From assembly GCF_009826895.1 (NCBI RefSeq), contig NZ_WUMV01000003.1, positions 124,001-188,000 on the forward strand: a stretch of 64,000 nt of DNA, given 5' to 3'. This DNA is from Stappia sediminis. GTDB lineage: Bacteria > Pseudomonadota > Alphaproteobacteria > Rhizobiales > Stappiaceae. This document shows, piece after piece, positions 1-64,000 of the stretch. The first letter of the stretch is position 1, and each line of letters starts with the position of its first letter. Under the pieces are notes generated by a model. The model worked only from the letters and a program-made list of their open reading frames with translations, was not told the DNA's origin and searched no databases. A program made the translations under genes and the position numbers.

Positions 1-322
1 CGCCAAGCACGACGAAACGCTCCAGCTCCTCCGCCGGAACGGCCCCCATCGCCGCCATCAGCGCAAGCGCAATCGGCAGGTCGTAATGCGATCCCTCCTT
101 CGGCAGGTCGGCGGGCGCAAGGTTGACCGTCACGCGTTTGGCCGGAAGAGCAAGCCCCGAAGCATGCAGCGCGGAGCGTACTCGCTCCCGGCTTTCGCCG
201 ACGGCCTTGTCCGGCAGGCCGACGATCATGAAGTTGACCTGGCCGGGGCCGATCTGAACCTGAACGTCGACGGGGACCGCCTCGATCCCCTGAAACGCGA
301 CCGTCGTGACCCGCGAAACCAT
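1..322 (-). CDS. comM: ComM/YifB-family Mg-chelatase-like AAA+ ATPase, N-terminal part
   Basis: Only the first 107 or so codons are inside the window; the gene runs off the left edge. The visible N-terminus ([15 protein letters not shown], then [20 protein letters not shown] and [20 protein letters not shown]) is the typical start of the ComM/YifB family, the domain preceding the AAA+ Mg-chelatase module. Family members are hexameric helicases that drive branch migration during uptake and recombination of transforming DNA. The start is ATG at 322, with a GGGAAG-like ribosome site upstream. It is read in the same direction as gshB. Confidence 0.88.
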
Positions 323-425
323 GCCTGCTTCCCGCCCCGGTAAAGTTGAGCAAGAAGCTATTGCAACCGACGTACGAAATCAAGAACGAAGAGGGAACAA
401 ATTACATCCAACTGAACGCGTTGCG

Positions 426-1370
426 TCAGGCCGAGCGTTTCTTCTCCACCACGTCCCAAACCTTCGCCGCGATGTTCGGACCGCCAAGCTTTGCGACGGC
501 ACGAATGCCCGTCGGCGCGGTCACGTTGATTTCGGTCAGATGTCCGTCGATCACGTCGATACCGACGAGGATCAGCCCGCGCTCGCGCAAGGAGGGGCCG
601 AGGCGGGCGCAGATTTCCCTCTCGCGTTCCGTCAGTTCGGCCTCGGTCGCCGCCCCGCCGCGCACCATGTTGGAGCGAAGGTCGCCTTCGGCGGGAACGC
701 GGTTGACCGCACCTGCGAACTCACCGTCGACAAGCAGGATGCGCTTGTCGCCCTTCGACACGTTCGGCAGGAACGCCTGGACGACCCAGGGTTCGCGGAA
801 TGTGACGGCGAAAAAGTCATAGAGCGAGCCGTAGTTGAGGTCGTCCTGCGTCACGCGGAACACCGCCGCTCCGCCATGACCGAACAGCGGCTTCATGACG
901 ATATCGCCGTACTCCTTGCGGAAAGCGTCGATCTCGTCGCGGTCGCGCGTGATCAGCGTCGGCGGCATCAGGTCCGAAAACTCGGTCACGAAGAGCTTTT
1001 CCGGCGCGTTGCGAACGTGATCCGGATCGTTCACCACCAGCGTGCCCGGATGGATCTTCTCGAGCATGTGGGTCGCCGCAACGTAGGCCATGTCGAAGGG
1101 CGGGTCCTGGCGCATGAGGATGACGTCCATGTCCGAAAGGTCGGCGCGCCGGCGTTCCCCGAGCGTGAAATGATCGCCCTGAACGTCGCGAACCTCGACC
1201 GGCTCGACACTCGCCGTCACGGTATTCCCGCGCATCGCCAGCCTTTCCGGCGTGTAGTGATAAAGCTCGTGCCCGCGCTCCTGTGCTTCGAGCATGAGGG
1301 CAAAGGCACTGTCGCCCGCGATATTGATCGAGGAGATATGGTCCATCTGGACCGCAACCTTGAGGGCCAT
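426..1370 (-). CDS. gshB: Glutathione synthetase
   Basis: ATP-dependent ligase joining gamma-glutamylcysteine and glycine in the cytoplasm, the last step of glutathione synthesis. The 314-residue product has the usual family length. It shows the N-terminal [15 protein letters not shown] segment, the [11 protein letters not shown] motif, an ATP-grasp core ([17 protein letters not shown]) and the C-terminal [19 protein letters not shown] metal-binding stretch. I chose ATG 1370 because it has GGAG seven bases upstream and matches the conserved start; an in-frame ATG at 1442 has no such support. Confidence 0.95.
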
Positions 1371-1507
1371 TTGATACTCCGGAAAAGCGCTGGTGGGCCG
1401 CAGGCGCATGAGATCCACGCTTTCGCCGCCTGTTGTCGGCAATCATATGAAAGGCGGGGGCGGCTTTGTCCAGCCGTGAGGCTTCGCTTCCCGTTCAGGG
1501 TTAGGGT

Positions 1508-2101
1508 TCAATCGCGCCTTCGCGCCAGCCAGACCGTGTGCCAGCCGCAGTCGGGATCCTCAACCTTATGGACGAGAACGTCGAAGCCCCCGTCGTCCAG
1601 AAGCTGCTCGTATTCTTCCGGATCGAGGCTTGAATGATACAGCTCTTGACCATGGAAAGTGCCGATCGCCTCGCCGTTCGTCGGGCCGGAGGTGAAGAGC
1701 AAAAGGCCGTTCTTCGCCGCATGACGGGCGAAGACGGGAAACATCGCCCGCTGTTCGTCGCGCTCAAGGTGAAAGAAACTGTCCCAGGCGATAACCGCAT
1801 CAAAGCGCCGCCCGAGATCTAGGCCGCGCATATCGGCGTTTATCCATTCGGCATCCGGAAACCGGCCCCTGCAAATGTCGATCATGGCCGGCGCCGCATC
1901 GACGCCCGTCACGGCGAGGCCCGAATCCATGAAAAAACGAGCTACAGGTTCGCCAACCCCGCAGCCAAGATCGAGCACGTTCCCGTCCGGGCCGACCCTT
2001 GCAATTATTTCCTCGAGATAGGATCGCTCCATCAGGTGGCGGCTTCGCGCGGCGTCGTAGTCGCGAGCGTGCATCTGGTAGAGACGCCACACGTTTTTCA
2101 T
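1508..2101 (-). CDS. Class I SAM-dependent methyltransferase
   Basis: A 197-residue protein with the Rossmann-type SAM-binding sequence VLDLGCGVGEPVARFF (about residues 40-55), the acidic strand-2 end (VTGVDAAPAMI) and INADMRGLDLG further on. This is a Methyltransf_25/11-like domain; the substrate cannot be read from the sequence. Start ATG 2101 follows GGAGG with six bases between; the upstream in-frame extension to 2278 overlaps the structured RNA region and does not look coding. It lies between gshB and yraN but is separated from yraN by about 340 bases. Confidence 0.85.
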   Translation of the reverse strand: MKNVWRLYQMHARDYDAARSRHLMERSYLEEIIARVGPDGNVLDLGCGVGEPVARFFMDSGLAVTGVDAAPAMIDICRGRFPDAEWINADMRGLDLGRRFDAVIAWDSFFHLERDEQRAMFPVFARHAAKNGLLLFTSGPTNGEAIGTFHGQELYHSSLDPEEYEQLLDDGGFDVLVHKVEDPDCGWHTVWLARRRD

Positions 2102-2149
2102 CGCTTGCCTCCATGAGCGTGTCTCAGCGCCGCGAAAGGCGCATGCGGC

Positions 2150-2446
2150 GCAACTTTTGCAAGGCGTCCCAAACGGATTGCACAAACCCCTCGAAAGCAA
2201 GGCACGGGTTGTTCCAGACCCCCGATTGGGGCTTAGCTTCGGGCAGGCTGAACGAAAGTCCAGCGCGGAAATGCCCATATCCGCTTGTAGTCAGGCGGAT
2301 TCCTCCCCCAACCGGGTCTTGCCGGGCATCAGGTTTCGCATTGTTTGGGGCAGAGACCTGATCTCCACAGGATCCCAACCCGAGGCGTCTTGCAAGAGAC
2401 GACACCTTGAAGGGTGCTGCGGATATCCCGCGGCACCCATTTTTTT
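2150..2446 (+). ncRNA. Candidate structured non-coding RNA, family not identified
   Basis: Every protein gene from 1 to 3947 is on the minus strand, yet the plus strand ends here in a good intrinsic terminator (2412-2446). Upstream there are nested long-range complementarities: AAGGCGTC near 2161 with GACG..CCTT near 2398-2409; GCAAG near 2197 with CTTGC near 2389; CGGGTTG near 2205 with CAACCCG near 2376; GACCC..TTGGGG (2217-2231) with CCCCAA..GGGTC (2305-2318). Local hairpins include GGGCA/TGCCC with GCTG/CAGC inside, ATCCGC/GCGGAT and ATCAGGT/ACCTGAT. I see no RNase P, tmRNA or SRP core motifs. Part of the 3' portion (GACGACACCTTGAAGGGT) faintly resembles 6S RNA, but I do not claim that. 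The 5' end is a guess. Confidence 0.55.
2412..2446 (+). terminator. Rho-independent terminator of the candidate ncRNA
   Basis: Stem GGGTGCTGCGG (2412-2422) pairs with CCGCGGCACCC (2428-2438), with one T-G wobble and a five-base loop, followed by ATTTTTTTA. The T-run lies only on the plus-strand side, so it terminates rightward transcription. It abuts the 3' end of yraN, which reads toward it. Confidence 0.75.
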
Positions 2447-2831
2447 ACGGAACTTCAAAGGCATTCTGTAGGTGGGAAAGGCGAAAGCCCCTGCCTGCGA
2501 GAATGGCGTCGAAGCGCAGCGTACAGCCGCTCGACCAGGGGTTTTCCGCCTGCCAGATACGCGCGGCGGAAGCGATGCGCCGTTGTGCGGCCGGAGTTAT
2601 GGCAAGAAGCGCCGCATCCCGGCTGGCGCGCGCCTTCACCTCGACGAAGGCGACCGTATCTCCCTTGAACGCGACGATATCGATTTCGCCGGTCGCCGCC
2701 TTGTAGCGCCTTGCGAGGATGCGCCAACCCTTCAGCCGCAGGAAGAAGGCCGCGCGACCTTCCGCCGACAAGCCGAGCCGGTAGGCTTTCCGCCGGTCCG
2801 ACCGGTTTCTGCCCTGATTGCGCCCGCCCAC
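2445..2831 (-). CDS. yraN: YraN/UPF0102 family endonuclease-like protein
   Basis: A 128-residue protein with the YraN pattern: an N-terminal RRKAYRLGLSAEGRAAFFL helix, then WRILARRYKAATGEIDIVA and TVAFVEVKAR. The E..D..ExK residues form a PD-(D/E)xK-like site. The cellular role of the family is unsettled; it is annotated as a putative nuclease, sometimes linked to recombination. The start appears to be GTG at 2831, 16 bases after the stop of the small upstream membrane-protein gene, with only a weak AAAGAA-like ribosome site. It is the last gene of an rsmI-small ORF-yraN unit; in E. coli rsmI, lpoA and yraN are also neighbours. Confidence 0.87.
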   Translation of the reverse strand: MGGRNQGRNRSDRRKAYRLGLSAEGRAAFFLRLKGWRILARRYKAATGEIDIVAFKGDTVAFVEVKARASRDAALLAITPAAQRRIASAARIWQAENPWSSGCTLRFDAILAGRGFRLSHLQNAFEVP

Positions 2832-2847
2832 GGTTCTTTCAGGCCAT

Positions 2848-3024
2848 TCAGCCGGCCGACGGCTGAATGAGCGCCGTAACGGTAATGAGGAGAGCCATGG
2901 CGATCAGGCCGAAAACGGCAAGCTTCCAGGCATCGCGGCGATAACGCAGGCCCGGCCAGCCCAACGGCTTGATAACCTGGATCACCACAAGAATGGCGAT
3001 GAACACCATCAAAAGCTTCGTCAA
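2848..3024 (-). CDS. Small two-helix membrane protein, hypothetical
   Basis: A 58-residue reading frame between rsmI and yraN. The start is TTG, overlapping the rsmI stop as TTGA. GGAGGAG, formed by the last rsmI codons, sits five bases upstream. The protein is MTKLLMVFIAILVVIQVIKP, then a basic loop WPGLRYRRDAWKL, then a second hydrophobic stretch AVFGLIAMALLITVTALI. That predicts two transmembrane helices with a cytoplasmic positive loop. I do not recognise a family. Translational coupling and the clean membrane pattern argue that it is real. Confidence 0.7.
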   Translation of the reverse strand: MTKLLMVFIAILVVIQVIKPLGWPGLRYRRDAWKLAVFGLIAMALLITVTALIQPSAG

Positions 3025-3947
3025 GACGTCTCCTCCCCGCCCTTGAGCGCAAGGGTTTTCGCATAGAGCGATTTTCTGTCGAGTCCGGTCAGTTCCGCCA
3101 CATGCTTCGCGGCGGCCGCGGGCTTCATCGTTTTCAGCGCTTCGGCAAGCAATCGATCGGCGTCGCTTGCGTCCGGCCTTTCCTCGGGCGGCGGGCCGAC
3201 CACGACCACGATCTCGCCCTTGACGGAGCGGCCGGCAAAGCGGTCCGCCAGATCGCTCAGGCTTCCCCGCTCGAACGTCTCGAAACGCTTGGTGATTTCA
3301 CGCGCGACCGCCGCCTCGCGCTCACCGCCGAGCGTTTCGGCCATGGCAATGAGGGCATCGGGCAGCCGATGCGGGCTTTCGAAGAAGACGAGCGTTGCCG
3401 GAACATTGCGCAGCTCACCAAGCCGTTTTCCGCGCTGGCCGGCCTTTTGCGGCAGGAACCCTGCAAAACAAACCGTGTCGGAAGGAAGCCCCGCACCGAC
3501 CAGCGCGGCAAGCGGGCTGCTCGCGCCCGGGATAGGCACCACCCTATAGCCCGCCTCGACAACATCACGCACGAGCCTGTAGCCGGGGTCGGAGACGAGC
3601 GGCGTTCCGGCATCGCTCACCAGTGCGATCGCCTTTCCTTCCTCGAGCGCTTGCAGGATTTTCGGCCGCTGTTTCTGCGCGTTGTGTTCGTGATAGGCAA
3701 GCATCGGCGTTTTCAGGGCGAAACGCTGCAGCAGCGTTGCCGTCACACGCGTATCCTCGCAAGCGATGAGGTCGGCGCCGGCGAGCGTTTCCAGCCCGCG
3801 CACGGTCATGTCGCCGAGATTGCCTATCGGCGTCGAAACGATGTAAAGCGCCGGCTCCAGCCGGGGCGCCTCGAAGGCATGCGCGCCGATGACGAAGCGG
3901 CGTACGCCCGTCGTCTGGCTTTCCCTCGGGCCGGGCTCGCCGGTCAT
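3021..3947 (-). CDS. rsmI: 16S rRNA (cytidine(1402)-2'-O)-methyltransferase
   Basis: SAM-dependent methylation of the 2'-OH of C1402 in the ribosomal decoding centre. The 308-residue protein is a tetrapyrrole-methylase-fold enzyme with the RsmI signatures LYIVSTPIGNLGDMTVR, LIACEDTRVT, LVSDAGTPLVSDPGYRLV and PIPGASSPLAAL, plus a C-terminal RsmI helical domain (about 245-300). The start ATG 3947 has GGAGTG four bases upstream. It is divergent from the LpoA-like gene and probably co-transcribed with the 58-residue ORF and yraN. Confidence 0.95.
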   Translation of the reverse strand: MTGEPGPRESQTTGVRRFVIGAHAFEAPRLEPALYIVSTPIGNLGDMTVRGLETLAGADLIACEDTRVTATLLQRFALKTPMLAYHEHNAQKQRPKILQALEEGKAIALVSDAGTPLVSDPGYRLVRDVVEAGYRVVPIPGASSPLAALVGAGLPSDTVCFAGFLPQKAGQRGKRLGELRNVPATLVFFESPHRLPDALIAMAETLGGEREAAVAREITKRFETFERGSLSDLADRFAGRSVKGEIVVVVGPPPEERPDASDADRLLAEALKTMKPAAAAKHVAELTGLDRKSLYAKTLALKGGEETS

Positions 3948-4123
3948 CCGTCACTCCTTGCGATGCGTGATGGTTTCAGAATCCTCCGCGATGCTGTAAA
4001 CCGTCTGCGAAACCACCGTCAAATCCTGCTCGTTTTGACAGGACTCAACGGAGCCGCCAAGATTTGATCGAGAGATATTATGCGCCGCGCGGAATCCGGC
4101 GCATGGGGTTCAGGAGGTCGGCC

Positions 4124-5338
4124 TTGCATCGTCTTGTAAGCCTCGCCGGGCGCTGCTCACGCAGCGCGCTCACCATTGCAGCACTTTCCGTCGCCGGGCT
4201 CGTGGCCGGTTGCTCCGGTTCCTCGCTGGGCGACTTTCCCGGCTACCCGAGCGATCCGAACGCGGGCAATGCTCCGGTCGCCGGTGATGTGATCGGCACG
4301 GGAACCGTACGCGTCGGCCTGCTGCTTCCGCTTTCGGGCGGCGGCAACCAGACCTCCATCGGCCAGGTGTTCCGCAATTCGGCGGAACTCGCGCTATCCG
4401 ACTTCCAGGGCGCGGATATCCAGCTCATCGTGAAGGACACCGGCGGCACGGCCGAAGGCGGGCGCATGGCGGCCCAGGAAGTGATCGCCCAGGGAGCGGA
4501 ACTCATTCTGGGTCCGGTTTTCGCTCCGGCCGTCGGCGGCGCTGGCTCCGTCGCACGCTCATCCGGCGTGCCGGTCGTCGCATTCTCGACCGACACCGCC
4601 GTTGCCTCGCGCGGGGTCTATCTCCTGAGCTTCCTGCCTGAAAGCGACGTTCGCCGCATCGTCTCTTTCGCCGGCTCGCAGGGAAAACGCTCCTTTGCCG
4701 CAATCCTGCCGGACGATGCCTATGGTTCCATCGCCGAGGCGGTATTCCGCCAGGAAGTGGGCCGGGCCGGCGGGCGCATCGTCTCCATCCAGCGTTACAG
4801 CCTGAGCGGCGGAAACACCGACGACCTGCGCGCCAAGGCGGAGACAATCGCGGCAAGTTCCAGCTCCATCGACACGCTGTTCGTCCCGGCAGGCGGCGGT
4901 GTGCCGGGGTTCGTCGCGCAGGTGCTTCAGGCCGGCGGCAACTTCGGCACGATCAAGATGATCGGTACCGGGCAATGGGATTCGGCGGAGGTGCAGAACA
5001 CCGGCCTTCTGACCGGCGCCTGGTATCCGGGACCGGACAATTCCGGCTTCCAGTCGTTCGCCCAGCGCTATCAGGGCCAGTTCGGCAGCCGCCCGCCGCG
5101 CAACGCGACGCTCGCCTATGACGCGACGATCCTCGCCGCAGGGCTGGTTCGCTCCGCCGGGGCCGAGCGCTTCAACAGCCGGGTGATGACCAACAGCGAC
5201 GGCTTCCTCGGCATCGACGGCGTCTTCCGCTTCCGCTCCAACGGGCTGAACGAGCGCGGCCTTGCCGTCTACGAGGTGACGGGTTCCGGCACACGGGTGA
5301 TCGACGCCGCTCCACGCTCGTTCGGACCGGGCAGCTGA
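4124..5338 (+). CDS. LpoA-like penicillin-binding protein activator lipoprotein
   Basis: A periplasmic-binding-protein type I fold lipoprotein, similar to LpoA/YraM and Leu/Ile/Val-binding receptors (VRVGLLLPLSGGGNQTSIGQ, then IILGPVFAPAVGG-like and ILPDDAYGSIAE motifs). The signal peptide ends in the lipobox LVAGC, so the mature protein should be acylated. Three starts compete: TTG 4064, ATG 4103 and TTG 4124. I prefer TTG 4124 because a perfect AGGAGG (4112-4117) lies six bases upstream and the resulting MHRLVSLAGRC leader is a normal length. Position next to rsmI/yraN supports the LpoA relationship; whether it activates a penicillin-binding protein here is inference. Its stop overlaps the coaBC start. 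Confidence 0.85.
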   Translation: MHRLVSLAGRCSRSALTIAALSVAGLVAGCSGSSLGDFPGYPSDPNAGNAPVAGDVIGTGTVRVGLLLPLSGGGNQTSIGQVFRNSAELALSDFQGADIQLIVKDTGGTAEGGRMAAQEVIAQGAELILGPVFAPAVGGAGSVARSSGVPVVAFSTDTAVASRGVYLLSFLPESDVRRIVSFAGSQGKRSFAAILPDDAYGSIAEAVFRQEVGRAGGRIVSIQRYSLSGGNTDDLRAKAETIAASSSSIDTLFVPAGGGVPGFVAQVLQAGGNFGTIKMIGTGQWDSAEVQNTGLLTGAWYPGPDNSGFQSFAQRYQGQFGSRPPRNATLAYDATILAAGLVRSAGAERFNSRVMTNSDGFLGIDGVFRFRSNGLNERGLAVYEVTGSGTRVIDAAPRSFGPGS

Positions 5339-6549
5339 TGCCAGGCCGCAAGCGGATCCTCCTCGTCATCGGTGGCGGCATCGCCGCCTACAAGACGCTG
5401 GACCTGATCCGCCGTCTGAAAGAGCGCGGAGCATCCGTGCGCGCGGTGATGACATCGGCCGCGCAGGAGTTCATCACGCCGCTTTCAGTCGGTGCGCTGA
5501 CCGCAGACCGGGTCTTCACCGAACTTTTCGACCGCGAGGACGAGCACGACGTCGGCCACATCCGGCTGTCTCGCGAGGCGGACCTGATCGTGGTTGCTCC
5601 GGCGACCGCAGATCTGCTCGCCAAAATGGCGCACGGGATGGCGAACGACCTCGCCTCCGCCGTCCTGATGGCGAGCGACAAGCCGGTGCTTGTGGCGCCA
5701 GCCATGAACCCTGCGATGTGGTCGCATCCGGCCACTGCACGCAACGTCGCGCAATTGAAAGCCGACGGCATTTCGTTCATCGGCCCGAATAGCGGCGAAA
5801 TGGCGGAAAGCGGCGAGGCAGGCGTCGGACGCATGTCGGAGCCGCTGGAAATCGTCGCGGCCATAGAGGCGCATTTCGCGCGAAACGCCGGCCCCCTTTC
5901 CGGACGCTCGATCGTCATCACTTCCGGGCCGACCCATGAGCCGATCGACCCCGTGCGCTACATCGCCAACCGCTCTTCCGGCAAGCAGGGACACGCCATC
6001 GCCGAGGCGGCTGCGAAAGCCGGCGCGGATGTTACCCTCGTTTGCGGGCCGGTGACGATCCCCGAGCCCGGCGGCGTGAAGGTCGTCCGCGTGGAGACCG
6101 CGCGCGAAATGCTGGATGCGGTCAAGGCCGCACTCCCCGCCGATGTCGCGATCATGGCCGCCGCCGTTGCCGACTGGCGCGCCGAAGGCACGTTCGGCCA
6201 GAAGATCAAGAAAGACGGAAGCGGCAAGCCGCCGGCGCTGAAGCTAACCGAAAATCCGGATATCCTGGCAACCGTCGGAAACAGCGATGCCGGCCGGCCG
6301 AAGCTCGTCATCGGCTTTGCGGCGGAAACGCAGAACCTGATCGAAAATGCGCGTTCAAAACTCGCCCGCAAGGGCGCGGACATGATCGTCGCCAACGATG
6401 TATCGCCTGAAACGGGCGTCATGGGTGGGGATGCCAACACCGTGCGGCTCGTGACGAAAGACGGCGTCGAGGACTGGCCGACGCTGTCGAAACAAGAGGT
6501 CGCCGAGCGGCTGGTCGCGGTGATTGCGAAAAGTCTGAAGGAAGCCTGA
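5338..6549 (+). CDS. coaBC: Bifunctional phosphopantothenoylcysteine decarboxylase / phosphopantothenate-cysteine ligase
   Basis: Two consecutive steps of coenzyme A synthesis. The N-terminal FMN-dependent CoaC half has the substrate motif VLVAPAMNPAMWSHPAT (about residues 119-135). The C-terminal CoaB half has SGPTHEPIDPVRYIANRSSG and the KIKKD lysine motif. Length 403 is standard. ATG 5338 overlaps the stop of the lipoprotein gene (TGATG), so translation is coupled. In many bacteria dut follows directly; here two minus-strand envelope-protein genes lie between coaBC and dut. Confidence 0.96.
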   Translation: MPGRKRILLVIGGGIAAYKTLDLIRRLKERGASVRAVMTSAAQEFITPLSVGALTADRVFTELFDREDEHDVGHIRLSREADLIVVAPATADLLAKMAHGMANDLASAVLMASDKPVLVAPAMNPAMWSHPATARNVAQLKADGISFIGPNSGEMAESGEAGVGRMSEPLEIVAAIEAHFARNAGPLSGRSIVITSGPTHEPIDPVRYIANRSSGKQGHAIAEAAAKAGADVTLVCGPVTIPEPGGVKVVRVETAREMLDAVKAALPADVAIMAAAVADWRAEGTFGQKIKKDGSGKPPALKLTENPDILATVGNSDAGRPKLVIGFAAETQNLIENARSKLARKGADMIVANDVSPETGVMGGDANTVRLVTKDGVEDWPTLSKQEVAERLVAVIAKSLKEA

Positions 6550-6565
6550 GGCCGCAAGGGCGGCC
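6550..6565. terminator. Short hairpin between convergent genes
   Basis: GGCCGC and GCGGCC flank AAGG just after the coaBC stop and before the convergent OmpA-like gene. There is no immediate T-run, so this is a weak bidirectional terminator candidate. Confidence 0.35.
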
Positions 6566-6593
6566 CCGGCCTCGATTTTCGGAAAAAGCCGGC

Positions 6594-7175
6594 TCAGAAC
6601 CCCACGTTGATCAACTGGACACGGCGATTGATCTCGCTGTCGGGCTTTTGCGGATCGCGAAGGTCCTCTTCGCCGAGACCAACCGCCTCAAGCTGACCCT
6701 CCGGGACGCGGAAGGTCGTGACCAGCGCTTCGCGAATGGCGTTCGCGCGGCGTTGCGACAGTTCGAGGTTGTATTCCCGCTTTCCCTTCGCATCCGTGTG
6801 ACCGACGACGAAGAACGTCTGGCCCCAGAGGTACGGCGTATGCAGGGCATCGGCGATAAGCCCGATCGTCTCGTAGGATTCCGGGCGGATACGGTCGGAA
6901 TCGAAGTCGAACGTGATCTCGACATTGAACTGGCGGAGCTTGGCGAGCTGCTCAGACAGCGGCAATGAGGTGGTGGCGTTGTCGCCCGGATGCTGCTTGA
7001 TGTTCTGCAGCGCCTGTGCGCGAAGGTCGTCGGCATTCACTTTCACCTGCACTTCGGCATCGCGAAGGCTGTTGATGATCTCATTGCGGGAAAGCTTCGT
7101 CTGGCCGGTCGCGGCGGTCTGGGAGAAAAGCGCGAGCGCAATCGCGCCGGCGGCCGTAAAGGCGATTTTCTTCAT
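6594..7175 (-). CDS. OmpA-family peptidoglycan-binding protein
   Basis: A 193-residue exported protein: signal peptide MKKIAFTAAGAIALALFSQT, a short variable region, then an OmpA C-terminal domain. The domain shows ITFDFDSDRIRPESYETIG, VVGHTDAKGKREYNLELSQR and the arginine-containing helix RRANAIREAL, the residues that clamp diaminopimelate of peptidoglycan. It has no lipobox and no beta-barrel domain, so it is probably periplasmic or outer-membrane associated. The start ATG 7175 has GGAG eight bases upstream. Confidence 0.9.
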   Translation of the reverse strand: MKKIAFTAAGAIALALFSQTAATGQTKLSRNEIINSLRDAEVQVKVNADDLRAQALQNIKQHPGDNATTSLPLSEQLAKLRQFNVEITFDFDSDRIRPESYETIGLIADALHTPYLWGQTFFVVGHTDAKGKREYNLELSQRRANAIREALVTTFRVPEGQLEAVGLGEEDLRDPQKPDSEINRRVQLINVGF

Positions 7176-7229
7176 CGGTCATGCTCCGTGAAATCGGTCC
7201 GAATATCGGGGTCTGGCCCATAAGTTCGC

Positions 7230-7655
7230 TCAGCGGTATCCGGCGTCCGTAATCGCCTGATTGCACTTGTCGCTGACCGAAGGTTCCGCCTTCAGCAGGC
7301 AATTGAGCACATGCCCCTTGCCCTGTTTCACCAGCTTGCAAAGCTGCTGGATATCCCGGTCGCAGACCTTGGTGACGGCTTCCTGCGCGGCAAAGCGTTT
7401 CTGCAGCATGACGTAAACGCCCGCGTAATCCGCCTTGCACTGGTCGGAGACATTCGCCTCGTTCTTCTGCAAGCACTGCTGGATGCGGTTGTTGCCGAGA
7501 TTGACGTTCTTGCAATATTTCTCGATATCCGCGCCGCAACTGGAATGAAGTATCTTGATCGCGTCGGCAAATCCGATTGTCTGCGCAAATGCGCCACCAC
7601 TGCCTGAAATACCAAGCAACGCCATCACTGCGAGAATTGCAAAGGCCCTAATCAT
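7230..7655 (-). CDS. Secreted cysteine-rich repeat protein
   Basis: A 141-residue protein with a signal peptide (MIRAFAILAVMALLGISGSG..AFA) and regularly spaced cysteine pairs: SCGADIEKYC, IQQCLQKN, VSDQCKADY, VCDRDIQQLC, LNCLLKAE and SDKC. This is the cysteine-rich (GLG1-like) repeat pattern, about two repeats, probably with disulfides formed in the periplasm. No enzymatic function is known. ATG 7655 is preferred over an upstream in-frame start at 7694 because GGAGG lies six bases upstream and the signal peptide then begins correctly. It precedes the OmpA-like gene on the same strand. Confidence 0.8.
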   Translation of the reverse strand: MIRAFAILAVMALLGISGSGGAFAQTIGFADAIKILHSSCGADIEKYCKNVNLGNNRIQQCLQKNEANVSDQCKADYAGVYVMLQKRFAAQEAVTKVCDRDIQQLCKLVKQGKGHVLNCLLKAEPSVSDKCNQAITDAGYR

Positions 7656-7873
7656 CCAGCACCTCCCTCGATATAAAGAGTTAAATCCCAGCACACCCGT
7701 TCGATACTAATTGTATTATGTATCATCGGTATATACCCCTACGTAATTTTTATCGCGTAAGGCATATGGGGATCGGCCCGGGTCCCAATCCTCAAAATAC
7801 GCCCTTGCCAAGTGATTTCCGGAATGCGACCTCATTGGCTGGTTTCAATTTCCAGACCCGGTGCCAGAACCGC

Positions 7874-8323
7874 ATGACGACATCCGTGAAAATCCGCCGC
7901 CTGCCGCATGGGGCCGACCTGCCGCTGCCTTCCTACCAGAGCGCCGGTGCGGCCGGCCTCGACCTCTATGCCGCCGTCGACGCGCCGATGGTATTGCAGC
8001 CCGGCGAGCGCGCGCTGGTGCCGGCCGGCATCGCCATCGCCCTGCCTCCGAGCACGGAGGCGCAGGTGCGCCCGCGTTCCGGCCTTGCCGCGAGGAACGG
8101 CGTGACCGTGCTGAATACGCCGGGAACGGTGGATGCCGACTATCGCGGGGAGATCAAGGTCATCCTGATCAACCTGGGCCAGGAGCCGTTCGGGATCGAA
8201 AGGGGCGCGCGCATTGCGCAGTTGGTGATCACCCCCATCGCTCACGCCGAACTCCACGAAGTGGACGATCTTGAGGCGACGGAACGCGGCGCCGGCGGCT
8301 TCGGCTCGACCGGAACCAAATAG
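7874..8323 (+). CDS. dut: Deoxyuridine 5'-triphosphate nucleotidohydrolase (dUTPase)
   Basis: Hydrolyses dUTP to dUMP and pyrophosphate, keeping uracil out of DNA and feeding thymidylate synthesis. All five trimeric dUTPase motifs are present: [42 protein letters not shown] and [14 protein letters not shown] 7874 gives 149 residues, the normal length; the in-frame extension back to 7718 is not conserved in character. The divergent intergenic region before it (7656-7873) is AT-rich and should contain both promoters, but I see no clear operator. Confidence 0.95.
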
Positions 8324-8382
8324 GAAATTTCGCAAGGCTTCGGCCGGTGGCCATCGCGACAATGCTTTTGGGGAAAGACTTC

Positions 8383-9060
8383 ATGCGTCCTGGACTAGTA
8401 ATCTTCGATTGCGATGGCGTGCTTGTCGACACGGAAACCGCGGCGAACAAGGTGCTTGCCGAAATGGTGACGGAACTCGGCCTGCCGATGGACTATCGGG
8501 AAGCGCAGCGCCGCTTCATGGGCCGGACGATGGAAACGATTCAGCCCATGGTGGAAAATCTGACCGGACGCAGTTTGCCCGCAAGCTGGGCGGATGGGGT
8601 TCGCGCAAGAACCCTGCTGGAATTCGAAAAGGGCGTCGAACCGATCAGGGGCATCGAGAACGTCGTCGCGGCACTGAAGGAAGAGGGCATACCCTATTGC
8701 GTCGGATCGAGCGGGAAATACGCCAAGATGCGCGTAACTCTCGGCAAGTCCGGCCTGCTGCCGCATTTCGAGGACGTACTCTTTTCCGCGGAAGATTGCC
8801 GGGAAGGCAAACCCGCACCCGATATCTTTCTCTACGCCGCTTCCGGCATGGGCGGCACGCCGGAAGACTGCGTCGTGATCGAGGACAGCGTGGCGGGTAT
8901 CCAGGCAGCAAGAGCCGCCGGAATGCGCGCGCTCGGCTTCACGGGCGATCCCGGAGCCGACAGCGAGGCGATGCGTTCTGCCGGCGCCGAACTCTTTGCG
9001 GATATGGCCAAATTGCCGATGCTTCTGAATATCGATACGCGCGAACTCGATGCCTGTTGA
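8383..9060 (+). CDS. HAD-superfamily hydrolase (phosphoglycolate phosphatase-like)
   Basis: A 225-residue HAD enzyme of the beta-phosphoglucomutase/Gph type. Motif I is [13 protein letters not shown], motif [20 protein letters not shown], motif III the lysine in [14 protein letters not shown], and motif [19 protein letters not shown]. The helical cap lies between motifs I and II. The substrate is probably a small sugar phosphate but cannot be assigned. ATG 8383 has GGGGAAAG upstream and begins just before motif I; an earlier ATG at 8347 adds an unlikely leader. It lies between dut and cysK, all on the plus strand. Confidence 0.88.
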
Positions 9061-9269
9061 ACGGCGAAAGGCAGCGAAAGCCCTTTCCTGCACTTGCCTC
9101 AGGCTCGACGCTCTTACAGGATTGCCCCTTACCGGTCGGGCGCCGACCGCATGACGGAAGATCGGCGGCAACGGTTCGACCCGCAATCACCTGGGGAAAC
9201 AAACTTACGCCGCGACGTTCCGGACGCATGATCCGGAATACCGGCCAGAACAAAGGGGAACGGAAACGC

Positions 9270-10232
9270 ATGAGCGAGCGCAAACCCGGCCGAGGCCGAA
9301 TCTACTCCTCCATCATCGACACGATCGGCGACACGCCGATGGTGCGCATGGACAAGCTTGCCGCCGAACACGGCGTGAAGGCCGAACTCATCGGCAAGCT
9401 GGAGTTCTTCAACCCGATTGCAAGCGTGAAGGACCGCATCGGCGTGTCGATGATCGAGGCGATGGAAACCGCCGGGAAGATAAAGCCCGGCGAAACGACG
9501 CTGGTCGAGCCCACCTCGGGCAACACCGGCATCGCGCTTGCCTTCGTCGCGGCGGCCAAGGGCTACCGGCTGATCCTCGTCATGCCGGAGACCATGTCGG
9601 TCGAGCGGCGCAAGATGCTCAGGCTTCTTGGCGCGGAGCTGGAGCTTACCGAAGGACCGAAGGGCATGAAGGGCGCCATCGCCCGCGCCGAGGAGCTTCT
9701 GGCCTCGATCCCGAATTCGGTCATGCCGCAGCAGTTCGAAAACCCGGCCAACCCCGAAATCCACCGCAAGACCACTGCAGAGGAAATCTGGAACGACACC
9801 GGCGGCGATATCGACGTCTTCGTCTCCGGCATCGGCACCGGCGGCACGATCACCGGCGTTTCGCAGGTGCTGAAATCCCGCAAGCCCGATCTTCACGTGG
9901 TCGCCGTGGAGCCCGCCGACAGCCCGGTCCTTTCAGGCGGCGATCCCGGTCCGCACAAGATTCAGGGAATTGGCGCCGGCTTCGTGCCGGGCGTGCTGGA
10001 GACATCCGTTTACGACGAGGTGCAGACGATCTCCAACGAAGAAGCCTTCGTCATGGCCCGCGAAGCCGCGCGCCTCGAAGGCCTGCCCGTCGGCATTTCA
10101 TCGGGTGCCGCTCTGACGGCGGCAATCCGCGTTGGCCAGCGCCCGGAAATGGCGGGCAAAAGAATCGTCGTGATCATCCCCTCCTTCGCCGAGCGCTACC
10201 TTTCGACCGCCCTCTTCGAAGGGCTGGAGTAG
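9270..10232 (+). CDS. cysK: Cysteine synthase A (O-acetylserine sulfhydrylase)
   Basis: PLP enzyme making L-cysteine from O-acetyl-L-serine and sulfide. The 320-residue product has the PLP lysine motif [11 protein letters not shown], the substrate loop [13 protein letters not shown], and [11 protein letters not shown] that cradles the PLP phosphate. The frame is open far upstream into the HAD gene region, but ATG 9270 is the natural start, with AAAGGGGA upstream and homology beginning right after. The 209 bases before it hold a small palindrome (CGGTCGG/CCGACCG, 9133-9149) of unknown meaning. Confidence 0.95.
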
Positions 10233-10240
10233 GGAAATAA

Positions 10241-10270
10241 CCGCGAAGCGCCTTGCCTGGCGCTTCGCGG
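10241..10270. terminator. 12-bp perfect hairpin after cysK
   Basis: CCGCGAAGCGCC (10241-10252) and GGCGCTTCGCGG (10259-10270) pair perfectly around a six-base loop, nine bases after the cysK stop. It is the first of two consecutive hairpins between convergent cysK and trpS. Confidence 0.6.
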
Positions 10271-10275
10271 GCCTG

Positions 10276-10316
10276 CAATGAGAAAAGCCGCGGGCGAACC
10301 GCGGCTTTTCTCATTG
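10276..10316. terminator. Bidirectional rho-independent terminator between cysK and trpS
   Basis: An 18-bp perfect stem (10276-10293 with 10299-10316) with a GCGAA loop. The AGAAAAG / CTTTTCT ends give a U-rich 3' flank in either direction, so it can stop both cysK from the left and trpS from the right. Confidence 0.8.
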
Positions 10317-10333
10317 GCGCAAGGTACAGCCGC

Positions 10334-11416
10334 TCATCCGCGCCTGCACTCCAGAAAGCCCGCAATGCGCTTCACATCGTGCAGGATCGGCTCGGCAATG
10401 GCCGCTGCGCGCTCCGCACCGTCCTTGAGGACCGCATCGATATGCGCCGGGTCCGCGATCAGGTTGCGCATTTCCGCGGCGATCGGCGAAAGCTTCTCCA
10501 CCGCCAGTTCACTGAGCGCCGGCTTGAAGGTGGAAAACTGCTGCCCGCCGTATTCCTTGAGCACATCGGCTTTCGTCACCCCTGAAAGGGCTGCGTAGAT
10601 GCCGACCAGATTGTCGGCTTCCGGACGCGCTTCAAGACCCTCAATCTCGCCCGGCAGCGGTTCGGGATCCGTCTTCGCCTTCTTGAACTTGCGGGCGATC
10701 GTGTCCGTATCGTCCGTCAGATTGATGCGCGAAAGGTCCGAAGGATCCGACTTCGACATCTTCTTCGTTCCGTCGCGCAACGACATGATGCGCGTGGCGG
10801 GCCCCGCGATCATCGGCTCGGTAACGGGGAAGAAAAGCTCATCCGGCGTTTCGGGCGAAGGCTCCGGGTTGGGCACGCCAAGCCCCAGTTCCTTGATACG
10901 GTCCTGGAAATCGTTGTTGAACTTCTGCGCGATATCGCGCGTCAACTCCAGATGCTGCTTCTGGTCGTCGCCAACGGGCACATGCGTCGCGCGATAGGCG
11001 AGGATGTCGGCGGCCATAAGCGCGGGATAGGCGAACAGGCCGACGGAGGCGTTCTCGCGGTTCTTGCCGGCCTTTTCCTTGAACTGCGTCATGCGGCTGA
11101 GCCAGCCCATGCGTGCGACGCAGTTGAAGATCCAGGCAAGCTCGGCGTGTTCCTTGACTTGGCTCTGGTTGAAGATGATCGCCTTCTTCGGGTCGATGCC
11201 GGCGGCGAGATAGGCGGCCGTCACCTCGCGCGTGGCGCGGGTCAGCTCTGCCGGATCCTGCCAGACCGTGATGGCGTGCATGTCGACCACGCAATAGATC
11301 GACGGCATTTCGTCCTGTAGCGGCACGAAGCGCGAAATCGCGCCGAGATAATTGCCGAGGTGGAGATTGCCGGTCGGCTGAACGCCGGAGAAGACCCGCT
11401 TGGGGAAGGCTGTCAT
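10334..11416 (-). CDS. trpS: Tryptophan-tRNA ligase
   Basis: Class Ic aminoacyl-tRNA synthetase. It has the HIGH-type motif [11 protein letters not shown] (about residues 16-26), the KMSKS motif as [10 protein letters not shown], and the [21 protein letters not shown] tryptophan/ATP pocket. Length 360 is typical of the alphaproteobacterial type. ATG 11416 follows AGGGAAATGAA. It is downstream of murJ and glnD on the same strand, an order common in Hyphomicrobiales. Confidence 0.96.
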
Positions 11417-11537
11417 TTCATTTCCCTTAGTGTGGACCCATGGGAGCTTTTCGATCGAATGCGCGCCTGTATGGCGAAGCTATCGCGCGGGCGCAACCCC
11501 ATTTAGCGAATGCCTGTCCGGAATGTGATCGGGCGTG

Positions 11538-13118
11538 TCATTCTCCCGCGACGGACGGAGGCTTGCGCTTGAACACACCGCCCAGATAACGCTTCAGATC
11601 GACCGCGCCGGTAAGATGGACGAAGAGCGCGAAGGCGGCCATGCCGATGGCCACAAGCAGGGCGAGTGCCGAAAAACGCAAGATCAACTGCGGCGAGGAG
11701 AGCCAGCCGGACAGAAGCGCCGCGCCGCCATAGAGAACGCCGCCCATCAGCAAGCTTGCCACGGCCAGAAGCGGCAGACGCTTCCTGGACCCGGCATCCA
11801 TGTCGAAATGTCCGCGCCGCCAGAGCGTGATGCCGAGAAGGCCCGTGTTCACCCAGCCGGCGAGCGAGGTCGCAAGCGCTATGCCGACATGGCCGAGGAA
11901 GGGGGCAAGCGCCAGCGCGCCGGCAACGTTGACGACCATTCCGACGCCTGCGAACCACATCGGCGTTTTCGTATCTTCCCGCGCGAAGAAACCCGGCGAA
12001 TAGACCTTGTTGAGCACGAAAGCCGGCAGGCCCAGGGCGAAGGCGATCAGCGCGGCGGTTGTCGCCTGCGTATCCGCGGCGTCGAAAGCGCCGCGCTGGA
12101 ACAGGACCGAGATGATCTCGGTCGGCACCGCGATGAGCGCGACCGTTGCGGGCAAGGTCAGCGCCAGCGCGAATTCCATCGCCCGGTTTTGCGTGTGAAG
12201 GGCAACGTCCTCCCGGCCCGAACGAAGCTGACGGGCAAGATCCGGCAGGAGCACCACGCCAATGGCGATGCCGACGACGCCGAGCGGAAGCTGGTAGATA
12301 CGGTCCGCGTAATAGAGAAAGGATACCGCTCCAGCCTGCGCGGAGGCGATGATCGTGCCCACCGCGATGTTGATTTGCGTAATGCCGCCGGCAAGCAGGC
12401 CCGGAACGCCGAGCGCCCAAAGCCGTTTCACGCCCTTGGTGAGGCGCGGGCGGAAGCGCGGGATCGAGAAACCCATGTGCCGGATGGCGAAAAAAAGAAG
12501 CGTAAGCTGCGCAAGTCCCGCCAAAGCCACACCACCGGCCATGACGGCACCCAGCATCGTGCCCGGCACAAGGCCGGAGAGCCCGATGCCTGCAAGGACG
12601 GAAATCATCACGACGTTGAGGACGACGGGCGCCAGCGCGGCGGCGGCGAACCTGTTGAACGTATTCAGGATGCCGGAAAGATACGCCACCAGCGACATGC
12701 ATAGGAGATAGGGGAAGGTGATGCGCGACAGGAGCACCGCCAGATCGAATTTCTCCGGATCCTCAAGAAAGCCGGGCGCCAGCAGGATCACCAGCCCCGG
12801 CATGAACACTTCGGCCACCGCCGTAAGCACGACGAGCGTCCAGAAGAGCGCGGACAGGATTTCACCGGCAAACCGCCGAGCGCCATCTTCGCCCTCCTCC
12901 TCAAGCGCACGGGCGAAGAGCGGCACGAAGGCGGAGTTGAACGCTCCTTCCGCAAACAGCCTGCGGAACAGGTTGGGCAGACGGAAGGCAACGAAGAAGG
13001 CATCCGCGACCGGCCCCGTCCCCACGAATGCGGCGATCATCACGTCGCGGACGAAGCCGAGCACGCGGCTTGTCATGGTCGCGCCGCCGACTGTGGCGAA
13101 GTTCTTCAGGAGGCTCAT
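11538..13118 (-). CDS. murJ: Lipid II flippase MurJ
   Basis: Polytopic membrane protein of the MOP superfamily that moves the peptidoglycan precursor lipid II across the inner membrane. The 526-residue product has about 14 hydrophobic helices and the conserved start SLLKNFATVGGATMTSRVLG followed by FVRDVMIAAFVGTG and DAFFVAFRLPNLFRRLFAEG. ATG 13118 is chosen; a TTG at 13133 is also in frame but precedes the conserved start. It ends about 120 bases before trpS and begins about 20 bases after glnD. Confidence 0.95.
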   Translation of the reverse strand: MSLLKNFATVGGATMTSRVLGFVRDVMIAAFVGTGPVADAFFVAFRLPNLFRRLFAEGAFNSAFVPLFARALEEEGEDGARRFAGEILSALFWTLVVLTAVAEVFMPGLVILLAPGFLEDPEKFDLAVLLSRITFPYLLCMSLVAYLSGILNTFNRFAAAALAPVVLNVVMISVLAGIGLSGLVPGTMLGAVMAGGVALAGLAQLTLLFFAIRHMGFSIPRFRPRLTKGVKRLWALGVPGLLAGGITQINIAVGTIIASAQAGAVSFLYYADRIYQLPLGVVGIAIGVVLLPDLARQLRSGREDVALHTQNRAMEFALALTLPATVALIAVPTEIISVLFQRGAFDAADTQATTAALIAFALGLPAFVLNKVYSPGFFAREDTKTPMWFAGVGMVVNVAGALALAPFLGHVGIALATSLAGWVNTGLLGITLWRRGHFDMDAGSRKRLPLLAVASLLMGGVLYGGAALLSGWLSSPQLILRFSALALLVAIGMAAFALFVHLTGAVDLKRYLGGVFKRKPPSVAGE

Positions 13119-13138
13119 CGGCGGAGGTTCCAATATCC

Positions 13139-15967
13139 TCAGGACGCGGCGGCGCGACGCGGGCGTTTCGGCGGTGCGGACTGCTCCTCCTCACCGTCGA
13201 CCGCTTTGGCAAGCCGCTTTCGGATTGCGTCCTGACGTCCGATGTTGGCGATTTTCTGGCCTGTCAGATCAGTAACATAGAAAACATCGACGACCCTTTC
13301 ACCGAAGGTCACGACATGGGCCGAGGCGATGTTGAGGTTTAGGTCCGAGATCGCCCGCGTCAGATCGAAAAGCAGACCCGGCCTGTCGAGCCCGGTAACC
13401 TCGATCACGGTATAGCGGTCCGACCATGCGTTGTTGACAAGCGCCTCCGCCTCGATGCGAAAGGCCTTCAGGCGGGCCTTGGAGGCAGCCTTTTTTGCAA
13501 CCGTGGCAGGCAGCGACTCCTCGCCGCGCAAGGCCTTGCCGATCAGGTCGGCGATCCTGCGCCCGCGCCTGAGTTCGTCCTCGTCGTCGGGGAGTTCGCG
13601 GGAAATGAAAATCGTGTCGAGAGCGAAACCGTCGGTCGTCGTGTCTATCTGCGCGTCGACGATGTTCGCGCCCGCGACGAAACAGGCGCCGGCGATGGTG
13701 GACAGAAGGCGCGGATGGTCGGGCGCAAGCACCGTCACCTCCGTCACGCCTTCGAAAGCGTGGGTGGCGACACGCACCGCAAGGCGTTCCTTCTTGCTGT
13801 CCGCCTCGCGGATCATCTCCGCATCCGCCACCTTGCGCTCCAGCGGCACGCGCAGCCAGTAGGCCGGGTAATGACGCCCAAGGTAGGACTTGCGCTCCTT
13901 CGCGCTCCAGTGGCCGAGTGCTTCGGCCAGTTCCTGCTTGGCGCTTTTCACGCGCTCGTCGCGCGAAACCTGGCTGTGGCCGCCTGTCAGAAGCGGCTCC
14001 GTTTCGTAGAATAGCGTCCTGAGAAGCTGGCCCTTCCAGCCGTTGAAGACGCCGGGTCCCACCGCGCGGATGTCGGCGACGGTGAGGATCAGGAGCAGCT
14101 TCAGCCGCTCCATGCTCTGCACGATGCGCGCGAAATCCTCGATCGTCTTTCGGTCGGAAAGATCGCGCGACTGGGCGATCGTGCTCATGTCGAGGTGATG
14201 CTCTATGAGCCAGGCGACCGTATCCGTTTCCGCCGCCGTCAGGCCGAAGCGGGGGCATAGCTTGCGCGCGATCCGCGCGCCGACGATCGAATGATCCTCC
14301 GGCCGCCCCTTGGCGATATCGTGCAGGAAAATTGCCACATAGAGCAGCTTGCGGTTCTGGATGGACTTGATCAGATCCGTCGAAAGCGGATGGTTTTCGC
14401 CCGCCTCGCCACGGTCGATCGCCGCCATCACGCCAACAGCGTGTATGAGATGTTCGTCGACCGTGTAGTGATGATACATGTTGAACTGCATCATCGCCAC
14501 GACCTTGCCGAAATCCGGCACGAAACGGCCGAGGACCCCCGCCTCGTTCATCTTGCGCAGCACGGTTTCCGGGTCGTTGCGCGACGTCAGGATCTGCAGG
14601 AACAGGCGGTTGGCTTCCGGATCGTCGCGCACGTCCGGCGTGATCAGCTTCAGCGAGCGGCGGATCAGCTTCATCGCCTCCGGGTGGAAGGCGACATTGT
14701 TTCGGTCGGCAAGCGCGAATATGCGGATCAGGTTGACCGGATCCTTTTCGAACGCGCCATCGCTTGCCACGGTGATGCGCGCATTTTCAATCAGGAAATC
14801 GGGAAACCCCTTGATCACGCGCTGGCGCGCCATTCCCCGGCCCAGGCGGCCAAGAAAGCGCGAAAGCTTCTGGGCGATCTTCACGTGCTGGTTTTCAAGG
14901 GCCGCGCAGATGATGCGCGTGAGATCCCCCACATCCTTGGCGACGAGGAAATAGTGCTTCATGAAGCGTTCCACGTCCTTCATGCCCGGGTGCTGCGTGT
15001 AGCCGAGCCTGACGGCGATCTCGCGCTGGATGTCGAAGGAAAGGCGCTCCTCCGGCCGTCCGGTCAGGAAATGCATGTGGCACCTGACCGCCCAGAGAAA
15101 GTCGTCGCACTTCCTGAAGCGCTTGTACTCCGCGCGCGAAAGAACGCCCACCTTCACAAGTTCGGAACCCGAGCGCACGCGATAGAAATATTTGGCGATC
15201 CAGAACAGCGAATGCAGATCGCGCAAGCCGCCCTTGCCCTCTTTCACGTTGGGCTCGACCAGATAGCGCGAGGCGCCCTGGCGGCGGTGGCGCTCGTCGC
15301 GTTCCGCAAGCTTTGCGGCGATGAACTCCGGCCCCGTTCCGGCGATCACTTCCTCGTCGAACCGCTTGACGAGCTCCTTGAAAAGGGGCGCATCGCCGTG
15401 AATGTATCGCACCTCGAGAAGGGCGGTGCGGATCGTCATGTCGCCGCGCGCCTGCCTCAGGCATTCGTCGACGTTGCGTGTAGAATGGCCGACCTTCAGC
15501 CCGAGATCCCAAAGCATGTAGAGGATGTATTCGACCACCTGCTCGCCCCAGGGCGTTTGCTTGTAGGGAAGCAGGAAAAGGAGATCGACGTCGGAGAAGG
15601 GCGCCAGAGTGCCGCGCCCGTACCCGCCGACGGCGGCAACGGAAAGCCTCTCGCCCGAAGAAGGATTTTCCACCTTGTAGACGAATTCCACCGCGAAATC
15701 GTAGATCGCCCGGATCAGCGCATCCTGGATCTGGCAGAGCCGCTTTGCGCATTTGGTCCCGCTGCCGTCGGCAAAGAGCAGTTCCTCTGCTTCCTCGCGC
15801 GCTTCGCGCATGACGGATTTCAGGTGCTTGAGAACCTTGGTGCGGACCGCGAAATCGCCACCGTTGCCGCCCGCCTCTTCAGCATAAGCCGCAAGCTCCG
15901 CCTTCAGCGCTTCGATATCGACCAGATCGGCTTCAGCCTTCGATGCCTTGGTTGTGGGAACGTCCAA
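13139..15967 (-). CDS. glnD: Bifunctional uridylyltransferase/uridylyl-removing enzyme (PII uridylyltransferase)
   Basis: Nitrogen sensor that uridylylates PII proteins when glutamine is low and deuridylylates them when it is high. It shows the nucleotidyltransferase motif [20 protein letters not shown], an HD domain ([15 protein letters not shown]), and two C-terminal ACT domains that bind glutamine ([19 protein letters not shown] and [17 protein letters not shown]). No ATG lies near the expected N-terminus. TTG 15967 gives 942 residues, the usual length, and has GGGAGG 12 bases upstream, which is long; GTG 15991 is an alternative. In related genomes glnD usually follows mutS; here mutS is more than 40 kb away. 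Confidence 0.93.
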
Positions 15968-16037
15968 CGGGTTCGTTCGCCTCCCTGTCACTTGCAATTG
16001 CGATGCCGAATTTCGCTCTTCGCCTCCCTTACGTCTC

Positions 16038-16409
16038 TCACACCCCGTCGCGCGCGGCAACGACCCTGAGCTGATGCAGAAGCTGATTGAGGCTGTCGCG
16101 CGACAGCCCGCCGATCTTGCCGGCAAGCTGATTGGCAAGTTCGGTCGCTTCCGGAACCAGGCCCGAGGTATCGATCGCAACCTTCGGGTCGGAAATTTCG
16201 GCAAGGCGCTGCAGTTCTTCCGCCTCATCCCAGATGACGTTGAAATAGGTGATGATACGCTGGACCATGAACCACGTAGGGCGGCCGCGTTTGCCGTGTT
16301 CGAGGGCAGAAAGATATGCGCTTGAAACCGAAAGTGCCGCCGCCATCTCCTTGAGCGTAATGCCTCGCCTGCGCCTGTGCTCGCGGATTTTCGCTCCGAA
16401 AGGTGTCAT
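16038..16409 (-). CDS. XRE-family helix-turn-helix transcriptional regulator
   Basis: A 123-residue protein with an N-terminal Cro/CI-type HTH ([20 protein letters not shown], then [20 protein letters not shown]) and a short C-terminal helical segment ending [18 protein letters not shown] 16409 overlaps the Smr gene stop as ATGA, so the two are translationally coupled. The target is unknown. The Smr-XRE order is frequent in rhizobial genomes. Confidence 0.88.
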
Positions 16410-17008
16410 CGGGCAACCGCCCCCCTCTTCTTGCGAATACGAACGTATAGCGCGCCCCCGCCGCCGTGGGTACGCTGCGCCTCCTCGAAGCCGACCACGA
16501 CGGACCGGAATTCGGGCATTGCGAGCCACTGCGGCACAACCCGGCGCAGCACGCCGCGTTCATGCGCATAAGCGCCGCGCTCGGGCGAGCCCTTGCCCGT
16601 GATAACGAGGACGAGCGTATGCCCTTTCGCCTGGGCAAGCCGGAGAAAACCTGCCAGCCTTGAGTGCGCCTCCGCCTGCGTCAGCCCGTGCAGGTCGATA
16701 CGCGCATCGACGCCGGCCTTTCCGCGCGCAAGCTTCTGCCGGTGACGGCGCTCGAGCGGGGCGAGCGCGGGAGGCTTTATTGTAGGGGGTACAGTGGGTT
16801 TTGCCTGCGGAGAGCGGATGGCCGTCGACGTGGCCGGCGCTGGCGGCTCGTTTCTTTCGGCCTTCTGCGCGAGCGCGCCATCCCCTGCGCCAGGCTGCCC
16901 GGGCTTGGGTTTTGGCGGATGCAGTGGCTTCGCGCTCCTCGCCACCTGCTCCCATAGCGCGCGCTCTTCGGGCGAAAGCTGGCGGCCTCGCCGCGACTTG
17001 CCGTTCAA
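16406..17008 (-). CDS. Smr-domain protein
   Basis: A 200-residue protein with a low-complexity, Pro/Ala/Lys-rich N-terminal half and a C-terminal Smr domain (about 100-190). The domain contains the DLHGLTQAEAHSRL motif, VLVITGKGS and GGGGALYVRIRK. Smr domains are nucleic-acid nicking or RNA-cleavage modules related to the MutS2 C-terminus. Start TTG 17008 overlaps the mltA stop as TTGA, with GAGGTGGAG upstream, so it is probably translated by reinitiation. It is coupled downstream to the XRE regulator. Confidence 0.87.
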   Translation of the reverse strand: MNGKSRRGRQLSPEERALWEQVARSAKPLHPPKPKPGQPGAGDGALAQKAERNEPPAPATSTAIRSPQAKPTVPPTIKPPALAPLERRHRQKLARGKAGVDARIDLHGLTQAEAHSRLAGFLRLAQAKGHTLVLVITGKGSPERGAYAHERGVLRRVVPQWLAMPEFRSVVVGFEEAQRTHGGGGALYVRIRKKRGAVAR

Positions 17009-18192
17009 CGCTCCACCTCGCGGTCAAGCGTGACGCCCTGAGGCACCAATAGCGTAAAGCGTGCGTCATGCTGGATACGCCCGGCGATATCGCCCGCCTT
17101 CTCGCCGGACCCCATGAAGATGTCGCCACGGGCCGGGCCGACAATTGCCGATCCCGTATCCTCCGCGATCATCAGCCGCCGGAAAGGCTCGGCCGCTTCA
17201 TCTTCGCCGGTCGGCAGGTTCGCCTCGACGAACACCGGCGTGCCGAAGGTGTGAAGCGTCTTGTCGACCGCGAGGCTGCGGCCTGCGATCAGCGGGATAT
17301 CGGCGGCACCGACAGGCCCCGCGTCCGGATCGCCGACCTCCACTTCACTGAAAAAGATATAGGATCGGTTGCGACGCAAAACGCCGTCCACTTCACCCGG
17401 ATTTTTCGCAAGCCAGCCGCGCAGGACATCCATGGTCACCGTGCCGGGCGCGGCAAGGCCGCGCTCGATCATCACCCTGCCGATCGGAAAATAGGGATGG
17501 CCGGTCTTCGCCGCGTAACCGACGCGCATGACACTGCCGTCGGTCAGGCGAATTCGCGCCGAACCCTGAACGTGAATATAGAAAGCGTCGACGGGATCCG
17601 AGAGCCAGACGAGTTCGAGGCCGCGCCCGTCAAGCGCGCCATCCATGATCTCACCGCGGTCGGGATGCTCGACGAGGCGTCCATCGCCGAGCCTGCGGGC
17701 GAAGGCGAAAGCCGGGTCGAAACCTTCGGGCCTGTTTTCGTCCGTGACCTTCACGAGATCGTCCGGCCGCGACAGCAACGGAATGCTGAAATTGCCGGTC
17801 TTGATGCGCGAGCCTTCCAGCTCCGGCTCGAAATATCCGGTCACGAAACCGGCCGCGCCGATACGCAGCGCGCGGAAATTCTCCTCGAAGAAAGCCCGCG
17901 CCCGCGCAGGCTCCACTGATCGCGCCTTGCGGCAAACCTTCAAAAGCGCCTCGGCATCGACGCCAAGCGCGCCGGATTTCGCAGGCTTTCGTGCCGGGTT
18001 TTCGCAATGACGGGCGAACGCCGCCAATGCGGCAGCGTGATCTTCTTCCGCCCAGCCGCCAAGATCGCGGAATTCCACGAAAATCAGCTCAGGCCCCCTC
18101 ACATCCGCTGCTCCCTGGGCGGGAGCCGCAGCCGCGAGCCAGACGGCGAAAAGCGGCATGCATGCCGCCACTGCCGTTTTGACGCCACCCAC
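17005..18192 (-). CDS. mltA: Membrane-bound lytic murein transglycosylase A (MltA)
   Basis: Cleaves the MurNAc-GlcNAc bond of peptidoglycan with formation of 1,6-anhydro ends. The 395-residue protein has an N-terminal signal (AACMPLFAVWLAAAAPAQGA), the MltA domain (FVTGYFEPELEGS and YIHVQGSARIRL) and the C-terminal 3D domain with the Asp-containing signature AEDTGSAIVGPARGDIFMG. There is no lipobox cysteine, so it may be a soluble periplasmic enzyme. Start is GTG 18192, eleven bases after the Tim44-like gene stop, with no strong ribosome site. Confidence 0.93.
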   Translation of the reverse strand: MGGVKTAVAACMPLFAVWLAAAAPAQGAADVRGPELIFVEFRDLGGWAEEDHAAALAAFARHCENPARKPAKSGALGVDAEALLKVCRKARSVEPARARAFFEENFRALRIGAAGFVTGYFEPELEGSRIKTGNFSIPLLSRPDDLVKVTDENRPEGFDPAFAFARRLGDGRLVEHPDRGEIMDGALDGRGLELVWLSDPVDAFYIHVQGSARIRLTDGSVMRVGYAAKTGHPYFPIGRVMIERGLAAPGTVTMDVLRGWLAKNPGEVDGVLRRNRSYIFFSEVEVGDPDAGPVGAADIPLIAGRSLAVDKTLHTFGTPVFVEANLPTGEDEAAEPFRRLMIAEDTGSAIVGPARGDIFMGSGEKAGDIAGRIQHDARFTLLVPQGVTLDREVER

Positions 18193-18202
18193 GCCGCAAC
18201 CG

Positions 18203-18937
18203 TCATTCGATCGATTCTGTCGCCACCAGCTTCCAGTTCGGATCCCGCGACGTCGTGTCGCGGGCGAACGTCCAGATATCCGTGACGTCGCTCACCTTGC
18301 TCGGGTCGCCGTCCACGACGTTGCCGTCGCGGTCGCGGGTCACGGATATGAGTTCGCTCTGGAAACGAACGGTGACCTGGGCACTGGAATCCTTCAGCGC
18401 AGCTTCGATGATTTCCGCCTTGTCGATGCCGACGAACGTGAAATCCACGGTTTCCTTGCGTGATTCCCGATCCTGGATTGCCGCCACGAACCCTTCGTAA
18501 ACGTCCTTGGAAAGGAGATTTTTCAGCATCTTGCGGTCGCCATGGGCATAGCCCGTGACGATCATTTCATAGGCGTATTTGGCGCCTTCGAGGAACTGGG
18601 CGGGATCGAAAGAACGGTCTGCGGACAGGATCTGACGCAGCGCCTCGTTCAGGGCGCTTCCCTTCGGCGCGACCTTGTCGAGGGTCGCCGCCGAAGTGGC
18701 TGGCTCCGCCTCCGGCTCAAGGTCGATCGGTTCCGTCTGGCCGGGCAGGGGAATCACGTTATCGCTGCCGTTTTCACCGGCGCCGTTGCGCGAACGGTTT
18801 TCCTTGGGTGCGGAATAGGGATCGAACGGAGGCCGTTCGCTGCCTGTCCGTTTTCCAAGAACGCTGCGCAGCCGCAGGAAAATGAAAATCGCCAGCGCCA
18901 GGAAGATGATGTTGTAGACGTCGAATATTTCACTCAT
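18203..18937 (-). CDS. Tim44/TimA-domain inner-membrane protein
   Basis: A 244-residue protein: one N-terminal transmembrane helix (IIFLALAIFIFLRLRSVLG), a Pro/Ser/Glu-rich linker (about 30-95), then a Tim44-like domain (ILSADRSFDPAQFLEGAKYA to the end) ending in a WTFARDTTSRDPNWKLVAT strand. Alphaproteobacterial homologues are related to the mitochondrial import component Tim44, but the bacterial role is not established. ATG 18937 follows GGACG. It leads a same-strand run with mltA, smr and the XRE gene. Confidence 0.88.
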   Translation of the reverse strand: MSEIFDVYNIIFLALAIFIFLRLRSVLGKRTGSERPPFDPYSAPKENRSRNGAGENGSDNVIPLPGQTEPIDLEPEAEPATSAATLDKVAPKGSALNEALRQILSADRSFDPAQFLEGAKYAYEMIVTGYAHGDRKMLKNLLSKDVYEGFVAAIQDRESRKETVDFTFVGIDKAEIIEAALKDSSAQVTVRFQSELISVTRDRDGNVVDGDPSKVSDVTDIWTFARDTTSRDPNWKLVATESIE

Positions 18938-19274
18938 GTCGCGTCCGGCCGTGTAATCGCGTGATGCGATCGGGGATGCTTGGCATTTGGCCCCGGGGTA
19001 TGATCGGGCAAAGGGAACGGTGTCCTATCCCTAATGTAAGGTTCCTTGAAGCAGCATCCAGACCTTTTCACAAGTCCGATGAAGCCCGGCCTTGAACATT
19101 TGCGGAGAATTTCCCTCGCACTCCGCTATTTCGCATCCTATGTGAGTTCGTGAGCCGACTGTCAAATGACCGTGGAGAATCGGATTTCGAGCTTTTGCGC
19201 GGTGTCACCGAAGAGTCAGACGCGCTCAAATTCTGGTTTACAACAGTCCTAAACCGCAACCGACCGGATCGCAA
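18938..19274. other. Divergent intergenic region between the Tim44-like gene and fxsA
   Basis: 337 bases without a supported gene. Short reading frames here lack coding character. It must contain the two divergent promoters, but I can assign no specific operator or terminator. Confidence 0.5.
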
Positions 19275-19793
19275 ATGCCCATCGGACTTCTCATTCTACT
19301 CGTGCTCATCGGGGTGCCGCTTCTCGAAATCTTCGTCTTCGTCGAAGTCGGCTCCGAAATCGGCGCAATTCCGACGATCGCCTTGACCGTCCTGACCGCG
19401 GTCGCCGGAACGGTCATGCTGCGCGTCCAGGGGCTGACCTTGCTGACAAGAATGCGCGGCGAGATCGATGCGGGCCGCGTGCCGGGGGACGACCTGATCC
19501 ACGGCGCCTTCATCGTCATCGCGGCCATCCTGCTGCTCATACCGGGTTTCGTCACGGATGCCCTCGGGCTGCTGCTCTTCATTCCGCCGGTGCGCACGGC
19601 CATAGGCCGTTATATTGTCAGGCATTCGGATGTCACGGTGGTCCAGGGTGGGCGGCACTACCGTCACGACCCCAATGTCGTGGACCTGGACGAAGAGGAC
19701 TGGACGGCGAAGAATGGTGAAACGCGCGAAAACCATGGCGCAAGCGGCGACCCGCACCGCATCAGCCCCTGGAAGGGCCAACCGGACAACTGA
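19275..19793 (+). CDS. fxsA: FxsA-family membrane protein
   Basis: A 172-residue inner-membrane protein with three or four hydrophobic helices: LLILLVLIGVPLLEIFVFV, IPTIALTVLTAVAGTVML and GAFIVIAAILLLIPGFVTDA. LLxxIPGFxTDxxGLLL and IPPVRTAIGRYI are FxsA signatures. In E. coli FxsA overproduction relieves phage T7 exclusion by the F plasmid; its normal role is unclear. Its usual rhizobial partner secB is not next to it here; a sterol-desaturase-like gene follows 24 bases on. Confidence 0.92.
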   Translation: MPIGLLILLVLIGVPLLEIFVFVEVGSEIGAIPTIALTVLTAVAGTVMLRVQGLTLLTRMRGEIDAGRVPGDDLIHGAFIVIAAILLLIPGFVTDALGLLLFIPPVRTAIGRYIVRHSDVTVVQGGRHYRHDPNVVDLDEEDWTAKNGETRENHGASGDPHRISPWKGQPDN

Positions 19794-19817
19794 CCGGGCG
19801 GACGGGCACTGCGTCAG

Positions 19818-20663
19818 ATGACGGAATTTCTTCTCGATCACGAACCGGCGGTGCGCCTTTCCGCATTTTTCTCAATCCTGGTCGCAATGGCCGTATTCGA
19901 GGTCGCGGCCCCTCGCCGGCGGCAGGAAATCCCGCGCCTGCTTCGCTGGTCCAACAATCTCGCCGTCGTCGTGGTCGATACGTTGCTCGTGCGCCTGAGC
20001 TTTCCGGTTCTTGCCGTAGGATTGGCGGTCACCGCCGAAAAAGGGGGATGGGGCCTTTTCAATCTTGTCGAGCTGCCGAGCTGGCTGGAATTCGTCGTCA
20101 CGGTGCTCGTACTCGATCTTGTGATCTACCTGCAGCACGTGATGTTTCATGCCGTGCCCGCCTTCTGGCGGCTGCACCGCATGCACCATGCCGACCTTGA
20201 ATTCGACGTGACGACGGGGTTACGTTTCCACCCCGTGGAGATCCTGCTTTCGATGGCGCTGAAGCTTGCCGCCGTCGCAGCCCTGGGCCCGCCGGCTGCC
20301 GCCGTTCTCGTTTTCGAGGTTTTGCTCAACGGCACATCGATGTTCAACCACAGCAACATCCGCCTGCCTGTCTCCATCGACCGGATCCTGCGGCTCTTCG
20401 TCGTAACGCCGGATATGCACCGGGTGCACCACTCCATTCACCCGGACGAGGCCAACAGCAATTTCGGCTTCAACCTCCCCTGGTGGGACCGGTTGCTCGG
20501 CACGTATCGCCCCCAACCGAGGGACGGCCACGAGAAAATGGCGATCGGCATCGACCAGTTCCGCACGCCGCGCGATCTTTGGCTCGACCGCATGCTGATC
20601 CAGCCTTTTCGCGGCACCGTCGGCCGTTTCCCGATCGGACGGCGGTTCAATGGCGAGGATTGA
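19818..20663 (+). CDS. Sterol desaturase / fatty acid hydroxylase family protein
   Basis: A 281-residue membrane di-iron enzyme. The histidine boxes of the superfamily are present: HVMFH, HRMHH (in WRLHRMHHADLEFD) and HRVHHSIHPDEANSN near the C-terminus, set among four hydrophobic segments. Substrate may be a lipid, hopanoid or carotenoid; it cannot be told from the sequence. It is probably co-transcribed with fxsA. Confidence 0.9.
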   Translation: MTEFLLDHEPAVRLSAFFSILVAMAVFEVAAPRRRQEIPRLLRWSNNLAVVVVDTLLVRLSFPVLAVGLAVTAEKGGWGLFNLVELPSWLEFVVTVLVLDLVIYLQHVMFHAVPAFWRLHRMHHADLEFDVTTGLRFHPVEILLSMALKLAAVAALGPPAAAVLVFEVLLNGTSMFNHSNIRLPVSIDRILRLFVVTPDMHRVHHSIHPDEANSNFGFNLPWWDRLLGTYRPQPRDGHEKMAIGIDQFRTPRDLWLDRMLIQPFRGTVGRFPIGRRFNGED

Positions 20664-20717
20664 AGCCGCCTACGTCGCTCACGTAACGTTGATCAAGCTT
20701 CTGGCGACGTATTTCTC

Positions 20718-20738
20718 CGTTAACTCTTTCGGTTAACG
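20718..20738. promoter_or_regulatory. Inverted repeat before the acyltransferase gene
   Basis: CGTTAAC (20718-20724) and GTTAACG (20732-20738) form a 7-bp inverted repeat in the 140-base gap between the desaturase-like and acyltransferase genes. It could be an operator or a weak terminator; there is no T-run. Confidence 0.35.
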
Positions 20739-20803
20739 TCACTTACATCTCCGCTACGCAATCCTGTCCCCTGAGGCAATCCGGACCGCAAGGGGAAGGC
20801 GTG

Positions 20804-21847
20804 ATGAAAGAGGGTGCGAAAACCCGCGTCGACTGGGTCGATACGGCCAAGGGCTTCTGCATCGTCTTCGTCGTCATGATGCATTCCACCCTCGGCGTGG
20901 AGGCGGCAGCCGGCGAAACCGGGTGGATGCACTATCTCGTCGAATTCGCACGCCCCTTCAGGATGCCGGATTTCTTTCTGATTTCCGGGCTTTTCCTTGC
21001 CAACGTGATCGATCGCGACTGGCGGCTCTACGCCGACCGCAAGGTTGTCCATTTCGCTTACTTCTATGCGCTTTGGGTAACGCTGCAATTCATCGTCAAG
21101 GCGCCGCATTTCGCCGCCGAAATCGGCTGGGCGGGCGTGCTGCGCGAATACCTTCTGAGCTTCGTCCAGCCCTTCGGCACGCTCTGGTTCATCTACCTGC
21201 TGCCGGTCATGTTCGTCGTGACGAAGGCCGCGCGGCAGATCGGCATTCCCTGGCCCGTGATGCTTGCCGGCGCCGCCGTCCTGCAGATCGCGCCGATCCA
21301 TACCGGCTGGGTAACGCTCGACGAATTCTGCTCACGCTATGTCTATTTCTATTCAGGCTACATCTTCGCGCAAAACGCCTTCGAGATCGCAGCCTGGGCG
21401 CGGCGCCACGTCGCGGTTGCCCTCGGCGGCCTGTTCGTCTGGGCGCTCGCCAACGGCATGCTCGTCTTCCAGGGCCATGCCGACCTGCCGCTCGTCAGCC
21501 TCTTCCTCGGCGCAATCGGCGCCTTCGCCGTCATCACCGTTTCCGCGCTTTTGACCCAGATCGGCGTCGCCGCGCCCTTGCGCCATTGCGGCGAGAATTC
21601 AATCGTCATCTACCTCGCCTTCTTCTTCCCGATGGCGGTATCGCGCACGATCCTCCTGAAGCTCGGGATCGTCTCCGATCTCGGCACGATTTCGGTGATC
21701 GTCACGGCGGCGGGCGTCATCGCACCGCTGGTTTTGTGGTGGCTCATTCAAAAGACCGGATACGGGCGCTTCCTGTTCGTGCGGCCGGCCTGGGCGCGGA
21801 TCGACAATCCCCGCGTCACGGCGGCTTCACCGCAGGCCGCGGAATAA
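20804..21847 (+). CDS. Acyltransferase 3 family membrane protein
   Basis: A 347-residue polytopic protein with about ten hydrophobic segments. The acyltransferase-3 signature lies at the N-terminus: RVDWVDTAKGFCIVFVVMMH (conserved D..G and histidine), then RPFRMPDFFLISGLFLAN with the R and SG residues. Such enzymes acylate exported polysaccharides or lipids in the inner membrane; the acceptor here is unknown. ATG 20804 is preferred over the adjacent GTG 20801; AGGGGAAGG lies just upstream. Confidence 0.88.
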   Translation: MKEGAKTRVDWVDTAKGFCIVFVVMMHSTLGVEAAAGETGWMHYLVEFARPFRMPDFFLISGLFLANVIDRDWRLYADRKVVHFAYFYALWVTLQFIVKAPHFAAEIGWAGVLREYLLSFVQPFGTLWFIYLLPVMFVVTKAARQIGIPWPVMLAGAAVLQIAPIHTGWVTLDEFCSRYVYFYSGYIFAQNAFEIAAWARRHVAVALGGLFVWALANGMLVFQGHADLPLVSLFLGAIGAFAVITVSALLTQIGVAAPLRHCGENSIVIYLAFFFPMAVSRTILLKLGIVSDLGTISVIVTAAGVIAPLVLWWLIQKTGYGRFLFVRPAWARIDNPRVTAASPQAAE

Positions 21848-21904
21848 CCGGAAGCTGTCGATAGCGGCTTGCCCTTTGGCGATTTCGCGGGCATCGTCCG
21901 GCCC

Positions 21905-24889
21905 ATGCCGAACGAATCCAACGCCCCGACACTCACCACCGACGATCATCTTATCCTCGTCGACGGCTCCACCTTTATATTCCGTGCATACCACGCGCTG
22001 CCGCCGCTGACCCGCAAGTCGGACGGACTGCCCGTCGGCGCGGTCTCGGGCTTCTGCAACATGCTGTGGAAGCTTCTGCAGGAGGGGCTGACACCGGAAC
22101 CTGGCGACGAGCCGACGCATATGGCGGTGATCTTCGACCATTCGGCAAAAACCTTCCGAAACGAGATTTACCCCGAATACAAGGCCCACCGCCCGGAACC
22201 GCCGGAGGACCTGATCCCGCAGTTCGGCCTGATCCGCGAGGCGACGCGGGCGTTTTCGGTGCACTGCATCGAGCAGGAGGGGTTCGAGGCCGACGACCTG
22301 ATCGCCACCTACGCGAGGCAGGCGGAAAAGGCGGGCGCAAGGGTGACGATCGCTTCCGGCGACAAGGACCTGATGCAGCTTCTGGGGCCCAAGGTCGGCA
22401 TGATCGACACGATGAAGGGCAAGATCTTCGGCGTTGAGGACGTTGCCGAGAAATTCGGCGTCACGCCGGATAAGGTCATTGAGGTTCAGGCACTTGCCGG
22501 AGATTCGGTCGACAATGTGCCGGGCGTTCCGGGCATCGGGCTGAAGACGGCGGCACAACTCATCCAGGAGTATGGCGACCTTGAGACGCTGCTTTCGAAG
22601 GCGGAGGAGATCAAGCAGCCGAAACGCCGGCAGAACCTGATCGAATTCGCCGATCAGGCGCGGATTTCGAAGCAACTGGTGACGCTGAAGGAGGATGTTC
22701 CGCTGGACGTGCCGCTGGGCGCGCTGGCGGTCGAAACCCTTGACGGACCGAAGGCCGTGGCCTTCCTGAAGGCGATGGAATTCAACACGCTGACGCGGCG
22801 CGTGGCGGAGAAAACCGGCGCCGACACTGCGGAAGTCGAGGCGGCCGAATTCGAAATCAAGGGCTGGGACACGCCGGACGGCAAGGGCCGCGTGATGAAT
22901 TCCGCGCCGGCCGATCAAAATTCCAAACCGGCCGAAAGAAGTTCCTCAGAAAGTTCTCACGGCTCCGCGCCCGACACTGGCCCCTGGACGCCGGATGCGC
23001 TAGCGGATTCCCGGGCGGAAGAAGCTCGCACCCAAAAGATCGACACCAGCGGTTACGAAACCGTGATGGACCTGGAACGGCTGAAGGAATGGGTCGCCGA
23101 CGCTTTCGAGCGGGGATATGTCGCCGTCGATACGGAGACGACATCGCTCGATGCCATGCAGGCGGAGCTTGTCGGCGTGTCGCTGGCAACGGAACCCGGC
23201 AAGGCCTGCTACATCCCGCTTGCCCATGTGGAGGGAGAGGGCGACCTTCTGGGCGGCGGCGGACTTATCCCCGGCCAGATCAGGCTGGAAGACGCGCTAG
23301 ACGTTCTCAAGCCGATGCTGGAAGCGCCGTCGGTGCTGAAGATCGCGCAGAACCTGAAATACGACTGGCTGGTGCTGAAGCGCTACGGCATCGAGGTCGC
23401 GCCCTTCGACGATACGATGCTGCTCTCCTACACCGTCGACGCCGGCAAGGGCGGCAACGGCATGGACGAGCTGTCGCAGCGCTGGCTCGGCCATGCGCCG
23501 ATCCCCTTCAAGGAGGTGGCGGGCTCCGGCAAGTCGATGGTGACCTTCGACAAGGTGCCGATCGAGCGCGCGTCGGCCTATGCGGCGGAAGACGCGGATG
23601 TGACGCTGCGTCTGTGGCGGGTGCTGAAACCGCGCCTCGCGGGCGACCATATGGCAACCGTCTACGAGACGCTGGAGCGTCCGCTGGTGCCGGTGCTGGC
23701 GCGGATGGAGGAGCGGGGCGCCTCCGTCGACCGGCAGATGCTGTCGCGCCTTTCCGGCGAATTCGCGCAAGGCATGGCGCGCCTTGAATCCGAAATCCAC
23801 GAGCTTGCGGGCGAAAGCTTCAACATCGGCAGCCCGAAGCAGCTTGGCGATATCCTGTTCGGCAAGATGGGCCTGCCCGGCGGCAAGAAGACGAAGACGG
23901 GCGCATGGTCCACCTCCGTCTCGGTGCTGGACGATCTGGCGGCGGAAGGCCACGAGCTTCCCTCGCGCATCGTCGAGTGGCGCCAGCTTTCCAAGCTGAA
24001 ATCGACCTATTCCGACGCGCTGCCGGGCTACATCCACCCGGAAACGAAACGGGTGCACACGTCCTACTCGCTCGCCGCCACCACCACGGGGCGGCTTTCC
24101 TCCTCCGAGCCGAATCTGCAGAACATTCCGGTGAGAACGGAGGAAGGGCGCAAGATCCGCAAGGCCTTCGTCGCAGACAAGGGGCACAAGCTGCTTTCGG
24201 CGGACTACAGCCAGATCGAGCTTCGCGTGCTCGCGCATATGGCGGATATTCCGCAGCTCAAACAGGCGTTCGAGGACGGGCTGGACATCCACGCCATGAC
24301 GGCGAGCGAAATGTTCGGCGTGCCCGTGAAGGACATGGACCCGATGGTGCGCCGCCGGGCGAAGGCGATCAATTTCGGCATCATCTACGGCATTTCGGCC
24401 TTCGGCCTCGCAGCCCAGCTCGGCATTTCGCGGGGCGAGGCGGGAGACTATATCAAAACCTATTTCGAGCGCTTCCCCGGCATCCGCGACTATATGGAGG
24501 CGACGAAGAAATTCGTGCATGAAAACGGCTACGTGCGCACGATCTTCGGCCGCAAGGCGCACTACCCGGAAGTGAACACGAAGAACCCGAACATGCGCTC
24601 CTTCCTGGAGCGCGCGGCGATCAACGCGCCGATCCAGGGGTCTGCGGCGGATATCATCCGCCGGGCGATGATCCGCATGGAAGACCGCCTCGCTACCTCG
24701 AAGCTTTCAGCCAGAATGCTGCTGCAGGTGCATGACGAACTGATCTTCGAAGTGCCGGACGATGAGGTGGAGAAAACAATCCCGCTGGTGAAGGACGTGA
24801 TGGAAAAGGCGCCGGAACCGGCGGTGCAACTCTCCGTACCCCTGCAGGTGGACGCAAGGGCCGCGGACAATTGGGACGAGGCGCATTAG
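21905..24889 (+). CDS. polA: DNA polymerase I
   Basis: A 994-residue family A polymerase with all three domains. The 5'-3' exonuclease (1-300) has LVDGSTFIFRAYHALPP and the helix-hairpin-helix GVPGIGLKTAAQL. The 3'-5' proofreading exonuclease appears intact, with AVDTETTSLDAM (Exo I), NLKYDWLVLKRYG (Exo II) and YAAEDADVTLRL (Exo III). The polymerase has motif A SADYSQIELRVL, the O-helix RRRAKAINFGIIYG and motif C LLQVHDELIFE. ATG 21905 is used; a TTG at 21869 is in frame but not conserved. It repairs gaps and removes Okazaki primers. It is followed by the AT-rich insert. Confidence 0.97.
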   Translation: MPNESNAPTLTTDDHLILVDGSTFIFRAYHALPPLTRKSDGLPVGAVSGFCNMLWKLLQEGLTPEPGDEPTHMAVIFDHSAKTFRNEIYPEYKAHRPEPPEDLIPQFGLIREATRAFSVHCIEQEGFEADDLIATYARQAEKAGARVTIASGDKDLMQLLGPKVGMIDTMKGKIFGVEDVAEKFGVTPDKVIEVQALAGDSVDNVPGVPGIGLKTAAQLIQEYGDLETLLSKAEEIKQPKRRQNLIEFADQARISKQLVTLKEDVPLDVPLGALAVETLDGPKAVAFLKAMEFNTLTRRVAEKTGADTAEVEAAEFEIKGWDTPDGKGRVMNSAPADQNSKPAERSSSESSHGSAPDTGPWTPDALADSRAEEARTQKIDTSGYETVMDLERLKEWVADAFERGYVAVDTETTSLDAMQAELVGVSLATEPGKACYIPLAHVEGEGDLLGGGGLIPGQIRLEDALDVLKPMLEAPSVLKIAQNLKYDWLVLKRYGIEVAPFDDTMLLSYTVDAGKGGNGMDELSQRWLGHAPIPFKEVAGSGKSMVTFDKVPIERASAYAAEDADVTLRLWRVLKPRLAGDHMATVYETLERPLVPVLARMEERGASVDRQMLSRLSGEFAQGMARLESEIHELAGESFNIGSPKQLGDILFGKMGLPGGKKTKTGAWSTSVSVLDDLAAEGHELPSRIVEWRQLSKLKSTYSDALPGYIHPETKRVHTSYSLAATTTGRLSSSEPNLQNIPVRTEEGRKIRKAFVADKGHKLLSADYSQIELRVLAHMADIPQLKQAFEDGLDIHAMTASEMFGVPVKDMDPMVRRRAKAINFGIIYGISAFGLAAQLGISRGEAGDYIKTYFERFPGIRDYMEATKKFVHENGYVRTIFGRKAHYPEVNTKNPNMRSFLERAAINAPIQGSAADIIRRAMIRMEDRLATSKLSARMLLQVHDELIFEVPDDEVEKTIPLVKDVMEKAPEPAVQLSVPLQVDARAADNWDEAH

Positions 24890-25180
24890 TGCGGGGATAA
24901 GAGGGTTTCCTAACGGAGTACAATCCTTTGCGCAGGAAGAATTTTTGCATTTGAATAGTCAATGCAATCTTGATCTTTTGGCGCCCAGTTCAATCAGAAT
25001 GCAACCTCTCATCGCGGCACAGACCAAGATCTAGAACCAAAGGTATTACGGCCCCATGATAGAATGGAAAGAATACTATGCCGGTTAAGTAAGACTGTGT
25101 AATCGAGATCAATTGATGTATCCAAATCCGTAGTAGAATATATAGAATTCCTAAATAATTAACCCTGAAGGAGAGAATGG
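24890..25180. other. AT-rich intergenic region at the left edge of the insert
   Basis: Base composition changes sharply within some 50 bases after the polA stop. The region holds an inverted repeat TTGCATT/AATGCAA (24945-24967) and AT-rich promoter-like sequence (GTAGAATATATAGAATTC, near 25130). No gene, integrase site or tRNA remnant was recognised. Confidence 0.5.
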
Positions 25181-26257
25181 ATGCGAGCTGAGGCACTACC
25201 ACTAAATCAACTTCTTCTCGATCCGAACAATTATCGCCTTCAAGAGCAAGATAACTTTGTTCAGATTGAGTCCAATCGGTTTCATCTGGACCGAGTGCAA
25301 AACGGCACGATGACGCGTCTTAGAAGAGAAAATCTTCGTCCCCTTCGCGATTCAATCTTTTCTAACGGATTTCTCGAAATCGAGAGGATCGTCGTTGCTC
25401 CGTATGAACACGCTGACAACAAGTATCTTGTTATCGAAGGAAATCGCCGCGTGGCTGCGCTCCTGCAATTGAAGGAAGAATTTGAGGGAGGAATCAATGT
25501 CCCACAGTCTGTTGTGGACGTTTTTGATGCCGTACCATGTCTAATTGCTGATGCGGACGGTCAAGACGCCTTCTTTCGTGAAGCCATTATGGGCATTCGA
25601 CATGTTGGCGGCATCAAAGAATGGGGCGGCTATCAACGCGCTAAGCTGATTGCGGATCTTCAGGACACTCATGCGCTGGATCCAAGCTCTATCGCACAGC
25701 GTTTGGGGTTAAGCGTACAAGAAGTAAACAGACGATACCGGGCTTATCGCGCTTTACAACAGATGCGCGATGACGAAGTTTATTCAGAATTCGCAACTGC
25801 CTCAATGTATCCACTTTTCCACGAGGCCATTTCCCTTCCCTCGGTACGGGAATGGCTGAATTGGAATGCTGCAGAGAATGAATTTCAAAACGAAGAAAAC
25901 AAAGAAATTTTTTACCAACTCATTACACCAAGGAACGTTGGACAAGATGACGAACGGGAACCAAAGATTCGTACCTATGCGGAAGTTCGTCAACTTCGTG
26001 AAATTCTTGCCAATGCTGACGCACGAGCGGAACTTCTCCGACTAGACAGAGATCTAGTTGACGCGATGGCGATCGCAACTCAAGGGAATATGGCTCGTCG
26101 TTGGCGAAACGAGGTCGCTGAAGCTAAGTCCGCCCTAGCCAATATTCCCGGCGTGGAGATTCAAAGTTTCGGAGAGGAAGAAACCCAAGCCATTAATGAA
26201 CTAATACAACAAGCACAAAACGTTCTTGAAATGCATCGCAGGCTTGCCGCGCAGTAG
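25181..26257 (+). CDS. ParB-like DNA-binding protein of a two-gene putative defence module
   Basis: A 358-residue protein with a ParB N-terminal-like domain: LRPLRDSIFSNGFLEIERIV (about 52-71) is box I and YLVIEGNRRVAALLQL (82-97) contains the G-x-RR box. A KorB/ParB-type HTH follows (SSIAQRLGLSVQEVNRRYRA, 169-188), then an acidic, helical C-terminal region. It is not a chromosomal ParB: there is no ParA next to it, and codon use is AT-rich, unlike its neighbours. AAGGAG lies seven bases before ATG 25181. The stop is 10 bases before the likely start of the Mrr-like nuclease gene. Known ParB/Srx-fold proteins act in partition and in several restriction systems; a defence role here is inference. 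Confidence 0.8.
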   Translation: MRAEALPLNQLLLDPNNYRLQEQDNFVQIESNRFHLDRVQNGTMTRLRRENLRPLRDSIFSNGFLEIERIVVAPYEHADNKYLVIEGNRRVAALLQLKEEFEGGINVPQSVVDVFDAVPCLIADADGQDAFFREAIMGIRHVGGIKEWGGYQRAKLIADLQDTHALDPSSIAQRLGLSVQEVNRRYRAYRALQQMRDDEVYSEFATASMYPLFHEAISLPSVREWLNWNAAENEFQNEENKEIFYQLITPRNVGQDDEREPKIRTYAEVRQLREILANADARAELLRLDRDLVDAMAIATQGNMARRWRNEVAEAKSALANIPGVEIQSFGEEETQAINELIQQAQNVLEMHRRLAAQ

Positions 26258-26267
26258 TGAGAACGTC

Positions 26268-27134
26268 ATGCGCGGTCCTGCAGAAGCAATTAAAATACTA
26301 TCGAGATTGATTCCAGTTCAAATGCCACCGCGCTTGGTTGTCGAGGTGTTGCAAGAAATTATCATACAAGAATCTTGGCACAGTGCGAGTGAAACACCAG
26401 GAGAGCTAGCCGAACGTTGGCATAAAAATTTCAAAAATAGAATTAGCGCAGCCATACATACGGCGAGAACGGAAAGTCGGTTTCTTCAATACGAACTAAG
26501 CTTTGCGAACGACGATTATATCCAGGGTTCTTGCTTCGTTGAACCCGGTGATGACGCAATTATCGCTAGCGCAAAAGAAAGGCGTGCAAACACATTTGAA
26601 TTCATCTCTGAATTTAGCACCCTTACGCCGAATGAATTCGAAATCCTAAGTGGACGGGTCCTTTCACTATTCAATGTAGAAAAAGGGTATGTAACTCGAG
26701 TTTCTGCTGATCAAGGCATAGATTTCTTTGGTCGCGTTCCTTTTGGAGAACTTTTGAAACCCTCCGCAATAACACCAGGCGCAGAAAAGCAGCTGAAAAT
26801 ATGGATGGTTGGTCAATCAAAACATTACCAAGCGACGCAAGTGTCAACGAAAGACATTCGTGAACTTGTTGGGTCTGTATCACTCGCAAAATCAAAAGTA
26901 TATGCCGGTTCAAAGGATCCCCTTTCCGACCTTCAAATGAGAACCTGTGATCCAGTCTTCTTTTTATTTTTTACAACTGGCGATATCTCGCGAGATGCAA
27001 TGGACTTACTTAGTAAGTCAGGCGTTATAGCTATGAATGGCGAACAATTGGCCATGTTTTTGGCTGATCACGGAGTCGGCCTAGTAGAAAATCGCTTCGA
27101 TGCGCGAACATTTCGGTCATGGTTGGTGGCCTAA
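26268..27134 (+). CDS. Mrr-type restriction endonuclease-like protein
   Basis: A 288-residue protein. Residues 1-115 are mostly helical with no recognised domain. Residues 120-275 follow the Mrr_cat PD-(D/E)xK pattern: NEFEILSGRVLSLF (E in the first helix), catalytic D152 in QGIDFFG, then VGQSKHY with Q183 and K185, IRELVGSVSLAK, FLFFTTGDISRDAMDL and GVIAMNGEQLAMFL. Mrr-family enzymes cut foreign or modified DNA. ATG 26268 starts 11 bases after the ParB-like gene; an ATG at 26226 would overlap that gene and has no ribosome site. AT-rich codon use matches its partner. Target and activity are unknown. Confidence 0.8.
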   Translation: MRGPAEAIKILSRLIPVQMPPRLVVEVLQEIIIQESWHSASETPGELAERWHKNFKNRISAAIHTARTESRFLQYELSFANDDYIQGSCFVEPGDDAIIASAKERRANTFEFISEFSTLTPNEFEILSGRVLSLFNVEKGYVTRVSADQGIDFFGRVPFGELLKPSAITPGAEKQLKIWMVGQSKHYQATQVSTKDIRELVGSVSLAKSKVYAGSKDPLSDLQMRTCDPVFFLFFTTGDISRDAMDLLSKSGVIAMNGEQLAMFLADHGVGLVENRFDARTFRSWLVA

Positions 27135-27299
27135 GGCGCTGATAATAATACAATATTTGTCGATATAAGCTACGCCTCGGAACATTGAAGTATAATTGGC
27201 GGCCGGAGTTTAAACACTACCGGAGAAACATATCAATTCGACCCGAGATTAATTCTTAGCGTCAAGCCGGTTGGAACCGACAGGCCGGAACGCCTTGCA

Positions 27300-27849
27300 G
27301 CATCTCTTCTCGCCATCGCCGGGCATAGACCCGGCGACCCATAGAGAGGTTGCGGCAAGCGGCGGTTCTGAATGGGTGCGCGGGTCAAGCCCGCGCATGA
27401 CGGAAGAGAGGTGAGTGTCTACGGCCTTCTCAGGCGTCATGCCGGACAAGGGAAGCGCATGCGTATTCCGCCTGAGCGCATCGCGCGAAGGCGGCAAGAA
27501 TACGCCGTGAAATGCTGACCGCTGATCCGGGAGCCAGATATCTGTCGCGGGCGAAGCCCGCTCTATTAAAAGAAGCGCGCTAACGCGCGACTGATGCGCT
27601 GGGTCCCGGATCGGCACTCGGCTCGCGCGCTCGCCTCGTTGGTCCGGGATGACGGAAGAGAGGGCACGGCGGCCCACCCCTCGTTGTCATCCCCCGTCTG
27701 CACGGGGGCAAGGCCCGAGGGCGCAGGCGGGTATCTCGTGACGATAGGGCACGGTGTGTGGAGGGAGGGTCCCCGATCAAGCCGGGGAAGAGCGCCGCCT
27801 CCGCCGCGATGACAGGAGTGGTGCGGGGATGACGGCCACAAGGGCCGTC
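27300..27849. repeat. Array of short dispersed palindromic elements
   Basis: The gap between the nuclease gene and the oxidoreductase gene (27135-27847) lacks a convincing gene. From 27300 it is high-GC and consists of short palindromes with related ends: GCGCGGG-TCAA-CCCGCGC-ATGACGG near 27378-27402, a TCCCGGAT..GGTCCGGGATGACGG unit at 27603-27655, GTCATCCCCCGT..ACGGGGG near 27685-27708, CCCCG/CGGGG at 27771-27786, and GACGGCC/GGCCGTC at 27831-27849 over the oxidoreductase stop. The ATGACGG ends recur at 57.2 kb. They resemble intergenic repeats scattered in Hyphomicrobiales genomes. The open frames crossing them are not genes. Confidence 0.65.
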
Positions 27850-28861
27850 AATCCACCCGGATCACGAGCTTGCCGGTGTTTTCGCCCCTGTAAAGCATGG
27901 CAATCGCGCCGGGGGCGGCGGCAAGGCCGTCCAGCACATGCTCGTTATAGGAAAGCTTGCCCTCGCGCACCCAGTCCGCCAGCTGGGAAAGCGCTTCGGG
28001 GAAACGGGCCTGATAATCGAACGCGATGAAGCCCTGCATGCGGGCGCGGGCAACCAGCAACTGCCGGTGAACGCGCGGGCCCTGGGGAAGCGGGTCCCAA
28101 TCCTGTATCGCCGCCGTGCCGCAAATGGCGATGCGCGCGCCCTTGGCGAGATTTGCCATCACCGCATCGCTGATCGGGCCCGACGTATTGTCGAAATAGC
28201 AATCCACCCCGTCCGGGCAGGCGGCCTTTATGGCCTTCGCCACGTTTTCCGTCTTGTAGTTGATCGCAAGGTCATAGCCGAAGCGCTGACGGCAAAGCTC
28301 CGCCTTTTCATCGCTGCCCGTGATGCCGACCGTGCGGCAGCCCTTGATCTTCGCGATCTGCCCGACGGCGGAGCCGACCGCGCCCGCGGCGGTGGAAACG
28401 ACGACAGTTTCACCCGCCTTCGGCGCGCAAACTTCCAGCAGGCAGAAATAGGCGGTGATACCGTTGAGGCCGAGAACGCCGAGGGCAAGGGAGAGCGGAA
28501 GGTCCGTCTCCGTAACCTTCCTGTCGACATTCTCACCATTACTCACTGCGTGAGTCTGCCAGCCGAACATGCCGGTGACGGCATCGCCCTCCGCATAATC
28601 CGGATTGCGCGACTCTATCACCTTGCCGACGGCAAAGCCGCGCATGGGATCGCCGATCGCGACGGGGGGCAGGTAGTTGGGCGCATCGTTCGCCCAGCCG
28701 CGCTGCGCGGGATCGGCCGACCAGTAGGCGTTGCGGATCAGGAATTCGCCCTCGGCGAGATCCGGCACCGGCGCCTCGTCTATCGAAAAATGCTTCGCCT
28801 GCGGCACGCCCTTCGGGCGCGAGGACAGGATGACGCGGCGGTTCACGCGGGCTTTGCTCAC
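27848..28861 (-). CDS. NADP-dependent medium-chain oxidoreductase (curcumin reductase/leukotriene B4 dehydrogenase type)
   Basis: A 337-residue zinc-independent MDR enzyme. It has the family N-terminus NRRVILSSRPKGVPQAKHFS, the Rossmann motif VVVSTAAGAVGSAVGQIAKI with CRTVGITGSDEKAELC, and the conserved GFIAFDY near residue 275. Such enzymes reduce enones or other activated double bonds with NADPH. GTG 28861 is the best start (GGAGAG upstream); TTG 28864 is directly adjacent. A much longer upstream extension to 29032 is unlikely because it overlaps the divergent porin promoter region. Confidence 0.88.
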   Translation of the reverse strand: MSKARVNRRVILSSRPKGVPQAKHFSIDEAPVPDLAEGEFLIRNAYWSADPAQRGWANDAPNYLPPVAIGDPMRGFAVGKVIESRNPDYAEGDAVTGMFGWQTHAVSNGENVDRKVTETDLPLSLALGVLGLNGITAYFCLLEVCAPKAGETVVVSTAAGAVGSAVGQIAKIKGCRTVGITGSDEKAELCRQRFGYDLAINYKTENVAKAIKAACPDGVDCYFDNTSGPISDAVMANLAKGARIAICGTAAIQDWDPLPQGPRVHRQLLVARARMQGFIAFDYQARFPEALSQLADWVREGKLSYNEHVLDGLAAAPGAIAMLYRGENTGKLVIRVD

Positions 28862-29043
28862 CAAAATTCTCTCCGATTCCCGATTTTGGAGGGAGTTTGC
28901 CGCGAGGTTCCAGGCCTTATCAAGGCCGCTGTGCAACAGACTGTGGCCTGCGGGATACAGCGACCCCGCGAAACCGCATATTTCCCCGGTGCCGGTTGAA
29001 ACTGACGTAACGATAGATTCTCCTCCTCCCAATCGGGAATCAA

Positions 29044-30267
29044 ATGGAGACGACCGTGCGATTCGCTCCCCTGAATTTCATGGCGGCAGCGGGCCTTGCC
29101 GCTCTTCCCGTCACGAGTGCCGGGGCCGCCGACCTGCCCATAGCGCCGGAGCCTGTCGACTACGTTCAGGTGTGCGACGCATTCGGAAACGGCTTCTTCT
29201 ACCTGCCGGGCACGGAAACCTGCCTGAAGGTCGGCGGGCGGATACGCGCCGAGGTTTCCGCCCAGCAGTTCGGCGACAGCCCCAACTTCTGGGATGAGGA
29301 CAGCGACATCTCCGTGCGATACCGCACGCGCGGCTATGCCCGGTTCGACGCGAGAACGCACACGGAATACGGTATCCTGCGCAATTATCTGAGCGTCGTC
29401 TTCCAGAACCAGACGGGCACGGCCGCAGATACGACGACGATCGAGTTCGGCTTCATCCAGTTCGGCGGGCTGACGGCGGGGCGCGCCCAATCCGTCTGGG
29501 ATTTCTGGACGGGCTATGCCTTCGGCGTGTTCTTCACCGACTATACGGACATCAAGCAGAACCTCTTTTCCTACACGCAAAGCTTCGGCAACGGGTTCTC
29601 GGCCACGCTTTCCGTGGAAGACGGCACGCGCCGGCGAACGAATATCGCCCGGCTGAACGCCGCCGGCACGACGCTGATCGCCGCGAACGCCTATGGCGGG
29701 CACCGGGTTCCGGATTTCGTGGCGGCACTGCGCGTCGACCAGGGCTGGGGTTCGGCACAGGTTATGGGCGCGCTGCACCAGGTCGCTTACGACCGGTCGA
29801 CCTATCAGGGAACGGCGGATTCCGAACTCGGCTTCGCCCTCGGCGCGGGCGTGAGCGTAAACGCGCCCTTCCTGACGGCGGGCGCCGTCTTCCTCGCCGA
29901 GGCGATCTATACAGACGGCGCGAGCCGATATGGCATCGACAGCTGGAACGGGCAGATCACCGACGCCGTGGTGACCGGCAATTCGCTGGAGACGACGACG
30001 ACCTGGAACCTCGCCGCCGGATACCGCCAGCCGATCTTCGGCGACTGGGAGATCGCGCTGGAAGGCGGCTATCACCAGGCCGATGCTGCCTTGCGCGCCT
30101 ATGACTTCGCGCAATGGGGCGGCAATGCCGCGCTGACATGGCAGCCCGTCGCCGGGTTCCTGATGGGCGGCGAAATCGGCTATCAGACGCGTAATTTCAC
30201 GCGCGCATCCGGCCTTTCGGACGGTGATTTCTGGGTCGCGACATTCCGCGTGCAGCGGACGTTTTAA
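29044..30267 (+). CDS. Alphaproteobacterial outer-membrane porin
   Basis: A 407-residue porin of the Porin_2 type found in rhizobia and Brucella. A signal peptide ends at SAGA-ADLP. The early conserved segment VQVCDAFGNGFFYLPGTETC with two cysteines leads to LKVGGRIRAEV and repeated amphipathic beta strands, ending in the terminal aromatic of FRVQRTF. That C-terminal phenylalanine is the usual BAM recognition signal. ATG 29044 is used; GTG 29056 also has GGAG six bases upstream and is a real alternative. It probably forms trimers for small hydrophilic solutes. Confidence 0.92.
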   Translation: METTVRFAPLNFMAAAGLAALPVTSAGAADLPIAPEPVDYVQVCDAFGNGFFYLPGTETCLKVGGRIRAEVSAQQFGDSPNFWDEDSDISVRYRTRGYARFDARTHTEYGILRNYLSVVFQNQTGTAADTTTIEFGFIQFGGLTAGRAQSVWDFWTGYAFGVFFTDYTDIKQNLFSYTQSFGNGFSATLSVEDGTRRRTNIARLNAAGTTLIAANAYGGHRVPDFVAALRVDQGWGSAQVMGALHQVAYDRSTYQGTADSELGFALGAGVSVNAPFLTAGAVFLAEAIYTDGASRYGIDSWNGQITDAVVTGNSLETTTTWNLAAGYRQPIFGDWEIALEGGYHQADAALRAYDFAQWGGNAALTWQPVAGFLMGGEIGYQTRNFTRASGLSDGDFWVATFRVQRTF

Positions 30268-30273
30268 GCCGGC

Positions 30274-30420
30274 TTAGTTTTTCGGATTGCAGACCGGCTG
30301 AGCAATCTCATGCTCCGCCCCGGAGCAGTCGAACGCGGGATCCTCCGCATCCGCCGGCGCGCTCACGGCGATCAAAAGAAGTGCGATGGCAATGATGCCG
30401 GCGATGATGTCGACCCGCAT
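30274..30420 (-). CDS. 48-residue secreted peptide, hypothetical
   Basis: ATG 30420 has GGAG six bases upstream. The product is MRVDIIAGIIAIALLLIAVS followed by APADA, a textbook signal peptide, and a 23-residue mature part EDPAFDCSGAEHEIAQPVC then NPKN. The two cysteines can form one disulfide. The FDC..A....VC pattern resembles the very start of LprI-like (DUF1311-associated) proteins but stops where those continue, so it could be a stand-alone peptide or a remnant. It converges on the porin stop. Confidence 0.6.
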   Translation of the reverse strand: MRVDIIAGIIAIALLLIAVSAPADAEDPAFDCSGAEHEIAQPVCNPKN

Positions 30421-30629
30421 GGTCCTCTCCGCAGATGGGCTGCCCGGCGTCCAAATCTCGGCGCGGGCCTTTCACCGGCCAAGACAATGCGACTTTGCGG
30501 CAATTTTCGAGCAGGCAACTCGCGTTTGCGCAATTTCTCCGCCTCAGCGATATTTCCGCAACGCAAAACGGCGACGGCCCGGACGAAAGCCCGGGCCGGT
30601 TCAACCGGGTTTCGCTCAGCAAAGCCGGA

Positions 30630-30992
30630 TCACGCGGTGCGCCCGGCGGCCGCCGCGCCCGAACGCCGCTTCAGGTATGCGGACACCAGCCCGGCAACCG
30701 CGCCGAACAACGTGCCGAGAACGGCCATCGGCATGAATATTTCGGCCTGCCCCTGAACAACCGCATATTCCAGAATCCATGGAATGTTCAAAAACCAGGA
30801 AATGGCGACGCCTTTCACGATACCGGGCAGCTTCACCGGCACGGTGTGAATGGCCCAGCCCACGGCGGCCCAGAAGACCACGGCCTCGACCGCGAGTGGC
30901 GCGGTGATGGGCATGCCTGTCGCCGCGAACAGCGAACAGTCGACAAGACCGATGGCGATGCCAAGCGCAATGCCGGTGATATGAACGTTCAA
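30630..30992 (-). CDS. Small polytopic membrane protein, hypothetical
   Basis: A 120-residue protein with four hydrophobic segments (ITGIALGIAIGLVDCSLF, LAVEAVVFWAAVGWAIHTV, GIVKGVAISWFLNIPWI and FMPMAVLGTLFGAVAGLVSA) and a basic C-terminus YLKRRSG. I do not recognise a family. The likely start is TTG 30992 with AAGGAATAT upstream; an in-frame ATG at 31061 would put the operator-like repeat 31041-31062 inside the gene. It is divergent from the TetR gene and likely controlled by it. Confidence 0.65.
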   Translation of the reverse strand: MNVHITGIALGIAIGLVDCSLFAATGMPITAPLAVEAVVFWAAVGWAIHTVPVKLPGIVKGVAISWFLNIPWILEYAVVQGQAEIFMPMAVLGTLFGAVAGLVSAYLKRRSGAAAAGRTA

Positions 30993-31040
30993 GGGATATT
31001 CCTTTCGGTGGGGGCCGGGCGTGGCCGGCAAAGGGTGATT

Positions 31041-31062
31041 TTTCAGAACGAATGGTGACAAA
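31041..31062. promoter_or_regulatory. Operator-like 22-bp direct repeat, copy 1
   Basis: TTTCAGAACGAATGGTGACA plus AA, identical to copy 2 at 31090-31111. It lies 49 bases upstream of the membrane-protein start, in the divergent region shared with the TetR gene. Probable binding site of that TetR protein. Confidence 0.6.
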
Positions 31063-31082
31063 AAGCAGAGCCGGCAGCGCCC

Positions 31083-31118
31083 GTCAATATTTCAGAACGA
31101 ATGGTGACAAATATTGAC
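31083..31118. promoter_or_regulatory. Operator-like repeat copy 2 nested in a 10-bp inverted repeat, TetR promoter
   Basis: The second 22-bp copy (31090-31111) sits inside a perfect inverted repeat: GTCAATATTT (31083-31092) and AAATATTGAC (31109-31118). TTGACA at 31114-31119 looks like a -35 element, with GATACG (31136-31141) as a weak -10 sixteen bases further. Transcription would then start almost at the TetR ATG, and there is no ribosome site, so the message may be leaderless. Confidence 0.5.
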
Positions 31119-31149
31119 AGGGAACCCCGGGCGCTGATACGCGCGCCAT

Positions 31150-31737
31150 ATGGGACGCAAGAAATCATACGACCGCGCCGACGCGCTCGACAAAGCAATG
31201 CGGGAATTCTGGAAGTCCGGCTACGAGGGTGCGCATCTGGCAACGCTTGTGGAACGGACCGGCATGAACAGGTTCAGCCTGTACAAGGAATTCGGCGGCA
31301 AGGCCGGGCTCTTCGAGGAGGCGCTGGCCGCCTATCTGGACGAAGCGCGCGGGCGCTGGCCGGAAACGCTCCTGAGAGAGCCGCTCGGCATCGCGAACAT
31401 CCGCCGGTATTTCGCCACCATCGAGATCGATGGGGATTATAAGGGGTGCTTCGTCATAAACACCCTCACGGACAAGGCGGTGGCGCCGAAAACGGCCTAT
31501 TCCAGCGCCGAGGAATTCATTTTCGCAACCGAGCGGCTGCTGCTTCAAAACCTGGACGCCGCGAAAGCCGACGGTGACTTGCATACCGACGCCGACACGC
31601 GCCGAATGGCGCAGTCGCTGGCGACCCTCGACGCGGGACTGTCCGTCTACGGCATCGTCCGGCCGGATACACGGACGGCCCGGGAAATCGCCGCAACCGT
31701 TCTGGATTCGCTTTTCGGGCCGCACCACGATGGCTGA
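31150..31737 (+). CDS. TetR/AcrR-family transcriptional regulator
   Basis: A 195-residue regulator: N-terminal HTH (DALDKAMREFWKSGYEGAHL, then TLVERTGMNRFSLYKEFGGK with the typical TetR tyrosine-lysine end) and a helical ligand domain containing GDYKGCFVINTLTDKA, a pattern seen in the NemR/ComR-like group with a cysteine that could sense electrophiles. The ligand is unknown. No Shine-Dalgarno precedes ATG 31150. Its stop overlaps the start of the alkylation-repair gene, so the two are one unit. Confidence 0.88.
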   Translation: MGRKKSYDRADALDKAMREFWKSGYEGAHLATLVERTGMNRFSLYKEFGGKAGLFEEALAAYLDEARGRWPETLLREPLGIANIRRYFATIEIDGDYKGCFVINTLTDKAVAPKTAYSSAEEFIFATERLLLQNLDAAKADGDLHTDADTRRMAQSLATLDAGLSVYGIVRPDTRTAREIAATVLDSLFGPHHDG

Positions 31738-32887
31738 ACCCCTCAAGAATATTTTTTCTCCCGAGCTTGTCAGGTCGATGGCCAGCGTATTTTCGGACCG
31801 CTGGACCTCATTCGACGCCGAAGGGTTCGCCGCTGAGACGCTGGACGGATTCGACAAGCTTGAACTGAAGCAGCGCTCGCAGCGGATCACGCAAACGCTT
31901 GCCCGTCACCTTCCGCAGGATTTCCCGCGCGCTGCCGAAATCATGCTCGACTGCCTTGGCCCCGCATTGACCGAGGTCGACTTCGATGTGCGCACGAACG
32001 AAAGGGGGGTGACGGGTTGGGCGACGCTTCCCCTGGCAGATTATGTCGCCGAGAACGGCGCGGCGCATTTCGAAACGACGATGCTGCTTCTCAAGGAATT
32101 GACCATGCGCTCCAGCGCGGAGTTCGCCATCCGCCCGGTTCTGCTGCGCGCGCCGGAGAAAACGCTGGAAGTGTTGCACGACTGGACAGGCCACCCGAAC
32201 CAGCACGTGCGCCGTCTCGTGTCCGAAGGGACGCGGCCGAGACTGCCCTGGGCGCCGAAGCTTCCGCAGTTCATCGCCGATCCGGCGCCGGTCATGGAAC
32301 TGCTGGAGAAACTGAAGGATGACGATGAGGAATACGTCCGCCGTTCGGTTGCCAACAATCTGAACGATATCAGCAAGGATCACCCGGACCAGATAGCGCA
32401 AACCGCAAGGCGGTGGCTTGACGGAGCGGGAAAGAACCGTGCGCGGCTGGTGCGCCACGCCTGCCGCACATTGATCAAGAAAGGCCATCCCGAAACGCTT
32501 GCCGCGCTGGGATTCAGCCCGGCGCAGGTACGGGCGGACTTTCTTTCCGTACCGCAAAGCGTCGATTTCGGCTCGGATCTGGAATTCGAGGCGGAGATCG
32601 TCTCGACCTCCAGCCAGGCGCAGAAACTGGTGATCGACTACGTGATCCATCACCGCAAGGCGAATGGCGGCACCAGCCCGAAAGTTTTCAAATGGCGTGC
32701 CGTCACACTTGAAGGCGGAGGTTCGATAAAGCTCTCCAAGCGCCATGCGATACGCGAGATTACCACGCGAAAATACTATGCCGGCGGCCATGCGATAGAC
32801 ATTCAGGTGAATGGCGCAGTCCTGGCGACGAGGCCATTCACGCTCGAAATGCCTCTCGTCACCGGCTCTTCGGAAAACAGTCGGTAA
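31730..32887 (+). CDS. AlkD-like DNA alkylation repair protein (HEAT-repeat)
   Basis: A 385-residue protein of the DNA alkylation repair (AlkD/AlkC-like) family, glycosylases that remove bulky cationic alkyl bases through HEAT-like repeats. Recognisable repeats are FETTMLLLKELTMRSSAEFA, WTGHPNQHVRRLVSEGTRPR, LKDDDEEYVRRSVANNLNDI and RLVRHACRTLIKKGHPETL. The C-terminal 120 residues form a beta-rich extension (DFGSDLEFEAEIVSTSS) typical of the longer AlkC-like subgroup. ATG 31730 overlaps the TetR stop by eight bases, suggesting regulation together. Confidence 0.85.
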   Translation: MAEPLKNIFSPELVRSMASVFSDRWTSFDAEGFAAETLDGFDKLELKQRSQRITQTLARHLPQDFPRAAEIMLDCLGPALTEVDFDVRTNERGVTGWATLPLADYVAENGAAHFETTMLLLKELTMRSSAEFAIRPVLLRAPEKTLEVLHDWTGHPNQHVRRLVSEGTRPRLPWAPKLPQFIADPAPVMELLEKLKDDDEEYVRRSVANNLNDISKDHPDQIAQTARRWLDGAGKNRARLVRHACRTLIKKGHPETLAALGFSPAQVRADFLSVPQSVDFGSDLEFEAEIVSTSSQAQKLVIDYVIHHRKANGGTSPKVFKWRAVTLEGGGSIKLSKRHAIREITTRKYYAGGHAIDIQVNGAVLATRPFTLEMPLVTGSSENSR

Positions 32888-33187
32888 ACCCCGGACCGCC
32901 GGGTGACGGCAAGCCGGCAACGCGGCTTCGGCCGGAGCGACCCCGCGTACGCCCGAAGGCCGCGACCCAGCCGCCTGAATAAAAAATTTGACTATTTGGT
33001 CAAAATTCGGCCCAATAGACGAAGCGGACCGAAAAGCCCACGACAACGAGGCACCGGCCGCGACAATCGCCAGACAGCGGCCCGCCCTGAACGAGCGAGG
33101 CCGCGGAGAGGAACAACTGACCGGAACAGCGACGCCCGCCTCATGGCGGCGGCGTCATTGAGTCCGGACCTATCCGGAGGTCCTTAA
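32888..33187. other. Intergenic region upstream of preT
   Basis: 300 bases holding the promoter of the preTA unit and one RutR-like palindrome (listed separately). The rest is GC-rich with no recognisable gene. The ribosome site GGAGG lies seven bases before the preT ATG. Confidence 0.5.
32987..33004. promoter_or_regulatory. RutR-like operator upstream of preT
   Basis: TTTGACTATTTGGTCAAA is a near-perfect palindrome that fits the RutR consensus TTGACCA-n2-TGGTCAA with few differences. It lies 184 bases before the preT start. Matching palindromes precede the two RutR-like repressor genes at 39.3 kb, so this is probably their site. Confidence 0.72.
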
Positions 33188-34546
33188 ATGGCCGACGTAC
33201 TTTCGGCGCCCGATATCCGCGCGGGCCGCCTGTCGCCCGAAGACTACCTGAAGAATTTCGACGACATTCATCCGCCGCTCGATCGCCATGAAGCCTCCGT
33301 CGAGGCCGACCGCTGCTACTTCTGCTTTGATGCGCCCTGCACGATCGCCTGCCCGACGTCGATCGACATTCCGCAGTTTATCCGCCAGATCCAGACCGGC
33401 AACCCGGTGGGCGCGGCGAAGACGATCTTCGCCGAAAACATCCTCGGCGGCATGTGCGCGCGTGTTTGCCCGACCGAAACGCTGTGCGAAGAAGCCTGCG
33501 TGCGCAACGAGGCGGAAGACAAGCCGGTGAAGATCGGCCTGCTGCAGCGCTATGCGACCGACACCTATATGGACAAGGTATCCGGCTCGCATTTTACCCG
33601 CGCGGCACCGACGAACAAGAAGATCGCCGTTGTCGGCGGCGGCCCGGCCAGCCTTTCCTGCGCCCATGCCCTTGCACTGAAAGGCCATGACGTCACGATC
33701 TTCGAGGCGCGTGAGAAACTCGGCGGCCTCAACGAATACGGCATCGCCGCCTACAAGACGGTGAACGACTTCGCCCAGCGCGAAGTGGAATTCCTGCTTT
33801 CCGTCGGCGGTATCAAGGTGGAGACCGGCAAGGCGCTTGGCCGCGACATTACGCTGTCGGGCCTGCGCGGCGAGTATGATGCGGTTTTCCTCGGCATGGG
33901 TCTTCCAGGCGTGAATGCGCTTAACGCCGAGGGCGAGGACCTTTCCGGCGCTATCGACGCCGTCGCCTATATCGCGGAACTGCGCCAGGAGACGGACCGC
34001 GCCAAGCTTCCCGTCGGCCGCAAGGTCGTCGTCATCGGCGGCGGCATGACGGCGATCGACATAGCGGTGCAGACGAAGCGCCTGGGCGCGGAAGAGGTGA
34101 CGATCCTCTACCGGCGCGGCCAGGACGCCATGAAGGCAAGCCGCTATGAGCAGGAGCTTGCCCAGACGAACGGTGTGCTGATCCGCGAATGGTTCCAGCC
34201 CAAGCGCCTGATCGGCGAGGGCGGGCATGTCGTCGCCATCGAGGCGGAGCGCACCGCGGTGGATGCGAACGGCAGGCTTTCCGGCACCGGCGAGACGGAA
34301 CGGTTCGAAGCCGACCAGGTGTTCAAGGCGATCGGGCAGACGTTCATCGCCGATCCGGTCACCGGCGGTTCCGACGCGCTGGAACTGGACGCAGGGCGCA
34401 TCCGCGTCGACGACGCCCGCAAGACCTCTCTCGACAAGGTCTGGGCCGGCGGCGACTGCGTGGCCGGTGGCGAGGACCTGACGGTGGCCGCGGTGGAAGA
34501 CGGCAAGCTGGCCGCCCGCTCCATCGACGAAGCCCTGGCAGGCTGA
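33188..34546 (+). CDS. preT: NAD-dependent dihydropyrimidine dehydrogenase subunit PreT
   Basis: A 452-residue flavoprotein like the glutamate-synthase small subunit. The N-terminal iron-sulfur domain has RCYFCFDAPCTIACPTSIDI and CARVCPTETLCEEAC. Two Rossmann folds follow: KIAVVGGGPASLSCAHAL for FAD (about 142-160) and KVVVIGGGMTAIDIAVQTKR for NAD(P)H. With PreA it reduces uracil and thymine to the 5,6-dihydro forms, or oxidises them in reverse. GGAGG lies seven bases before ATG 33188. It is the first gene of the preTA unit, behind a RutR-like operator. Confidence 0.94.
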   Translation: MADVLSAPDIRAGRLSPEDYLKNFDDIHPPLDRHEASVEADRCYFCFDAPCTIACPTSIDIPQFIRQIQTGNPVGAAKTIFAENILGGMCARVCPTETLCEEACVRNEAEDKPVKIGLLQRYATDTYMDKVSGSHFTRAAPTNKKIAVVGGGPASLSCAHALALKGHDVTIFEAREKLGGLNEYGIAAYKTVNDFAQREVEFLLSVGGIKVETGKALGRDITLSGLRGEYDAVFLGMGLPGVNALNAEGEDLSGAIDAVAYIAELRQETDRAKLPVGRKVVVIGGGMTAIDIAVQTKRLGAEEVTILYRRGQDAMKASRYEQELAQTNGVLIREWFQPKRLIGEGGHVVAIEAERTAVDANGRLSGTGETERFEADQVFKAIGQTFIADPVTGGSDALELDAGRIRVDDARKTSLDKVWAGGDCVAGGEDLTVAAVEDGKLAARSIDEALAG

Positions 34547-34608
34547 CGCCGCCGACTTGATGCAATTTCCGGAATTTCATTCCGCCCCAAGGAAAAAAGG
34601 GGACAGAC

Positions 34609-35919
34609 ATGACCGATCTGACAAGCAATTTTCTCGGCATCAAATCGCCGAACCCGTTCTGGCTCGCGTCCGCGCCGCCAACCGACAAGGCCTATAACGT
34701 CATCCGCGCCTTCGAGGCGGGATGGGGCGGCGTCGTTTGGAAGACGCTGGGCGAGGACCCCCACATCGTCAACGTCAACGGCCCGCGCTACGGCGCGATC
34801 CACGGGCGCGACCGCAACCTTCTGGGCCTCAACAACATCGAGCTCATCACCGACCGCCCGCTGGAGGTGAATCTCAAGGAAATCAAGCAGGTGAAGCGCG
34901 ACTGGCCCGACCGGGCGCTTGTCGTCTCGCTGATGGTGCCTTGCGAGGAGAAGAACTGGATCGACATCCTCAAACGTGTCGAGGATACCGGCGCCGACGG
35001 CGTCGAGCTCAACTTCGGCTGTCCGCACGGCATGTCCGAGCGCGGCATGGGCTCGGCCGTGGGCCAGGTGCCGGAATACATTGAGATGGTCACCCGCTGG
35101 TGCAAGGAAAACACCAAAATGCCGGTGATCGTGAAGCTCACGCCCAATATCACCGACATCCGCAAGCCGGCGCAGGCGGCCAAGAACGGCGGCGCCGACG
35201 CCGTGTCGCTGATCAACACGATCAACTCCATCGTGGGCGTCGACCTCGACGTCATGGCGCCGACGCCGACCATCGACGGCAAGGGCGCGCACGGCGGCTA
35301 CTGCGGCCCGGCCGTTAAGCCGATCGCGCTCAACATGGTGGCCGAAATCGCCCGCGACCCGGCGACGGCCGGCCTGCCGATTTCCGGCATCGGCGGCATC
35401 ACCACATGGCGCGATGCGGCGGAGTTCATGGCGCTTGGCGCCGGAAACGTGCAGGTGTGCACCGCCGCCATGACCTACGGCTTCAAGGTCGTGCAGGACA
35501 TGATCGACGGGCTCAAGGAGTGGATGGGCGAAAAGGGCTACACGTCGATCGACGAGTTCGTCGGCATGGCCGTGCCGAACTGCTCCGACTGGCAGAACCT
35601 CAACCTCAACTACGTGACCAAGGCGAAGATCGACCAGGACCTCTGCATCAAGTGCGGACGCTGCCACATCGCCTGCGAGGACACCTCGCACCAGGCGATC
35701 ACGGCGATGGTTGACGGGGCGCGCCACTTCGAGGTGATCGACGAGGAATGCGTCGGCTGCAACCTGTGCGTCAACGTCTGCCCGGTGGAGAACTGCATCA
35801 CCATGGAGCCGATGACGAGCGGGGTCGATCCACGCACGAAGCAGCCGATCGACAACAAGTTCGCCGACTGGACGACGCATCCGAACAATCCGAACCGGGT
35901 CATGGAAGCCGCCGAGTAA
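34609..35919 (+). CDS. preA: NAD-dependent dihydropyrimidine dehydrogenase subunit PreA
   Basis: A 436-residue subunit with an FMN-binding dihydroorotate-dehydrogenase-like TIM barrel (1-330: NPFWLASAPPTDKAYNVIRA, VELNFGCPHGMSERGMGSAV and ISGIGGITTWRDAAEFM). A C-terminal ferredoxin domain carries two 4Fe-4S motifs, CIKCGRCHIACED and CVGCNLCVNVCPVENC. This is the catalytic pyrimidine-binding half of the PreTA enzyme. It begins 62 bases after preT, with GGGGACA upstream of ATG 34609, and ends before a strong terminator. Confidence 0.95.
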   Translation: MTDLTSNFLGIKSPNPFWLASAPPTDKAYNVIRAFEAGWGGVVWKTLGEDPHIVNVNGPRYGAIHGRDRNLLGLNNIELITDRPLEVNLKEIKQVKRDWPDRALVVSLMVPCEEKNWIDILKRVEDTGADGVELNFGCPHGMSERGMGSAVGQVPEYIEMVTRWCKENTKMPVIVKLTPNITDIRKPAQAAKNGGADAVSLINTINSIVGVDLDVMAPTPTIDGKGAHGGYCGPAVKPIALNMVAEIARDPATAGLPISGIGGITTWRDAAEFMALGAGNVQVCTAAMTYGFKVVQDMIDGLKEWMGEKGYTSIDEFVGMAVPNCSDWQNLNLNYVTKAKIDQDLCIKCGRCHIACEDTSHQAITAMVDGARHFEVIDEECVGCNLCVNVCPVENCITMEPMTSGVDPRTKQPIDNKFADWTTHPNNPNRVMEAAE

Positions 35920-35961
35920 CCGGCGCCTTCGTACGGTCGAAACGCATTTCGGGACTGCGGG

Positions 35962-35994
35962 AAAAGCCGGCGCAGGTATATTGCGCCGGCTTTT
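35962..35994 (+). terminator. Rho-independent terminator after preA
   Basis: AAAAGCCGGCGCA (35962-35974) pairs over 13 bp with TGCGCCGGCTTTT (35982-35994), seven-base loop and a terminal T-run. It ends the preTA unit; the A-rich left arm makes it possibly bidirectional. Confidence 0.85.
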
Positions 35995-36041
35995 ACATTC
36001 TCAACCCCTGATATACCAGTTCTCAACACCCCAGGAGACGA

Positions 36042-37013
36042 ATGAACCAGCCGCTCGCAAGATCCGTGCATAGCGAACCCGCTCCGGCAAGGCCGGCGGG
36101 AAATCTGCGCGCGCATCTGGCGATGCTGCTCTTCATTCTCGTGATTTCGACGACCTTTCCCGTGGGCGAGGCGATTTCACCCGCGCTGGACCCGCGCGCG
36201 CTCACGTTCCTGCGTTTCCTGCTGGCCACATTCGTCTTCGCCGGCATCGTCGCCGCGCGCGGCGAATGGCGGATGCCTTCTCCCGCGCAAGCCGCGAGAG
36301 CCACCTGGGTGGGCAGCCTGCTCGCCTTCTATTTCGTCGCCATGTTCGAGGGCCTACGCTACACGACCGCGATCAACACAGGCGCGCTGTTCGCCCTCGT
36401 GCCCGCCATGACGGCGGCTATCGCCTGGCTGCTGCTTCGCCAGACGATGACGCGCCTGCAGCTCGCCTGCCTCGCGATAGCCGGCCTCGGCGCTCTGGTC
36501 GTGCTCTACGGCGACAATATCGCAGCGCTTTTGAACCTCTCGCTCGGCTACGGCGAGCGCATGTTCCTGCTCGGCTGCGTGGCGTTCGCCGCCTATTCGC
36601 CGTTCGTACGCAAGCTGCACCGGTCCGAGCCGCTTATGCTTTTCACGCTGTGGGTGCTGATGGGCGGCGCGGCGATGCTCTTCCTCTTCGGCCTGCCGGC
36701 AATCCTTTCCGCCGACTGGGCGAAAGTGCCCTGGACGGTCTATGGCGGCATTGTATATCTCGCCGTCCTGCCGACGGCACTGACCTTCTACCTCGCAAAG
36801 TATGCCACCGTGCGCCTGCCGTCCGGACAGGTGATGGCCTACACCTACCTGCTTCCGGCCTTCGTGGTGATGGAGAAGATGGTGATCGGCGACGGCACGC
36901 CAAGCCTGACCGTTTTCGCGGGCGTGGCGATCACAGCACTTGCGACCTTCATCCTGCAATGGTCGACGCGGGGGAGCGCGAAAGGTCAGCGCCTGAGTTC
37001 GGTCGCGAAATAG
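36042..37013 (+). CDS. EamA/DMT-family transporter
   Basis: A 323-residue inner-membrane protein with ten hydrophobic helices in two EamA repeats (LAMLLFILVISTTFPVGEAI, then GYGERMFLLGCVAFAAYSPF for repeat two). The WVGSLLAFYFVAMFEGLRYT segment is typical. Drug/metabolite transporters export amino acids, nucleobases or other small molecules. Its place inside the pyrimidine region is suggestive, but the terminator before it argues for separate transcription. Its 3' end overlaps the convergent transglycosylase gene by 28 bases. Confidence 0.88.
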   Translation: MNQPLARSVHSEPAPARPAGNLRAHLAMLLFILVISTTFPVGEAISPALDPRALTFLRFLLATFVFAGIVAARGEWRMPSPAQAARATWVGSLLAFYFVAMFEGLRYTTAINTGALFALVPAMTAAIAWLLLRQTMTRLQLACLAIAGLGALVVLYGDNIAALLNLSLGYGERMFLLGCVAFAAYSPFVRKLHRSEPLMLFTLWVLMGGAAMLFLFGLPAILSADWAKVPWTVYGGIVYLAVLPTALTFYLAKYATVRLPSGQVMAYTYLLPAFVVMEKMVIGDGTPSLTVFAGVAITALATFILQWSTRGSAKGQRLSSVAK

Positions 37014-37789
37014 GCGATCGTCTGGCGATAGACCTCCGCCCGGTTCCACTCCCGCAAAACCGCATAGTTGCGCGTACCCGGCGACCAGTCCCCACCCGGA
37101 CGCCAACCCTTCTGACGCAGGTAATTGGCCGTCGAGGCGAGGACATCCGCTCGCGAGCGGATGAGATCGCGGCGCCCATCCCGGTCGTAGTCGACGGCGT
37201 AGCGCACGTAGTTGGAAGCGAGAAACTGCGTCTGCCCAAGCTCGCCCGCCCAGGCGCCAACCATCGCCGAAGGGCTCATGTAGCCACGGTCGGCGATGAC
37301 GAGGGCGGCGTAGAGTTCCGCCGTGAAGAACTGCGAACGGCGGCAATCGTAGGCGAGCGTCGCGAGAGAGCGGAACACCGGCATATTGCCGGAAAACCGC
37401 CCGAAGCCGCTTTCAAGCCCCCATATGGCCACGAGAATTTCCGGAGCAACGCCGTAGGATTTCTCGATGCTGCTCAACAGCCGCTGATTGTTGCGCAACT
37501 GCTTGCGCCCCAGCGCGATGGTGCCGGCGGGCGCGCGGCGCTGGCGGAACTGGTCGAAGCTCAGCTTGAACGACTTCTGCGACCTGTCGAGACGGATGAC
37601 CTTGGGATTGTAGGTCACGCCGTTGAGCGCCGCCTGCGCCGTGCGCGGCGAAATGCCGGAGGCGACCGCGCGGCGCTTGAAATCCTCAAGCCATGGGCCG
37701 AAGCCGCTCGCGTTGTTTCCGCAAGAGGCGGCAAATGCGGGCAGGGCGGCGAAAACGAATACAAAGAGGGCGACGACAAGTCTCGACAT
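36986..37789 (-). CDS. MltB-family lytic murein transglycosylase
   Basis: A 267-residue exported enzyme. The signal peptide MSRLVVALFVFVFAALPAFA is followed by a short mature N-terminus and an SLT_2/MltB domain. The catalytic glutamate lies in LVAIWGLESGFGRFSG, with AMVGAWAGELGQTQFLASNY and DYDRDGRRDLIRSRADVLAS downstream. It lacks the C-terminal peptidoglycan-binding domain of longer homologues. ATG 37789 with GGGAGCC upstream starts the signal peptide; an in-frame codon at 37852 is not used. It is unrelated in function to its pyrimidine neighbours. Confidence 0.9.
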   Translation of the reverse strand: MSRLVVALFVFVFAALPAFAASCGNNASGFGPWLEDFKRRAVASGISPRTAQAALNGVTYNPKVIRLDRSQKSFKLSFDQFRQRRAPAGTIALGRKQLRNNQRLLSSIEKSYGVAPEILVAIWGLESGFGRFSGNMPVFRSLATLAYDCRRSQFFTAELYAALVIADRGYMSPSAMVGAWAGELGQTQFLASNYVRYAVDYDRDGRRDLIRSRADVLASTANYLRQKGWRPGGDWSPGTRNYAVLREWNRAEVYRQTIAYFATELRR

Positions 37790-37934
37790 GACCGGCTCCC
37801 GATACGCGAAACAAAGCGAAGTCCGGTCAAGCGAACGTGCCCCAGCGTACATCCTTCCCGAACGGAAACAATATATTAGGCTGAAAATTCCGGAAATTGG
37901 AAGACGAGGACGCCTTGGCGGAAATGACTGGGCT

Positions 37935-38597
37935 TCACCCGCCCTTGGCCATTACCCCTTCGAGGATGATCGAGGCCACGGTCTCCTCCGCCGATTTGCG
38001 AAAGTCCGCCTCCTCGATGCCGGTGCCGGTGAGCGCGCGGATCTGCGTCGCGAAATCCGCGTAATGCTGGGTCGTCGCCCAGATCATGAAGATGAGGTGA
38101 TGCGGGTCGACCGGGCGGATCCTGCCCTTGGCCGCCCAGGTGCGGATCACCTGCGTCTTCTCGTCGACAAGTGCCTTGAGCGAGCCTTCCAGAACATCGC
38201 CGATCATCGGCGCGCCCTGCATGACCTCGTTGGCGAAGAGCTTCGAAGCCTCCGGATAGCGGGCGGAAAGCTCTATCTTCTGGTTGATGTAGGCAGACAG
38301 TTCCTCACGCGGATCGCCCTGCGGGTCGAGCGTGCGAAGGGGGGCGAGCCAGATGTCCAGAAGGTCGGCCAGCACCGCCTTGTAGATGTCCTTCTTGGAG
38401 CCGAAGTAGTAGAGCAGGTTCGACTTCGACATGCCGGCGGCCGCAGCGATCTGCTCGATGCGCGCGCCGCGATAGCCGAATTGCGCGAATTCCGAAAAGG
38501 CGGCTTCCAGGATGCGCGCGCGGTTCTTCTCCTGGATCTTGGTCGCCGATCCGTTGCTCCTGCCGTTGCCCGTCTCGCTTTCGGATGGCGCGCTCAT
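37935..38597 (-). CDS. RutR-like TetR-family repressor (first of tandem pair by coordinate)
   Basis: A 220-residue TetR protein of the RutR group: HTH in IEQIAAAAGMSKSNLLYYFG (about 48-67) and the YcdC/RutR-type C-domain with KLFANEVMQGAP and the conserved FMIWATTQHYADFATQI. E. coli RutR binds uracil and thymine through this domain. Its start overlaps the stop of the neighbouring RutR-like gene by four bases (ATGA), so both are made from one message. It should sense a pyrimidine or a degradation intermediate and control the surrounding pathway. Confidence 0.88.
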   Translation of the reverse strand: MSAPSESETGNGRSNGSATKIQEKNRARILEAAFSEFAQFGYRGARIEQIAAAAGMSKSNLLYYFGSKKDIYKAVLADLLDIWLAPLRTLDPQGDPREELSAYINQKIELSARYPEASKLFANEVMQGAPMIGDVLEGSLKALVDEKTQVIRTWAAKGRIRPVDPHHLIFMIWATTQHYADFATQIRALTGTGIEEADFRKSAEETVASIILEGVMAKGG

Positions 38598-39280
38598 TCG
38601 GCCGCCTCCGTGTCGCCGGAGGCTCTGGCCGAGGCATCGCGGGCAAGCGACACTGGTGCTGCCCCGATGCCGGCGAGCACGATCTGGATCACGGTTTTCT
38701 TGGCTTCGGCGAACTGTTCCCCGGTGAGGGGCCTGCCGCCGTTCAGCGTGTCGATCTGGTGGTTGAAATCGGCGTAGTGCTGGGTCGTCGCCCAGATCAT
38801 GTACAAGAGCGCGTTCGGATCGATGGGCGCGATGCGCCCTTGCGCGATCCAGCGTTCGATGACGGAGGCGCGGCTTGCCGTCCAGTCGCGCAGCGTGGTT
38901 TCCAGATAGTCCTGGATGACGGGCGCGCGGTGCAGGATCTCGTTCGCCCAGACCTTGGAGCCCATCGGATGCTCGCGCGAAATGTCCATCTTCTTGGAGA
39001 TATAGGCCGTCAGAGCCTCGACCGGATCGTCGCTTTCGTCGAAGGAGTTGGCCGCATCGAGCCAGATGTTGAAGATATGCTCCACGACGCGGCGGTAGAG
39101 CGCTTCCTTGGTCGGGAAATAATAGTGCAGATTGGCCTTGGGAATGCCTGCGCGCTCGGCGATCATGCCGGTCGTCGCGCCGCGAAAACCGTGATCGGCG
39201 AAAACGGCTTCCGCCGCCTTCAGGATCATCCGCTCGTTTTCCGCGCGCACCGCGCTTTTCTGGGTTGTTTTCTGCGACAT
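38594..39280 (-). CDS. RutR-like TetR-family repressor (promoter-proximal member of tandem pair)
   Basis: A 228-residue paralogue of the following gene: HTH MIAERAGIPKANLHYYFPTK, C-domain KVWANEILHRAPVI and YMIWATTQHYADFNHQI. The DNA-recognition helix (PKANLHYYF against SKSNLLYYF) and the ligand-side motif differ, so the pair may bind different ligands or form heterodimers. Two operator palindromes lie 43-93 bases upstream of ATG 39280, which indicates autoregulation. The Ala-rich C-terminal tail is not part of the domain. Confidence 0.88.
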   Translation of the reverse strand: MSQKTTQKSAVRAENERMILKAAEAVFADHGFRGATTGMIAERAGIPKANLHYYFPTKEALYRRVVEHIFNIWLDAANSFDESDDPVEALTAYISKKMDISREHPMGSKVWANEILHRAPVIQDYLETTLRDWTASRASVIERWIAQGRIAPIDPNALLYMIWATTQHYADFNHQIDTLNGGRPLTGEQFAEAKKTVIQIVLAGIGAAPVSLARDASARASGDTEAAE

Positions 39281-39322
39281 CCGACCGTGATCGTGTTTTG
39301 AGCAGAGATATCGAAAAATGAT

Positions 39323-39340
39323 CTTGACCGTTTGGTCAAG
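39323..39340. promoter_or_regulatory. RutR-like operator, site A
   Basis: CTTGACCGTTTGGTCAAG is a perfect palindrome apart from the four-base centre. It matches the RutR consensus half-sites TTGACC and GGTCAA, 43 bases upstream of the repressor start, and also lies in the gap before the divergent aminotransferase operon. Confidence 0.8.
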
Positions 39341-39355
39341 TGTTCATACGCTCGA

Positions 39356-39372
39356 TTTGACCGTTTGGTCAG
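39356..39372. promoter_or_regulatory. RutR-like operator, site B
   Basis: TTTGACCGTTTGGTCAG repeats site A with one half-site base changed. The centres are about 33 bases apart, three helical turns, so two dimers could bind the same DNA face. Confidence 0.75.
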
Positions 39373-39800
39373 GTTTTACACCCTGACCGCGACGGTCGCA
39401 ACGACCGGCGGGCCGGCCAGAAAAAAAGATAACGGCCCGTTCAACCTTCCAGATAGCCTGGGCCATGCGAATGCCGTATGCCCGGACGGCCAGGGGATGA
39501 CAGCGGCTGATCGCCCAACCGGCGGCAGCCATATCATCGACCGGCGAAAGAGAAGCGGACCGCGGACGCCTTTGAAGGCCGACCGCGCGCTTCTTCACAA
39601 CGAGCGGCCCATGTTCGCGGCCTCCTGCGTGGAACGCGAGCGCCGCTCATGGGAACGACCGGAGACGGCCCCGGCCCGATGCGGACCGACGCAGGCAATT
39701 GAGCCGGCCCGGCCGCAGCAAAAGGTGCCCGGCGCTCCTTCGGTCGATTGTTGGATCGATGTTTCGCCCGTTTGGGAAAACAAGGGCGATTGGAGGAACC

Positions 39801-41126
39801 ATGTCGAAGACGGCGCTTGCAACAAACAATCTTGAAGCCTTCTGGATGCCGTTCACCGCGAACCGGCAGTTCAAGAAGAACCCGCGCCTTTTCGTCGGCG
39901 CCAAGGACATGCACTACACCACCGCCGACGGGCGGCAGGTGCTGGACGGCACGGCGGGTCTCTGGTGCTGCAACGCCGGCCACGGGCGGCCGAAGATCAC
40001 CGAGGCCGTGCAGCGCCAGGTGGCCGAAATGGACTATGCGCCGGCCTTCCAGATGGGCCATCCGGCGGCCTTCGAACTGGCCGCGCGGCTCACGGCGCTG
40101 ATGCCTTCACCGCTCGACCATGTGTTCTTCACCAACTCCGGCTCGGAATCGGTCGAAACCGCGCTGAAGATGGCGATCGCCTATCACCGGGTGCGCGGCG
40201 AGGGTGCGCGCACGCGCCTGATCGGCCGCGAGCGCGGCTACCACGGCGTGAATTTCGGCGGCATTTCGGTGGGCGGCATCGTCGCCAACCGCAAGCATTT
40301 CGGAACGCTGCTCGGCGGTGTCGACCACATCCGCCACACGCATGACCTGGAGCGTAACGCCTATTCCCGCGGCCAGCCGGAAAGCGGGGCGGAATACGCC
40401 GAGGAACTGATCCGCGTCGTCCAGCTGCACGACCCCTCCACCATCGCCGCCGTGATCGTGGAACCGGTTGCCGGCTCCACCGGCGTGCTGATCCCGCCCA
40501 AGGGATATCTGGAGCGGCTGCGCCAGATCTGCGACCAGCACGGCATCCTGCTCATCTTCGACGAGGTGATTACCGGTTTCGGACGCCTCGGCTCGCCGTT
40601 CGCCGTCGACCATTTCGGCGTCACGCCCGACCTCGTGACGACGGCCAAGGGCATCACCAACGGCGTCATCCCGATGGGTGCGGTGTTCTGCACCAGCGAC
40701 ATCCACGAAGCATTCATGACCGGACCGGAACACCTGATCGAGTTCTTCCACGGCTACACCTATTCCGGCCATCCGGTCGCCTGCGCGGCCGGCCTCGGCA
40801 CGCTCGACACCTACGAGGAAGAGGGCCTGCTGACGCGCGGCGCGGAACTGGAGGACTATTGGGCGGACGCGCTCCATTCGCTGAAAGGCACGCGCCACGT
40901 CATCGACATCCGCAACATCGGCCTGATCGGCGCGATCGAGCTGGAGCCTATCGCCGGCGAGCCGACGAAGCGTGCTTTCTCAGCGTTCCTGAAGGCCTAT
41001 GACGCGGGCGTCCTGATCCGCACGACCGGCGACATCATCGCCCTGTCGCCGCCGCTCATTATCGAAAAAAGCCAGATCGACCAGATCGTGAGCACGCTTC
41101 GCGAAGTGCTCCAGAGCCTGGACTGA
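39801..41126 (+). CDS. Omega-amino acid:pyruvate aminotransferase (beta-alanine/beta-aminoisobutyrate transaminase)
   Basis: A 441-residue class III PLP aminotransferase. The PLP lysine is in [14 protein letters not shown], the cofactor aspartate in [15 protein letters not shown], and the start [20 protein letters not shown] is typical of beta-alanine:pyruvate transaminases. In this cluster it would convert beta-alanine or 3-aminoisobutyrate to malonate or methylmalonate semialdehyde. GGAGG lies four bases before ATG 39801. It is the first gene of the operon, 17 bases before mmsA. Confidence 0.92.
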
Positions 41127-41143
41127 TTTGGGGAGGGAATGAA

Positions 41144-42637
41144 ATGCAGACGATTACGAACGCCATCGGCGGCGCCCGCGTGGAAAGCCGCTCGGGCCGC
41201 ACCGCGCCCGTTTTCAACCCGGCGACGGGCGAACAGTCCGGCGTCGTCGGCCTGTCTTCCGCTTCCGAAGTGGAGGAGGCAATCGCCACCGCGAAAGCCG
41301 CCTTCCCGGCATGGCGCGACACGCCGCCGCTCAAGCGCGCGCGCATGATGTTCCGCTTCAAGGAGCTTCTTTCGGAAAACGCCGACAAGATCGCCCGCGC
41401 GATCTCCGCCGAACACGGCAAGACCCATGACGATGCGCTGGGCGAAGTGGCGCGCGGCATCGAGGTGGTGGAATTCGCCTGCGGCATCCCGCACCTTCTG
41501 AAGGGCGAATTCGCGCGCAACGTTGGCCCGGCGATCGACAGCTATTCCGACCGACAGCCGCTTGGCGTCGTCGCCGGCATCACGCCGTTCAACTTTCCGG
41601 CCATGGTGCCGCTGTGGATGTATCCGGTTTCGGTCGCCTGCGGGAACACCTTCATCCTGAAGCCTTCCGAGCGCGACCCCTCCGCCGCCATGGTCGTCTA
41701 CGACCTCTTCGCGGAGGCGGGCTTCCCCGAAGGCGTGCTCAACGTCGTCCACGGCGACAAGGAAGCCGTCGACACGCTGCTGACGCACCCGGACGTGAAG
41801 GCGATCTCCTTCGTCGGCTCCACGCCCATCGCCGAATACGTTTATTCGACCGGCACCGCCCACGGAAAGCGCGTGCAGGCGCTGGGCGGGGCGAAGAACC
41901 ACATGATCGTCATGCCCGACGCCGACATGAACCAGGTGGCGGATGCGCTGATGGGCGCGGGATACGGCTCCGCCGGCGAGCGCTGCATGGCGGTCTCCGT
42001 CGCGGTTCCCATCGGCGAGGAAACCGCCGACAAGCTGGTCGAGAAACTGACCCCGCGCGTGCAGTCCCTCAAGATCGGCCCGTCCACCGATACGGACGCC
42101 GAAATGGGCCCGGTGATCACCAAGGCGCACCAGCAGAAGGTGCTTGGCTATATCGACCAGGGGGAGAAGGAAGGCGCGGAACTCGTCGTCGACGGGCGCG
42201 GCTTCAACCTGCAGGGCTACGAGGGCGGCTATTTCGTCGGCGGCACGCTGTTCGACCGTGTGACGAAGGACATGACGATCTACAAGGAAGAGATCTTCGG
42301 CCCCGTTCTCTCCGTCGTGCGCGCCAAGGACTACGACGAGGCCGTCGACCTCATCAACACCCACGAATACGGCAACGGCACCGCGATCTTCACCCGCGAC
42401 GGCGACGCCGCGCGCGCCTTCGCCGACCGGATCGAGGTGGGCATGGTGGGCGTCAACGTGCCGATCCCCGTGCCGGTCGCCTATTTCTCATTCGGCGGGT
42501 GGAAGCGCTCGCTCTTCGGCGACCACTCGATCTACGGGCCGGAAGGAATCCGCTTCAATACGCGGCTGAAGACCATCACATCCCGCTGGCCCGCCGGCAT
42601 AAAGGACGGCGCGGTCTACACCTTCCCGACGATGTGA
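41144..42637 (+). CDS. mmsA: CoA-acylating methylmalonate-semialdehyde dehydrogenase
   Basis: A 497-residue aldehyde dehydrogenase. The MmsA type shows in [20 protein letters not shown], the NAD loop [14 protein letters not shown] and the catalytic cysteine in [14 protein letters not shown]. It converts malonate or methylmalonate semialdehyde with CoA and NAD to acetyl- or propionyl-CoA and CO2, the exit step of uracil and thymine degradation (and of valine and inositol). GGGAGGG lies six bases before ATG 41144. Confidence 0.95.
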
Positions 42638-42666
42638 GAAGAACGCAGGCATAGGAGATTTCAGCA

Positions 42667-43917
42667 ATGACAGCCCCTTCCGACAACCTGCGGATCAACG
42701 GCGACCGCCTGTGGGACAGCCTTATGGAAATGGCGGAGATCGGCCCCGGCGTGCGCGGCGGCAACAACCGCCAGACGCTGACGGACGACGACGCCAAGGG
42801 CCGTGCGCTCTTCCAGAAATGGTGCGAGGAAGCAGGCCTCACCATGGGCGTCGACAAGATGGGCAACATGTTCGCCCGCCGCGAAGGCACCGACCCGGAC
42901 GCGCTGCCCGTCTACATGGGCTCGCACCTCGACACCCAGCCGACGGGCGGACGCTACGACGGGGTGCTGGGCGTACTCGGCGGGCTTGAGGTCATCCGCA
43001 CGCTGAACGACCGCGACATCAAGACGAAGCACCCGATCGTCGTCGTCAACTGGACGAACGAGGAAGGCACGCGCTTTGCCCCTGCCATGCTCGCCTCCGG
43101 CGTTTTCGCGGGCGTTCACGACCTCGACTGGGCCTACGCCCGCGAGGATGCCGAAGGAAAAACCGTGGGAGACGAACTGAAACGCATCGGCTGGGTCGGC
43201 GACGAGGAAGTCGGCGACCGCAAGATGCACGCCATGTTCGAGCTTCACATCGAGCAGGGGCCGATCCTTGAGGACGAGGGCGTCGACATCGGCGTCGTCA
43301 CCCACGGACAGGGCCTGAAATGGCTGCAGGTGACGCTGACGGGCAAGGAAAGCCACACCGGCTCCACCCCCATGCCCAAGCGCCGCAACGCAGGCCTTGG
43401 CATGGCGCGCGTGACCGAACTGGTGCACGAGGTGGCGATGGACTATCAGCCCGACGCCGTGGGCGCCATCGGCCATGTCGAGGTCTATCCGAACTCGCGC
43501 AACATCATACCCGGCAAGACCGTCTTCACAATCGACATCCGCTCGCCCGACAAGGCGACGCTGGACGAGATGGATGATCGCATCCGCGACGGCATCGACA
43601 CCATCTGCGACGCGCTGCAGATTTCGGGCGAGGTGGAGCAGGTCGGCCATTTCGACCCCGTCACCTTCGACGAAGGCTGCGTATCCAAGGTGCGCGATGC
43701 CGCAGAACGCCTCGGCTATTCCCACCGCAATATCGTCTCGGGCGCCGGTCACGACGCCTGCTGGGTCAACCGCGTGGCGCCGACCTCGATGATCATGTGC
43801 CCCTGCGTGGACGGCCTGTCGCACAACGAGGATGAGAAGATCTTCCCCGAATGGGCGACGGCGGGTGCCGATGTACTGCTGCATGCGGTGCTGGAATCGG
43901 CGGAAGTCACAGGCTGA
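42667..43917 (+). CDS. Beta-ureidopropionase-type Zn-dependent amidohydrolase (hydantoinase/carbamoylase family)
   Basis: A 416-residue M20-family enzyme of the N-carbamoyl-amino-acid hydrolase group. Metal ligands are seen in MGSHLDTQPTGGRYDGVLG, NEEGTRFAPAML and ELHIEQGPILEDEG, with a further ligand in GAGHDACWVNRV near the C-terminus. Context makes N-carbamoyl-beta-alanine or N-carbamoyl-beta-aminoisobutyrate the likely substrate, releasing the beta-amino acid, ammonia and CO2. AGGAG precedes ATG 42667, and the gene sits between mmsA and the dihydropyrimidinase gene. Confidence 0.92.
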   Translation: MTAPSDNLRINGDRLWDSLMEMAEIGPGVRGGNNRQTLTDDDAKGRALFQKWCEEAGLTMGVDKMGNMFARREGTDPDALPVYMGSHLDTQPTGGRYDGVLGVLGGLEVIRTLNDRDIKTKHPIVVVNWTNEEGTRFAPAMLASGVFAGVHDLDWAYAREDAEGKTVGDELKRIGWVGDEEVGDRKMHAMFELHIEQGPILEDEGVDIGVVTHGQGLKWLQVTLTGKESHTGSTPMPKRRNAGLGMARVTELVHEVAMDYQPDAVGAIGHVEVYPNSRNIIPGKTVFTIDIRSPDKATLDEMDDRIRDGIDTICDALQISGEVEQVGHFDPVTFDEGCVSKVRDAAERLGYSHRNIVSGAGHDACWVNRVAPTSMIMCPCVDGLSHNEDEKIFPEWATAGADVLLHAVLESAEVTG

Positions 43918-43924
43918 GGGGAAA

Positions 43925-44368
43925 GTGAGAGCGCTCGTCGACGCATTTCTTGAGATCAGGCAGCATCATGCGATGCTGCTTGCATTTCTCAAGGAGCTGA
44001 CGCCGGGCAACAGGCGGATGGGCCGCGAGTTCGTGTTCGTCTCGGTGCGCGACAACCCGATGGTCCGCGAAAGCCGGGATGCCTCGACCGAGGCGATCAA
44101 ACAGCGGCGCTTCCGCCTCGCCGAGCCGATGTCCGAATTCGCCGGGTGGGCGGAGGAGGATTCCAACCGCTCGCCGCAGGTCCACATCCTGGGCGAGGGG
44201 CGATACGAAGGCTTCAGCCTGACGTGGCCGGGCGTGGAGGGGCGCCTTGTCGTTGCCGCCACGGGCCTTTTGCAAAGGAAGGCGACGTTGCGGGCGGTCT
44301 GGCTGAAGCTGCGGTTCGTCGCGGGCGGAGCGCTCGATTCGTCACGAGTAATAAGTGGGAGATTCTGA
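43925..44368 (+). CDS. Hypothetical protein within the pyrimidine operon
   Basis: A 147-residue frame filling the gap between the amidohydrolase and dihydropyrimidinase genes: GTG 43925 with GAGGGG upstream, stop one base before the next ATG. No signal peptide or membrane segment is visible. It has strands such as MGREFVFVSVRDNP, a GYEGFSLTWPGVEGRL-like part (written here as RYEGFSLTWPGVEGRLVVAA) and a basic C-terminus. I recognise no family. Its tight fit between two catabolic genes supports expression, but it could be an over-called frame. Confidence 0.5.
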   Translation: MRALVDAFLEIRQHHAMLLAFLKELTPGNRRMGREFVFVSVRDNPMVRESRDASTEAIKQRRFRLAEPMSEFAGWAEEDSNRSPQVHILGEGRYEGFSLTWPGVEGRLVVAATGLLQRKATLRAVWLKLRFVAGGALDSSRVISGRF

Positions 44369-44369
44369 C

Positions 44370-45821
44370 ATGTCGAAAGTCATCAAGGGCGGCACGATCG
44401 TCACCGCCGACCGCACCTGGAAAGCCGACGTGAAGATCGACGGCGGCAAGATCGTCGAGATCGGCGACAATCTCTCCGCCGACGAGGTGCTGGACGCCAC
44501 CGGCTGCTACGTGATGCCGGGCGGCATCGACCCGCATGTGCACCTGGAAATGCCCTTCATGGGCACCCATTCGGCGGACAACTTCGAAAGCGGCACGCGC
44601 GCCGGCCTTTCCGGCGGCACGACCATGGTGGTCGACTTCTGCCTGCCGTCTCCCAACCAGTCGCTCCTGGAAGCGCTCGCCATCTGGCAGCAGAAATCCT
44701 CGCTCGCCTGCGCCGACTATTCCTACCACATGGCGATCACCTGGTGGTCGGAGCAGGTTTTCAACGAAATGGCCGAGGTGGTGGACCGGGGCATCAACAC
44801 CTTCAAGCACTTCATGGCCTACAAGGGCGCGCTGATGGTGGACGACGACGAGATGTTCGCCTCCTTCCAGCGCTGTTCGGCCCTTGGCGCCCTGCCGCTG
44901 GTGCATGCCGAAAACGGCGACGTGGTCGCCACGCTTCAGCAGAAGCTTCTGGCGGAAGGCAACAACGGCCCGGAAGCGCACTCCTACTCCCGCCCGCCGG
45001 AAGTGGAAGGCGAAGCGGCGAACCGCGCCATCATGATCGCCGACATGGCGAACGTTCCGCTCTACGTCGTGCACACATCCTGCGAGCAGGCGCATGAAGC
45101 GATCCGCCGCGCACGGCAGAAGGGCATGCGCGTTTACGGCGAGCCGCTGATCCAGCATCTCGTGCTCGACGACAGCGAATACCAGAACAAGGACTGGGAC
45201 CATTCCGCCCAGCGCGTGATGTCTCCGCCCTTCCGCGACAAGACGCATCAGGACTCGCTCTGGGCGGGCCTTCAGGCGGGCTCGCTGCAGGTGGTGGCGA
45301 CGGACCACTGCGCCTTCACGGTGGACCAGAAACGCATGGGCGTCGGCGATTTCACGAAGATCCCGAACGGAACCGGCGGGTTGGAAGACCGCATGCCGGT
45401 GCTCTGGACGCGCGGCGTCAACACCGGCCGGCTGACGATGAACGAATTCGTCGCCGTGACCTCGACCAATATCGCCAAGATCCTGAACATGTACCCGAGG
45501 AAGGGCGCGATCGTGGAAGGGGCGGACGCCGACATCGTGGTCTGGGATCCGGAGCGCTCGAAGACGATCAGCGCGAAGAACCAGCAGTCGGTTATCGAAT
45601 ACAACGTCTTCGAGGGCATAGAGGTGAAGGGCCTGCCGCGCTATACGCTGACGCGCGGCAAGGTGGCCATCGAGGAATCGACCGTGAAGGCGGAGCCGGG
45701 CCACGGCGAATTCGTCGCCCGCGAGCCCTATCAGGCCGTCAACAAGGCGCTTTCGAAGTGGAAGGAACTGACCGCGCCGCGCAAGGTGGAGCGTAGCGGC
45801 ATTCCGGCGACGGGCGTCTGA
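44370..45821 (+). CDS. hydA: Dihydropyrimidinase (D-hydantoinase)
   Basis: A 483-residue cyclic amidohydrolase that opens dihydrouracil or dihydrothymine to the N-carbamoyl-beta-amino acid. The binuclear metal site is visible: GGIDPHVHLEMPFMG (HxH), the carbamylated lysine in TFKHFMAYKGAL, HAENGD, YVVHTSCEQAHEA and VVATDHCAFT. ATG 44370 has GGGAG eight bases upstream. It is the second step after PreTA and stands next to the next enzyme of the pathway. Confidence 0.95.
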   Translation: MSKVIKGGTIVTADRTWKADVKIDGGKIVEIGDNLSADEVLDATGCYVMPGGIDPHVHLEMPFMGTHSADNFESGTRAGLSGGTTMVVDFCLPSPNQSLLEALAIWQQKSSLACADYSYHMAITWWSEQVFNEMAEVVDRGINTFKHFMAYKGALMVDDDEMFASFQRCSALGALPLVHAENGDVVATLQQKLLAEGNNGPEAHSYSRPPEVEGEAANRAIMIADMANVPLYVVHTSCEQAHEAIRRARQKGMRVYGEPLIQHLVLDDSEYQNKDWDHSAQRVMSPPFRDKTHQDSLWAGLQAGSLQVVATDHCAFTVDQKRMGVGDFTKIPNGTGGLEDRMPVLWTRGVNTGRLTMNEFVAVTSTNIAKILNMYPRKGAIVEGADADIVVWDPERSKTISAKNQQSVIEYNVFEGIEVKGLPRYTLTRGKVAIEESTVKAEPGHGEFVAREPYQAVNKALSKWKELTAPRKVERSGIPATGV

Positions 45822-45941
45822 GCGGCCTTCCGCACCAACTGTGAAACGAAAGTGCGCGAGACGGCCAGCCCGCCTTGCGCCGATAAAAGAGATGGGACAA
45901 TGCTGACAACGGCTAGCCAGGCAGTACGAACGGAGGACGGG

Positions 45942-46745
45942 ATGGCAAGGGAAGACGGTGCTAACGCGCGTTCCGTCATCGACATCCGCGATCTTTCCCT
46001 GACGTTCGAGACGAACGACGGGCCGGTGCACGCGCTCTCCAATATCGACCTCAACATCGAGGAGGGCGACTTCGTCTCCTTCATCGGGCCATCGGGCTGC
46101 GGCAAGACCACGCTGCTTCGCGTAATCGCCGACCTGGAAAAGCCGACCGGCGGACACATCTCCGTCAATGGGGTTTCGCCGGAGGAAGCCCGCCTTGCCC
46201 GCGCCTATGGCTATGTCTTCCAGTCTGCGGCCCTTTACCCCTGGCGAACGATTGCCAACAATGTCGCGCTTCCCCTTGAAATCATGGGGCTGTCGTCGGA
46301 GGAAAGGGCGGAGCGCGTCAAGCGCAACATGGAGCTCGTCAACCTTTCCGGATTCGAGCGCAAATACCCCTGGCAGCTTTCCGGCGGCATGCAGCAGCGC
46401 GCCTCCATCGCCCGCGCGCTCGCCGTCGAGCCCGATCTGCTCTTGATGGACGAACCTTTCGGCGCGCTTGACGAGATCGTGCGCGACCACCTGAACGAGC
46501 AGCTTCTCCAGCTTTGGGCGAAGACCAACAAGACCGTCGTCTTCGTCACCCACTCCATCCCCGAAGCGGTTTTCCTGTCGACGAAGATCGTCGTGCTTTT
46601 CCCACGACCGGGGCGCATCTACGACGTGATCGAAAGCGACCTGCCGCGCGACCGCACCCTCGACATCCGCGAAACGCCGGAGTTCCTGAAGATCGCGCAT
46701 CGCGTGCGCGACGGATTGCGCGCGGGGCACAGCTATGACGACTGA
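45942..46745 (+). CDS. ABC transporter ATP-binding protein (nitrate/taurine/pyrimidine-type importer)
   Basis: A 267-residue ATPase: Walker A GPSGCGKTT, signature LSGGMQQRASIARAL, Walker B LLLMDEPFGALDE and the switch histidine in VFVTHSIPEAVFLST. ATG 45942 has GGAGG five bases upstream; ATG 45900 is a longer alternative. It energises the importer formed with the two permeases and NMT1-like receptor that follow, 120 bases after hydA, so it is probably a pyrimidine or related-heterocycle uptake system. The permease gene overlaps its end. Confidence 0.9.
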   Translation: MAREDGANARSVIDIRDLSLTFETNDGPVHALSNIDLNIEEGDFVSFIGPSGCGKTTLLRVIADLEKPTGGHISVNGVSPEEARLARAYGYVFQSAALYPWRTIANNVALPLEIMGLSSEERAERVKRNMELVNLSGFERKYPWQLSGGMQQRASIARALAVEPDLLLMDEPFGALDEIVRDHLNEQLLQLWAKTNKTVVFVTHSIPEAVFLSTKIVVLFPRPGRIYDVIESDLPRDRTLDIRETPEFLKIAHRVRDGLRAGHSYDD

Positions 46746-47667
46746 GGCAATGTCCCACGGCGGGGCATCGGCCTCGCTCAACCCCTTCAGCCGGCTGATG
46801 AGCGGCACGGCCGGGCCGGTGATCGTCGTCGTGGCGGTGATCTTCGCCGCCTGGTATGTCGCCGCCGTGCTGCTCAACACCCCCTTCCAGCGAGACACCT
46901 ATGAGCGCGCGGGGCAGGAGAACGTATCCATCGCCCGGTTGATCACCGACACGCTGGCACAGGAGCGCCCGGTCATGCCCGCGCCCCATCAGGTTGCGGT
47001 GGAAATCTGGAAGACGACCGCTGAAAAGAAAGTCACCTCCAAGCGCTCGCTGGTCTACCATTCCGGTATCACGCTTTCCTCCACCCTTCTCGGTTTCCTG
47101 ATCGGCACCACGCTCGGCATCGGGCTTGCGGTGCTGATCGTCCACAGCCGGGTTCTGGACAAGAGCCTGATGCCCTGGATCATCTCCTCGCAGACGATAC
47201 CGATCCTGGCGATCGCGCCGATGATCATCGTCGTGCTGAACGCGATAGGGATTACGGGAACGTTGCCGAAAGCAATGATCTCCACCTATCTCTCCTTCTT
47301 CCCCGTCACCGTCGGCATGGTGAAGGGCCTGCGCTCGCCCGAGATCATCCAGCTCGACCTGATGAAGACCTATTCGGCATCCCAGGGTCAGACGCTGCTG
47401 AAACTACGCCTTCCCTCGGCGGCTCCCTTCCTCTTCGCCTCGATGAAGGTGGCGGTGGCGGCGAGCCTCGTCGGCGCCATCGTCGGCGAACTGCCGACAG
47501 GTGCTGTCGCGGGTCTCGGTGCGCGCCTTCTTGCCGGTTCCTACTACGGACAGACGATCCAGATCTGGTCGGCGCTGATCGTTGCCGCGGTTATCGCCGC
47601 GAGCCTCGTCACAATCGTCGGCGTTTCCGAGCGCATCGTCCTGAAACGCATGGGGATGGCGCAATGA
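46735..47667 (+). CDS. ABC transporter permease 1
   Basis: A 310-residue inner-membrane protein with about six helices and the binding-protein-dependent transport fold (GITLSSTLLGFLIGTTLGIG, ISSQTIPILAIAPMIIVVLN). The EAA-like loop is DLMKTYSASQGQTLLKLRLP, which contacts the ATPase. A long periplasmic insert (about 45-95) follows the first helix. ATG 46735 lies inside the end of the ATPase gene; the stop overlaps the next permease start (ATGA). Confidence 0.9.
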   Translation: MTTEAMSHGGASASLNPFSRLMSGTAGPVIVVVAVIFAAWYVAAVLLNTPFQRDTYERAGQENVSIARLITDTLAQERPVMPAPHQVAVEIWKTTAEKKVTSKRSLVYHSGITLSSTLLGFLIGTTLGIGLAVLIVHSRVLDKSLMPWIISSQTIPILAIAPMIIVVLNAIGITGTLPKAMISTYLSFFPVTVGMVKGLRSPEIIQLDLMKTYSASQGQTLLKLRLPSAAPFLFASMKVAVAASLVGAIVGELPTGAVAGLGARLLAGSYYGQTIQIWSALIVAAVIAASLVTIVGVSERIVLKRMGMAQ

Positions 47668-48818
47668 GCGGTGCAAGCCTCACACTCACCGGACAGGGCG
47701 CTGCCGGCGTCGGCCGTACTCTCGCCTGGGCCATCGTCGCCCTTGCCTTGATCTCCCTGCCGCAGACGGCCTTCACGGACGGGCCCACAGTCATCGCGTC
47801 CGCCGACCTGATGCTTTCGCCAATCCTGCTTGGCGGGGCGGCGATCCTGCTGGCGCTCGGGGTCGGTCCGCGCCGGCTCGTCGATCTGGCGCTGCTTGCG
47901 GTCTCCGTCGTCGCGGCGATCCAGCTGCTGCGGGCAGTGGGCACGAATTTCAGCAAGGCGGAAAGCGGCTTCTGGTCGCTCGTGGGCGCGCTCTGGCTCG
48001 CCTCATGGCTCTTCGTCGAACGGCTTTCGGGCTGGGACGTGACATCGCTCGCGGCAAAGCGCGCGATCGGGATTCTCATCCCCGCGCTTTTCGGCGTCTG
48101 GGTGCTGGTACTCTGGCAGCTTCTGGTCATCGGCCTTGGCGTATCGCCCGTGCTGCTTCCGCCGCCTTCCGCCATCGGCGCGCGCTTCGCAAGTTCGCTG
48201 CCGACCCTTTGGGCCGACTTCCAACAGACGTTCCTCAAGGCCGTCCTCATCGGCTATGCGGTGGGTTGCGGCAGCGCCTTCATCGTGGCCATCCTCGTCG
48301 ACAAGGTCGACTTCCTGCGCCGGGGCCTGCTGCCGATCGGCAACCTCGTCTCCGCGCTTCCGATCGTCGGCGTCGCGCCCATCATGGTAATGTGGTTCGG
48401 CTTCGACTGGCCCTCGAAAGCCGCCGTCGTCATCATCATGACCTTCTTCCCCATGCTGGTGAACACGGTGGCAGGCCTTGCGAGCGCGGACCGCATGCAG
48501 CGCGACCTGATGACGACTTACGCAGCGGATTACTGGCAGACGCTCTTCAAATTACGCCTTCCGATGGCTTTGCCCTTTATTTTCAACGCGTTGAAGATAA
48601 ACTCCACGCTGGCGCTCATCGGGGCGATCGTCGCGGAATTTTTCGGCACGCCGATCGTCGGAATGGGCTTCAGAATATCGACCGAAGTCGGCCGGATGAA
48701 CGTCGACATGGTCTGGGCGGAGATCGCCGTCGCCGCATTGGCGGGCTCCGTCTTCTACGGATTGGTGACGCTCCTGGAACGGGTGTTCACCTTCTGGCAT
48801 CCGTCAGTCAGGGGATAA
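47664..48818 (+). CDS. ABC transporter permease 2
   Basis: A 384-residue permease, paralogous in its C-terminal half to the preceding one (LVSALPIVGVAPIMVMWFGF and EAA-like DLMTTYAADYWQTLFKLRLP). The N-terminal 120 residues add about four extra hydrophobic segments, so the two permeases are asymmetric. Start ATG 47664 overlaps the upstream stop by four bases. It should form a heterodimer with permease 1. Confidence 0.9.
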   Translation: MSGASLTLTGQGAAGVGRTLAWAIVALALISLPQTAFTDGPTVIASADLMLSPILLGGAAILLALGVGPRRLVDLALLAVSVVAAIQLLRAVGTNFSKAESGFWSLVGALWLASWLFVERLSGWDVTSLAAKRAIGILIPALFGVWVLVLWQLLVIGLGVSPVLLPPPSAIGARFASSLPTLWADFQQTFLKAVLIGYAVGCGSAFIVAILVDKVDFLRRGLLPIGNLVSALPIVGVAPIMVMWFGFDWPSKAAVVIIMTFFPMLVNTVAGLASADRMQRDLMTTYAADYWQTLFKLRLPMALPFIFNALKINSTLALIGAIVAEFFGTPIVGMGFRISTEVGRMNVDMVWAEIAVAALAGSVFYGLVTLLERVFTFWHPSVRG

Positions 48819-48853
48819 CGGACGCGGGTGCCGAAACCAGAGGGAGCTTGAGA

Positions 48854-49834
48854 ATGAAGAAATTGATGCTCGCCGCCGCGGCCCTTGCCATGGGGCTCGG
48901 AACGGCTCAGGCGGCGGACGAAGTCACGCTGCAGCTTAAGTGGGTCACCCAGGGCCAGTTCGCCGGCTATTACGTTGCCAAGGACAAGGGCTTCTACGAG
49001 GAAGAAGGCCTTGACGTCACGATCAAGCCGGGCGGCCCGGACATCGCCCCGCCGCAGGTTATCGCAGGCGGCGGCGCCGACGTGGTTATCGACTGGATGC
49101 CTTCCGCCCTCGCCTCGCGCGAGAAGGGCGTGCCGCTCGTCAATATAGCCCAGCCGTTCAAGAAGTCCGGCATGATGCTGACCTGCCTGAAGGAAAGCGG
49201 CATCTCCAAGCCGGAGGACCTGCGCGGCAACACGCTCGGCGTCTGGTTCTTCGGCAACGAATATCCGTTCCTGTCGTGGATGGCCCATCTCGGCATCCCG
49301 ACCGACGGCAGCGACCAGGGCGTGACCGTCCTGAAGCAGGGCTTCAACGTCGATCCGTTGCTGCAAAAGCAGGCCGCCTGCATTTCCACCATGACCTATA
49401 ACGAGTACTGGCAGGTAATCGACGCCGGCATTCCGGAAGAGGACCTGATCGTCTTCAAGTACGAGGACCAGGGCGTCGCAACGCTCGAGGACGGCCTCTA
49501 CGTTCTGGAACAGAACCTGGAAGATCCCGAATTCGTCGACAGGATGGCCCGTTTCGTGAAGGCGTCCATGAAGGGCTGGGACTACACCCGCGAGCACCCG
49601 GAAGAAGCGGCGGAAATCGTGCTTGAGAACGACGCCACCGGCGCACAGACCGAAAAGCACCAGATCCGGATGGTCGGCGAGATCAACAAGCTGACGGAAG
49701 GCTCCGACGGCACGCTCGACCCGGCGGACTACCAACGCACGGTCGACACGCTTCTGGCCGGTGGCTCCGACCCCGTGATCACCGCGGCCCCCGAAGGCGC
49801 ATGGACCCACGCCGTTACGGACAAGATCAAGTAA
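48854..49834 (+). CDS. NMT1/THI5-like periplasmic substrate-binding protein
   Basis: A 326-residue receptor with signal peptide MKKLMLAAAALAMGLGTAQA-ADE and the NMT1 motif VTLQLKWVTQGQFAGYYVAK, followed by GFYEEEGLDVTIKPGGPDIA. Proteins of this type bind pyrimidine precursors of thiamin, riboflavin or related heterocycles. Location at the end of the pyrimidine-degradation operon makes a pyrimidine or N-carbamoyl compound the likely ligand; that is inference. AGGGAG lies seven bases before ATG 48854, and a terminator follows. Confidence 0.9.
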   Translation: MKKLMLAAAALAMGLGTAQAADEVTLQLKWVTQGQFAGYYVAKDKGFYEEEGLDVTIKPGGPDIAPPQVIAGGGADVVIDWMPSALASREKGVPLVNIAQPFKKSGMMLTCLKESGISKPEDLRGNTLGVWFFGNEYPFLSWMAHLGIPTDGSDQGVTVLKQGFNVDPLLQKQAACISTMTYNEYWQVIDAGIPEEDLIVFKYEDQGVATLEDGLYVLEQNLEDPEFVDRMARFVKASMKGWDYTREHPEEAAEIVLENDATGAQTEKHQIRMVGEINKLTEGSDGTLDPADYQRTVDTLLAGGSDPVITAAPEGAWTHAVTDKIK

Positions 49835-49860
49835 GCCTGCGGTTCATGTTCGAACTTCGG

Positions 49861-49890
49861 AAGGGCGCCGCGATTGCGGCGCCCTTTCTC
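49861..49890 (+). terminator. Rho-independent terminator after the ABC transporter operon
   Basis: AAGGGCGCCGC (49861-49871) and GCGGCGCCCTT (49876-49886) form an 11-bp perfect stem with a GATT loop, followed by TCTC. It lies 27 bases after the receptor stop. Confidence 0.8.
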
Positions 49891-49891
49891 G

Positions 49892-49999
49892 TTAGAGCGC
49901 GTCTTGTTTAATCGGACTCACCGGACGCGCTCCATCTATTTGATATTGCGCATGTCCTTGTCCCAAAACCGGTCCCCACTTTTGGGGGACATGCTCTAA
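49892..49999. repeat. Dispersed Hyphomicrobiales-type intergenic repeat
   Basis: A 108-base element bounded by TTAGAGC (49892-49898) and GCTCTAA (49993-49999). Inside are GAGCGCG..CGCGCTC and GCATGTCC..GGACATGC palindromes and the CCCAAAACCGGT..ACTTTTGGG stretch that recurs in rhizobial intergenic repeats. It carries no gene and sits directly before the toxin-antitoxin promoter. Confidence 0.65.
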
Positions 50000-50023
50000 G
50001 CGGCCACGTCTATTGCGCATATT

Positions 50024-50070
50024 AGACAAACTGGACATTTCGGACATTATTGCCTATATTGCGGACATGA
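50024..50070. promoter_or_regulatory. Repeated GGACAT motifs upstream of the antitoxin gene
   Basis: GGACAT occurs three times (near 50033, 50042 and 50062) in the AT-rich stretch before the putative antitoxin start. This spacing suggests an operator for autoregulation by the antitoxin, as is usual for such pairs; it is inference. Confidence 0.4.
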
Positions 50071-50081
50071 AGGAAACGACC

Positions 50082-50783
50082 ATGTCCACCATGAAGACCC
50101 CCGATAACGGAACCGAGAACCGCCTTCATGTCTCCTTGCCCAAGCTGCAGGAAGAATTGCGGTCGGAAAATCCGGATGTGCCGACAACGATACTGGACAC
50201 CATGGGCGAAGCCATGGCCGAATTCGTCAATGCCGCCGGAAGCATGGACATGAAGTCTCTTGCCGAGCTGAGCGGAAGCACAAACGAGCTTCTTGTAGCC
50301 GTGTGCCGGGTCATTGCGGACAAACCGCCCATCCAGATCCCTTACGACACGCGCCCCGTCGAAGTTTCGGCGGGCGAAGGCCTCGGCCCCCCCTTGAGCG
50401 AAGCAGAGGCGGCCGAGCGCGTGAGGCGACTGGCGAAGCCGACCGCCCTGGAAAGCTGGGCCGGAGAAGTCTGGCGTCCCTCTGACATCAAGAAGCAACT
50501 GGGTATTTCGAGGTCCACGCTGGACAGTTGGCGGCAAAAAGACATGGTGATTGCGCTCAACAAGGGGCTCAGGGCGCATGTCTATCCCGCCGCACAGTTC
50601 ATCGACGGACGTCCGGTCAAAGGACTGGGCGGGATAATTTCTGCGGCTGCCGGCAACCATCATGTCGCATGGCGTTGGCTCGTTACGCCACATCTCGATT
50701 TCGGCAAGATGCCTCCTTTGGCGGCTTTGAAGGACGGGCAGGCAGAGGCCGTTTTGGATGCAGCCCACCGGTCCTTTTCATAG
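50082..50783 (+). CDS. Putative antitoxin with HTH, partner of a RES-domain toxin
   Basis: A 233-residue protein, longer than the usual ~150-residue Xre antitoxins of RES toxins. It has an acidic helical N-terminal region (LPKLQEELRSENPDV), a central HTH-like segment (WRPSDIKKQLGISRSTLDSW, 131-150) and a C-terminal part (GNHHVAWRWLVTPHLDFGKM, then PPLAALKDGQAEAVLDAAHR) that resembles the toxin-binding end of MbcA/ParS antitoxins. ATG 50082 has AAGGAA upstream; ATG 50067 is possible. It lies immediately upstream of the RES gene on the same strand, the normal order for such modules. Confidence 0.7.
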   Translation: MSTMKTPDNGTENRLHVSLPKLQEELRSENPDVPTTILDTMGEAMAEFVNAAGSMDMKSLAELSGSTNELLVAVCRVIADKPPIQIPYDTRPVEVSAGEGLGPPLSEAEAAERVRRLAKPTALESWAGEVWRPSDIKKQLGISRSTLDSWRQKDMVIALNKGLRAHVYPAAQFIDGRPVKGLGGIISAAAGNHHVAWRWLVTPHLDFGKMPPLAALKDGQAEAVLDAAHRSFS

Positions 50784-50789
50784 GATCAA

Positions 50790-50817
50790 GATCCCGGGTC
50801 CGGTTCGATCCGGGATC
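50790..50817. promoter_or_regulatory. Hairpin between antitoxin and toxin genes
   Basis: GATCCCGG (50790-50797) and CCGGGATC (50810-50817) can pair around a 12-base loop just after the antitoxin stop. It has no T-run. It could slow read-through and lower toxin expression relative to antitoxin. Confidence 0.45.
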
Positions 50818-50900
50818 GATTACCGCTTGTTCTATGGTTCGGTTGGATATGGCGACCCCGAATTGCATTCGAATATGCTTTGAACGAACGATTCAAACGA

Positions 50901-51545
50901 ATGGCGGTTTTTAGTAAAATCGCACCTGAACATTCATCCCGGGCGCAAATATTGAATATGCCTTTGGATCCGAAGGAAATTTCGCGCCTGATACAACCCT
51001 TGAAGCCAGACCGATGGCTAAGGGTAATGCGCAGCGAGTTCGAAGAAACGCCACTGGGCGTTGGTCCGGGATCCTCTCGCTTTTCTCCCCCCGACAATCA
51101 TTTCCATGTTCTCTACGCGGCCTGCGATCTGGTTTCCGCGATCGCCGAAACGGTCATTCGCGACAGGTTCGAAGCCGTCGAGGAACGTGTGTTGTCGGCT
51201 TCCGAACTGAACGACTGGTCGGTCGCGGAAATCTCGACGACCGACAGTTTGAACCTGCTCGATCTACGAACCGTCGGCGCATTGCGGTTAGGGCTGGATA
51301 CCGACGCTGTTGGGTCCAAGTCGCACAAGGAATCCCGGCAATTCAGCAGCGAACTGCACGACAAATTCCCGAATATCGATGGGATTCTCTACCGCTCGAG
51401 ACTGACGGGAAGAGATTGCATCGCCGTCTACGAGCACGCGATTAAGCCTAACCTGACCTCCGGCGAGGCAGTGCGGCTGCCGCGCGCGCCAAAGCTGGAA
51501 AATGCGCTTTCCGATCTCTCTATCACGCTCGAAGACGACCTGTAA
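50901..51545 (+). CDS. RES-domain toxin (NAD-consuming family)
   Basis: A 214-residue protein with the RES fold pattern: WLRVMRSEFEETPLGVGPGS, then SRFSPPDNHFHVLYAACDLV and SAIAETVIRDRF with the conserved Arg, Tyr-Ala and Glu-Thr positions, and NIDGILYRSRLTG near the end. RES toxins such as MbcT degrade NAD+ by phosphorolysis or hydrolysis and are neutralised by the upstream antitoxin. Start is uncertain: TTG 50880, ATG 50901 and ATG 50958 are in frame and none has a good ribosome site, which suggests weak toxin translation. Confidence 0.78.
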   Translation: MAVFSKIAPEHSSRAQILNMPLDPKEISRLIQPLKPDRWLRVMRSEFEETPLGVGPGSSRFSPPDNHFHVLYAACDLVSAIAETVIRDRFEAVEERVLSASELNDWSVAEISTTDSLNLLDLRTVGALRLGLDTDAVGSKSHKESRQFSSELHDKFPNIDGILYRSRLTGRDCIAVYEHAIKPNLTSGEAVRLPRAPKLENALSDLSITLEDDL

Positions 51546-51575
51546 CGCGCTCATTCGTCGGCGCAGGCCCAGTTT

Positions 51576-52886
51576 TCAGACCGGTGGCGTGCCGTTCAGC
51601 GCCAGCACCTCTCCGACGAGGTAGAGAGAGCCGCAGATGAGGATGCGCGGCGGCTCGCCATCCTTTTCCGCGCAAGCCGCGATATCCGCCAACGCGGCTT
51701 CCAGGCTGTCGAACGGGGTCGCCTCCAGTCCGGCTTCACGCGCGCTGTCTGCAAGCTCGAAGGGATCGCGCCCGTTTTCCGTGGCGCTCAAAGGGATCGT
51801 CGCGACATGACGGGCAAGCCCTTCGAATGCGCGAAAAAAGCCGACCGGATCCTTCGTATTCAGCATGCCGCAGACGACGTAAAGAGGCCGGGAACACCTC
51901 TCTTCCTGCGCGCCCATGAATGCGGCAACGACAACTCCCGCTCCCGGGTTATGACCGCCGTCAAGCCAGACTTCGGCCCCTTGCGGACATTGGTCGACGA
52001 TGCCTCCATGCATGAGAGGCTGAAGACGGCCCGGCCAGTCGACCGACTGGAGGCCCTTTTCAACCGCCTGAGGTTGCGGAAGGAGATCCGCGGCGCGCAA
52101 GGCGGCGATCGCAAGCCCGGCATTCTCGAGCTGGTGATGCCCCCGCAAAGCAGGCAAGGGAAAATCGAAGAGCCCGTTCTCATCCTGATAAACGAGCCGG
52201 CCGTTTTCCTCATTCGCCGCGAAATCCTGACCGAATATATGGATCGGCGAGCGGTTGCGAAGTGCCGAACGCTCGATCACCCCCAGTGCGATATCGTCCT
52301 GCGCGGCGGTAACGACAGGCACGCCCGGCTTGATGACACCCGCTTTTTCCAGGGCGATGCCTTCCAGCGATGCGCCAAGATACCGCTCATGGTCCATCGA
52401 TATGGAGGTGATCACGCTGACCGCAGGCCGGTCGATCACATTCGTCGCATCGAGCCGCCCGCCGAGCCCGACTTCAAGCAGAAGCGCATCCGCCGGTTCT
52501 TCTGAAAACAGCAGGAAGGCGGCTGCGGTCGTGATCTCGAAGAAGGTGATTTCGGCTCCGCCGTTCGCCTGCTCGCAACGGTCGAGCGCCTCCATCAACC
52601 GCCCATCGTCGACGAGCGTTCCGCCAAGGCGGATACGCTCGTTGAAGGCAACGAGATGCGGCGAGGTATAGACGTGGACGCGACTGCCGGCAGCCTCCAT
52701 GATCGCGCGCATGGTCGCGGTCGTGGAGCCCTTGCCGTTGGTTCCTGCCACGTGGATGACCGGCGGCAGCTTTCGCTCCGGATGGCCGAGCGCGGCCAGA
52801 AGCCGCTCCATACGGCCGAGCGATAGGTCGATCTCGCGCGGGTGAAGCGCGAGAAGCCGTTCAAGAATAGCGGTGACCTGATCCAT
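51576..52886 (-). CDS. folC: Dihydrofolate synthase / folylpolyglutamate synthase
   Basis: A 436-residue Mur-ligase-type enzyme that adds glutamate to dihydropteroate and to folates. The P-loop is VIHVAGTNGKGSTTATMRAI; YTSPHLVAFNERIRLGG and the later LDGGHNPGAG are FolC signatures. ATG 52886 gives the usual length; an in-frame GTG at 52925 is not needed. It follows accD on the same strand, an arrangement common in proteobacteria. Confidence 0.94.
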   Translation of the reverse strand: MDQVTAILERLLALHPREIDLSLGRMERLLAALGHPERKLPPVIHVAGTNGKGSTTATMRAIMEAAGSRVHVYTSPHLVAFNERIRLGGTLVDDGRLMEALDRCEQANGGAEITFFEITTAAAFLLFSEEPADALLLEVGLGGRLDATNVIDRPAVSVITSISMDHERYLGASLEGIALEKAGVIKPGVPVVTAAQDDIALGVIERSALRNRSPIHIFGQDFAANEENGRLVYQDENGLFDFPLPALRGHHQLENAGLAIAALRAADLLPQPQAVEKGLQSVDWPGRLQPLMHGGIVDQCPQGAEVWLDGGHNPGAGVVVAAFMGAQEERCSRPLYVVCGMLNTKDPVGFFRAFEGLARHVATIPLSATENGRDPFELADSAREAGLEATPFDSLEAALADIAACAEKDGEPPRILICGSLYLVGEVLALNGTPPV

Positions 52887-53042
52887 TCGCGTTGGTTCCA
52901 AGCGGCTTCGACAAGCTGACGCCACGACGGTGGGGCATCGATCCGCCCCCGATTACGATCCTCCGGAATTGCCCGCAAGGGGCATCACACCGCTATGTCG
53001 AAAAGAGAACAGCGCAAGACGCGAATGCGAAGGATACGAGGC

Positions 53043-54032
53043 CTATTCGGCAGCCTTGGGCTGTTGCTGATCGCTCTTCTCGGGTTCACCCACCGCTTCG
53101 GCCGTCTCCCCGGCGCGTTCCCCTGGCTCTTCGATCTCGAGCGTCGCCTGGACGCTAACCTCATCCAGGCTCGGCACCTCGACCTCGCGCTTCATAAGCA
53201 CGGAGCAAAGACGGGCGATCGTCTCGCCAAGCTCATGGCGATGGACGACCATATCCACCATCCCATGCTCCAGCAGGTATTCCGCCGTCTGGAACCGCTC
53301 CGGCAGTTTTTCCCGGATCGTCTGCTCGATAACGCGCGGACCGGCGAACCCGATGAGCGCGCCCGGCTCGGAGATATGGATGTCGCCAAGCATGGCGTAG
53401 GACGCCGTCACGCCGCCGGTGGTCGGGTTCGTGAAGACGACAATGAAGGGCAGGCCTGCCTCGCGAAGCATCTGGACGCCGACCGTCGTACGCGGCATCT
53501 GCATGAGGGAGAGAATGCCCTCCTGCATGCGCGCGCCGCCCGATGCGGCGAAAAGCACGAAGGGCGTCTTGTTCTCGACCGCCGTTTCAATGCCCTTCAG
53601 AATGGCTTCGCCCGCCGCCATGCCGAGCGAACCGCCCATGAAGGAGAAATCCTGAACGGCAACGGTGATCGGCTGGGCCCTCAGCTTGCCGGTGGCGACC
53701 AGCACCGCGTCGTCCATTTCCGTCTTGGCGCGCGCGTCCTTCAACCGGTCGACATAGCGCTTCTCGTCGCGAAACTTGAGCGGATCGACGGCCACCTGAG
53801 GCGTCTCGACGACATCGTACTTGCCGCCGTCGAAGAAGAATTCCAGGCGCTTTTTCGCCGGAATGCGCATGTGATGCCCGGAGCTCGGCACCACCCACTG
53901 ATTGGCCTCAAGGTCCCGGTGGAAGACCATTTCTCCCGTTTCGGGGCATTTGATCCAGAGATTTTCCGGCGTGTCGCGCTTCACCAGGAAGCTGCGGATT
54001 TTCGGCCGGACAACGCTATTGATCCAGTTCAA
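53043..54032 (-). CDS. accD: Acetyl-CoA carboxylase carboxyltransferase subunit beta
   Basis: A 329-residue carboxyltransferase subunit that, with AccA, moves carboxyl from biotin to acetyl-CoA to start fatty acid synthesis. The crotonase-like core shows [31 protein letters not shown] and [18 protein letters not shown]. The usual four-cysteine zinc ribbon is degenerate: only one cysteine ([11 protein letters not shown]) remains, as in other rhizobial AccD proteins. A charged Glu/Pro/Gln-rich tail of about 40 residues ends the protein. Confidence 0.95.
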
Positions 54033-54172
54033 GGCTCGATCCGTTTCCTGATCGTTCCATTCTCCGAGGGGGAAGGCCGATCATTTCTTTCTGATCCCGG
54101 CGCGCGGAGCCGCCCCTGCGCGCCGCTCGAAATCGAATTTATCCGTCTTTTAGCAGAAGCGGGGGCGTGCCG

Positions 54173-55006
54173 TCAGCCCGTCTTGGCCATCCGAGCGCCG
54201 GCCGCGATATCGCGAACGCAATCCGTGACAGCCGAAACCGTCTTTTCCGTGGCGCGGCCCGCCTCGTCCAGGCTTTCCCGCACGGCTTCAACAAGGACCG
54301 AACCGACGACGACACCGTCAGCGTTTTTGCCGATTTCCCGCGCCTGCTCGCCGGTTTTCACGCCGAAGCCGACTGCGACGGGCAACGCGGTATGGCCCTT
54401 GATGCGGTTGACCGCCACGGCGACCTTTTGCGCATCGGGCGCGGCAGCACCCGTGATGCCGGTGATCGAGACGTAGTAGACGAAACCGGAGGTATTGGCG
54501 AGAACCGTCGGCAAACGTTTATCGTCCGTCGTCGGCGTTGCGAGGCGGATGAAATTAAGGCCGGCCTCGAGTGCGGGAATACAAAGCTCGTCATCAGCTT
54601 CCGGCGGGATATCGACGATGATCAGCCCGTCCACGCCAGCCTCCTTCGCCTCGACCACGAATTTCTTCGGATCGCGCACGTAGACCGGATTGTAGTAGCC
54701 CATCAGCACGATCGGCGTTTCATCGTCCTTTTCCCGGAAACGGCGAACCATGGAAAGCGTCTTGTTCATGGTTTGGCCGGCGGCAAGCGCGCGCTGCGTC
54801 GAGCGCTGGATCGGGATGCCCTCCGCCATCGGGTCCGAAAACGGCATGCCAAGCTCGATAACATCTGCGCCGGCCTCGGGCAGGGCGGCCAGGATCGCCT
54901 CGGACGTTTCAAGGTCCGGATCGCCCGCGGTGATGAAGGTGACGAGCGCCGGGCGCCCGGCTTCCCTGCAGGCCGCGAAGCGGCGGTCGATCCTGGTTTC
55001 CGGCAT
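54173..55006 (-). CDS. trpA: Tryptophan synthase alpha chain
   Basis: A 277-residue TIM-barrel enzyme cleaving indole-3-glycerol phosphate; indole is channelled to TrpB. Signatures are [19 protein letters not shown], the catalytic glutamate in [15 protein letters not shown], and the phosphate-binding [15 protein letters not shown] 55006 is used. It is separated from trpB by 264 bases that hold two palindromic elements, unusually far for a trpBA pair. Confidence 0.95.
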
Positions 55007-55094
55007 TGCGGGTGAGCCCTCGTGACGAATTGTTCTTATGCGTTGAATTGAACGCGACGATCTATGGCCGGCAGGCAGGCGCTGTCAATCTCGC

Positions 55095-55172
55095 CTAGTG
55101 TGGTGAATTTGAAATACGCCTCATTATAGCAGCAGCCTCCGGAGCGTATTTCAAATCCGGAAACCACACTAG
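55095..55172. repeat. 78-bp CTAG-ended palindromic element 1
   Basis: Ends CTAGTGTGGT (55095-55104) and ACCACACTAG (55163-55172) are exact inverted copies. Inside, TTTGAAATACGC (55108-55119) pairs with GCGTATTTCAAA (55144-55155). The trpB-trpA transcript would fold this into a long hairpin. It resembles a non-coding miniature or palindromic repeat rather than an operator. Confidence 0.75.
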
Positions 55173-55184
55173 AAACATATATTC

Positions 55185-55262
55185 GCTAGTCACCCTTTTG
55201 AATCTGAAGTTCGTTCAGAGCATGCCAGGCAATGAGACGAGCTTCAGATTCGGGTGACTAGC
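55185..55262. repeat. 78-bp CTAG-containing palindromic element 2
   Basis: Ends GCTAGTCACCC (55185-55195) and GGGTGACTAGC (55252-55262) are exact inverted copies, with an inner pair GAATCTGAAG (55200-55209) and CTTCAGATTC (55242-55251). It has the same size and plan as element 1, 12 bases away, but different stem sequences. Confidence 0.75.
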
Positions 55263-55270
55263 ACCCGGTT

Positions 55271-56488
55271 TCAAAGATCGAAACCAAGCATGTTTCCGAC
55301 GGCGAAGACATCCTTGTCGCCACGCCCGCAAAGGTTCATGACGATGATCTGGTCCTTGTCCATCTGCGGCGCGAGCTTCATGACATGCGCCAGCGCATGC
55401 GACGGCTCCAGCGCGGGGATGATGCCTTCCACACGCGTGAGCAACTGGAATGCCTCCAGTGCCTCGTCGTCGGTCGCGGGAACATAGGTCACCCTGCCCG
55501 TCTCCTTCAGCCACGAATGCTCCGGCCCGATGCCCGGATAGTCGAGGCCGGCGGAAATGGAATGGCCTTCGAGGATCTGCCCGTCACCGTCCTGAAGGAG
55601 ATATGTGCGGTTGCCGTGTAGAACGCCCGGCTTGCCGGCATTGAGCGAGGCGCAATGTTCGTCACCCTCAAGGCCCTTGCCGCCGGCTTCCACGCCGTAG
55701 ATCTTCACCGACGGATCGTCGAGGAAAGGGTGGAACAGGCCGATGGCGTTCGATCCGCCGCCGACGGCGGCGACGAGCGCGTCCGGCAGGCGGCCTTCGG
55801 CCTCCATGAGCTGCGCCTTGGTTTCATTGCCGATCACGGCCTGGAGGTTGCGCACCATTTCCGGATAGGGGTGCGGGCCGGCCGCCGTACCGATGAGATA
55901 GTAGGTGGAGTCCACATTGGTGACCCAGTCGCGCAGCGCCTCGTTCATGGCGTCCTTCAGCGTGCCCGCGCCGGCGGTCACCGGCACGATTTCGGCACCC
56001 AGAAGCTTCATGCGGAAAACGTTCGGCTTTTGCCGCTCGACATCCGTCTTGCCCATGTAGACCACGCAGGGCAGGCCAAACCGCGCGCAGACCGTCGCCG
56101 TCGCAACGCCGTGCTGGCCAGCACCCGTTTCGGCGATGATGCGGGTTTTGCCCATGCGCTTGGCAAGCAGGATCTGGCCGATGCAATTGTTGATCTTGTG
56201 GCTGCCGGTATGGTTCAGCTCGTCGCGCTTGAAATAGACCTTCGCGCCGCCAAGTTCCTCCGTCAGGCGCTCGGCGAAATAAAGCGGCGACGGGCGGCCC
56301 GTGTAGTGCTTGTTCAGGCTGTCGATCTCGCCCTGGAAGGATGGGTCGGCCTTGGCGTCCTCATAGGCCTTTTCCAGATCGAGGATCAGCGGCATCAGCG
56401 TTTCGGCGACATAGCGCCCGCCGAAAATCCCGAAATGACCGCGCTCGTCGGGACCTGAGCGATAGGTGTTCGGCTGTTGCACGGTCAT
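55271..56488 (-). CDS. trpB: Tryptophan synthase beta chain
   Basis: A 405-residue PLP enzyme that condenses indole with serine. The PLP lysine lies in [18 protein letters not shown], followed by [20 protein letters not shown] and the phosphate-binding [14 protein letters not shown]. TrpB1-type length. ATG 56488 is three bases after the trpF stop, with GGGAGAG formed by the end of trpF, so the two are tightly coupled. Confidence 0.96.
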
Positions 56489-56491
56489 TTC

Positions 56492-57148
56492 TTACTCTCC
56501 CACGCCGGCGCGCCTTGCATTCGCGATGAACGCCCGGATAAGTTTTTCGTCCTTCACGCCCCGTTCGCGCTCCACGCCTGAAGAAACATCGACGGCCGAT
56601 ATGCCCGATAAGGCAAGCGCCTCGGCGATCGTGTCGGGGGCAAGCCCTCCCGAAAGCATGACGGGAACCCCCAGGTCAAGCTCCTTTAGAAGGGACCAGT
56701 CGTAGGCAACGCCGTTACCGCCCGGAAGCTCAGCCCCCTTTGGCGGCTTGGCATCGAACAGGATGCGGTCGACAAGACCGATATAGGGCAGCGCGGCGTC
56801 GATATCGGAGGATTGAGAAACGCCCAGCGCCTTCATGAGTTTAAGCCCGGTGCGCATCTTGATGCGGGCACAGCGCTCCGGCGTTTCCTTACCGTGCAGC
56901 TGAAGCCAGTCCGGCTTCACCTCTTCGGCAATCCGGTCGATCAAATCATCGTCCGCGTCGACCACGAGCGCGACAATCTCCGCCTTGCCCCGCGCACGTT
57001 CCGCAAGGCTCGTAGCCTCCTCGATCGACACATTCCTGGGGCTCTTCGGGAAAAAGACGAGCCCGACCATCGCCGCACCCGCTTCCAGAGCGGCGTCCAG
57101 CGTATCCGGCGTCGATAGCCCGCAGATCTTGACGAGCGGTTGGGTCAT
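56492..57148 (-). CDS. trpF: Phosphoribosylanthranilate isomerase
   Basis: A 218-residue TIM-barrel isomerase of tryptophan synthesis. Motifs: VKICGLSTPDTLDAALEAGA with the catalytic cysteine, MVGLVFFPKSPRNVS, LQLHGKETPERC, the catalytic aspartate in ILFDAKPP, and VMLSGGLAPDTIAEAL. ATG 57148 is chosen over ATG 57166. It heads a trpF-trpB-trpA unit; trpF next to trpBA and accD-folC is usual in alphaproteobacteria. Confidence 0.95.
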   Translation of the reverse strand: MTQPLVKICGLSTPDTLDAALEAGAAMVGLVFFPKSPRNVSIEEATSLAERARGKAEIVALVVDADDDLIDRIAEEVKPDWLQLHGKETPERCARIKMRTGLKLMKALGVSQSSDIDAALPYIGLVDRILFDAKPPKGAELPGGNGVAYDWSLLKELDLGVPVMLSGGLAPDTIAEALALSGISAVDVSSGVERERGVKDEKLIRAFIANARRAGVGE

Positions 57149-57195
57149 TCGGGTCTCACTCAGCAAATGCAGTCTTCTTCATCGAAGGCATTGGC

Positions 57196-57293
57196 TCCGG
57201 CGTCATGCCCGGGCGTGGCCCGGGCATCCATCACGTTTTTGCCGCAGCACTTTCCCATATGGTTTGCCGGGTCAAGCCCGGCAATGACGGACA
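57196..57293. repeat. Two short palindromic repeats of the family seen at 27.3-27.8 kb
   Basis: TGCCCGGGC-GTG-GCCCGGGCA with GTC/ATCCA flanks (about 57203-57231), then GCCGGG-TCAA-GCCCGGC followed by AATGACGG (about 57263-57291). The second matches the unit at 27378-27402 in plan (stem, TCAA loop, ATGACGG end). They lie between the malic enzyme gene and trpF. Confidence 0.65.
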
Positions 57294-57315
57294 AGATTGC
57301 GCGGTCGCTGGTCTT

Positions 57316-59598
57316 TTACGTCACATTATACGCCGCAATCGCCGCCATGTTGACGATGTCGCTGTCCTTTGCGCCGATCGTCAGGATCTGCACCGGCTTG
57401 TCGAGGCCGACGAGCAGCGGGCCGATGACCGTCGAGCCGCCAAGCTCCTGCAGCATCTTCGTGGAGATTGACGCGGAGTGGAATGCCGGCATGACGAGCA
57501 CATTCGCAGGCCCGGTCAGGCGGCAGAAGGGATAGGCGGCCATCTTGTCCGGGTTGAGCGCAACATCTGCACCCATTTCACCGTCGTATTCGAAATCGAC
57601 CCGGCGCCGGTCGAGGATCTTCACGGCCTCCTGCACGCGCTCGGAGCGTTCGCCCGGCGGATGGCCGAAGGTGGAATAGGCAAGCATCGCCACACGCGGC
57701 TCATAACCGAGGCGCCGGGCTACATGCGCCGCTTCCTCCGCGATATCCGCCAGCTCCTCCGACGTCGGCATGTCGATGACCGCCGTATCGGCAACAAGAA
57801 CGGTGCGGCCGCGGCTGAGCGCCAGGGAAACGCCGATCACCCGATGGCCGGGCTTGGCGTCGATGCAGTTCCTGACGGTGTCGAGAACGACGGAATAATT
57901 TCGCGTAATGCCGGTCACCATGGCATCCGCGTCGCCGCGCGCAACCATTATCGCGCCCCAGTAGTTGCGGTCGTTGTTCACGAGACGCTGGCAGTCGCGA
58001 TAAAGATAACCGGCGCGCTGCAGGCGGGCGTAGAGAAATTCCGCATAATCCATGTTCCGGTTGGAAAGGCGGGCGTTCAGGATCTCGATGCCCGGCCGGT
58101 CGATATCGACGCCGGCTTCCTTCGCCGCCTCGCGCACCTCGTCGTCACGGCCGATCAGGATCGCCTTGCCGAGGCCCTGGCCGACGAAGCTTGCAGCCGC
58201 GCGGATCATCGGCTCTTCCTCGCCTTCGGCGAAGACCACACGCTTCGGCGACTGGCGCACCTTGGAGAAGATACGCTGCAATGTGCCGGCGACCGGATCG
58301 CGCCTTGCCGAAAGCTGGTTGCGGTAGGCATCCATATCGACGATCGGCCGGCGCGCGACGCCTGAATCCATCGCCGCCTGGGCCACCGCCGGCGGCACGG
58401 TCGAGATAAGGCGCGGATCGAACGGTACGGGAATGATATATTCCGGGCCGAATTTCGGCCGGTTGCCGCGATAGGCGGCGGCCACTTCATCCGGCACTTC
58501 CTCGCGCGCCAGCTTGGCCAGCGCCTCGGCACAGGCGACCTTCATCTCATCGTTGATGGTCGTCGCCAGAACGTCGAGCGCGCCACGGAAGATATAGGGA
58601 AAACCCAGAACGTTGTTGACCTGGTTGGGATAATCCGACCGCCCGGTTGCCATGATCGCATCGTCGCGGATTGCAGCCACTTCCTCGGGCGTGATCTCCG
58701 GATCGGGGTTGGCCATGGCGAAAATGATCGGATTGGGCGCCATGACGCGCACCATGTCTTCCGTCAGCGCGCCCTTCACCGAAACGCCGAGGAAGACATC
58801 GGCCCCCTTGAGGGCATCATAGAGAGACCGGGCATCCGTCTCCACGGCATGGGCGGACTTCCACTGGTTCATGCCTTCTTCGCGGCCCTGGTAGATCACG
58901 CCCTTCGTGTCGCAGAGCAGCACGTTTTCATGCGGCACGCCCATGGCCTTGACCAGTTCGATGCAGGCGATGCCCGCCGCGCCCGCGCCGTTGCAGACGA
59001 TCCTGACGTCCTTGATGTCGCGCCCCGTCAGGTGAAAAGCGTTGATGAGGCCTGCCGCAGCGATGATCGCGGTCCCGTGCTGGTCGTCATGGAAGACGGG
59101 GATATCCATGATCTCGCGCAGGCGCTGCTCGATGATGAAGCAGTCCGGTGCCTTGATGTCCTCAAGATTGATGCCGCCAAAGGAAGGCCCGAGATAGCGA
59201 ACGGAATTCACGAATTCATCGACATTCTGCGTGTCGACTTCCAGGTCGATGGAATCGACGTCGGCGAACCGCTTGAAAAGCACGGCCTTGCCTTCCATCA
59301 CGGGCTTCGAGGCAAGCGCGCCGAGGTTGCCGAGACCGAGGATCGCCGAGCCGTTGGAAATCACCGCGACGAGGTTGCCGCGCGTGGTGTAGTCGAACGC
59401 GCGCGTCGGGTCTTCGGCGATGGCCTTCACCGGAACGGCGACGCCCGGCGAATAGGCAAGCGACAGGTCGCGCTGCGTCGCCATCGGCTTGGTCGGATTG
59501 ATTTCGAGCTTGCCGGGCCGGCCTTGCTGGTGGAACTGCAGCGCCTCCTGCTCGGTAAAGCTGACACCGCTTTTGCTCGACTTGTCCGTCGCCACCAT
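57316..59598 (-). CDS. maeB: NADP-dependent malic enzyme with C-terminal phosphotransacetylase-like domain
   Basis: A 760-residue enzyme of the long MaeB/Tme type. The N-terminal malic domain shows [20 protein letters not shown] and [20 protein letters not shown], the Rossmann site is [20 protein letters not shown], and residues from about 430 onward are a phosphotransacetylase-like domain ([36 protein letters not shown]) that is usually regulatory. It decarboxylates malate to pyruvate with NADP. ATG 59598 has GGGAGG five bases upstream. It is divergent from mutS; this pairing is common in rhizobia. Confidence 0.94.
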
Positions 59599-59748
59599 TC
59601 CGGCCTCCCTGGATCGAATTGTTATGGAATCGGGATGAGCCCGAACCCTTTTGGGGAGAGGCACATTATCCCCGGAAAATGGTGCGCTCAACCCGACTGG
59701 AGGACGATCCGCAATGAAAGACTTTCAACGGTTTGCTACTTTGCGCCA

Positions 59749-62520
59749 ATGTCCGATACCTTGACCCGAACCAAGACGCCAGCCAAAGGCCGAAACGCAG
59801 ACAGCGCCTCCCACAAGGCGGCAGCGGACCAGCGCGTGACGCCGATGATGGCGCAATACATGGAAATCAAGGCCGCGAACCCGGACAGCCTTCTGTTTTA
59901 CCGGATGGGCGATTTCTACGAGCTTTTCTTCAAGGACGCCGAAATCGCGGCGCAAGCGCTTGCCATCACGCTCACGAAACGCGGCAAGCATCTTGGCGAG
60001 GATATCCCCATGTGCGGCGTGCCGGTGCATTCCGCCGACGACTATCTGCAAAAGCTGATTTCGCTGGGCCATCGCGTCGCCGTCTGCGAGCAGACGGAAG
60101 ATCCGGCCGAAGCGAAGAAGCGCGGCTCGAAATCCGTCGTGCGGCGCGACGTGATCCGCCTCGTGACGCCGGGCACCCTGACTGAGGAGCGGCTACTCGA
60201 CGCAAGCCGCAGCAACTATCTTCTGGCGCTGACCCGCGCACGCTCCGGCTCTCTCGACGAGACGCAAAGTTTCGGGCTTGCCTGGATCGATATCTCGACC
60301 GGCGCTTTTCGGGTTGCAGAGAGCGATGCCGAAACGCTTTCGGCGGATATCGCCCGCATCGACCCGCGCGAGATCGTCGTGTCCGACAATCTTCTCGATG
60401 ACGCCGAGTTACGCCGCCTCCTGAACGACCTGCCGGCCTCGCTTTCCCCGGTTCCGCGCGCGCTCTTCGACGGGGCGACCGCCGCCGACCGCCTGTCGCA
60501 TTATTTCGGGGTGAGAACGCTCGACGGCTTCGGCAGTTTCTCCCGCATCGAACTGTCAGCCGCCGGCGGTGCTCTTTCCTACGTGGAAAAAACGCAGATC
60601 GGCAACCGACCGCCGCTCGACCCCCCTTCGCGGGAGGCGGGCGACGGGCGCATGCTGATCGACCCGGCGACACGGGCGAACCTGGAACTCATGCGCACGC
60701 TTTCCGGCGAGCGGGGAGGCTCGCTGCTTGCCGCCATCGACCGGACGGTCACCGGGGCGGGCTCGCGCCTTCTGGCGGCACGCCTTGCCGGCCCCCTGCT
60801 CGACATAGATGCGATCCACCGCCGTCAGGATGCGGTCGAGCTTTTCCATTCCGAAACCATGCTGCGCGAGCGGCTTCGCGAATATCTGAAGGCCGCGCCC
60901 GACATGGCGCGCGCCCTTTCGCGGCTCGCGCTCGACCGGGGTGGCCCGCGAGACCTGCTGGCGCTTGCCGAGGGGCTGTCCTCGGCGCAGGCGATCGCCA
61001 ACCTTCTGGCTCGCCATGGCGCGCTTCCCGCCGAAGTCGATGCCGCGCGCGAAAGCCTTGCCGAGACGCCATATGACCTTGGCCAGGAACTCAGCCATGC
61101 GCTTACCGACGAACCGCCGCTCCTGAAGCGCGACGGCGGCTTCGTGGCCGAGGGATATTCGGCAGACCTCGACGATCTCAGGCGGCTTCGCGACGACAGC
61201 CGCAAGGTGATCGCGCGCATGCAGGCCGATCTTTCGCAGGAGCTTGCCCTGCGCTCGCTCAAGATCAAGCACAATAACGTGCTCGGCTGGTTCATCGAAG
61301 TGCCGACCATGCAGGCGGAAAAGCTTTCCGCCGATCCGGCCCGCTTCATCCACCGCCAGACGATGGCCGGCGCCATGCGCTTCACGACCACGGAGCTTGC
61401 CGACCTGGAATCGAAGATCGCAAGCGCGGGCGAGCGGGCGCTGGCGCTGGAGCTTGAGGTCTTCGCGAAACTGCAGGGGCAGGTGATTGCAGCTGGCGAC
61501 CTCATCAAGAAGGGAGCGGACGCGCTTTCCATACTCGATGTCGCGACGGCGCTTGCGGTCCTTGCCGAAGCCGAGAACTACGTGCGGCCAAGGGTCGACG
61601 GCAGCCTTGCCTTCGATATCAAGGGCGGGCGGCACCCGGTGGTCGAACAGGCGCTTCGCCGTCAGGGCGGCGATCCTTTCGTGGCGAACGACGTCGACCT
61701 TGGTGGCGAGGGCGGAGACGGCGACGGCCGCATATGGCTCATCACCGGCCCAAACATGGCCGGTAAATCGACCTACCTTCGGCAGAACGCGCTGATCGCG
61801 ATTCTGGCGCAGATGGGCGCCTTCGTTCCGGCGCGCGATGCCCATATCGGTGTTGTCGACCGGCTGTTTTCGCGTGTGGGCGCTGCCGAAGATCTCGCGC
61901 GCGGGCGCTCCACCTTCATGGTGGAGATGGTGGAAACCGCTGCGATCCTCAACCAGGCGGGACCGCGTTCGCTCGTGATCCTGGACGAGATCGGGCGTGG
62001 CACGGCAACTTTCGACGGGTTGTCGATCGCCTGGGCGGCCATCGAGCATCTGCATGAGATCAACCGCTCGCGCGCGCTATTCGCGACGCACTATCACGAA
62101 TTGACCGCCCTTTCCGCCCGTCTGGAACGTCTTTCGAACGCCACCGTGCGGGTGAAGGAGTGGGAGGGAGACGTGATCTTCCTGCACGAGATCGCGCCGG
62201 GTGCGGCCGACCGGTCCTACGGCATTCAGGTCGCGCGCCTTGCCGGGCTGCCGGCTTCCGTGGTGGAGCGCGCACGCGCCGTCCTCGACCAGCTGGAAGA
62301 GCAGGACCGGCAAAAGCCCGTCGAAACGCTGATCGACGACCTGCCGCTTTTCGCAGCCGTGCCGCAAAAGCCCGCCGCCTCTGCGACAACGGCGGAAGCT
62401 TCGGACGAACTGGGCGAAGCCCTCGACGCCGTCGACCCCGACGACATGACGCCTCGCGAGGCGTTGGACGCGCTTTACGAACTGAAACGAAAGAGGCTTG
62501 GGCTCAAGAAGGGCAATTAA
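59749..62520 (+). CDS. mutS: DNA mismatch repair protein MutS
   Basis: A 923-residue mismatch recognition ATPase. The mismatch-binding Phe-x-Glu is in [15 protein letters not shown], Walker A in [17 protein letters not shown], Walker B and ABC dimer motifs in [20 protein letters not shown], and [11 protein letters not shown] follows. The C-terminal region includes the tetramerisation-like helix [14 protein letters not shown]. The frame is open far upstream, but ATG 59749 begins the conserved protein; no strong ribosome site precedes it. Its end overlaps the DUF2244 gene by four bases, tail to tail. Confidence 0.95.
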
Positions 62521-63065
62521 CCCGCCGGCCGCGGGATGCGCCCGGACTTCGCCGCCGAAAGCGCAGCCTGGAACGCACCCGCGAAACTCGTGCGGTCATC
62601 CGGATTCAGAAATCCGCCGACCGGCACATGCTCGCCCTTCGAGTACAAGGTGATGCGGGTGACGCCCTCGTCCTCCTCACGCGAAACCGCAAGCCGCACC
62701 CAGAACGGATTGAAGCGGTATTCCTCGGTCTTGCCATAATGGCTGACCTTGCGAATAACGATCTCGGTAAGCGAAACGCTCACTTCCTCGAAAGCGCGCG
62801 CCGTGCGGTAGTTCAAACGGAACGCCAGCCAGACCAGCAGGACATCGAGACCAAGGAAACCGACGACGGGCCATGCGCCGACCGCCATGAATGCGAGACC
62901 GGCGACGAAGGAAACCCCGCCGGTCACGAGCATCAGGACCGTGAAGCCCTTCGGCCCGAGCGAACGATGCGGCGTAAGCACGGCGGAAAAGAACGGGCGG
63001 TCGGCGGTTTCCGCGCCACCATCAAATTCCCTCGCATCGCTCGATCGGCCATTGCTCTTCGTCAT
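62517..63065 (-). CDS. DUF2244-domain membrane protein
   Basis: A 182-residue protein with two adjacent transmembrane helices ([20 protein letters not shown] and [17 protein letters not shown]) followed by a beta-rich cytoplasmic part: [25 protein letters not shown] and [19 protein letters not shown]. This is the DUF2244 arrangement; function unknown. ATG 63065 starts the protein; it is divergent from nth, with the two starts nearly touching. Confidence 0.88.
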
Positions 63066-63087
63066 GGGCGATAAGTATAGATGGGAA

Positions 63088-63939
63088 ATGTCCGAGGAAA
63101 ACCAGAAACCCGTAAAATCACGTAAGAGCGCGGGATCGCTTGCGAAAAAGCCGGCGACGCCTGCGGCAAAGCGAAGCACCGCGAAGGCTGCCGGCGCCAA
63201 GCCGAAAGCAGTTGCTCGCAGCCGTGCCGCGCCCCGCTACACGAAGGCCGAAATCCGCGCGATATTCGACCGCTTTCACGCCGCCGACCCGGAGCCTAAG
63301 GGCGAGCTTGATCATACCAACGCCTTCACGCTGCTGGTCGCCGTCGTCCTTTCCGCCCAGGCAACGGATGCCGGCGTCAACAAGGCGACGAAGCATCTCT
63401 TCCAGATCGCCGATACGCCGCAAAAGATGCTGGCGCTGGGCGAGGACAGGGTGCGCGAGGAAATCCGCACCATCGGGCTTTACAAGAACAAGGCGAAGAA
63501 TGTCGTCGCCCTTTCCCAAATGCTCATCTCGGAGCACGGCGGCGAGGTGCCGCAGGACCGCGAGGCGCTGGAGGCGCTGCCGGGCGTCGGGCGCAAGACG
63601 GCCAACGTCGTGCTCAACATCGCATTCGGCCAGCCGACGATCGCCGTCGACACCCATCTTTTCCGGCTTGGAAACCGGATCGGCATCGCGCCCGGCAAAA
63701 CGCCGCTCGACGTTGAAAAGGCGATGGAAAAGATCGTCCCGCCGGACCGTGCCCTGCATGCGCATCACTGGCTGATCCTGCACGGACGCTACATCTGCAA
63801 GGCACGAAAGCCCGAATGCAGGCGCTGCGTCATCTACGATCTGTGCAAGAGCCCCGAGAAGGAAAAGCTGGAGGCGGTTCCGGAAATCGCCCATCAGATG
63901 GCGGAGAAGGTTGCCGAGGAAGAAAAGCCCGGAGCCTGA
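63088..63939 (+). CDS. nth: Endonuclease III
   Basis: A 283-residue DNA glycosylase/AP lyase for oxidised pyrimidines. After a basic, Ala/Lys-rich N-terminal extension of about 50 residues it has the helix-hairpin-helix LPGVGRKTANVVLNIAFG, the catalytic aspartate in AVDTHLFRLGNRIG, and the 4Fe-4S ligands C-x6-C-x2-C-x5-C (starting at CKARKPEC). The start is ATG 63088 with GGGAA directly before it, or ATG 63064; neither has ideal spacing. Confidence 0.93.
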   Translation: MSEENQKPVKSRKSAGSLAKKPATPAAKRSTAKAAGAKPKAVARSRAAPRYTKAEIRAIFDRFHAADPEPKGELDHTNAFTLLVAVVLSAQATDAGVNKATKHLFQIADTPQKMLALGEDRVREEIRTIGLYKNKAKNVVALSQMLISEHGGEVPQDREALEALPGVGRKTANVVLNIAFGQPTIAVDTHLFRLGNRIGIAPGKTPLDVEKAMEKIVPPDRALHAHHWLILHGRYICKARKPECRRCVIYDLCKSPEKEKLEAVPEIAHQMAEKVAEEEKPGA

Positions 63940-63945
63940 GCAACG

Positions 63946-64000
63946 TCAGCGCTTGGGCCGGACCCTGACGACCACATCGACGCGAACCACTTCCATGCCT
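63946..64000 (-). CDS. C-terminal end of an unidentified gene
   Basis: The last 17 codons of a minus-strand frame, GMEVVRVDVVVRVRPKR then TGA at 63946-63948, converging on nth. The alternating Val/Arg pattern looks like a terminal beta strand, but this is too short for identification. Confidence 0.4.
   Translation of the reverse strand, partial: GMEVVRVDVVVRVRPKR

Follow-up and report, generated by a model that had tools for sequence, protein, structure and literature searches.

The analysed window, a 64,000-nucleotide stretch of the Stappia sediminis genome, carries a real two-gene module on a swappable insert: a gene for a ParB-like protein (P0001) followed directly by one for an Mrr/MspJI-type nuclease (P0002). 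On balance we favour the reading that this pair is a self-contained restriction module of the type IV-like kind, made of two proteins and free of a methylase: a ParB-like protein that binds DNA and is gated by a nucleotide would license an MspJI/Mrr-type endonuclease. Both parts and the general logic of such a module are already known, and it is the exact pair that is unnamed in PADLOC-DB 2.0.0 and in the literature searched.

The cassette occupies positions 24892..27300 of the window (unstranded, its right edge approximate) between polA and the gene of an MDR-type oxidoreductase, and has a GC content of 45-47% (about 46%) against about 60-65% on either side and about 63% for the host chromosome. 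Both genes lie on the + strand: P0001 (25181..26257, 358 aa) comprises a ParB/Srx N-domain, an HTH region and a helical C-terminus, with a ribosome-binding-site-like AAGGAGAG read from the sequence at 25168..25175 (+), about 6 nt 5' of its ATG; P0002 (26268..27134, 288 aa), whose ATG was chosen as the homologue-supported start, follows after a gap of 10 bases. The earlier note had described two adjacent AT-richer genes, 10 bases apart, on an insert, and the gene coordinates, the GC content and the comparison with relatives agree with it on each point. In a sister species of the same genus (G041), whose polA is 94% identical, the alignment to the window runs until 24891 and resumes at 27310, and the same polA-oxidoreductase gap holds a different insert of about 37% GC with three genes (L236 1392-3286), which encode a pentapeptide-repeat protein, a nucleotidyltransferase and a small protein. 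For the remaining relatives examined, alignment with the window ends where polA ends. The presence of different AT-rich cargo in the same gap means that this spot takes such cargo in the genus and that the P0001/P0002 pair is one such cassette. Judging from the cargo of the sister species, accessory or defence genes may insert at this junction repeatedly, making it a possible hotspot. Direct repeats, a tRNA and an integrase were sought at the cassette ends with nothing convincing found, and a scan for promoters and terminators gave no excess relative to shuffles. The cassette contains no integrase, ParA or replication gene and no methylase gene, nor was a methylase gene seen adjoining it in the window. 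To the right of the cassette, window positions 27300-27840 are GC-rich and intergenic, with short direct and inverted repeats, among them two copies of ATGACGGAAGAGAGG and a 24-nt imperfect inverted repeat.

The ParB character of P0001 is weak by sequence and clear in the predicted structure. Its match to TIGR00180 (1e-5) falls below that model's cut-off, whereas the structural model (pLDDT 92.4) aligns with KorB (8qa9) at a Z of 11.1 and an rmsd of 4.9 over 205 residues spanning 2-305, followed by a pNOB8-like ParB (Z 9.8), CTP- or CDP-bound ParB/Noc (9.5-9.7) and, more broadly, ParB, Noc and PadC (9.2-9.7). The motif EGNRR (residues 86-90, 25436..25450, +), which corresponds to ParB box II and its phosphate-binding motif, is conserved in both alignments A1 and A4, and profile alignment puts its GNRR at the position of the GERR/GFRR (GxRR) of ParB and Noc. 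The ParB/Srx N-domain, box II GxRR and HTH domain that define the ParB-CTPase fold are thus all present by structure and profile alignment, in keeping with the ParB boxes and HTH that had been read from the letters. It is important to note that EGNRR is invariant in A1, which consists of 13 seed sequences (P0001 and distant homologues) that were not picked by this motif, and that its invariance in A4 is partly due to selection, since those loci were collected with a DNA pattern requiring EGNRR. H141 and W148, neither of which was part of the search pattern, are invariant in both alignments; they belong to a G-x-R-H-x-x-G-x-x-x-W block that the P0001 family shows at the place of ParB box III (ENxxR).

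The accompanying remark that P0001 lacks a ParA partner proved accurate: its neighbours are P0002, polA and the oxidoreductase gene, and the 25 most frequent matches in sequence flanking the homologous loci include no ParA family. Nucleotide binding by P0001 is likely, as a prediction from motif and fold. In a survey of ParB-fold proteins, some members bind CTP, ATP or GTP and an R-to-A change in box II abolishes binding (PMC12704722); the same survey reports that 17 of 28 diverse ParB-fold proteins bound no NTP and judges sequence unable to predict which nucleotide is bound (PMC12704722). EGNRR is therefore no guarantee of nucleotide binding.

P0002 matches Pfam Mrr_cat at 29.9 bits (cut-off 21; 6.6e-7), and its profile matches MspJI at 1.4e-7; the AlphaFold2 model (pLDDT 90.2) aligns with MspJI at a Z of 13.2 (rmsd 2.9, 150 residues) and with AspBHI at 12.3, both ranking above the FokI and EndoMS rows, while chaperonin and RNA polymerase subunit rows returned by Foldseek were judged to be chance. 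The predicted PD-(D/E)xK core on which the earlier note had staked its reading is therefore present in the model, and D152 and Q183-x-K185 turned out to be exactly the residues it had named. E125, the first conserved acidic residue of the core (codon 26640..26642, +), the predicted catalytic D152 (codon 26721..26723, +) and Q183 and K185 of Q183-x-K185 (codons 26814..26822, +) are all invariant across 24 homologues, and G150 likewise occurs in these homologues without exception. D152 aligns with residue 334 and Q183-x-K185 with Q355-x-K357 of the MspJI chain, as counted along the profile alignment. This invariance is not a selection effect, because the loci were gathered via the other gene. 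With Mrr_cat above its cut-off and intact E, D and Q-x-K, P0002 belongs by these features to the Mrr-type PD-(D/E)xK superfamily. The N-terminal 115 residues had been called uncharacterised, which stands for residues 1-68, helical in the model and outside the structural match, and not for the remainder, where the MspJI match begins at 69-71. Since only 68 residues precede the catalytic match, there is no room for an SRA-like domain, and the modified-base-binding domain of this type found in the MspJI family is indeed absent from P0002 by model and structural match. Mrr-type catalytic domains also occur in modification-indifferent enzymes such as LlaGI (PMC3874153), and resemblance to MspJI is therefore no proof that P0002 depends on modification.

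The two genes travel together. Alignment A1, of P0001 and its distant homologues, was used to scan 84,980 species genomes as well as viral contigs, and in the 25 fetched loci that contain a P0002 homologue this gene lies directly after the P0001 homologue in 25/25, with gaps of -103 to +63 nt; the co-occurrence anticipated from the single locus is thus seen throughout. We refer to loci with this pairing as type 1. Their hosts span Alpha-, Gamma- and Deltaproteobacteria, Streptomyces, Thermoleophilia, Acidobacteriota, Chloroflexota and Bacteroidota, together with Bacillus, Verrucomicrobiota, Omnitrophota and one archaeon, and identities among them fall to about 20-30%. Pairwise distances in the two families agree closely (r 0.90; maximum 0.46 in 2000 permutations), an agreement that common descent of the cassette explains whatever its function. 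Near the host the module is rare: over 378 Pseudomonadota genomes the nuclease profile finds the full-length family only in the Stappia sediminis genome, the other 12 matches being Mrr domains of the generic kind, none of them close to an EGNRR-type gene. Within the order, a search of 396 other genomes found no P0002 and only distant homologues of P0001, and a peptide pattern found no close P0002 relatives in genome contigs. In one locus (L053 5974-7065) the ParB-like gene is in two frames, through decay or sequencing error, and the downstream nuclease gene is intact.

Most of these pairs do not lie in defence islands. A recognisable restriction-modification or AbiE neighbour within about three genes was found in about 4/25 type 1 loci (L056, L057, L059, L071), and the remaining loci, the window included, are mostly solitary cassettes outside recognisable defence islands, which accordingly form only a minor part of the argument.

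Further insight comes from the wider family, in which the ParB-like tree divides by partner into three types with two changes, the minimum possible. Type 1, to which the window belongs, has the Mrr/MspJI-type nuclease. In type 2 the partner is a different PD-(D/E)xK-like protein with E, D-x-G-x-D, QCA (instead of QxK) and DRxR, which comes after the ParB-like gene in 116/119 cases and which, in five examples tested, had no Pfam or PADLOC match; profiles of the type 1 and type 2 nucleases over the core align with an hhalign E of 6e-4 and a probability of 29%, so that kinship of the two cores is suggested only tentatively by sequence. Type 2 members include coliphage Wphi gp98/gp96, Pseudomonas phage D14A, plasmids and many viral contigs. 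Individual type 2 loci are L039 96-3266, L041 4878-7845, L042, L003-L005, L007, L008, L012 and L013, to which the majority of L078-L122 and numerous viral loci are added; in the usual case a C5 or Dam methylase is close by. One phage-like contig (L042 1107-9510) has a ParB-nuclease pair on each strand, and it also encodes a cytosine methylase and a Z1-like helicase. In type 3 a ParB-ATPase fusion is followed by a TOPRIM-like protein; this is the PADLOC candidate PDC-M38, and its ATPase half resembles AriA of PARIS. The PDC-M38 loci L064-L066, L068, L069 and L072-L074, with their AriA/AbiLi-like ATPase fusion, represent a ParB-headed relative of PARIS.

After removal of near-copies at 70% identity, a C5 or Dam-type methylase was detected by homology within 4 kb in 56/75 type 2, 2/25 type 1 and 0/8 type 3 loci. 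The contrast is strong (Fisher's p 3e-9), with the qualification that the queries were drawn from type 2 loci and relatedness was not removed; a count by motif, independent of these queries, gives 60/75 for type 2 against 4/25 for type 1. Both type 1 loci with a homology-detected methylase contain another restriction enzyme gene (NotI-like in one, BsuBI/PstI-like in the other). More generally, P0001 relatives occur in restriction or defence settings: they adjoin cytosine methylases, as in Wphi and D14A, and also dcm, DUF262 and Z1 genes. In several viral loci (L181, L182, L186, L194, L196-L202) a longer ParB-like protein of 430-516 aa is encoded directly 5' of a Dam-type methylase, with no nuclease found, and in L062 (5974-8155) the gene after a ParB-like gene in a Dnd-like (phosphorothioation) cluster encodes a protein whose C-terminal domain is of the ion-channel kind; this partner takes the place of the nuclease, apparently through an effector swap. 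Together, a ParB-fold protein with changing effectors, mostly nucleases, on phages, prophages, plasmids and small cassettes looks like the sensor or licensing component of defence systems. Type 2, having a methylase, should be a restriction-modification system, and it has the appearance of an uncatalogued and widespread family of that kind. Type 1 has no methylase and shares its catalytic core with modification-dependent enzymes, and should be a type IV-like module that operates in a similar way to GmrSD, in which a ParB/Srx-fold NTPase (DGQQR) and a nuclease make up a type IV restriction enzyme (PMC4619093, PMC12373910).

We propose that P0001 would bind DNA via its HTH region and, probably, a nucleotide via EGNRR, that the nucleotide- and DNA-bound protein would then contact P0002 so as to position or license it, and that P0002, with the catalytic core of the modification-dependent MspJI and AspBHI, would cut incoming DNA as its putative target in defence. 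Cutting would be triggered by some property of the foreign DNA, either a base modification of the sort that type IV enzymes recognise or a DNA structure or end. Since no methylase travels with the pair, self DNA is probably spared by such a foreign-feature trigger and not by methylation of host sites. A more specific version, which we put forward tentatively and regard as possible at best, is that P0001 would act as an NTP-dependent DNA-loading clamp, as KorB and ParB do, on the invading DNA and would deliver or activate the MspJI-type nuclease there, so that sensing would be done by a ParB-type sliding clamp and not by a helicase or a modified-base pocket; the same clamp domain would be re-used with a PARIS-like ATPase and TOPRIM protein, with an ion channel, and with a second nuclease accompanied by a methylase.

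The main rival, in our view unlikely, is an abortive-infection or toxin-antitoxin-like arrangement in which P0001 would restrain P0002 until infection and the freed nuclease would then damage the cell's own DNA. A tight operon with the HTH protein first and the nuclease second is what this arrangement would look like, and related ParB domains are joined to likely suicidal effectors (PARIS-like ATPase with TOPRIM-like protein and, once, an ion-channel protein); however, ordinary antitoxins do not resemble a ParB-fold protein of 358 aa whose phosphate motif is conserved, and the core of P0002 is closest to those of restriction enzymes. The methylase contrast bears on a further reading, which we hold to be improbable, namely that the pair supplies the restriction activity of an ordinary restriction-modification system and that the methylase gene lies at another place in the genome: the host does have one C5 and three N6/N4-type methylase matches elsewhere, and type 2 loci show how regularly a related ParB-nuclease pair keeps a methylase nearby, yet a linked methylase is present in only 2/25 type 1 loci, each time beside another restriction enzyme gene, and a module spread across phyla would need to find a matching methylase anew each time. 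That the pair serves the maintenance or partition of a mobile element, its nuclease acting against rival elements or in recombination and not against phages, is very improbable. The solved structures nearest to P0001 are indeed those of partition and plasmid proteins (KorB, ParB, Noc) and P0001 does lie on an insert, but the cassette has none of the integrase, ParA or replication genes sought, homologous loci are also mostly stand-alone pairs, and P0002 has no match in 72,556 plasmids.

Returning to the type IV-like restriction module, its broader interest is that the pair defines a small, widely transferred two-gene unit and that the ParB tree divides by partner into one branch that usually carries a methylase and another that hardly ever does, from which targets can be predicted directly. 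Type 2 should attack unmethylated DNA; type 1 should work in a host without methylation and may have modified DNA as its target.

Comparison with catalogued systems sets the module among several partial relatives. The remark that no named system with exactly this pair was known stands in so far as PADLOC-DB 2.0.0 (2023) and NCBIfam contain only fragments of the P0001/P0002 combination, and searches of the literature for PDC-M38, for PD-Lambda-5 with ParB and for a two-gene ParB/Mrr combination found no description of it; the ParB half by itself is already catalogued through PDC-M38A. Residues 7-354 of P0001 match the N-terminal half of PDC-M38A at 6e-60 (PADLOC-DB 2.0.0), and in the ParB tree the PDC-M38 and P0001-type sets form one shared group with 100% support. 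In PDC-M38A, however, the ParB domain is fused to an ATPase of the AAA/AriA-like kind, and its partner PDC-M38B is TOPRIM-like, whereas the window pair has neither and carries an Mrr-type nuclease instead; membership was rejected as P0001 stops where the ATPase half starts and PDC-M38B does not match P0002 even at E values up to 10. The first about 100 residues of P0001 also match PD-Lambda-5_A (4e-13) of an E. coli P2-prophage defence system; here the match joins P0001 1-97 to 1-87 of a 466-position model, the remainder of PD-Lambda-5_A and the described methylase are absent from the window pair, and no partner matched, so this assignment was likewise set aside. The Wphi gp98/gp96/mth module has a homologous ParB-like protein (about 20-25% identity) in the same gene order and a possibly related nuclease core, and differs in the QCA of that core and in the methylase usually nearby. 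Type II restriction-modification was discarded as well: the cassette has no methylase, and one lies within 4 kb in just 2/25 homologous loci, both beside another restriction enzyme gene.

KorB, ParB and Noc, the CTP-binding clamps, share the N-domain and HTH region with P0001, whereas the window protein has no ParA, an obligate nuclease neighbour and other residues at the ENxxR place; a ParABS partition system was rejected, the operon lacking parA and the neighbours being P0002, polA and the oxidoreductase gene. MspJI and AspBHI share the catalytic fold and the D..QxK residues with P0002, which differs in lacking the SRA-like domain and in having a partner protein in trans. As far as the accessible part of the ParB-fold survey goes, HNH and methylase fusions are listed and no Mrr-type partner is (PMC12704722). 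GmrSD too combines a ParB/Srx-fold component bearing an acidic-Gly-x-x-Arg motif with a nuclease, in one gene or two (PMC4619093, PMC12373910); GmrS is nevertheless a DUF262 protein with DGQQR and GmrD an HNH enzyme, and in Pfam neither DUF262 nor DUF1524/HNH matches the pair at E values up to 10; membership was rejected. The P0001/P0002 module links two current topics, the ParB nucleotide switch as a fold that has spread to roles other than chromosome segregation, and type IV restriction by ParB/Srx-fold NTPases of the GmrSD kind.
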